Source: a virus. Taken from it: a stretch of DNA of 25,959 nucleotides. Both the position numbers and the translations under genes were made by a program. Under the pieces are notes generated by a model. It searched no databases. It saw nothing but the letters and a program-made list of their open reading frames with translations, and was not told the DNA's origin. Of the stretch, positions 1 through 25,959 are shown piece by piece; position 1 is the stretch's first letter, and each line of letters begins with the position of its first letter. Where the stretch lies: positions 1-25,959 of the IMG/VR virus record IMGVR_UViG_3300030101_004718, one strand, 5' to 3'.

Positions 1-1591
1 CTCTTTCTGATAAGGCCATCATCTCTCTACAGAAATCTCTAGATTTATTACCATCCTTCATAGGCTTTCTAGAACCAATAGCATACTTATAACGAATTTT
101 ATATAAGCCATTTTTTGAATCTAAGTAACTAAATGCACTACCATCTCTTAAACTTCCTACATTATCTTCACTAGATTTAACTAATCCTACATATTCTCTA
201 ATCTTAGATAGTGTACTCTTTTTTTCTTTTATTAAAGAGTTTGCCCATTCTTCGTTATCTACTCCTAATTCTTCATCTAGCTCATCTACAAATTCATATT
301 CATCATCCATCTCTACTCCACTTTCTCTTAAAGATCCTAGTATATCTTCTGCTTGTTCATCAGATAATTTAGGATGTTTATCATCTTTACTTAGATCTTC
401 TTGTTTAATACCAGTTTCTTCTTCTATTGTTTCATTATCTTGAACATCTGTATCAATTTCAGTAAACTCTAAAGGTTGTAATGTAATAAAATAGAGGTTT
501 AAGGTTATATTATTAAAGGCTAATAGCTTATCAAAATGCTCTATTAATAATTCTTGGAATGGTCTAATAATAGTATTATCAAAAAGTAAACTAGCAGTTT
601 TAATCTCATCTGCATTGTTACCTAGTCCTGTACTATCTTTAATTCCTAATAACATAGGAGAAACCACCCTATGAGCTAACATAATCTTTTTTGTACTCTC
701 TTCACTAAGAAATTGATACTGTTGATGAGCATCCGATAATTGTACTGGAGTTATCTCAGCTTGAGCTTCCCTATTGTCGTTGAATGCTAAAATGAACTTC
801 CCTGCATTGCTACTTCCTGAAAATTTTTGAGCTATCTTATGTTCTAATAATCTGCGTTCTTCTTCATTAGGGATACCATTGTTAAAATTTATAAGCATTG
901 AAGGAGATAGGCCTTGTTGTATATTATTAATATGGTAATTAGATATTTCTTCTTCCAATAAACAATATTGGATACCTCCTTGATAATCGACAGGAGTATA
1001 ATAGTAAAATCCTGCCGAATAAGGTTGTATGTACATAATCTCTATAGATTCATCACTCATACCAAATGCAGGTATTCTTCTTGGCTGATCTGAATTTTTA
1101 ATTTTAGCCCAATCTTTAAAGTAATAATATGCCTCTACTTCTCCTTTATCATTACATTTTTCTGCTCTTAATGTTTCAATAGGCATATGTTCTAATTGAG
1201 CAATACTTTTTCTATCCTTAGAGTAAATAACTTGTATGGCACACTGCCCCATCAATTTAAAATCATAACAAAGTTTTCTAACAATGCTTGGTTTTAAAAT
1301 AGTAATCATCTTAGCATACTCTTCAGGTTTTTTATTTGCATCTGTTGCATCCAAACCTTTACCATAAATTTGTTGAGAAATACCATTTATAGCTGCTGAA
1401 TTAGTAGGAGATCCGTTATATCTATCTATGAGATATTGAAAGTAATTATTATCTTCTCCATACTCTACATAATCTTTATTTACTACTTCTTTTATTTCAG
1501 GAGCAGTATAACTATTAAGGTTTACAAAACTCACTTCTGATTTTGAGTGTTTTGTAAATTGTCCTAATTTATTTCTTAATCTTTTTTTCAT
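1..1591 (-). CDS. Phage portal protein (3' end beyond window)
   Basis: My translation is an open frame of 530 codons with no stop before the window edge, so the C-terminus is missing. The middle of the protein (about residues 100-370) is portal-like: a predicted wing/stem region with IQPYSAGFYYYTPVDYQGG, then NNIQQGLSPSMLINFNNG, and HRVVSPMLLGIKDSTGLG, a pattern typical of portal proteins of Bacteroidetes siphophages and myophages. The portal is the dodecameric ring at the capsid vertex that docks the terminase and the tail. Residues 390-480 are acidic, and the visible end (about 490-530) carries a basic stretch with SRDFCREMM, which recalls Cys-containing segments of MuF-like head proteins. 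The start ATG overlaps the upstream stop (ATGA), so translation is probably coupled. It is the last head gene in transcription order, which is unusual for a portal. The identification rests on family pattern recognition without a search. Confidence 0.85.
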   Translation of the reverse strand, partial: MKKRLRNKLGQFTKHSKSEVSFVNLNSYTAPEIKEVVNKDYVEYGEDNNYFQYLIDRYNGSPTNSAAINGISQQIYGKGLDATDANKKPEEYAKMITILKPSIVRKLCYDFKLMGQCAIQVIYSKDRKSIAQLEHMPIETLRAEKCNDKGEVEAYYYFKDWAKIKNSDQPRRIPAFGMSDESIEIMYIQPYSAGFYYYTPVDYQGGIQYCLLEEEISNYHINNIQQGLSPSMLINFNNGIPNEEERRLLEHKIAQKFSGSSNAGKFILAFNDNREAQAEITPVQLSDAHQQYQFLSEESTKKIMLAHRVVSPMLLGIKDSTGLGNNADEIKTASLLFDNTIIRPFQELLIEHFDKLLAFNNITLNLYFITLQPLEFTEIDTDVQDNETIEEETGIKQEDLSKDDKHPKLSDEQAEDILGSLRESGVEMDDEYEFVDELDEELGVDNEEWANSLIKEKKSTLSKIREYVGLVKSSEDNVGSLRDGSAFSYLDSKNGLYKIRYKYAIGSRKPMKDGNKSRDFCREMMALSER

Positions 1592-2037
1592 ATTACAATA
1601 TACTCATTATTGAACGAATCATTTGTTTTGTAAACATCCTTATTAATGTTATAATGGTCATTATCATTTAATTGGTCTATATCTTGATCTGTTACAAATA
1701 TTCTATCTTTATATATTCTTTCTTTTTGATTGCTATCTGTTTGCCAAAGTTCATCATACATTTGCCACAAACTTAAATTTGTATTCCAAAAGTTAAAATC
1801 TGCATATATATCTAAATCATAAAACCTAGCTTCTTTAAAAATACTAGCAAGATCACTTGGATTATTAACATAAGTATTATCAAATTCTAAAAAATTTCCG
1901 TTAGTTGTAACTGAATTTATAAAATAAGAAAACTTTTTATTTAGAATATTATCTCTTACATCTACAGTAAAACTGCCAAGATATTCTCTTGGTACAATTT
2001 TTAGTGTTTGCCCTGCTGATGTTGAAAATACTATCAT
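1588..2037 (-). CDS. Hypothetical structural protein between tail tube and portal
   Basis: A 149-aa protein of predicted beta-rich N-terminus (residues 1-75) followed by an acidic, Asn/Asp-rich tail. The segment RIYKDRIFVTDQDIDQLN near residue 107 resembles a recurring segment of small structural proteins in Bacteroidetes phages, where a beta-sandwich domain reports residues such as KDKIF and TDQD; I cannot assign a function. It starts 4 nt after a CGTTATATAAG motif and follows a strong terminator, so it begins a new transcription or translation unit that includes the portal. Its stop overlaps the portal start by 4 nt. A connector, decoration or tail-associated role is possible from position alone. 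Confidence 0.7.
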   Translation of the reverse strand: MIVFSTSAGQTLKIVPREYLGSFTVDVRDNILNKKFSYFINSVTTNGNFLEFDNTYVNNPSDLASIFKEARFYDLDIYADFNFWNTNLSLWQMYDELWQTDSNQKERIYKDRIFVTDQDIDQLNDNDHYNINKDVYKTNDSFNNEYIVI

Positions 2038-2040
2038 TGC

Positions 2041-2054
2041 TTATATAACGAATT
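2041..2054 (-). promoter_or_regulatory. Start-proximal CGTTATA motif, copy 1
   Basis: On the minus strand this reads AATTCGTTATATAA and is followed closely by the ATG at 2037. It belongs to a set of six intergenic copies of an AAAWTCGTTATAWTAG-like element. A terminator hairpin lies just upstream (2076-2102). A promoter -7 element giving a very short or leaderless mRNA is one reading, and a translation-start element is another. Confidence 0.5.
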
Positions 2055-2075
2055 AATTAAATTAATTTGTAAAAT

Positions 2076-2102
2076 AAAAAAGCACCCTGATTAGGATGCT
2101 TT
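2076..2102 (-). terminator. Rho-independent terminator after tail-tube-like gene
   Basis: The minus strand forms a 10-bp stem, AAAGCATCCT paired with AGGGTGCTTT (one G-T pair), with loop AATC. The T-rich stretch TTTTTTATTTT follows. It sits 32 nt after the stop of the 2134-2664 gene and before the next motif-driven gene. Confidence 0.85.
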
Positions 2103-2133
2103 CTTAAATTAAACTAAAATTTAGATATATTAT

Positions 2134-2664
2134 TTAGCTGCAACTGTTCGGAGCAATTTGTGTTGCATTAGGAGTTATTACTCCTGAATCTACAAATGCA
2201 GGTGCTTTTTCTTCCTGCCCTTCTAAAGTCAATGTAAATCCATAAAGATCTCCTGCTGCTGCACCAGTTACTATAGTACCTCCTGTTACTTCACATCCAT
2301 TCTCTAGACCACAAAGAAATTGATTTCCTAAGTAATCTTCTACTACACAATGAGGCCTAGAAACTATAATTAGTTGAAGCTCTTGTTGAGTAGCATTATC
2401 TAAGAATGGCAATGTAAGGTTAATAGTTTGTGCAAAGAATGTAGTTCCATTTTCTCTAGAACTATTTACTGTAGATTCTAAAGATGAATTACCTTTTACA
2501 TCAAACTGAAAAAAAGATGGGCTTCCTGAAAAAGCAGATATAGTACCATCTGCATCTACAGTTACAGTACCAAGTGTACCAAATTCAGCAAAGTAAATTG
2601 TTTTTACTCCACCAAATCCTGTTTTATTTGGTAATTTTCTTCCTGTTGTTAATGTACAAGCCAT
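2134..2664 (-). CDS. Putative major tail (tube) protein
   Basis: A 176-aa protein starting MACTLTTGRKLPNKTGFGG, predicted mostly beta, with a central SSRENGTTFFAQTINLTL, followed by VEDYLGNQFLCGLENG and TGGTIVTGAAAGDLYGFTLT. This arrangement recurs in Bacteroidetes phages next to the capsid gene, in proteins of tail-tube size and composition. The tube polymerises around the tape measure to form the DNA conduit. The gene is flanked by intrinsic terminators on both sides (2686-2726 before, 2076-2102 after), consistent with separately controlled, high-level expression of an abundant structural protein. No CGTTA motif precedes it. A capsid decoration protein is the main alternative. Confidence 0.6.
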   Translation of the reverse strand: MACTLTTGRKLPNKTGFGGVKTIYFAEFGTLGTVTVDADGTISAFSGSPSFFQFDVKGNSSLESTVNSSRENGTTFFAQTINLTLPFLDNATQQELQLIIVSRPHCVVEDYLGNQFLCGLENGCEVTGGTIVTGAAAGDLYGFTLTLEGQEEKAPAFVDSGVITPNATQIAPNSCS

Positions 2665-2685
2665 ATTATTATTTTTTAAAAAGTT

Positions 2686-2726
2686 AAAAAAAAGGGTAGA
2701 GTAGGTATGTTCTATCCCACCCTTTT
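2686..2726 (-). terminator. Rho-independent terminator after major capsid gene
   Basis: The minus strand has an 8-bp stem, AAAAGGGT paired with ACCCTTTT, around a 25-nt loop that can pair partly within itself; the run of Ts continues past the stem. It lies 17 nt downstream of the capsid stop, so it would cap the scaffold-capsid transcript. Confidence 0.75.
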
Positions 2727-2743
2727 AAGTTTATTATTCGTTA

Positions 2744-3652
2744 TTAGGGTTTGTAAAGTACAACTTCAGAACCATATCCATATTGGATTCCTGAAGTAAA
2801 CCTCATAATCACCCTTACATTTTGTGAACCATCTAAATCAGCCATATCTAGAGTTTTTACGAGATTATGATCTGAAAGTAGGCCAGTTCCAAAATAGAGG
2901 TTACTTTTTTGAGCTAATACCATTTGATTATCATTTAATCCTTGAGCTAAGAAAATATTAACTCCATCAAATGTTAATGGCTGATCCATAGTGTACCACA
3001 TATTCACTCTATTTTCAAAACCACCACCTTGAGCAGCTAAAGCCCTTACATAAGCCTTTGCTACATTCTTAGATACATATAAGTTAAGATCTTCTTTACC
3101 ATAAAGAGCTGATGGACAAGCATCAATTACTTTACCCATCTCTGCAATTACATTACTTGCTGTAACAGTTGTTCCTGTTACATCATTAACATCAGAATCA
3201 GCACTAAATAATGTTACAAAACCATCAAATTCTCCTGCGTTTGAATTAACACCATTCCAAATTGATTGCTCAGTTTTTTGTGCTACTTGAGCAGCTACTT
3301 CTCCAATTAAGAAATCACTAAACTTCTTAGGCATTTGCTCGTAAGCAGAAAATCCAAGCTCTGCTGCTTCCCACGAACTTACAAATGGAGTTAAACAAAA
3401 TTCATTATTTACTTGAAACTCCTCTGGTTGAATAACTTTTTCAGTTAAAGCTATATTACCTGCTGATGTAAAATCACAAGAACCATTAGCAATAATACCT
3501 GATACTGCCATCTTACTGATAGTTTCTTTATATTTAATATTAGGTAGAACTTCTATACCACCTTTTGCGATTGTATCGCCTGATAACAATGCAGCAGCGA
3601 TATATTTCCCTGCCCATTGACCTGCATAATTACTTGTTATACTTAAAGCCAT
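2744..3652 (-). CDS. Major capsid protein
   Basis: A 302-aa protein, the usual length for an HK97-fold capsid without a long delta domain. It starts MALSITSNYAGQWAGKYIAA; a middle section includes EFCLTPFVSSWEAAELGF and QKTEQSIWNGVNS, a pattern I associate with major capsid proteins of Bacteroidetes phages. It ends in a beta-rich segment with RFTSGIQYGYGSEVVLY. It forms the icosahedral shell. Its position directly after a scaffold-like acidic gene and a multidomain protease, and before a strong terminator, fits a head-maturation operon. The start is 15 nt after the scaffold stop, with no Shine-Dalgarno site. Confidence 0.87.
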   Translation of the reverse strand: MALSITSNYAGQWAGKYIAAALLSGDTIAKGGIEVLPNIKYKETISKMAVSGIIANGSCDFTSAGNIALTEKVIQPEEFQVNNEFCLTPFVSSWEAAELGFSAYEQMPKKFSDFLIGEVAAQVAQKTEQSIWNGVNSNAGEFDGFVTLFSADSDVNDVTGTTVTASNVIAEMGKVIDACPSALYGKEDLNLYVSKNVAKAYVRALAAQGGGFENRVNMWYTMDQPLTFDGVNIFLAQGLNDNQMVLAQKSNLYFGTGLLSDHNLVKTLDMADLDGSQNVRVIMRFTSGIQYGYGSEVVLYKP

Positions 3653-3667
3653 TTTTATTTATATTTA

Positions 3668-4276
3668 TTAGTTATTTAATTTTTCAAAAATTCTATCCTT
3701 GATAGATTTTGCTTTATTTTGTGAAAATTTAAAGCCTCCAACTTTTTCCCCTGTTTTAGTTTCAGGGCTATGTTTAATCGGCTCAGTTGCAGGTTTTGAT
3801 AATTCTTCATTAATTACCTCTTCTGCTTTAGCTTCCACTTCTTTATTTTCTTCTTTAACTTCAGATAGTTCTTCTTCAGTATCTACTTCTTCTACTTTTT
3901 CAGAATTAGATTCTTTATCTTTTTTTAAATCAGCAACTGCATCTTCAAGATTTTGGATTCTTTTTTCCATACCCTTCCAATCAGCTACATCTGCTTCTTC
4001 TTTTCTATCTTCCATCTCTTTTTCTTCTTCTAGTTTAGCTTCTTTAAGCTCTTCAATAAGACCTTCTTCTTTTACAACTAGAACTTCTCCTGATTCAAGT
4101 TCATACTCTCCAACAGGCATTTTAACTTTTTCATCTTCTGTTTTGATGAAAACTTCTTTACCATTAGAAAATGTTTCAGCAGTTATTACTGTGCCATTCT
4201 CTAGTTTCCTATCTTCAAGATCTACTTGAATATCTAGGATAGTTTTGATTTTATTAAGCATATCACTACTTTTCAT
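3668..4276 (-). CDS. Scaffold-like acidic coiled-coil protein
   Basis: A 202-aa protein with very high Glu and Lys content. Residues 1-75 look like a small folded domain (NGTVITAETFSNGKEVFIK, then PVGEYELESGEVLVV), a segment that recurs in marine phage scaffolding or head-assembly proteins. Residues 75-160 are a long charged coiled coil, and the C-terminus is basic (KFSQNKAKSIKDRIFEKLN), like scaffolds that use a basic tail to contact the capsid. It lies between the protease and the capsid gene, the classic scaffold position, and would be cleaved or released on maturation. The ATG is preceded by a CGTTAATATAG motif. The function is inferred from composition and position. Confidence 0.65.
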   Translation of the reverse strand: MKSSDMLNKIKTILDIQVDLEDRKLENGTVITAETFSNGKEVFIKTEDEKVKMPVGEYELESGEVLVVKEEGLIEELKEAKLEEEKEMEDRKEEADVADWKGMEKRIQNLEDAVADLKKDKESNSEKVEEVDTEEELSEVKEENKEVEAKAEEVINEELSKPATEPIKHSPETKTGEKVGGFKFSQNKAKSIKDRIFEKLNN

Positions 4277-4281
4277 AATTA

Positions 4282-4296
4282 CTATATTAACGATTT
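4282..4296 (-). promoter_or_regulatory. Start-proximal CGTTATA motif, copy 2
   Basis: The minus strand reads AAATCGTTAATATAG and ends 5 nt before the ATG at 4276. It is preceded by GCAAAATTAAATTTAT, which resembles the sequence upstream of copies 1 and 3. Confidence 0.5.
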
Positions 4297-4316
4297 ATAA
4301 ATTTAATTTTGCATTT

Positions 4317-4502
4317 TCAGGATGCTACCCTATTTATAACACCAATTCCTTGAGCAAATAATGATCCATCACAACACTCTATAGAATAAGTATTTTTATC
4401 TTTACAATAACAAGCTCTTCTATCTCCTATAGGGCTTGTTGTACTTGGCCAATAGTTTTTTTTATTTACCACTTTTTGGATGTTTTTTAGGTAGTAAATC
4501 AT
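4317..4502 (-). CDS. Small Cys-containing phage protein
   Basis: The C-terminal 45 residues carry WPSTTSPIGDRRACYCKD, then YSIECCDGSLFAQGIG. The CxC...CCDG..(W/F)AQGIG arrangement recurs in small Bacteroidetes phage proteins encoded near capsid genes, which argues that this frame is real. Four cysteines could bind a metal or form disulfides; I know no function. The start is uncertain: an ATG at 4502 overlaps the protease gene by 41 nt, a GTG at 4472 by 11 nt, and an ATG at 4538 by 77 nt. I list the 4502 start (61 aa), but the GTG gives the most economical overlap and keeps the whole motif. It lies between the protease and the scaffold-like gene. Confidence 0.65.
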   Translation of the reverse strand: MIYYLKNIQKVVNKKNYWPSTTSPIGDRRACYCKDKNTYSIECCDGSLFAQGIGVINRVAS

Positions 4503-6072
4503 TATCCCCTTTATATTTCGGATTCTGAGGCCTACCATTTTTAACTAAATACATATAAGCATTAACTCTTGCAAATGCCCAAGCTGATGCTGATTTTATT
4601 TTAGGAGAGTGAGAAACATTAAAAGCACCTAAACCTCTTTGAAATACTGATTTAAGCTGCCCTACTGTTACACCATATCCTAATTTATCTTTATATCTTT
4701 TGTTAAAGTCATCTGCCTTTTTTTGTAGAGTGGCTTCATCTGCTTTTGAAACTTTAGCTCCCCTGCTTGATGAGGCATCTCCTTTTGCAGTTCCTTTGCC
4801 TTTCGGATTTTTATTAGGAGTATCTGATTTTGGTGCTTTAGGGCTTTTCCTAATACCACCTCTTTCTCCTACTTCTGCATAATTATCTTTTTTTTTTACA
4901 CACTTACCATCTTTCTTCACAAAACCACTAGGGCATTTACTATCATACATTTTATGTTTTTCGCAAGGCATATACCAAGTTTTCATATTACCATCTTTGT
5001 CCTCAATATCGTGTGAATGTATGCCCTCACATCCTATGTTTTTTGCCATCTCTTTAGCTTTTTCTTCTGTTGAATAAGCCAATCTATCATCTATAATAGC
5101 AAAATCATCATTTACTACTTGGGTATATAATTCTAATTTGCCTAATTTTTTTAGTTTTGCTTCACTCCATCTCTTAGCAGCTAACCCTCCCCATAACAAA
5201 TAAGATATTGTGCCACAGGCCTCCTTATCCTCTGCATTGTAGTATTCTTCTGCTCTTGACAAATAAGAATACATCCTCTTTATAGTTTGCTCACTTATAG
5301 GCTTACCTTGAGCTAATTGAGATGCTCTAATTTTACCGACATCTGTAGCACACTTATTATTTACTTTTTTATTAAGATCTATACCTCTTTTAGCATTATT
5401 CTTAACTGCTTGAGGGTAATCTTTATAGCTTTCTAGAATAAGGTTTTTACCATCCTTATATCTTTTATCTTCTTTAATAATACCAGTAATTTGTTTTAGC
5501 ATATACTCTGCCTCTTCTTCAATTATCCTTGCAAGTTCATCTTTGTTATCTTTTGGAATATCCATACGATCAGCAAAAAAACCTTCTATACTAAAACCTT
5601 TTACTTTACCTGATTTCACATATTCATTCCATACATCATCATTATCTACTTTTACTGATCCCATCCAAGTTCCTACAGGTACATCAAAACCATACTTTCT
5701 TGATTTATCAAACTTCTCATCTTCTACTATCCAACTCTCTACAAGTGTAAGGCCATTGATTTCGTGTTCGTGTTCTAAAGTAGAATTGCCCTGATTACCT
5801 TTTTTAAGGTATAATTGAGATGCTTTTTCTATTGTATCTTTAGAGAAATATATATAGTATTCTCCTTGATTATTTTTCCTATATATAGGTTTATTTGGGA
5901 TTAATAAAGCTCCCATCAATATTTTTTTCTCCTTATCAATCTCAGCAAGTTTTAACTCCTGATCTTTAAGAGCTATAAAATCTTCTTCTATTGCAGGATT
6001 TTCTACTATTGAAATAGCTTCAACTCCTGTTACTTCTTGATCTTCATCTAATATTAATTCTACTATCTTCAT
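4462..6072 (-). CDS. Multidomain prohead protease (XkdF/S78-like) with C-terminal extensions
   Basis: A 536-aa protein with at least three parts. Residues 50-170 look like the XkdF-type (S78_2) prohead serine protease: HEHEINGLTLVESWIVED near 101 supplies candidate catalytic His and Ser, and GKVKGFSIEGFF lies near 155-166. Residues 215-310 are a helical domain with YPQAVKNNAKRG and ISYLLWGGLAAKRW. Residues 345-395 hold a His/Cys-rich patch (IHSHDIEDKDGN, CEKHKMYDSKCPSGF). A Lys/Ser/Pro-rich linker (400-440) leads to a C-terminal domain with TVGQLKSVFQRGLGAF, then SHSP and WAFARVNAYMYLVKNGRP, ending NDLLPKKHPKSGK; I recognise this as recurrent in marine phages but know no function. Typical prohead proteases are 150-250 aa, so this is a large fusion. 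It would cleave scaffold and capsid during maturation. A CGTTATTTAG motif ends just before the ATG. Confidence 0.75.
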   Translation of the reverse strand: MKIVELILDEDQEVTGVEAISIVENPAIEEDFIALKDQELKLAEIDKEKKILMGALLIPNKPIYRKNNQGEYYIYFSKDTIEKASQLYLKKGNQGNSTLEHEHEINGLTLVESWIVEDEKFDKSRKYGFDVPVGTWMGSVKVDNDDVWNEYVKSGKVKGFSIEGFFADRMDIPKDNKDELARIIEEEAEYMLKQITGIIKEDKRYKDGKNLILESYKDYPQAVKNNAKRGIDLNKKVNNKCATDVGKIRASQLAQGKPISEQTIKRMYSYLSRAEEYYNAEDKEACGTISYLLWGGLAAKRWSEAKLKKLGKLELYTQVVNDDFAIIDDRLAYSTEEKAKEMAKNIGCEGIHSHDIEDKDGNMKTWYMPCEKHKMYDSKCPSGFVKKDGKCVKKKDNYAEVGERGGIRKSPKAPKSDTPNKNPKGKGTAKGDASSSRGAKVSKADEATLQKKADDFNKRYKDKLGYGVTVGQLKSVFQRGLGAFNVSHSPKIKSASAWAFARVNAYMYLVKNGRPQNPKYKGDNDLLPKKHPKSGK

Positions 6073-6074
6073 AA

Positions 6075-6089
6075 CTAAATAACGATTTT
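6075..6089 (-). promoter_or_regulatory. Start-proximal CGTTATA motif, copy 3
   Basis: The minus strand reads AAAATCGTTATTTAG, ending 2 nt before the ATG at 6072. Just upstream is ACAAAATAAATTTTT, close to the upstream part of copy 2. It opens the head gene cluster. Confidence 0.5.
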
Positions 6090-6105
6090 AAAAATTTATT
6101 TTGTA

Positions 6106-8130
6106 TTATAGTGATGCACCATCTATTATGTTTCTTTCTAAACCTTGAGCAGTAGTTACATCATTACTTACTACAAAGGCCTGTACAGGTGCTTGATTAC
6201 CTAAAGCACTTGCTAACTGATTTACACCTGATCCCCCAACTCCTGTTACATCAGGAGGTACAGAATCTACTACTGGCGCTGAAGCCTCAACACTTGGTGC
6301 TTCTATATCAACACCTCCACCTGCACTTGCACCTGCAGTTGCAGCAGCACTCTTAGTTGCACCTACTGCTGATTTTATTGCACTTACAATACCAAAAGCA
6401 GTTGCAGCGAAACTTAATATAAAAGGTATATTAAATGGAGGAGGAGCAGCACTTGCTGCCTTAGCAGCTCCTTTACCTAATTCAACTCCTGATTCTGCTG
6501 CATTTACTGTAGCATTAGTTACTGCCTTTTTAGCATTAGATATTTGTTCTTTAGCATCTAAAATTAATTGCCTTGCTAGTAATATTTGTTTTGCTACTAA
6601 TAATGCTTTACCTACTTTACTTTCTGCTCCTGCTAATAATACTGCATTGTCAAATGTTTTTTCTCTTGTTGCTCTTTTAGCAGCTTCAATTTTTTCTGTT
6701 TCATCAGCTACCCTTTTTTCTTCTGCTATTTTTTTATCTGCATCAGCCTTTCTTTTGGCTTCATCTTGAGCATCAAACTCATCTTGTTTTTGTTTTTTAG
6801 CTTCTCTTCTAGCTGCCTCTAATTCATCTGTTTGAATATTTTGTAGCTCTGCTTGTTCTATAAGTTTTTGAAAATGCTCATCTATTTTAATTATTTCTAA
6901 TTCTCTTTTTTCATCTTCAGATAAAGCAGTAGCATCCCTAATTTGTTTTTTAAGTTCTGCTAATTTTTTTGCTGCTTCTAATTCTTTTGCATCAGCTTCT
7001 TTTTGTTCTGCTTTTTTTGCAGCTTCTTCTGCTTTTCTTTCTGCTTTTGCTTCTCTAAGGTTTGTAGTAATCTCAGCAGTTAGTGTTTTTTGTTTCTTTA
7101 ATCTTGAGGCTTCAAGTTCAATTACTTTTGCTCTTAATTGTGCTTCTTCATCAAGATCTTCTTTAGTAGAATTAGCTAAAGAGTTTTCTGTTACTTTAGC
7201 TTCTAATCTTAATTTAGCTGCTTCTATTTCTTTATTAGTTATTTCTTCTTCTATTCTACCTGCTTCTTTCAATGCTTCTATTCTATCTTCAATAGATACA
7301 TTTTCTTTATCGGCTGCTTTTTCTCTAAGCTCGTTAAATTTTCTAGTAGCCTCTGCTCTATCAATTAATAATTGCCTTTCTAATTTATCTGCATCTGCTC
7401 TTTTATCAGCAAGTTCTCCTGCTAGTTTAATTTCTTTCTTTGTTTCTTCTCCAAAATTTGCTATACCTTTTCTTACTTCTTCTAAGGCTTCTCCTGCTGC
7501 CTTAAAATCTCCTGTAAATACACTTAAAACTACATTACCAAAATCAGAAAGAATATCAGATACATTACCTATAACTGTGGTTATTTGTGTAAAGAATTTA
7601 CTAAATTTATTTTGGCCTTCTTCGGAAGATGTAAATGCTTTAGCTACCCCTATAATTGCAGTTGCTATTGCTACTAAAGGTACTGCTAGTAAAGCTATCC
7701 TTAATAATTTAGAGCCTTTTGTGGCTGCACCTAAAGATCCTGTAAAGTTTTTAGTAGAACTAATAAGGCCTCCTGTTTGCTGATCCAAAATACCTAATAC
7801 TCCGTTATAATCAGCAGCATCTTTTCTAGATTGTTTTAATTGATCATTAGCTCTTTTTCTATCTTTTGTTACATCTTTAAGACCTTGTTTTTCTTCAATT
7901 AATCTATTTTTAGTTTCTCTGATTTTTTTGTTTAGGGCAGTTCTTCTTTGCATTGCCCTACCTGAATTTCCTTCTGTTTCAGAAAGTTTTTTATTTAGCC
8001 CTGCCAGTTCTTTTTCTAAACTAGATACTAAATCTTCTTGAGCCATAAAAGATTTATTAAGCTCATCTACATTAGCTTGAGCATCTTTAGTAGATACTTT
8101 TAATTCATATGTTTTAGATACTACTGCCAT
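6106..8130 (-). CDS. Tail tape measure protein
   Basis: A 674-aa protein with tape-measure organisation: an N-terminal coiled coil (residues 15-105, Lys/Glu-rich), a hydrophobic helix near 142-166 (LLRIALLAVPLVAIATAII), a very long charged coiled coil (about 230-490), and an Ala/Gly-rich hydrophobic C-terminus (about 545-640). Tape measure proteins set tail length and are ejected with the DNA, and the hydrophobic segments are thought to interact with the host membrane. At roughly 1.5 angstrom per residue this length would correspond to a tail of about 100 nm, which is an inference from a general rule. The ATG lies inside the end of the small upstream ORF (10-nt overlap). It is the last tail gene before the head cluster. 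Confidence 0.82.
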   Translation of the reverse strand: MAVVSKTYELKVSTKDAQANVDELNKSFMAQEDLVSSLEKELAGLNKKLSETEGNSGRAMQRRTALNKKIRETKNRLIEEKQGLKDVTKDRKRANDQLKQSRKDAADYNGVLGILDQQTGGLISSTKNFTGSLGAATKGSKLLRIALLAVPLVAIATAIIGVAKAFTSSEEGQNKFSKFFTQITTVIGNVSDILSDFGNVVLSVFTGDFKAAGEALEEVRKGIANFGEETKKEIKLAGELADKRADADKLERQLLIDRAEATRKFNELREKAADKENVSIEDRIEALKEAGRIEEEITNKEIEAAKLRLEAKVTENSLANSTKEDLDEEAQLRAKVIELEASRLKKQKTLTAEITTNLREAKAERKAEEAAKKAEQKEADAKELEAAKKLAELKKQIRDATALSEDEKRELEIIKIDEHFQKLIEQAELQNIQTDELEAARREAKKQKQDEFDAQDEAKRKADADKKIAEEKRVADETEKIEAAKRATREKTFDNAVLLAGAESKVGKALLVAKQILLARQLILDAKEQISNAKKAVTNATVNAAESGVELGKGAAKAASAAPPPFNIPFILSFAATAFGIVSAIKSAVGATKSAAATAGASAGGGVDIEAPSVEASAPVVDSVPPDVTGVGGSGVNQLASALGNQAPVQAFVVSNDVTTAQGLERNIIDGASL

Positions 8131-8261
8131 TTTAACTCATTCTTAACTTGTTTGTATGCTTGTTTAAAGTTAGTAGGTAAAGCATATTTACCTTGAGCTA
8201 TTCTAATATTTTCAGTAACTCCTTCACACACTTGTAATAAATCTATTATATTTTTTATCAT
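8121..8261 (-). CDS. Tiny ORF before tape measure gene
   Basis: Translation gives 46 aa: MIKNIIDLLQVCEGVTENIR, then IAQGKYALPTNFKQAYKQVK, then NELKWQ. Its ATG overlaps the upstream stop (ATGA) and its TAG overlaps the tape measure start by 10 nt, so it fills an otherwise empty 127-nt gap, which favours a real coupled gene. An amphipathic helix is predicted. I recognise no family. The position is that of a tail assembly chaperone, but the length is too short, and a better chaperone candidate lies at 14190-14843. Confidence 0.6.
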   Translation of the reverse strand: MIKNIIDLLQVCEGVTENIRIAQGKYALPTNFKQAYKQVKNELKWQ

Positions 8262-10306
8262 ACTATATTTAATAATTCTAAATTACTATCTCCTGTTGTT
8301 AGATTTGTCTTAATACTATTTATTCTATAGTTTCTATTATGTAACGAAATTTTATCATTCAATTTCAAATTATATATAATTTTTAAAGGTAGTTTAGCTT
8401 TTACCTTAGTTAATCTTCTACCATTGTTAAAAACATCTTGTATGTAAGATTTATAACAATTCTCAAATAGAGTACCTGTAAAAGTAGTACCTCCTGTATA
8501 TTCATTAGTTTCTAAATTAAAATGTATATTATCTGTTGAAGTAGAACTTGAAATTGCTCTTGAGTTACTTGGAATCCAATAACTATTATTTGAAGTGTTT
8601 GATGCCTGAGCTGCTTTAAGAGAAATTGGAGTACCACCTGTAACCTTGATAGCATAAAATATTAATGGTAATCCATAAAAAGATTCTTGATTATCATTAA
8701 CACTCCATCCCCATTGTATAGTTGTACTAGCACCACCAGTAGCATTAACTAATCTTTGATACTGAAAATGCTCAAAAGGTACTTCTACTTTATAAATGTC
8801 TGAAGGTGCATCAAACGAAGCATTATCTTGATATTCAATAGTACCCCATCCTTTGTTTTCTAATTGTTCAAATTGTTTAGCTAAGAAAGTACCTAATCCT
8901 TTATAACTGAAAACTATTTCTTTAAATGGTAGAGCTACATCTACATTACTTGTTTTTACATCTACATACTCATCTATAGTATGAGTTACTGATGAGGCTG
9001 CAAAAAAATCATCTAATTTTTGTACAACTATAGTACCTGCTTCATTAACAAAAGCAGTAAGATTAAACATCTTAAATATCGCAGAAAGAAAATCTATAAT
9101 CTTCATTTTTGGTATTTGCTCACTAATTACAAATTCAAAAGTTGTACTAGTTTGTGTCTGGCTTGTAGATCTCCATTCATCACTCCAACTTGTTACACTA
9201 CCATCATCAATACCACCTAAAGTACCATTAATTGCAAACCTAATATTACCTGCATTGAAAACAACTGTAGTTGTTGAACCTATAGAAATTGTATAAGTTC
9301 CTGATGTTATTGTAAAATCTGTTTCAGTTACTAATTGTGTATTTTGTACATCTTCTCTTTGAAAGATTAAACTACCATTCCTAAATATTCTAAATGTATA
9401 ATCTGTATTAGCAGTTGCAGGTATTAAGCTAAATGTAAAACCTAATATACTATTAGGATAAGATGTATATGTAGATGAAATATTGACACCATTACCTAAA
9501 TTTGTAGTAATTGCAGGAGGGCTACTAAATAATGAAAACCCACTAACAGTTCTAAATTGCATTGATACTTGTTGAGCAGGTTCTACATCCCCTGATTTTC
9601 TATGTAACCATAAATATAAATTATACCAAGTAGCATTAGAGCTATCAAAAAAATCATTACTAAATGTTATACTATATTTAGTTTCTATTGCCTCTATTAT
9701 TTCGTGTAACCTTAAAGCATATTTTAAATCAGAAAAAAATACACCATTATCGTTACTAGAATTTGTATAATATAAATTGCCTGTAGCAACTTTTGAACTT
9801 GAGCTATCATAATATAATTGTCTAGTATGCGATATTAGTGGTGTTATTAGTGGCCCAGAACTTGTTATCATTTTAGCCCTAATATTAAAATTATCATAAT
9901 CAATATCATTTGTGCTTAAATCTAAAGCACTTAATTGATCATCTCCTAATAAATCTTTCAGGTTTACTGTTTCTCCAAAGAATGTTATTTTGTAAGAATA
10001 TGGTTTATTTTTTTTTAATTGTACACCCTCTAATCTTATAAAACCTTTTTTGAAAGGTATGTTATTTAATTGTATTTCTGCTGCTACTTTATTTCTAGCA
10101 TCAAATGTATTTGAAATATCATAATTATAATAATGCTTAAATAGTTTATTATTTGTTTTTGAAGCAGGTATAGTAAAGGTTTGTGTAAATTCTGTAAATA
10201 TTTTTGCTATATCTTTTACATTTTGAATTGTTTGAGTTATAGATACACTCTCATCTTTGAATAAATCTACCCTAGTACCAGTTATAAATAATTGTAATTT
10301 CTGCAT
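8258..10306 (-). CDS. Large distal tail/baseplate protein
   Basis: A 682-aa protein, predicted all-beta, with an N-terminal conserved block: QKLQLFITGTRVDLF, then VSITQTIQNVKDIAKIFTEF, FTIPASKTNNKLFKHYYNY and FKKGFIRLEGVQLKKNKPYS. This block recurs in proteins encoded beside the tape measure gene in Bacteroidetes phages. The middle is Ser/Thr-rich with repeated beta strands, and the C-terminus ends with RRLTKVKAKLPLKIIYNLKL and LHNRNYRINSIKTNLTTGDS, which resembles baseplate-hub/Tal-like C-termini. Inference: a baseplate or tail-tip protein. The start overlaps the previous stop (TAATG) and the stop overlaps the next start (ATGA), so expression is coupled to its neighbours. Confidence 0.65.
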   Translation of the reverse strand: MQKLQLFITGTRVDLFKDESVSITQTIQNVKDIAKIFTEFTQTFTIPASKTNNKLFKHYYNYDISNTFDARNKVAAEIQLNNIPFKKGFIRLEGVQLKKNKPYSYKITFFGETVNLKDLLGDDQLSALDLSTNDIDYDNFNIRAKMITSSGPLITPLISHTRQLYYDSSSSKVATGNLYYTNSSNDNGVFFSDLKYALRLHEIIEAIETKYSITFSNDFFDSSNATWYNLYLWLHRKSGDVEPAQQVSMQFRTVSGFSLFSSPPAITTNLGNGVNISSTYTSYPNSILGFTFSLIPATANTDYTFRIFRNGSLIFQREDVQNTQLVTETDFTITSGTYTISIGSTTTVVFNAGNIRFAINGTLGGIDDGSVTSWSDEWRSTSQTQTSTTFEFVISEQIPKMKIIDFLSAIFKMFNLTAFVNEAGTIVVQKLDDFFAASSVTHTIDEYVDVKTSNVDVALPFKEIVFSYKGLGTFLAKQFEQLENKGWGTIEYQDNASFDAPSDIYKVEVPFEHFQYQRLVNATGGASTTIQWGWSVNDNQESFYGLPLIFYAIKVTGGTPISLKAAQASNTSNNSYWIPSNSRAISSSTSTDNIHFNLETNEYTGGTTFTGTLFENCYKSYIQDVFNNGRRLTKVKAKLPLKIIYNLKLNDKISLHNRNYRINSIKTNLTTGDSNLELLNIV

Positions 10307-11286
10307 TATCTAACATTGTTAATATAATCAAAGGCCTCTTCAAATTGTATTGTGTAATTAATTAATTTATTATTCAAAGAAGTTTTATGAGTAAAATTAC
10401 TTGTTTTAACTACTATTGGTACAATCTCATTATTATTAGGGCTTGTATATACAGGCCTTACCATCCAACAATATTCAGACAATAATAACTGTTCAAACCA
10501 AGTATTTGTAAACTCAGGATAATATCCTGAAGATAAGGTTATGGTTTGTTTTCCTTGTTTATCAAATGTTTTTATTGGATGGCTTTTAGTATCATAAGAA
10601 CCTGATTTACTAACAATGTTTCTTTGATAATTATCTGCTTTTACATTTGTTGTTTGAACCTCTTTAAGGAAAAACCATAATTCCTGTATTGCACCAAATT
10701 TGTTTATAAAAACAATCTTTCTTCCTGATCCATATTTTGTACAATCTATTCTATTTATTGTTACTGTGCCAAATGGTTGAGTATCAGAGGTATCTCCTGC
10801 TACAAAATCTTGAGTTGTTATATCCCCACTTGAATCAAAAAACTGATATGCACCATCTGCTCCTACAGGTGCAAATATTTCATATTTATTATTTTTATGA
10901 TCTTTTGAGAATCCAAATTGGCTTACCGATATTGTAGGATTTGAACCTTCCGTAAATGTACCATAACCATCTACTCCTTGATGAGCTACTGTATTACCTC
11001 CACTTACTACATTACCAGTAGCATTTGCTCCATCAAAAAATGTTATAACTCTAGATATAGCTATTTTGTTTTCAGGATAATTAGCAGAATTTAAAGATAC
11101 AGTGGGAATTAAATAATCCCTTGACAATTCAGCGATTTCAAATAAAACAGGCTGACCTGCTACACAAGATTTTATAATAGTATATCTAACCACACCATCA
11201 ATACTTAATTGTAATCTAGCTGAAACTGCTCCACTTGGAGTGGTTAAAGTTTCGTATCTAGGGCTTCTAAGTTTTATTACTGCCAT
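10306..11286 (-). CDS. Putative tail protein (beta-rich, unknown role)
   Basis: A 326-aa protein starting MAVIKLRSPRYETLTTPSGA with predicted beta sandwich repeats; a later segment has CTKYGSGRKIVFINKFGAIQ followed by LWFFLKE, and the C-terminus has PVYTSPNNNEIVPIVVKTSN before NNKLINYTIQFEEAFDYINN. The pairing of this gene with the following large tail gene is a pattern I associate with Bacteroidetes phage tail-tip regions. No enzymatic motif is visible. The stop and the next ATG share one base (TAATG), and the gene starts 3 nt after the gp10-like stop, so it belongs to the tail operon. A distal tail (Dit-like) role is an inference from position. Confidence 0.6.
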   Translation of the reverse strand: MAVIKLRSPRYETLTTPSGAVSARLQLSIDGVVRYTIIKSCVAGQPVLFEIAELSRDYLIPTVSLNSANYPENKIAISRVITFFDGANATGNVVSGGNTVAHQGVDGYGTFTEGSNPTISVSQFGFSKDHKNNKYEIFAPVGADGAYQFFDSSGDITTQDFVAGDTSDTQPFGTVTINRIDCTKYGSGRKIVFINKFGAIQELWFFLKEVQTTNVKADNYQRNIVSKSGSYDTKSHPIKTFDKQGKQTITLSSGYYPEFTNTWFEQLLLSEYCWMVRPVYTSPNNNEIVPIVVKTSNFTHKTSLNNKLINYTIQFEEAFDYINNVR

Positions 11287-11289
11287 CTT

Positions 11290-11823
11290 TTATTTTTTTA
11301 TTCCTAATATTACATCTTTTTCTACATCTAATAAATAGGCATTCAAGAAATCATCTCCAAATCTTTGAATACCTTTCTCAAACGGAGTAGAAAAAAATAA
11401 AGTAGCCCTTAACCCTCTTCTCCATATACTATTTACTATTATGTATTGCATAGATTTATAACTCATAAACCTACCCCTTTTATCTCTAAATTGAAACTTC
11501 TTTAATTTAATCCAATCTCCTATACCTTTTGTAAGGCCACCTTTTGGCCCAGAACCTGTACCAAATTTAAAAGGGCTACTAGCAGTACCTTCATCAGCAT
11601 AATAAGATTCTGTACCTCTTACACCTCTATCTTGAAAAGCTCCATAATTAGCCATCTTGAATGATACAAAGAAATTATCTTTACTAAATTCAAATACAGG
11701 CTCAATAGAATTATACAATGAATTAGAAGCTCTTTTACCCTTTTTACTAAGGTTAGATTTAGCTTGTTGTACTACATATTTAGCATAAGCCTTTACTGCT
11801 TTTTCTAATTCAGGAGTTTTCAT
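11290..11823 (-). CDS. HK97 gp10-like head-tail/tail completion protein
   Basis: A 177-aa protein with an N-terminal helix (KAVKAYAKYVVQQAKSNLSK), then SNSLYNSIEP and VSFKMANYGAFQDRGVRGTE. The sequence YGxFQDxGVxG followed by a Gly-rich loop is the signature I associate with HK97 gp10-like proteins, which complete the head-tail junction or tail terminus in siphophages. The later segment FMSYKSMQYIIVNSIWRRGL followed by FFSTPFEKG is typical of the family's second half. The length is normal for the family. The ATG overlaps the stop of the outer-membrane barrel gene (ATGA), so this structural gene is translated behind an envelope gene. Confidence 0.75.
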   Translation of the reverse strand: MKTPELEKAVKAYAKYVVQQAKSNLSKKGKRASNSLYNSIEPVFEFSKDNFFVSFKMANYGAFQDRGVRGTESYYADEGTASSPFKFGTGSGPKGGLTKGIGDWIKLKKFQFRDKRGRFMSYKSMQYIIVNSIWRRGLRATLFFSTPFEKGIQRFGDDFLNAYLLDVEKDVILGIKK

Positions 11824-12989
11824 AATTTATAATTAATACCTACACTACTATTTATAATTTCACTATCCCAAAACTTTACATATTCTCCTTCAAAAAATAA
11901 ACCTAAGTTTTTACCAATCTTCCATCCAAATATTAACCCTGCTTGGTAATCATCCCATTGTTCTCCATCTAGTTGGTTATTATGGCCACCTTTACCCCAA
12001 GAGTTTCTATGTAGATATGAGAAATCTTCATTGCCTTTTATATAGTGATGATAAGGTAGAATCCAGTTTGCGTATGCGTGTAACCAAAACTTAGATCTAT
12101 AATGATAGAAGTCAGCACCTACAATAGGAGCTATTTCCATAAAAGAATCTAGCTCACTCCATCTCTCTTTATTAAATCTATTCATCAATCCTCCATATAC
12201 TCTATCTCTAAAATCCCTATCCCCATAAGCTACTATATCTCCTTCAGGATTTCTCCAAATCCAATCATAAAAATAAGAGCCATCATCAATATTTGTGTAT
12301 TGAGTAAATTCATCTGTATATCCATACTCATATCCTAATTCGTACCAGTAGTTTACAGGATTACCTTGATCATTTAATTCGTTTAACCATAACTCTATCG
12401 GATTATATCCATAGGCTTTTTGATGAGATCTAGCAATAGCACCTGCTGATATGCTTAGTTTTTTTCCAAGTGGTAATCTAAATCTTACCTCTGCTGATTG
12501 ATATTCAAAATCTACATTACCCTGTTTTCTTTGTTCTAGTTTTACTATATGATATTTACCAGTATGCCTAATAAAATATCTAGAGTTTTCAAACTCCTCA
12601 CTTCTTTCTCTTTCTTTTTCAAAGTGTACAAGATATTCAAATCCTTTTACTGCTGCAGTTGGAGCTGAAAGGCCTACCATATTTTCATTGCCATCTATAT
12701 AGTTTTGTTTTATTTCATAATCAAATCTAGCCATTCTTCTCATCCCAAATCCTATTCTATAATCAAAAGGATGATATACTGTTTCATCTACTACATCAGG
12801 TACTGCATAAAGATCATCAGGATTAGTTCTTATAAAGTAATCAGGATATTGAGTTTCATAAGCCTCTTTAACATCTCCTGCTACATATATTGTAGAATAC
12901 TTAAATACCTTATCATATATTTTCTTTAAGGCTTGGCCATTAGCATTTGTAGTTAATAATATTAATAATATTGTTATTAGTTTTTTCAT
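11820..12989 (-). CDS. Secreted outer-membrane beta-barrel-like protein
   Basis: A 389-aa protein with a clear signal peptide (MKKLITILLILLTTNANGQ, probable cleavage after NGQ or nearby). The mature part is rich in aromatic residues and alternating strands, e.g. SAEVRFRLPLGKKLSISAGA, ending GLFFEGEYVKFWDSEIINSS and VGINYKL; this fits an outer-membrane barrel better than a virion protein. Such a gene in the middle of a tail operon is unusual, because virion proteins do not carry signal peptides. Possible roles are blocking a phage receptor in the infected cell (superinfection exclusion), changing the outer membrane late in infection, or helping lysis; the sequence does not decide. It is 2 nt from the upstream thioredoxin-like gene and overlaps the gp10-like gene. 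Confidence 0.7.
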   Translation of the reverse strand: MKKLITILLILLTTNANGQALKKIYDKVFKYSTIYVAGDVKEAYETQYPDYFIRTNPDDLYAVPDVVDETVYHPFDYRIGFGMRRMARFDYEIKQNYIDGNENMVGLSAPTAAVKGFEYLVHFEKERERSEEFENSRYFIRHTGKYHIVKLEQRKQGNVDFEYQSAEVRFRLPLGKKLSISAGAIARSHQKAYGYNPIELWLNELNDQGNPVNYWYELGYEYGYTDEFTQYTNIDDGSYFYDWIWRNPEGDIVAYGDRDFRDRVYGGLMNRFNKERWSELDSFMEIAPIVGADFYHYRSKFWLHAYANWILPYHHYIKGNEDFSYLHRNSWGKGGHNNQLDGEQWDDYQAGLIFGWKIGKNLGLFFEGEYVKFWDSEIINSSVGINYKL

Positions 12990-12991
12990 TG

Positions 12992-13327
12992 TTAAAATTT
13001 ATCTTCTATTAGTTTGTTTATATGTTTATTAATAAGCTCAATACAATTTTCTGGAAGTTTAAGATCTATGCCACTTTCCACCCTTGTTATTTCTTTACCA
13101 TTATGATACAATACTACAGTAGGTAGATACTTAATGTTTTCTTCTTTAAATAATACTGCTCTTTCTTCCATTGTAAAGTAGTATATATTGTAAACTTTAA
13201 ATGGAGTTAATTTTATTTCAGAATCCTTAACAAATCCTGCTGAGAATTGTACTATACTTATATCATTCTTAAAATCCTGAGAGTATAAGGATGTAGTTAT
13301 AAAGTATATTAAAAATATTAATCTCAT
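12992..13327 (-). CDS. Secreted thioredoxin-fold protein lacking CxxC
   Basis: A 111-aa protein with a signal peptide (MRLIFLIYFITTSLYSQ) and a compact thioredoxin-like domain: a first strand ISIVQFSAGFV, then the characteristic cis-Pro segment IKYLPTVVLYHNGKEITRVE and a C-terminal helix. In an active thioredoxin the first strand leads into WCGPC; here the corresponding position reads SAGFVKDSE with no cysteine pair, so redox activity is unlikely and a binding role is more plausible. It would act in the periplasm. The gene overlaps the upstream TM protein gene (ATGA) and abuts the barrel gene, forming a three-gene envelope cassette. Confidence 0.65.
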   Translation of the reverse strand: MRLIFLIYFITTSLYSQDFKNDISIVQFSAGFVKDSEIKLTPFKVYNIYYFTMEERAVLFKEENIKYLPTVVLYHNGKEITRVESGIDLKLPENCIELINKHINKLIEDKF

Positions 13328-13635
13328 CTTGATTTACTTATTTGGTATAATCTCTCATCTATCTTTTTTAGATTCTCCTTTATTTCATTTATATCTCCTG
13401 ATAATACATCTTGTTTTTCTTCTAATCTTTGTACTGTAGATCTTACAAGCTCATCTTTATATTGGAACTCAATAGGATTTACAGAGTTATTTTTTAAATC
13501 TTCTACATCATCAGAATTTTGAGCCACCGAAGAGGATAGAGTAAAGTATGTAGTTGCAAGTGATATTGTAAAGAATATTATTACTCCTATAGTTTTAAGA
13601 TCAAGTGTTAATTTTGAATTTTCTGAAACTTCCAT
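13324..13635 (-). CDS. Single-TM protein with periplasmic coiled coil
   Basis: A 103-aa protein. Residues 1-13 are cytoplasmic, about 14-34 form one transmembrane helix (TIGVIIFFTISLATTYFTLS), and the rest is a charged coiled coil (YKDELVRSTVQRLEEKQDVL, then DINEIKENLKKIDERLY). This N-in topology with a periplasmic coiled coil is that of an inner-membrane spanin (i-spanin/Rz-like), but no partner lipoprotein is visible. It starts the three-gene envelope cassette inside the tail operon, 1 nt after the tail-terminator-like gene. The function is uncertain, either lysis, membrane anchoring or exclusion. Confidence 0.6.
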   Translation of the reverse strand: MEVSENSKLTLDLKTIGVIIFFTISLATTYFTLSSSVAQNSDDVEDLKNNSVNPIEFQYKDELVRSTVQRLEEKQDVLSGDINEIKENLKKIDERLYQISKSR

Positions 13636-13636
13636 T

Positions 13637-14107
13637 TTAGCATATTGTTATATCGTTATAAATTATTATATCCATTGTAGCAGTAAATCCTGCTAGTTGA
13701 TTTTCAAACCTATCAAAGAAAGGTTCTAAAGATGGATCTCCTTCTAACTGATATTGGTCAGTATGCAGTTCTCCTCTTCTAAGTAGTTGTATTAATTTGT
13801 TAAGCACCCCTAATTGAGTATTTAAAATATCTTGAAGGTTATTATTTCCTGTAAATATATCTACTGGTAATTCTTTAGATTGATTTACTATATCCATTGC
13901 TAAAACACTTACATTGAAAGTTAATGTTTGTTCTCCTACTACTACATTATTAACAATAATATGAGCCATAGGAAACATATCTTGCTTTCTTAGATTTACA
14001 TCTGATATATCTCCTGAAGTTACAGTATTGATATTTTGATCTTTAAGGAGCTGATCCTTAATAGTGTTTGTAACTTGGTAATATCCTCTAATTCCTTGAT
14101 TACTCAT
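13637..14107 (-). CDS. Putative tail terminator/completion protein
   Basis: A 156-aa protein beginning MSNQGIRGYYQVTNTIKDQL followed by a beta-rich centre (MFPMAHIIVNNVVVGEQTLT, FNVSVLAMDIV) and a C-terminus with FFDRFENQLAGFTATMDIII. This arrangement of an N-terminal helix plus an alpha-beta sandwich fits the tail terminator family, and I associate this motif set with Bacteroidetes phages next to the tail chaperone. The ATG overlaps the stop of the -1 frameshift extension (ATGA), which ties its translation to the fused chaperone. Assignment to a terminator is by position and fold impression. Confidence 0.6.
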   Translation of the reverse strand: MSNQGIRGYYQVTNTIKDQLLKDQNINTVTSGDISDVNLRKQDMFPMAHIIVNNVVVGEQTLTFNVSVLAMDIVNQSKELPVDIFTGNNNLQDILNTQLGVLNKLIQLLRRGELHTDQYQLEGDPSLEPFFDRFENQLAGFTATMDIIIYNDITIC

Positions 14108-14361
14108 TTAAGTTTCTTTTTTAATTCTTGAGCTTCCATCTCATTTTTATCTTTCATATATGCTAACCAAGTAAAACATTTGTGTACATTTAATTTAGTG
14201 ATATGTTCAACTTTTGTAATGTCTGATCCACATAAAGCCCAAATTGATTGATACCATCCCCATTTTTTTCCAAAGTTAGATATTGCTGATAAGCCTCCTC
14301 TATTTCCCCCTTCTCCAAAGAGTTCAGGATATGATTTGATAAATCTGCCCCTAGCTTCATC
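14104..14361 (-). CDS. Tail chaperone C-terminal extension (-1 frame, frameshift-dependent)
   Basis: In the -1 frame relative to the 14190-14843 gene, an open frame runs to TGA at 14104. From the T10 run it encodes 85 residues including RGRFIKSYPELFGEGG, FGKKWGWYQSIWALCGSD, KLNVHKCFTWLAYMKDKNE and a charged end. It has no start: after the last upstream in-frame stop (near 14418) there is no ATG, GTG or TTG before the tail end ATG at codon 70, so the frame needs ribosomal frameshifting. This is the tail-chaperone (gpG/gpGT) arrangement. A KWGWY motif followed by an LAY...DKN helix fits the extension domain of Bacteroidetes phage chaperones. The predicted fusion is about 246 aa. The stop overlaps the tail-terminator-like start (ATGA). 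Confidence 0.7.
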   Translation of the reverse strand, partial: DEARGRFIKSYPELFGEGGNRGGLSAISNFGKKWGWYQSIWALCGSDITKVEHITKLNVHKCFTWLAYMKDKNEMEAQELKKKLK

Positions 14362-14843
14362 AAAAAAAAAACAGAGGATGTAACTGCTGATAATGGCATA
14401 TCTAAAAGGTATTTATCATTATCTACATTATATTCATCTATGGCATACTTCTCTCCCACACTTGTTATTATAGGCCTATATAATACATTCATTGCTTTTT
14501 CAATATTATCCCAATCTCCAATATATGTATCTAGATCTATATATTCTCCTAGTGTCATATCATCTAACGAAGGATGGAATCCATATTGAGTTTTTCCCAG
14601 TTTAAATTTTCTAATTAAAGAAGGTTTATCATTAAAGGTTTTTTCTAATATTGATATTACCTCTTCTGAATCCTTATACTTCATTCTATAAACTTCTTTC
14701 AATCCTATCTTACAAAATATCTCAAGCATCTTTGCCTTGACAAACTTAGGATCATCATTATTCTCTTGGATCTTTAAAAAGTGTTTATAATCTCTAAGAG
14801 TTATATTATCCATACTCTCAGGAATATTTACTTTGATTTTCAT
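14190..14843 (-). CDS. Tail assembly chaperone (0-frame product)
   Basis: A 217-aa protein, first gene of the tail operon. It has a helical N-terminus (NITLRDYKHFLKIQEN), YGFHPSLDDMTLGEYIDLDT near residues 88-107, then MNVLYRPII near 118 and a C-terminal helical part ending KNGDGINQFGLYVDQTLQKL. The LGEYIDLD...LYRP pattern is that of tail-assembly chaperone (gpG-type) proteins of Bacteroidetes phages, which keep the tape measure in solution before tube assembly. Codon 161 is the TTG at the end of a T10 run; -1 slippage there opens the extension frame (14104-14361). Upstream lie a strong terminator (14878-14934) and a CGTTATAATAG motif ending 1 nt before the ATG, so this gene opens a new unit. 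Confidence 0.72.
   Translation of the reverse strand: MKIKVNIPESMDNITLRDYKHFLKIQENNDDPKFVKAKMLEIFCKIGLKEVYRMKYKDSEEVISILEKTFNDKPSLIRKFKLGKTQYGFHPSLDDMTLGEYIDLDTYIGDWDNIEKAMNVLYRPIITSVGEKYAIDEYNVDNDKYLLDMPLSAVTSSVFFLMKLGADLSNHILNSLEKGEIEEAYQQYLTLEKNGDGINQFGLYVDQTLQKLNISLN
14361..14371 (-). other. T10 slippery run for -1 frameshift
   Basis: The minus strand reads GTTTTTTTTTTG with 10 Ts. In the 0 frame it is GTT TTT TTT TTG, so the heptamer T TTT TTG fits X XXY YYZ. A shift to -1 continues as GAT GAA GCT into the 85-residue extension. A second candidate, GAA AAA AAT, lies 3' at about 14240-14250. Confidence 0.6.
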
Positions 14844-14844
14844 A

Positions 14845-14860
14845 CTATTATAACGAATTT
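14845..14860 (-). promoter_or_regulatory. Start-proximal CGTTATA motif, copy 4
   Basis: The minus strand reads AAATTCGTTATAATAG and ends one base before the ATG at 14843. If it is a -7 promoter element the transcript would be essentially leaderless. A strong terminator ends 17 nt upstream, so the tail operon needs its own promoter here. Confidence 0.55.
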
Positions 14861-14877
14861 AATTTAACATTTTATTT

Positions 14878-14934
14878 AAAAAAAAAAGTAGGCTAGAGAT
14901 ACACAAACCACTCGGAAATTGTACCTCTGCCTAC
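14878..14934 (-). terminator. Strong rho-independent terminator before tail operon
   Basis: The minus strand forms GTAGGC + AGAGGTACA paired with TGTATCTCT + GCCTAC: 15 bp with a single bulged A and one G-T pair, a 16-nt loop, and ten Ts immediately after the stem. It follows the 101-aa gene by 43 nt and separates the accessory ORFs from the tail operon. Confidence 0.9.
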
Positions 14935-14977
14935 AACCAAACAAACTAACTTAAAACAAATTTACTCTATGAAAAAT

Positions 14978-15283
14978 TTAAGTGGTTTCAAAATCTTTTT
15001 TATAATCTTTCTCCAACTTCTTATACTTCTTTTTCAACTCTTGTAATTCTAGCTGAACTTTATTCCATCTTTCTTTATAATCACTTATTGCCTCTTTATG
15101 AAATATATTATCCCTTTGGATTTCTACTACATATAGAGTAATCTCTAGTAAGTTCAGATCAAAACTTTTAAGCTCCTTGTTATCAGGCTTTAATTTCCTC
15201 CACTTCTTTACAAGGCTTGAGCATACTTCCATATTAGAATAATACTCTATATCCTTTAAGTTCTGAATCTTGTCTATTGGCAT
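14978..15283 (-). CDS. Hypothetical coiled-coil protein
   Basis: A 101-aa protein. The first half includes YYSNMEVCSSLVKKWRKLKP and a hydrophobic stretch SFDLNLLEITLYVVEI; the second half (residues 68-98) is a Lys/Glu coiled coil (KVQLELQELKKKYKKLEKDY). I recognise no family. It is the last gene before the strong terminator and begins 18 nt after the stop of the one-TM peptide. A dimeric small regulator or assembly factor is possible, but nothing shows it. Confidence 0.65.
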   Translation of the reverse strand: MPIDKIQNLKDIEYYSNMEVCSSLVKKWRKLKPDNKELKSFDLNLLEITLYVVEIQRDNIFHKEAISDYKERWNKVQLELQELKKKYKKLEKDYKKDFETT

Positions 15284-15301
15284 ACTTAAATATAATAAAT
15301 T

Positions 15302-15403
15302 TTAACCATAGTAAATAACCATAGCTAACCAATACATAAAAAAGATGGATAGAACAAATATGAACTCTCCAACTATCTTTAATATAAATTTAATTTTCTT
15401 CAT
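15302..15403 (-). CDS. Tiny one-TM protein
   Basis: Translation gives 33 aa: MKKIKFILKIVGEFIFVLSI followed by FFMYWLAMVIYYG. It is a basic N-terminus and a single hydrophobic helix, i.e. a small inner-membrane peptide. An in-frame ATG at 15415 would add four residues. It overlaps the end of the preceding ORF by 14 nt. The function is unknown; short phage membrane peptides often affect lysis timing or exclusion, which is only a general expectation. Confidence 0.5.
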   Translation of the reverse strand: MKKIKFILKIVGEFIFVLSIFFMYWLAMVIYYG

Positions 15404-15554
15404 AATATACTTCATCACATACTGTTATGTTATCCCAATTTTTAAGGGCATAACTTATAAAACGATCAATATGCTTTTTATTGTTAAACTCTCTATTTAC
15501 ATAAACTGGCCTAGCCTGTCTATTTCTAAATACTACTGTTGCTTTTATAGCCAT
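15390..15554 (-). CDS. Small hypothetical protein
   Basis: Translation gives 54 aa: MAIKATVVFRNRQARPVYVN, REFNNKKHIDRFISYALKNW, DNITVCDEVYYEEN. The start directly follows the upstream stop (TAAATG), which supports a coupled gene. A basic N-terminal strand and a helical middle are predicted. I recognise no family. Confidence 0.6.
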   Translation of the reverse strand: MAIKATVVFRNRQARPVYVNREFNNKKHIDRFISYALKNWDNITVCDEVYYEEN

Positions 15555-15740
15555 TTATCCTAATTTATCTTGAACTGTATCAATAAATCCTAATTGCCAT
15601 TTTTCGTGATCGTCAAGATTATCATTTATTTTATTGCTATTAGGTAAATACGTAATAGTATCTTTAAACTCTTCTAATATACTTACAAGAGAATAAGCCT
15701 CATCTTGAGTTAGTTTAACAGTTTTATAATTACTTTCCAT
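15555..15740 (-). CDS. Small acidic hypothetical protein
   Basis: A 61-aa protein, MESNYKTVKLTQDEAYSLVS then ILEEFKDTITYLPN, mostly helical and acidic, ending KWQLGFIDTVQDKLG. It is the first ORF after the 325-nt noncoding region and would be the first product of a transcript from the promoter at 15914-15945. The leader would be about 165 nt long, so translation could be controlled by RNA structure. I recognise no family. Confidence 0.6.
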   Translation of the reverse strand: MESNYKTVKLTQDEAYSLVSILEEFKDTITYLPNSNKINDNLDDHEKWQLGFIDTVQDKLG

Positions 15741-15910
15741 TTGTCTAGTTTTAAATTAGAGGTATTTTGATTTGTCTAAGAGTAGGTGCTACCTTTTTAC
15801 ACCCTTTTGTTATTTAAGGATAACTCCTTTGCTGCCTCGTTAGGTATCTTGCTTTGACCTTTGCTCACTCAACCGATCCGATTTTTAAGGGGGATCTGAC
15901 TTTAACAACA
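15741..15910 (-). ncRNA. Structured noncoding RNA or 5' leader candidate
   Basis: This stretch follows a good promoter and is visibly richer in G and C than its surroundings. It holds several local pairings on the minus strand: GATCC with GGATC, AGGT with ACCT, the hairpin AAGGA-GTTA-TCCTT, and near the end GGTG with CACC interleaved with GTAG with CTAC, which would form a small pseudoknot. AGCAAAGG occurs twice. There is no ORF of meaningful length. I recognise no Rfam family by eye. It could be a riboswitch-like leader of the 61-aa gene or a free small RNA; no T-tract terminator follows, which favours a leader. Confidence 0.4.
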
Positions 15911-15913
15911 ATG

Positions 15914-15945
15914 CTAATATACTACTATTTTTAATTATCAACAAA
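15914..15945 (-). promoter_or_regulatory. Bacteroidetes-type promoter
   Basis: The minus strand has TTTG, a 20-nt spacer, then TATATTAG. Bacteroidetes housekeeping promoters use a -33 TTG and a -7 TAnnTTTG, so this is one mismatch from the -7 consensus with acceptable spacing. Transcription would start near 15908, into the structured region. The -7 box is the same as in the motif copy at 19996. Confidence 0.55.
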
Positions 15946-16008
15946 AAATTTGATAAATATTTTAGATCTAACAGGAATTTGCAACTTCATTCTGCTAGAC
16001 CTATGGCT

Positions 16009-16039
16009 CACATATTAGCTTGTTATGTGTTATAGCTAA
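16009..16039. other. Interleaved inverted repeats (possible pseudoknot)
   Basis: On the plus strand CACATA, TTAGCT, TATGTG and AGCTAA occur in this order, so CACATA pairs with TATGTG and TTAGCT pairs with AGCTAA in an a-b-a'-b' arrangement. The loops are 0, 3 and 4 nt, so simultaneous formation would be tight; the two 6-bp hairpins may instead be alternatives. The site is just 3' of the tRNA on the transcribed minus strand. Confidence 0.4.
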
Positions 16040-16066
16040 TTAACAAAACAAACTTTTTGCCTTTAG

Positions 16067-16140
16067 AAGCGAGGGTAAGATTCGAACTTACGACCTTTAG
16101 GATATGAGCCTAACGAGCTGACCAACTGCTCTACCTCGCC
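16067..16140 (-). tRNA. tRNA-Met (CAT anticodon)
   Basis: A 74-nt cloverleaf on the minus strand: acceptor GGCGAGG with CCTCGCT (G-T at the first pair), D stem GAGC/GCTC, anticodon stem TTAGG/CCTAA with loop CTCATAT, variable AGGTC, T stem GTAAG/CTTAC with loop TTCGAAT. CCA is not encoded. The anticodon CAT means Met, or Ile2 if modified to lysidine; the lack of the three G-C pairs in the anticodon stem argues against an initiator. It lies downstream of the terminase genes. Confidence 0.9.
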
Positions 16141-16146
16141 ATTGTT

Positions 16147-16386
16147 TTATACTAATTCTAAACAATATTTATGTATATATCTTTTTTCTGAATGAGGAAT
16201 ATCAAGGCCTAATAGATAATCAAACTTATCTACTATTGAAAGAGCATAACCATTAGCATAGTAATTGTATTCCCCTTTATCATTATGGATCTGATAATTC
16301 CCTTCAGCAACTTCTGTAAGGAAATCTCTAATCTGAAAAATATCTAAAACTGTTTGTGCATCTTGACTTGTTACTATTTTTCTCAA
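16147..16386 (-). CDS. Small hypothetical protein with TTG start
   Basis: A 79-aa protein read from a TTG start (TTG AGA AAA); no internal ATG exists, so the alternative start is needed. It contains AQTVLDIFQIRDFLTEVAEG, GEYNYYANGYALSIVDKFDY and ends SEKRYIHKYCLELV. A small alpha/beta fold is likely. I recognise no family. It lies between the terminase genes and the tRNA, 6 nt before the tRNA 5' end, so the tRNA would have to be processed out of its transcript. Confidence 0.6.
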   Translation of the reverse strand: MRKIVTSQDAQTVLDIFQIRDFLTEVAEGNYQIHNDKGEYNYYANGYALSIVDKFDYLLGLDIPHSEKRYIHKYCLELV

Positions 16387-16482
16387 ATCAATTTTATTAT
16401 TTGTAATGTATTTATCGAAAATTTCTAATTTTTAAATTATGTAGCAATATTGCTTTTTTTTATTATAGTACAAACATATAAA
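16387..16482. other. AT-rich intergenic stretch
   Basis: No ORF is visible. It contains the palindrome AGCAATATTGCT (16443-16454), followed by Ts on the plus strand only. The rest is simple AT-rich sequence. Confidence 0.4.
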
Positions 16483-16515
16483 GGTAATGCGAAACATAAA
16501 TTCGCATTAATTACC
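16483..16515 (-). terminator. Hairpin at terminase large stop codon
   Basis: A 9-bp inverted repeat TAATGCGAA/TTCGCATTA with a 7-nt loop, flanked by GGTAA/TTACC. On the minus strand it begins within the last codons of the terminase gene. Only TTTAT follows, so it is a weak terminator or an RNA stability/processing hairpin. Confidence 0.45.
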
Positions 16516-17680
16516 TTATTATATATCTACCTCTGTTAGGATTCTGTAATTCCATCATTAAAGCATATCTACAAGCATCAATACAATCAGGATGTAGGCC
16601 TGTAGGTTTTTGAAGATTATTGCCTTCTTTGTCTTTATCCCATACATATCCTTGCAGCTCTCTTATTAGATTCTTAGATCTTGAAGTAATATAGATCTCA
16701 TTTTGGTTTATTAGGTTAATACCATATACTACTGAATCTCTACCCTTAGTTACAGGGAATACTTTATGGCCATAGTTTCTAAGTTCTTGTATGGATTTAG
16801 GTTCAGCAGAATCAGCATATATATTATAGCCTATATTGTTTTGTCTTATGAAATAACTTATATCTCTATTTAACATTCCTTTACGATATAGGATCTCATC
16901 AAATATATAAGCATCATTCCACTTGTAGAGGTTTATAATAACTGAAGGATCTACCGAATACCCAAAATCTAAGCCTCCACAAAGTAACCTAGCATCATCA
17001 GGTATTTTATCTATTGATTTCCAATCAGGAATACAAGCTCCTTCTAAACTACCTATTTCCCCTAATCCATATACCTTCCACCAGTTAGCCCAGTATGTAG
17101 ATGTCTTAGCTTTATCTTTTGCTTTCTCTATTTCTCTTACTATAGATTCAGGAAGGCTATCATTATCCTTATATGTAAGTGTAAGGAAATCTGTATCATC
17201 TTGGCCTATCAGTTCTTTATCTACCCAAAATAAATTAGTAGGATTATAATCTAGCCATATATTATTGGAGGTTCTAATTGCTAATTGCTGATAAGAATCA
17301 AAGGTTACATTATTACACTCATTTAAAAATAGATCTGACCTTCTAGCTCCTCTAAGTTTATCAGGCTGATCTGTACTAAAAAACTCTAAATAACTACCAT
17401 TATGAAATTCGTATTTTAAGGTGCTTCTATTGTACTTTCTCTCATCATACCTATTCAAGGCCTTAAGTATGTTTAGAAAGTCCTTTAAAGCTCCTCTACG
17501 GAGATGAGGTACACTCTCTGATACTACACTTATCTCAGCTCCCTTATTCCTTATTGCATAATCTATAAGTATTAAAAGTATGGCTATAGTTTTACCTGCT
17601 GAAGAACCTCCCCTTATTATCTTAATCCTATTATCAAGTTTTCTTAGTTTATTTAAGGCTAAGGTTTTTTTTATTTGCAT
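16511..17680 (-). CDS. terL: Terminase large subunit
   Basis: A 389-aa protein, the packaging ATPase/nuclease. The N-terminal ATPase has Walker A GGSSAGKT at residues 24-31, a Walker B-like DLFLNEC near 116-122, and LDYNPT (about 144-149), which is a coupling-type motif. The C-terminal nuclease has acidic residues in GGLDFGYSVDPS, YADSAEPKSI and HPDCIDACRYA, the three-Asp pattern of RNase H-like terminase nucleases (Terminase_3/6 type). It cuts concatemeric DNA and pumps it through the portal. The length is at the short end of the family, with all key motifs present. The start overlaps the small subunit gene by one base (TAATG). Confidence 0.93.
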   Translation of the reverse strand: MQIKKTLALNKLRKLDNRIKIIRGGSSAGKTIAILLILIDYAIRNKGAEISVVSESVPHLRRGALKDFLNILKALNRYDERKYNRSTLKYEFHNGSYLEFFSTDQPDKLRGARRSDLFLNECNNVTFDSYQQLAIRTSNNIWLDYNPTNLFWVDKELIGQDDTDFLTLTYKDNDSLPESIVREIEKAKDKAKTSTYWANWWKVYGLGEIGSLEGACIPDWKSIDKIPDDARLLCGGLDFGYSVDPSVIINLYKWNDAYIFDEILYRKGMLNRDISYFIRQNNIGYNIYADSAEPKSIQELRNYGHKVFPVTKGRDSVVYGINLINQNEIYITSRSKNLIRELQGYVWDKDKEGNNLQKPTGLHPDCIDACRYALMMELQNPNRGRYIIR

Positions 17681-17919
17681 TAATCTAGAAATATAGGCAG
17701 ATCTTCGTTTATATGAATATCTTTAGTTTCTCTTGGCCTACCTGCATAGTAATTATAATAGAGTTGAACATATTTGAAATCTCCTTTTTTTAACCCTGCC
17801 TCTAATGCTTCAAAAGCTAAAGGCTCTAATGGAGTTAATTTCTCTATAAGATTTAACTCTTCAGCTTTAGGTTTTCTACCTGCTCCCTTTCTTTTACCTC
17901 CTCTATTTTCTACTTTCAT
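17680..17919 (-). CDS. terS: Terminase small subunit-like DNA-binding protein
   Basis: A 79-aa protein with an N-terminal basic motif GGKRKGAGRKPKAEE, an AT-hook-like segment common at the start of small terminases, then EPLAFEALEAGLKKGDFKYV, which predicts two helices, and GRPRETKDIHI at the end. It would recognise the packaging site and regulate the large subunit. It overlaps the large-subunit gene by one base. It is short (many small terminases are 140-180 aa), so it might be a DNA-binding partner instead of a full terminase small subunit. Confidence 0.6.
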   Translation of the reverse strand: MKVENRGGKRKGAGRKPKAEELNLIEKLTPLEPLAFEALEAGLKKGDFKYVQLYYNYYAGRPRETKDIHINEDLPIFLD

Positions 17920-17941
17920 TTTTTGAAAAACTTTGATTAAT

Positions 17942-17959
17942 CAAAAATATAACGAAATT
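17942..17959 (-). promoter_or_regulatory. CGTTATA motif, copy 5
   Basis: The minus strand reads AATTTCGTTATATTTTTG, 22 nt before the terminase small-subunit ATG, and overlaps the end of the preceding small ORF. It also resembles a Bacteroidetes -7 box (TAnnTTTTG). A short palindrome TTGATTAATCAA directly follows. Confidence 0.45.
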
Positions 17960-18119
17960 ATCCTTTTATTTTAGTAACATCCAATAAATGCTTTTTAGTT
18001 TCTATTAAGAATTTATTTCTGGTTCTTTTATTTTTAAAGTTTCTTGGTATCTGTATTATTATGTATTTTGGTTTAGATTTATTTTTAATCCACTTTTTTA
18101 TATTTTCCAAATTGTTCAT
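17958..18119 (-). CDS. Small basic protein before terminase genes
   Basis: Translation gives 53 aa: MNNLENIKKWIKNKSKPKYI, IIQIPRNFKNKRTRNKFLIE, TKKHLLDVTKIKG. It is strongly basic (about one third Lys/Arg). Its ATG overlaps the end of the previous gene by 35 nt and it fills the gap to the terminase small-subunit gene. The basic character suggests nucleic-acid binding. I recognise no family, and the long overlap lowers confidence. Confidence 0.5.
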   Translation of the reverse strand: MNNLENIKKWIKNKSKPKYIIIQIPRNFKNKRTRNKFLIETKKHLLDVTKIKG

Positions 18120-18471
18120 CATAACCTATTTGATCTTTTGGTTCTCTGTTTCTATTATACTGATCCTTGTACCATTTTTCATCTCTTGTATTTTCAAGTT
18201 CTTTTTCTAAATTAGCTAAAGCCCTCCAACAGACCTTTGCTGAGTGAAGCTGCCCATCAGTATCTATTTTACCTGCTTCAAATAAATGCCTAGTAAGGGC
18301 ATCTAATTCATCTGTACTTTTAGACCTATCCCAATGAAGAGGTTTATCAGGATGATGCTGCTGATTTCCTATATAAGATACCTTAGCAACTTCAGCTAGA
18401 GCTTTAGGGAAGTATTTAATTAATCCTGTATATATAGGTATCTGTTTTCTTTTATCTTTATCTGTTTCCAT
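18085..18471 (-). CDS. dATP/dGTP diphosphohydrolase-like protein (DUF5664-type)
   Basis: A 128-aa protein from the ATG at 18471, chosen because it shares one base with the upstream stop (TAATGG); an ATG 27 nt earlier would overlap more. The core is VAKVSYIGNQQHHPDKPLHW followed by DRSKSTDELDALTRHLFEAG, DTDGQLHSAKVCWRALANLE: the signature I recognise as the dATP/dGTP diphosphohydrolase N-terminal family (DUF5664/dGTP_diPhyd_N) found in many phages. Conserved His, Asp and Lys in these blocks are candidate active-site residues. Enzymes of this type remove purine dNTPs, in some phages together with modified-base pathways; no PurZ-like gene is visible in this window. The C-terminus is charged and probably unstructured. 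Confidence 0.7.
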   Translation of the reverse strand: METDKDKRKQIPIYTGLIKYFPKALAEVAKVSYIGNQQHHPDKPLHWDRSKSTDELDALTRHLFEAGKIDTDGQLHSAKVCWRALANLEKELENTRDEKWYKDQYNRNREPKDQIGYDEQFGKYKKVD

Positions 18472-18929
18472 TATAATACTTTTTCTTTCCAAGCCCATTC
18501 CTTTTTTAAAAGATCGAGTTTTTCTTTTACTTGTTCTCTTTTATTAACTGGTAATTCTAATACTGCTTTTACTAAAGGATCTTCTAATTTCTTTTTTTGA
18601 TTATTACATTTAGTTTCTAACATCTCTACTTTATCTATCTCATCTTGATCTTCATCTTCAAAATGAAATTGATTTAAGATCTTGATTACATCCTGATTTG
18701 TTTTATATATATACCACTTCCTATAAGAGTTAATTAAGGTAGCGTGATTTACTGGCCATCCTTGAGAGGTGTAAAACTTCTCCATTTTTTGCCACCTCAT
18801 TTTCAACTTATCTCTAAGTATGTAACATAGTAAGCCTCTATGTTCTATTACATTCCTTTTTCTTGATTTTTGGAATAGGTTTATTCCTGATATTTCAGTA
18901 ATCTTATTAGCTATATCTATTGCCTTCAT
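18471..18929 (-). CDS. DnaA domain IV-like DNA-binding protein
   Basis: A 152-aa protein from the ATG at 18929, which overlaps the exonuclease stop (ATGA); an ATG 27 nt upstream is possible. Residues 20-75 (SRKRNVIEHRGLLCYILRDK and WPVNHATLINSYRKW) match the DnaA C-terminal domain pattern, in which a basic helix, a YLLR-like helix and an H-(S/A)-T recognition helix bind DnaA boxes. The rest is a charged, coiled-coil-prone region (EDEDQDEIDKVEMLETKCNN) with no ATPase. It could recruit replication machinery or regulate transcription; phage proteins with this domain are often just called DnaA-like. Assignment is by motif. Confidence 0.6.
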   Translation of the reverse strand: MKAIDIANKITEISGINLFQKSRKRNVIEHRGLLCYILRDKLKMRWQKMEKFYTSQGWPVNHATLINSYRKWYIYKTNQDVIKILNQFHFEDEDQDEIDKVEMLETKCNNQKKKLEDPLVKAVLELPVNKREQVKEKLDLLKKEWAWKEKVL

Positions 18930-19636
18930 ATTCTTAACTTTAATAAATGATAACATTCTGCATATTTTTCTTTGGCTTTACTTTTATATTCTTTCTTGAA
19001 TAGCTCATATAATCTCCTAGTATATTGATATTTTGTTTTACATCCTTTATAATATTTCTTTGCAAATGCTTTCCCTTTACCTTTAAAGTAATTAACATTA
19101 TCGGCTGAATCTCCGATTATACACTGCTCATAAAAATTAAACAAGGCCTCATCTTCTGTTATATCATATAATTCTTTTTTTACATAATTATATATTAATG
19201 CAGGAAATTGTTTGTAATCTTTATCTATTGATACTATTACTACTTGATCTCTACCTGCTTCATTCTTTATTCTATTCCAGTTCTCTGCTACAAGATCATC
19301 TGTTTCTAATCCTCTAGTATATACACTATTATAAGTTTGCTTTACGAATTTGTGCATATCATATAGTAGTGGAGGTTTTTCTTGTTTCTTTCTATTTGCT
19401 TTATATTTAGGAGTAATCATCTTCCTAAAGTTACCTGAAGAACCTGAAAAAGTTATAACACTTTTAACATCAAATATATCATCAATATCATTAATGATTT
19501 TCATATACTGTTCTGAGTATTTATCCTGAGCATCTTTAGGTTCTCTATAATATATATCATCAGGTTTTTCCCCATCTATTCTAGTTCTATAACAACTAGC
19601 AAAGATTAAAGAATCTGCATCAAATAATACTATCAT
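18926..19636 (-). CDS. 5'-3' exonuclease (FEN/PIN family)
   Basis: A 236-aa protein. The first residues IVLFDADSLIF supply the first metal-binding Asp. FRKMITPKYKANRKKQEKPP is the basic arch segment of the polymerase I 5' nuclease family. LETDDLVAENWN and VVIVSIDKDYKQFP carry the next acidic metal ligands, and IIGDSADNV followed by KGKGKAFAKKY is the GDxxDN plus helix-hairpin-helix-like region. It removes RNA primers and resects duplex ends during replication or recombination. The length suits a stand-alone exonuclease domain. No DNA polymerase is visible in the window. The gene overlaps both neighbours (17 nt and 4 nt). Confidence 0.87.
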   Translation of the reverse strand: MIVLFDADSLIFASCYRTRIDGEKPDDIYYREPKDAQDKYSEQYMKIINDIDDIFDVKSVITFSGSSGNFRKMITPKYKANRKKQEKPPLLYDMHKFVKQTYNSVYTRGLETDDLVAENWNRIKNEAGRDQVVIVSIDKDYKQFPALIYNYVKKELYDITEDEALFNFYEQCIIGDSADNVNYFKGKGKAFAKKYYKGCKTKYQYTRRLYELFKKEYKSKAKEKYAECYHLLKLRI

Positions 19637-19757
19637 ATATTATATATAAAAAAGTTAATACTAATCCTACAATAGATATTGCAGTAGCTTTCATTGTTTC
19701 AGAATATTTTGCATCAGATCTACCCTGCCTACTTCTATATTGTCTATGTTTATTCAC
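19620..19757 (-). CDS. Tiny membrane protein (GTG start)
   Basis: Translation gives 45 aa: GTG start then NKHRQYRSRQGRSDAKYSET, MKATAISIVGLVLTFLYIIY and DSII. It has a basic N-terminus and one C-terminal hydrophobic helix. The GTG overlaps the previous stop (GTGA) and the TGA lies inside the exonuclease gene (17-nt overlap), which fits the coupled style of the region. No family is recognised. Confidence 0.5.
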   Translation of the reverse strand: MNKHRQYRSRQGRSDAKYSETMKATAISIVGLVLTFLYIIYDSII

Positions 19758-19972
19758 TTTGTGTTTTTTTCTACTATTCTTTTATAGTCATATCTAGGCC
19801 TTTTATTATGATAACTATCCTGATCCAAATCTATTGTATTTTTATTAATAATACCACCCTCTAAATCTAAAATAGTATATCCTTGTTTTACTAGAAGATT
19901 AATTGCTTTTATTTGTTCTTCTACTCTTTCTTGAGTTCTAAATGCCTCAAATATTGAATTACTTATTGCCAT
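19754..19972 (-). CDS. Small hypothetical protein
   Basis: A 72-aa protein: MAISNSIFEAFRTQERVEEQ, then IKAINLLVKQGYTILDLEGG and a basic end (KRPRYDYKRIVEKNTK). The section LLVKQGYTILDLEGGII is a helix-turn-strand found in several small phage ORFs; I know no role. It begins a new unit after a 51-nt gap that holds a CGTTATATTAG motif, and its stop overlaps the next GTG start. Confidence 0.65.
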   Translation of the reverse strand: MAISNSIFEAFRTQERVEEQIKAINLLVKQGYTILDLEGGIINKNTIDLDQDSYHNKRPRYDYKRIVEKNTK

Positions 19973-19995
19973 TGTCTTTTTTTTAATAGTTACTG

Positions 19996-20010
19996 CTAAT
20001 ATAACGATTT
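19996..20010 (-). promoter_or_regulatory. CGTTATA motif, copy 6
   Basis: The minus strand reads AAATCGTTATATTAG, the closest to the consensus of all copies, 23 nt upstream of the ATG at 19972. The spacing to the gene fits a promoter better than a translation element. Confidence 0.5.
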
Positions 20011-20023
20011 ATTAACAAATAAT

Positions 20024-20440
20024 TTAATTACTATTTAAATTTATTTTAGAGGCCATATTTTCGGTAAGGAGATATACTTGTTTTTTTACTTTCTTTTTAT
20101 TCCATATTGTAGTAGAAGGGCAATATAATTCTGAGGGATCAGGCATATCAATTCCATCTAGCCAGTACATATAATTACCTTTAGGATCATTTACAAAATA
20201 TAGCTTAACAATATCATCAGGCAGCTCCATAAGTTTATCATACTTGAATTTTTCTAAGAGTTTTTCTTCATAATACTTATCTCTAAATTTCATCTCAATA
20301 ACTACCTTTCTATTTTTAGGAGATAAACCTTCTGCATCCCAACTCTTATCATCTTTGCCTACCCATTTGAGATCCCATCCTAAAACATTTAGAATCATAG
20401 TTACTGCCCTCTCCCATTTGTGAACCTCCTTAATTTCCAT
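20024..20440 (-). CDS. PD-(D/E)XK-like nuclease
   Basis: A 138-aa protein. WDAEGLSPKNRKVVIEMKFR near residues 33-52 gives the D...(E)xK pattern (Asp34, Glu49, Lys51 in EMK) of the restriction endonuclease-like fold, followed by a Lys/Glu-rich helix and strands with VKLYFVNDPKGNYMYWLDGI. The length suits a small Holliday-junction resolvase or endonuclease. In a phage replication cluster it might resolve branched DNA before packaging. Overlap with the upstream gene is 11 nt. Active-site residues are inferred from the motif spacing. Confidence 0.5.
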   Translation of the reverse strand: MEIKEVHKWERAVTMILNVLGWDLKWVGKDDKSWDAEGLSPKNRKVVIEMKFRDKYYEEKLLEKFKYDKLMELPDDIVKLYFVNDPKGNYMYWLDGIDMPDPSELYCPSTTIWNKKKVKKQVYLLTENMASKINLNSN

Positions 20441-20642
20441 TATCCCATATCTTATTGAGATCTTTAATCCATTGTACTATTGTTTTTGGGGAGCAGGTAC
20501 AAGGTAAGTAAAAGTTATGTTCATAGTAGATAGAGTGGAGCTTTGATACCAGTTCAAACTCTTCCCTTGATAAGAATGATTTTTTACCCATTCTAAATTT
20601 TTTCCATTTTTGTCTATCATATTTACTGAATTTTGTTACCAT
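20430..20642 (-). CDS. Small basic hypothetical protein
   Basis: A 70-aa protein: MVTKFSKYDRQKWKKFRMGK, then KSFLSREEFELVSKLHSIYY, EHNFYLPCTCSPKTIVQWIK and a short end. It has a basic N-terminus, a CxC motif (CTCSP) and predicted helices; the last part (SPKTIVQWIKDLNKIW) looks like a DNA-binding helix-turn-helix. No family recognised. Its ATG overlaps the upstream ORF end (7 nt). Confidence 0.6.
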   Translation of the reverse strand: MVTKFSKYDRQKWKKFRMGKKSFLSREEFELVSKLHSIYYEHNFYLPCTCSPKTIVQWIKDLNKIWDNGN

Positions 20643-20794
20643 CTTTTTATCTTGATTTTATTTAGGGCATCCTTTCTATCATCACACCCACACGAATCAT
20701 AACCTAGTTTTTTTGCTATCCAAGTTGCTATTTTTTTACCCTGCCCAAAGGTTATTATATTTATTACTTTTTCTGTTAAATCTCCTAGTTTCAT
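20636..20794 (-). CDS. Small CGCD-motif phage protein
   Basis: Translation gives 52 aa: MKLGDLTEKVINIITFGQGK, KIATWIAKKLGYDSCGCDDR, KDALNKIKIKRW. The K(I/E)..WIAKKLGY..CGCD.RK..LN pattern recurs in short proteins of Bacteroidetes phages, so the frame is real. The CGCD pair may bind a metal. No function known. It is coupled to the sigma-like gene by an ATGA overlap. Confidence 0.65.
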   Translation of the reverse strand: MKLGDLTEKVINIITFGQGKKIATWIAKKLGYDSCGCDDRKDALNKIKIKRW

Positions 20795-21267
20795 ATAATT
20801 TGTTTTAATTTATGTACTACTTTCTTATAAGTGTTATACAAAGAATAATAAGGTATTCCTGATTTTCTAGATAATTCAGCAATAGATGTACCTGAGTTCA
20901 CTATCTCAAATACTTTTTTATTATACCAATACATCTTATCAAGCTCATCCTGAATCTGTTTATATTTAGAATCATAGTTTACATAAATATCTGCTTTACT
21001 AAATTCAGTTAAGTTTCTAACTATTGTAACTTTCTTTTTTCTTCTATATAAATCTATAAACATACTTCTAAGAGTTTTAAATATATAGTAATAATTTATA
21101 TCATCATTATAAGAAATATCCAGTTTATCATTCTCAATCTTGAGTTGAATTTTTATATACATCTCCTGAGTAAGATCCTTTGCAGTTTCTTCATCTAAAC
21201 CAAAGGATTTACATATCTCTATCCAATCATTATTTTTTTGGAACAAAAGTTCCATATATTTTTTCAT
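20791..21267 (-). CDS. Sigma-70-like (ECF-type) transcription factor
   Basis: A 158-aa protein with two sigma-like regions. Residues 20-80 resemble region 2: a helix with DEETAKDLTQEMYIKIQLKI, then YYIFKTLRSMFIDLYRRKKK. Residues 115-158 resemble region 4: YNKKVFEIVNSGTSIAELSR followed by KSGIPYYSLYNTYKKVVHKL, a helix-turn-helix. Small phage sigma factors redirect host RNA polymerase to phage promoters. The CGTTATA motif upstream of late genes is a candidate target. No region 1 or 3 is present. A simple HTH regulator is the alternative. It starts 5 nt after the ATPase stop. Confidence 0.65.
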   Translation of the reverse strand: MKKYMELLFQKNNDWIEICKSFGLDEETAKDLTQEMYIKIQLKIENDKLDISYNDDINYYYIFKTLRSMFIDLYRRKKKVTIVRNLTEFSKADIYVNYDSKYKQIQDELDKMYWYNKKVFEIVNSGTSIAELSRKSGIPYYSLYNTYKKVVHKLKQII

Positions 21268-21272
21268 AGGCT

Positions 21273-22082
21273 CTACGATAAAGGATCATACAGATCATTT
21301 ACATAAGGTAGCCCTATATCATTTACGGAAAAACTAAATGTTTCAAAAGAGTAATTTCTACTTCTTTTACATTTAACTGTAATCCAATCTTTGTTAATTG
21401 TGTTTTGTTCAAGTTGTATTTCACATTCCACCTTCTTCATTAAAGCAGATCCAAGATGGCCTGTAGCCTTATCAGATCCATAGTTAGAATGTATAACAGT
21501 AATTATATGGCAGCAATATTTGGCACTCCACTCCATCAATTTTTGTACTGTATAATTAGCTTCTTCTAAACTATTTACATCCATACATAAATCAGCTATA
21601 CCATCTATTACTATCATTCCAATATTATCTTTTGTTCTAAGACAATACTCTATAAATTCTATTCTTGTTTTTGGGAACTCAGATCTAAGGCTATATATAT
21701 AATAACACCCTAAAGATCCTTCACTCATATCTACTATTCTTCTAGCAACTCTTTGAGTATGCCAAGAACCCTGTTCTGTATCAATATGTATTAAACATCT
21801 TCCGTTTCTATGGCCTTTAATTTTACCACCAAATCTATTTTTACCACTTAAATATACTGATGCTAATAAAGAAATAAAAAATGTTTTCTTACTTTTTGGA
21901 GGTGCTTGTACCATAGTAATATTAGAATAGGTGCAAATTGGTACAGGAAGAAGCTGATCTCCCTTGTTTGATTTAATCAATTTTTCTCCAAGTGATATAG
22001 CTACTGGAGGATATGATAATTCTTCTGATGTACTTATATAACAACTCTTTTCAAGCTGCTCTAATTTCTTGTTATTTAGCAT
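21273..22082 (-). CDS. RepA-type AAA ATPase (AAA_25-like)
   Basis: A 269-aa protein of RecA-like fold. The P-loop region is VQAPPKSKKTFFISLLASVY near residues 57-76, a degenerate Walker A with Lys-Lys-Thr but without the usual glycines, as I recall for Bacteroidetes AAA_25/RepA proteins. A Walker B-like MIVIDGIADLC is near 155-165. Additional motifs are LIHIDTEQGSWH and HIITVIHSNYGSDKATGHLG (sensor-like). Such ATPases act as replicative helicases or helicase loaders. It starts 13 nt after the T-run of the terminator at 22094-22133 and has no CGTTA motif. Confidence 0.7.
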   Translation of the reverse strand: MLNNKKLEQLEKSCYISTSEELSYPPVAISLGEKLIKSNKGDQLLPVPICTYSNITMVQAPPKSKKTFFISLLASVYLSGKNRFGGKIKGHRNGRCLIHIDTEQGSWHTQRVARRIVDMSEGSLGCYYIYSLRSEFPKTRIEFIEYCLRTKDNIGMIVIDGIADLCMDVNSLEEANYTVQKLMEWSAKYCCHIITVIHSNYGSDKATGHLGSALMKKVECEIQLEQNTINKDWITVKCKRSRNYSFETFSFSVNDIGLPYVNDLYDPLS

Positions 22083-22093
22083 ATAATAAATAT

Positions 22094-22133
22094 AAAAAAA
22101 AAGAGGGAAAGATACTTATACCTTTACCCTCTT
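22094..22133 (-). terminator. Strong rho-independent terminator after SSB-like gene
   Basis: The minus strand has a 14-bp stem, AAGAGGG-(T bulge)-AAAGGTA paired with TATCTTT-CCCTCTT, loop TAAG, followed by a T9 run that begins with the last pairs. It ends the SSB/annealing transcript and precedes the ATPase gene by 11 nt. Confidence 0.9.
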
Positions 22134-22158
22134 AGATTGATAGTTATAACCCTTTATC

Positions 22159-22548
22159 TTAGAATGGTAAATCAGAAGTAGGAGCTACTTCCTTTGTGCC
22201 TTTTAATTTATTCATTGATTCTTTCCAATCATTATCTGATTTCCATTCCCAGTTATCTTTGCTTACTTCTACCATCTCTCCAATAGAATTTATATCAAAA
22301 TACATTCCTTTAAAATATTCTTTTTTAGTTTTTGCATCTCTTTCTTCTTTGGTTTGAGGTTTTGAAAATGATCCGTATTCTAATTTGACACCATATTCGT
22401 TTTCAAATATTTTAGGATCATCTAAATTAATTGCCACATCTACATTCAGATAAGTTCCTGAAGGTTTCTTCTCAAAATAATGTTTTGGTAATTTTCCTAC
22501 ATTTATAGACATTCTACCAAGAATAGTTTTTCTTTTTACTTTACTCAT
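22159..22548 (-). CDS. SSB-like single-stranded DNA-binding protein
   Basis: A 129-aa protein. A beta-rich body (ILGRMSINVGKLPKHYFEKK, then GTYLNVDVAINLDDP and FKGMYFDINSIGEMVEVSKD) is followed by a disordered tail ending TSDLPF, which matches the acidic DDLPF-type C-terminal tip used by SSB to recruit partner proteins. The tip is the strongest evidence; the OB-fold is not obvious by eye. It would coat ssDNA for replication and recombination beside the annealing-like gene, from which it is 4 nt away. Confidence 0.65.
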   Translation of the reverse strand: MSKVKRKTILGRMSINVGKLPKHYFEKKPSGTYLNVDVAINLDDPKIFENEYGVKLEYGSFSKPQTKEERDAKTKKEYFKGMYFDINSIGEMVEVSKDNWEWKSDNDWKESMNKLKGTKEVAPTSDLPF

Positions 22549-22552
22549 AATT

Positions 22553-23047
22553 TTAATTTAATTTTTGTAACTCTAATTTAGTGATTTTATTTAACTTATA
22601 ATGTTTTTCTATCTCATCTATTGAGGTTGTTTGTTCTTTTAATCTTTTGGCTACTGCCTTATAATGAGATGAATTTAATTTTAGTACAGGTAAATCTTTT
22701 TGATTTGCTATAGCATTTTGTACTTCTTCTGCTGAAGCTACTGAAGTATCTAAACCTATACCTAAATTACCTAAAGCTCTACCCCAAGATGAAGTTTCAC
22801 AATTCTCTACATAACTTGTTTTATTTATAAATGTAGATCCTTTAATTTCTTCAGCTAGTCCAGTAGCTACTGATACTCCCTTTTCATTCCTTATAGTAGA
22901 TAAGATGAGTATTGAATCAGGAGTTTTTTCTATAACCTCTGATGTTAATGTATAATTAGGATAATGAGATCTAAAGTATTTTAATCTTTCATTAACCTCT
23001 ACATATTCTTTACCTTTTATATTAATCGTTTTTAATTGCTTGTTCAT
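22553..23047 (-). CDS. Putative single-strand annealing recombinase
   Basis: A 164-aa protein. The N-terminal half includes KEYVEVNERLKYFRSHYPNY and VIEKTPDSILILSTIRNEKG, then SVATGLAEEIKG and YVENCETSSWGRALGNLGIG, ending with a helical C-terminus. The arrangement of a beta-sheet sheet followed by a TSxVEN...ETSSxGRALG loop is typical of Rad52/ERF-like phage annealing proteins (Sak-type). It would anneal complementary ssDNA ends for recombination-dependent replication. The neighbour downstream is SSB-like, the usual partner. Assignment by motif only. Confidence 0.6.
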   Translation of the reverse strand: MNKQLKTINIKGKEYVEVNERLKYFRSHYPNYTLTSEVIEKTPDSILILSTIRNEKGVSVATGLAEEIKGSTFINKTSYVENCETSSWGRALGNLGIGLDTSVASAEEVQNAIANQKDLPVLKLNSSHYKAVAKRLKEQTTSIDEIEKHYKLNKITKLELQKLN

Positions 23048-23180
23048 TTTGTATTTTCTTTTTTAATTCTTTATTTTCTCTTTTGCACTTCTCTAATTGA
23101 GATTTATTATATTCATAAGCCTTAGTTAAAGCTATGATTTGTTTTTCTCCTTTTATGTATGGCCAATCTTTATGTTTCAT
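23022..23180 (-). CDS. Tiny Lys-rich coiled-coil protein
   Basis: Translation gives 52 aa: MKHKDWPYIKGEKQIIALTK, AYEYNKSQLEKCKRENKELK, KKIQNEQAIKND. The second half is a Lys/Glu coiled coil. It overlaps the upstream stop (ATGA) and the annealing gene start (26 nt). No family is recognised; a small partner of the recombination proteins is only a guess. Confidence 0.6.
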   Translation of the reverse strand: MKHKDWPYIKGEKQIIALTKAYEYNKSQLEKCKRENKELKKKIQNEQAIKND

Positions 23181-23485
23181 TTTTCAAAAAGATTATTGCC
23201 ATATATTAAATCATCTACAGATACATCATCTGAGATCCATACATCTATCATAGAATATAATACCTTAATATCACTGATACTTAAATCTTGATAATTGTTA
23301 GTGTTTTTTAGTTTTGATTTAATAGCTGAGGCTGAAGTCCACCTCTCTGCACTTTTATTAAGTGTTAATTTATGATTAGATTTTAACCTATCATATAAAT
23401 TTAAAACAGGAAGTGGCTCTGAAAAAACATAAGCACTTTCTGTACCTGATATTATTTGATCAGGATTTAAAAATGGATTGTTCAT
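23177..23485 (-). CDS. Hypothetical protein
   Basis: A 102-aa protein. It contains NPFLNPDQIISGTESAYVFS, LYDRLKSNHKLTLNKSAERW and SISDIKVLYSMIDVWISDD. Mixed alpha/beta, no motif I can name. It is the first gene after the terminator at 23553-23590, so it begins a new transcript; no CGTTA motif is visible in its upstream region. Confidence 0.65.
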   Translation of the reverse strand: MNNPFLNPDQIISGTESAYVFSEPLPVLNLYDRLKSNHKLTLNKSAERWTSASAIKSKLKNTNNYQDLSISDIKVLYSMIDVWISDDVSVDDLIYGNNLFEK

Positions 23486-23552
23486 ATATCTAAAGTTTAA
23501 TTATAATTTACATAAAGATATTAAATTATTTGTTAAAAACAATAGTTTAGAG

Positions 23553-23590
23553 AAAAAAAAAGGATTAAAATTAATTAACCCCTTTTTACC
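23553..23590 (-). terminator. Probable rho-independent terminator after NinG-like gene
   Basis: The minus strand forms AAGGGGTTA paired with TAATCCTT (one bulge or wobble), loop about 8 nt, followed by nine Ts. It lies 34 nt past the NinG-like stop. Confidence 0.6.
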
Positions 23591-23623
23591 AAAGACAAAA
23601 TGAACAGAACTAATCAAAATTAA

Positions 23624-24025
23624 TTATTTATCCATTAAATCTACAAACTCTTTATATCTATTTATTAACGAAAGTAGATCTTCATTTGATAACTTTACTG
23701 ATTCTTTACTTTTTTGTAACAATTCTTGAGATATATCATAACCATATTCTTTATTGAGGTTTAAGGCAAATTGATATTGCATCCCTTGATTTCCTACATT
23801 ACAGGAATAGCACTGTGGCTTTGCATTTGTTTCTAGCCATCTAGTTATATAATGCCTCCTAGAAATCATATGCCCACACTGCATATAATCTTTATAATGT
23901 CTTTTAGTGTTACAAGTATAACACTTTACTATACCAAATTTATCTGCTGATTTTAATCTAATATATAAAGAGAATATAGTATCTAATTTTTTTATAAGAT
24001 ATTTTCTACTAGGTTTTTTAGCCAT
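23624..24025 (-). CDS. NinG/Rap-like recombination nuclease
   Basis: A 133-aa protein with a zinc-binding HNH-like core: VKCYTCNTKRHYKDYMQCGH, then MISRRHYITRWLETNAKPQC and YSCN. Four Cys (CxxC twice) and the HMISRRH segment are the pattern of lambda NinG (Rap), a Holliday-junction-type nuclease acting in phage recombination. The N-terminus KKPSRKYLIKKLDTIFSLYI and the length fit the family. It is the first gene after the noncoding leader and so may be an early gene. Confidence 0.85.
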   Translation of the reverse strand: MAKKPSRKYLIKKLDTIFSLYIRLKSADKFGIVKCYTCNTKRHYKDYMQCGHMISRRHYITRWLETNAKPQCYSCNVGNQGMQYQFALNLNKEYGYDISQELLQKSKESVKLSNEDLLSLINRYKEFVDLMDK

Positions 24026-24040
24026 TACTTAATTATAAAC

Positions 24041-24088
24041 AAAGAAAAGAAAAAAGAAAAAGTAAACAAAAAGAAAAAAGAAAAGAAA
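24041..24088. repeat. Perfect homopurine mirror repeat (triplex-prone)
   Basis: Two 21-nt purine-only arms on the plus strand (24041-24061 and 24068-24088) are exact mirror images around a 6-nt centre, gtaaac. A run of seven Cs and seven As follows (24092-24105). Mirror-symmetric polypurine is the classic H-DNA (intramolecular triplex) sequence. It sits just upstream of the NinG start. Confidence 0.75.
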
Positions 24089-24123
24089 AATCCCCCCCAA
24101 AAAAAGAAACAATTAAATTTACA

Positions 24124-24191
24124 AGATCCAACAGGAGTGATTACCTGAAGTTTAGCAACTTGAACTGATTTGCAACAGTTGAACAAATATA
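24124..24191 (-). promoter_or_regulatory. Possible promoter and repeats in leader
   Basis: The minus strand has TATATTTG (24184-24191), a perfect TAnnTTTG Bacteroidetes -7 box, though no -33 TTG at good spacing. Downstream are direct repeats GTTCAACTGTTGC and GTTCAAGTTGC (24155-24182) and TCCTGTTGGATCT (24124-24136). The last element recurs at 15964-15976 with one change. The leader would carry the mirror repeat. Confidence 0.45.
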
Positions 24192-24196
24192 TAAAA

Positions 24197-24319
24197 TTAT
24201 TTTAAATATAGTTTTCTATATCTAAAAAGTGTAAGTACACAAACAAATAATAATATAAATGTAAAAATATTAGGATGTGATTCTCCACATAATCCCAGTA
24301 AGTGTTTTAATATTTCCAT
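24197..24319 (-). CDS. Tiny one-TM protein (possible lysis accessory)
   Basis: Translation gives 40 aa: MEILKHLLGLCGESHPNIFT, then FILLFVCVLTLFRYRKLYLK. The second half is one hydrophobic helix followed by a basic end. The ATG comes one base after the upstream stop, so it is probably translated by coupling. It follows the holin and the small basic protein. A membrane helper of lysis is a reasonable guess, not shown. Confidence 0.6.
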   Translation of the reverse strand: MEILKHLLGLCGESHPNIFTFILLFVCVLTLFRYRKLYLK

Positions 24320-24320
24320 A

Positions 24321-24446
24321 TTATCTTCCTTGACCTCTATAAGGTTTTTTATATTGTTTTGATGTTTTTAATCTACTTGCATTTTTACTATGAGGATGAG
24401 ATGTTCTCTTTCTTTTAGTATAAGTAGATATTATTTTTCTAGCCAT
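24321..24446 (-). CDS. Small basic conserved phage protein
   Basis: Translation gives 41 aa: MARKIISTYTKRKRTSHPHS, KNASRLKTSKQYKKPYRGQG, R. It is almost entirely basic and polar. The ending KPYRGQGR with an R/K-rich body recurs in short proteins of Bacteroidetes phages near lysis genes, so I take it as a real gene. Nucleic acid binding is possible. Its ATG shares a base with the holin stop (TAATG). Confidence 0.7.
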   Translation of the reverse strand: MARKIISTYTKRKRTSHPHSKNASRLKTSKQYKKPYRGQGR

Positions 24447-24853
24447 TACTTTTTTAAGATCTTAGCAGTTTTTTCAATACCTCTAGAAGTAAAATAAAAC
24501 CCTAAACTCATTATAACTATTTGGCCTAAAAGATCTACATATTGATTGGCAATATTAAACTCTCCTATATTACCATCTGTAATGGCAAATAGAGTATATA
24601 GAACTAAACTAAATATAGTTAGTAAAGGCCTGATGTTTTTAGATAGCCAAGAATCTGATTGCATATCTGCTGAATGTCTAGATGTTATTTCTTTCTCTAA
24701 ACTTAGTTCGTGAGCTATAAATATATTAGTCATATCTTTTTCAAACTCAGCTTTTTCATCTTTTGTTTGAACAAACTTATCTACTACTGAAGATATTTTA
24801 TCTGCTATACCTCCACCTGCTGCTCCAAATATTTTACCTAATATATCTTTCAT
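24446..24853 (-). CDS. Holin (GTA_holin_3TM-like)
   Basis: A 135-aa protein. An N-terminal amphipathic section has ILGKIFGAAGGGIADKISSV and a charged coiled coil (QTKDEKAEFEKDM). Two hydrophobic helices follow: IRPLLTIFSLVLYTLFAI near 87-104 and YVDLLGQIVIMSLGFYF near 105-122, with GIEKTAKILKK at the end. This fits the 3TM holin family of gene-transfer agents and Bacteroidetes phages. It makes holes in the inner membrane so the endolysin reaches the peptidoglycan. The start overlaps the previous gene (ATGA), in a cassette with the M15 endolysin two genes upstream. Confidence 0.75.
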   Translation of the reverse strand: MKDILGKIFGAAGGGIADKISSVVDKFVQTKDEKAEFEKDMTNIFIAHELSLEKEITSRHSADMQSDSWLSKNIRPLLTIFSLVLYTLFAITDGNIGEFNIANQYVDLLGQIVIMSLGFYFTSRGIEKTAKILKK

Positions 24854-24984
24854 TTTTTATCATCATAAGATTTGTAACAGATTGCAATAGCCTGTTCTTT
24901 AGTATGGTACTTTGATAATTCAGGTACACATCTAAGCATAAAATCTGATTGTTTTTCTCCTGATTTTGGTTTAGGTATTGGCAT
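24850..24984 (-). CDS. Small conserved phage protein (FMxRC...AICY type)
   Basis: Translation gives 44 aa: MPIPKPKSGEKQSDFMLRCV, PELSKYHTKEQAIAICYKSY, DDKK. The pattern PxPKxGE....F..RC.......(Q)A.AICY is one I recognise from many short phage ORFs and from tails of larger phage proteins. The two Cys positions are conserved in that pattern. The function is unknown. It lies directly after the 49-aa ORF and overlaps the holin start by 4 nt. Confidence 0.75.
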   Translation of the reverse strand: MPIPKPKSGEKQSDFMLRCVPELSKYHTKEQAIAICYKSYDDKK

Positions 24985-25134
24985 CTAATATATTTTTATA
25001 TGTAATACTAAAAAGATAAAATAAATATTAATCTCTAAAAAATCATCATCATTATTCTTAGGATGAATAGAAACTCCTAACAAGAAACAATATCCATCAT
25101 AAGATCTATCAATAATTGCTACTTCGTATTTCAC
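24985..25134 (-). CDS. Tiny hydrophobic protein (GTG start)
   Basis: Translation gives 49 aa read from GTG: KYEVAIIDRSYDGYCFLLGV, SIHPKNNDDDFLEINIYFIF, LVLHIKIY. The C-terminal third is hydrophobic (INIYFIFLVLHI). The GTG overlaps the peptidase stop (GTGA) and its TAG abuts the next ATG, which suggests a real gene. Possibly membrane-associated; no family recognised. Confidence 0.55.
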   Translation of the reverse strand: MKYEVAIIDRSYDGYCFLLGVSIHPKNNDDDFLEINIYFIFLVLHIKIY

Positions 25135-25628
25135 ATCTTATAGTAAGTGGCTTGGCTACCTTTGTACTTTGCTACTAAAACATTATTTCTATTAGCCTTC
25201 TTACTTACATAAGATAAATGAATCCATCTTGGAGAACCATCTTCACTATCAGGAGATTTACCGAACTCCCAAATCATCTGATCAAAATCTAAGTTTTCTT
25301 TAATCCAAAAGAATAACTCTCTATTTGATTTTTCTCCTAGAGTAGTCATATCAATAGCTTGGCCTTTAGTATGCTGAGATGTCTTAGAAGAGTTTGGAAT
25401 TGCCTCACAAAGCTCTTGGCTTCTGTACATACTATTAACTCTAATAGGATGGCCACACCATTCTCTTAAAGGCTCAAAACACTTCTCTGCTAATACTTTC
25501 ATATTTTTTAAATGAGCCTCTGTAGGTACATTTTTTATTTTATGTTTACTAGCAGTTTGTGAATATGTAGCCTCTCTAAAACTAATATGCTTACTAATAC
25601 TATTATTTACTTTCTCCTTTTTCTTCAT
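25131..25628 (-). CDS. Peptidase M15 family endolysin
   Basis: A 165-aa protein with the M15A peptidase signature. HISFREATYSQTASKHKIKN is the family's N-terminal segment. VNSMYRSQELCEAIPNSSKT leads into SQHTKGQAIDM, containing the zinc-binding HxxGxAxD. WIHLSY supplies the third metal ligand His. Such enzymes cut D-Ala or L-Ala peptide bonds of peptidoglycan and act as phage endolysins. There is no signal peptide, so release would depend on the holin downstream. The ATG overlaps the coiled-coil gene by 26 nt. The length is typical. Confidence 0.85.
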   Translation of the reverse strand: MKKKEKVNNSISKHISFREATYSQTASKHKIKNVPTEAHLKNMKVLAEKCFEPLREWCGHPIRVNSMYRSQELCEAIPNSSKTSQHTKGQAIDMTTLGEKSNRELFFWIKENLDFDQMIWEFGKSPDSEDGSPRWIHLSYVSKKANRNNVLVAKYKGSQATYYKM

Positions 25629-25854
25629 CTTCTTTTATTTCTGTATAGCTTCCATCTTCTAAAGATATGTTTACTTTACCATACTTATCTTCTAGATCTT
25701 TCTTAACACCTTCTTGCTGAGTTATAATTTCAGCCCATAGATGCAGTAAGCTATGTTTTTGAGTTTCTAAAACTCCAAGATCGTGCTTTATAGCATTTTT
25801 CTTTTGCTCTTGTTCTTGTAATTGCTTTAGTTCTTCTTTAGTTATTTTACTCAT
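25603..25854 (-). CDS. Small coiled-coil phage protein
   Basis: An 83-aa protein: a Gln/Lys-rich coiled-coil N-terminus (KEELKQLQEQEQKKNAIKHD), then LGVLETQKHSLLHLWAEI, KDLEDKYGKVNISLEDGSYT and an acidic tail. The LGxLExQK...L...(Y)GxVNIxLxDGxY pattern recurs in Bacteroidetes phage genomes near lysis or tail fibre genes. A structural or assembly role is likely, but unproven. It starts 49 nt after the stop of the preceding gene; a TATATTTG box lies in between. Confidence 0.65.
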   Translation of the reverse strand: MSKITKEELKQLQEQEQKKNAIKHDLGVLETQKHSLLHLWAEIITQQEGVKKDLEDKYGKVNISLEDGSYTEIKEDEEKGESK

Positions 25855-25903
25855 TTTTAAAAATTTAATTAATAATACTCAAATATACTTATTTTATTTT
25901 TTA

Positions 25904-25959
25904 TTAAGATGTTCCACCCATAGCCATTACTCTTATAGAACATCTAAAAGTAGTGCCAG
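25904..25959 (-). CDS. 3' end of an unidentified gene
   Basis: The last 17 codons before TAA are visible: GTTFRCSIRVMAMGGTS, then the stop. The rest lies beyond the window. Open reading in this frame, the usual strand and the absence of stops support a real gene end. Its function cannot be told from 17 residues. Confidence 0.4.
   Translation of the reverse strand, partial: GTTFRCSIRVMAMGGTS

Follow-up and report, generated by a model that had tools for sequence, protein, structure and literature searches.

Three adjacent genes in the tail operon of an uncultured phage probably form a spanin-like module for disruption of the outer membrane, with a beta-barrel as the outer-membrane partner and with the whole module moved to the tail operon in this genome. 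By prediction, they encode an inner-membrane protein with a periplasmic coiled coil (cc), a secreted thioredoxin-fold protein (trx) and an outer-membrane beta-barrel (barrel). A narrower proposal is put forward tentatively: the three proteins would make up a trans-envelope lysis machine whose i-spanin is directed at an integral beta-barrel in the outer membrane instead of a lipoprotein, with a redox-dead thioredoxin-fold adaptor coupling the two; such a machine would be widespread in uncultured Bacteroidota phages and absent from the GenBank phages searched. The stretch studied (the window) comprises bases 1-25,959 of the 31,489-base IMG/VR record IMGVR_UViG_3300030101_004718, and the genes referred to below are as follows.

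11290-11823, minus strand: downstream flanking gene of the tail operon, named gp10-like in a preliminary description; no family assigned
11820-12989, minus strand: barrel, 389 aa; signal peptide and predicted outer-membrane beta-barrel of about 12 strands
12992-13327, minus strand: trx, 111 aa; Bacteroidota-type signal peptide and thioredoxin fold without CxxC
13324-13635, minus strand: cc, 103 aa; single N-terminal transmembrane (TM) segment (predicted N-in) and periplasmic coiled coil; i-spanin-like
13637-14107, minus strand: upstream flanking gene of the tail operon, named tail terminator in the preliminary description; no family assigned
24446-24853, minus strand: holin of the GTA_holin_3TM type (PF11351, 1.1e-5; phrog_3427 holin, 5.3e-18)
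24850-24984, minus strand: 44-aa gene with the holin directly next to it here, the slot being empty; in relatives of the lineage cc-lipoprotein, cc-trx or cc alone comes next
25131-25628, minus strand: endolysin, Peptidase_M15_3 (PF08291, 1.9e-8; phrog_894 endolysin, 2.8e-26)
25603-25854, minus strand: gene for an 83-aa soluble coiled-coil protein, immediately upstream of the endolysin here and of cc in other phages

The three cassette genes were called as adjacent minus-strand ORFs within the tail operon, with a 4-nt overlap between cc and trx, a 2-nt gap between trx and barrel, and a 4-nt overlap between barrel and the gene at 11290-11823; the gene at 13637-14107 ends 1 nt before cc. The preliminary description of three adjacent envelope-type genes with this spacing is borne out exactly by the ORFs, and its topology and folds hold as predictions. 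Tail-operon genes do flank the cassette as it had stated; the labels tail-terminator-like and gp10-like derive only from position and that earlier naming, and Pfam, PHROG and NCBIfam gave no function for either gene. The same three collections gave no family of its own for cc, trx or barrel. The 3-TM holin and the M15 endolysin, the presumed partner of the cassette in lysis, lie on the cassette's strand at a distance of 11 kb.

Relatives of the barrel were found in 74 viral contigs at 54-88% identity in a first scan and in at least 586 IMG/VR contigs in a profile scan. Because the 54-88% identical relatives occur across phages whose other genes do not align, the cassette is not a chance feature. 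A tblastn search of 50,697 GenBank phages returned nothing credible for four barrel variants (window, L059, L093 and L120), the cc of L054, the long form of trx in L043 or the lipoprotein of L191; an endolysin query, used as a positive control, retrieved 227 records. Among 84,980 bacterial and archaeal genomes the barrel was detected in six MAG contigs only, which are tentatively read as binned phage contigs and not as host genes. Three cassette contigs (L115, L117 and L119) come from MAGs that bear the names Maricaulis, Alphaproteobacteria and Woesearchaeota; these are probably phage sequences binned with the wrong organism. The hosts are probably marine Bacteroidota. The assignment to Bacteroidota is based on an invariant Gln at the first position after the predicted signal peptide, present in 30/30 barrels (cut before Q19) and 30/30 trx proteins (cut before Q17); this is the Bacteroidota 'Q rule', which has been described for phage proteins (PMC10367356).

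A search for the three genes as a linked set in other viruses, as the preliminary description had proposed, found cc and trx within 1.5 kb of the barrel and on the same strand in 96/96 contigs that extend 1.5 kb or further beyond both ends of the barrel, drawn from 148 distinct barrel contigs; these are not 96 independent events, many contigs being related and the cc and trx models having been built from 30 of the same loci. Relatives carrying only one of the three had been named there as contrary evidence, and such evidence was found in part: cc occurs alone in L371 and cc-trx without barrel in L111 and G030 (29.5 kb), and a barrel without cc and trx was found in none of the 96 flanked contigs. 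Three loci (L124, L135 and L176) had been tallied initially as barrels lacking cc or trx, and these absences proved to be ORF-calling losses. The median cc-trx spacing over 143 cases was -4 nt, trx-barrel (76 cases) and barrel-cc (70 cases) each had a median of +2 nt, and gene order varied (c-t-B, B-c-t, c-t-B-c-t and B-c-c-t). In L044 (1851-4367) and L029 (7367-9822), two cc-trx pairs that differ strongly in sequence flank one barrel (c-t-B-c-t-endolysin). Fusions between the three genes were looked for among the barrel contigs and were not found.

Mantel tests on sequence distances gave r 0.82 for cc-trx, 0.73 for barrel-endolysin, 0.58 for barrel-trx and 0.51 for barrel-cc, with cc-trx the tightest pair and the barrel not singled out as their partner. 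In G020 (L093 7693-9423) the barrel is 39% identical to that of the window, versus 94% for cc and 79% for trx, the barrel having been exchanged alone beside a near-identical cc-trx. Any contact between the proteins must therefore accommodate a strongly diverged barrel, or else be confined to regions that the barrels have in common.

Where the tail genes show no alignment to those of the window, the cassette's neighbours were identified using Pfam and PHROGs as endolysins (Peptidase_M15_3, Amidase_2 and PG-binding amidase) and holins (GTA_holin_3TM and Phage_holin_4_1), so that phages unrelated in their structural genes have the cassette at their lysis genes. An endolysin lay within 2 kb of the barrel in 37 of the 50 loci with 4 kb on each side, versus an expectation of 10.4 based on the remaining genes at these loci (20,000 simulations, maximum 22). 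Example orders are c-t-B-endolysin-holin and B-c-t-endolysin; the barrel often overlaps the endolysin start, and a separate holin was present within 4 kb in 63/148 barrel loci. In some large phages the cassette is several kb from the endolysin, or no endolysin is in view.

In related phages, both those with the barrel and those lacking it, a lipoprotein family that is a likely o-spanin is encoded beside the endolysin and holin genes (L204 9722-10138, L191 11410-11883, L220 5995-6423 and L291 10455-10811). It is characterized by a lipobox, the pattern 'THVLAITE.GDTL.IPI' and a Gly/Lys-rich tail, and it had no convincing match in PHROG or NCBIfam. A simple swap in which the barrel replaces this lipoprotein was considered and dropped, the two being present together in 25/148 barrel contigs.

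The placement of these genes was then compared within the window's own lineage. Among 80 relatives of the upstream flanking gene, the gp10-like gene directly follows it in 54; between the two lie cc-trx-barrel in 16/80, cc-trx in L319 (the contig of L111) and cc alone in L371. Because the flanking genes directly adjoin in those 54 relatives, the cassette is an insert within the tail operon. Lysis loci are collinear across the lineage (83-aa gene, M15 endolysin, small genes, slot, holin), and the slot contained no cc, lipoprotein or barrel in 7/7 genomes that have a tail cassette and in which the tail and lysis positions can both be seen (the window, G011, G023, 3300030060_005716, 3300030433_001537, G033 and G027). 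In relatives with no tail cassette in view, some of them represented by short contigs that do not reach the tail genes, the slot was occupied by cc and a lipobox lipoprotein (G012, G017), by cc-trx (G030, G024, G025) or by cc and an unrelated 66-aa gene (G029, G032); in L218 it contained cc, a small cysteine-containing secreted protein and the same lipoprotein. Thus, over the genomes examined, cc is in the tail operon or in the lysis locus and never in both. G021, with structural genes at 36-72% identity to those of the window, carries cc-trx-barrel at the lysis locus, and the one exception is G014 (32.3 kb), which has an endolysin and a holin and neither cassette nor cc. The best explanation is that lysis genes moved from the lysis cluster into the tail operon in the window's lineage, where the cassette would have left the endolysin-holin cluster with its strand unchanged.

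The secreted protein of L218 (5685-5999), which stands where trx would be, with cc on one side and the lipoprotein on the other, is a 104-aa signal-peptide protein with 'GLTCSMCSLSVKK'. It resembles a heavy-metal-associated domain and is a further small periplasmic fold found at this position.

The cc homologues have one hydrophobic segment near the N-terminus, with K/R mostly on its N side in 130/154 and the opposite in 7/154. Their predicted periplasmic part is short (median 64 residues, range 48-80), shorter than that of lambda Rz. Sequence prediction places cc in the i-spanin layout, i.e. a single N-terminal TM segment, N-in/C-out orientation and a coiled-coil periplasmic domain, as it is defined in PMC6139136. 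A type-1 variant of cc has weak, distant relatives in cultured Pelagibacter phages: in HTVC027P, gp15 precedes the M15 peptidase by two genes, and in HTVC121P, gp53 has tail genes on one side and DNA maturase B on the other, with a murein hydrolase in the vicinity. The cassette as a whole resembles the two-component spanins (lambda Rz/Rz1; T4 PseT.3/PseT.2) in combining an N-in/C-out inner-membrane protein, a periplasmic coiled coil and an adjacent outer-membrane partner, and in being encoded with endolysin and holin (definitions in PMC6139136), the last feature being seen in relatives (37/50) and in G021 and not in the window, where they are 11 kb apart. It differs from them in that the partner is predicted to be a beta-barrel, exported by way of a signal-peptidase-I signal, and not a lipoprotein, that a thioredoxin-fold protein is added, and that the genes are in the tail operon in this genome. 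A lipobox was found in 0/140 barrel and 0/148 trx proteins and in no cassette member, and the coding strand of the window and the rest of the record held no plausible gene for an o-spanin-like lipoprotein; because the lipoprotein is lacking, the cassette is not a canonical Rz/Rz1 pair or a two-component spanin as defined. Unimolecular spanins (T1 gp11) share with it the presumed role of connecting both membranes, but they are one protein and the cassette is three, and the features of that class (N-terminal lipobox and C-terminal TM segment) are absent from cc, trx and barrel.

An unlikely alternative is a holin or timing system in which cc would act as a T4 T-like holin or antiholin with one TM segment (N-in/C-out), trx as its periplasmic regulator and the barrel as an outer-membrane sensor or a bystander. 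Holins of the T4 T class have, like cc, a single N-terminal TM segment, a periplasmic domain and a place in the lysis locus. A holin stays a rival for cc because the class-III holin shares its layout and because its best PHROG matches, although weak, are to holin families (phrog_1296, 7.3e-5; phrog_10340, 7.9e-6); the tight cc-trx pair, which can occur without the barrel, is also consistent with a system of this kind. Against it, a separate holin accompanies many of the loci and is present in the window, no role for a barrel is evident, and the slot of cc also accepts an outer-membrane-type lipoprotein. Unlike the T4 T class, cc is paired with a secreted trx and a barrel, and a 3-TM holin is encoded in addition.

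The model of trx has a thioredoxin fold (pLDDT 87), with 89 PDB matches at E <=0.001, of which the top ones are thioredoxins and the best is 2e0q (E 4e-5); PF00085 matches were obtained in 19/30 members. It shares with thioredoxins (PF00085) the fold and the cis-Pro segment, the motif LPT being kept, but differs from them in that CxxC was found in 0/148 homologues, which argues that trx is not a redox enzyme.

The model of the barrel has about 12 strands (mean pLDDT 75); its long loops comprise residues 42-75, 190-282 and 311-346, and residues 86-114 are conserved but poorly predicted. By prediction, it has the signal peptide, closing strands and C-terminal beta-signal of an outer-membrane beta-barrel, the C-terminus being G-x-x-aromatic-x-hydrophobic (patterns G-x-N-Y-x-L and G-x-N-F-T-F). 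Searches of Pfam, PHROG, NCBIfam, PADLOC and PDB sequences gave no family for it, and no sequence relation to cellular porins was detected against families and PDB sequences. Structural matches, many with Z >8, were to outer-membrane barrels that serve a range of functions (Tsx, Z 13.7; KdgM; NanC; OMPLA; autotransporter domains); they support the predicted fold and nothing more on function. One strong fold match was found in BFVD (A0A516LKJ4; E 2e-26, 22% identity). Lc of PA-2 is a phage-encoded outer-membrane porin, and together with OMP-like barrels of uncultured phages in BFVD it provides a precedent for a phage gene encoding an outer-membrane barrel; the barrel of the cassette differs from these in its obligate link with cc and trx and in its position among lysis genes.

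Superinfection exclusion or envelope remodelling was the main reading of the preliminary description, which also gave an unusual spanin set as an alternative. Its view of the three genes as a linked set aimed at the host envelope is supported, and the evidence leads to the alternative that it had named. Neither exclusion nor remodelling gains support as the main reading. Exclusion or receptor masking, with the barrel as a late surface protein blocking or replacing a receptor and cc and trx helping in its assembly or anchoring, is now considered improbable. The long predicted extracellular loops, the large conserved family and the tail-operon location in this genome are compatible with it. However, the genes elsewhere belong to a lysis module and abut endolysin and holin, the tail and lysis-slot placements of cc are complementary, the neighbours are lysis or tail genes, and no anti-phage model was matched in PADLOC, which covers few Sie proteins. 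The predicted loops are also nearly as conserved as the strands (0.60-0.70 versus about 0.68-0.79), unlike surface loops under diversifying pressure.

An enzymatic attack, in which the barrel would be an OMPLA-, OmpT- or PagL-like enzyme degrading lipid or protein once lysis starts, is quite improbable. Enzyme barrels are among the structural matches (OMPLA, Z 10-11; Pla/OmpT, Z 9.5-11.8) and many polar residues are invariant, including R187, H189, D293 and H314, but the non-enzymatic Tsx, KdgM and NanC match equally well, a common fold shows no function, and charged interiors are usual in small barrels anyway. That unrelated accessory genes (morons) ride together by chance, as the partial sets of L371, L111 and G030 and the barrel subfamily exchanged in G020 might suggest, is very improbable given the 96/96 co-occurrence over different gene orders and phage types, with the barrel never found without the other two.

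The spanin-like module builds on the observed linkage, lysis-locus location and complementary placement, and on predicted topology and folds, from which we infer direct contacts and outer-membrane disruption. The type-1 cc relative near an M15 peptidase in HTVC027P and the absence of an o-spanin-like lipoprotein from the window are also counted in its favour. The proteins would be made late and kept apart by peptidoglycan, with cc anchored in the inner membrane and its coiled coil in the periplasm, trx as a secreted, redox-dead adaptor that may pair with cc, given that theirs is the tightest gene linkage, and the barrel as the putative partner in the outer membrane. The holin would trigger lysis and the M15 endolysin would then remove the wall, after which cc-trx would engage the barrel from inside and the outer membrane would be disrupted or fused. 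The role of the barrel is the weakest step. Counted against the spanin-like module are the missing lipobox, the short periplasmic part of cc, the absence of cassette and cc from G014, and cc-trx without barrel in G030; further, lipoprotein and barrel are not strict alternatives, the barrel tracks the endolysin over cc and trx, cc has its weak holin matches, and some cassettes are far from an endolysin.

Outer-membrane breakage by Bacteroidota phages is poorly known, a gap that would be partly closed by a family that recurs in at least 586 uncultured contigs and had no match among the GenBank phages covered here. Only unimolecular spanins were assigned to Bacteroidetes phages in a 2025 survey (PMC12596118), and a spanin census recorded none in 91/677 phages (PMC6139136); a literature search on barrel-based phage lysis found none. 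The spanin-like reading predicts that an outer-membrane barrel can serve as a spanin partner, which is testable in the laboratory, and the cassette provides a searchable marker for lysis modules in uncultured phages. Its placement would also document lysis genes moving from the lysis cluster into the tail operon.

Three further genes were also recorded. A 536-aa protein of the window (4462-6072, minus strand) has a Peptidase_S78_2 (XkdF-like) domain followed by DUF3721, plus a sub-threshold DUF5824 match, and short DUF5824-like genes also occur within the lysis locus of relatives (L206 9465-9929). A 49-aa protein with the pattern 'IDRS...LLG...EINIYF..LVLHIKIY' is encoded directly downstream of the endolysin and is kept in lysis loci of the lineage (window 24985-25134, L206 9320-9463 and L104 7052-7222). 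Finally, a very basic protein of 41-45 aa ending in 'Y(R/K)GQG(R/S)' (window 24321-24446, L226 1532-1657 and L222 5281-5418) is found repeatedly next to lysis genes, in these phages as well as in Pelagibacter phage HTVC027P.
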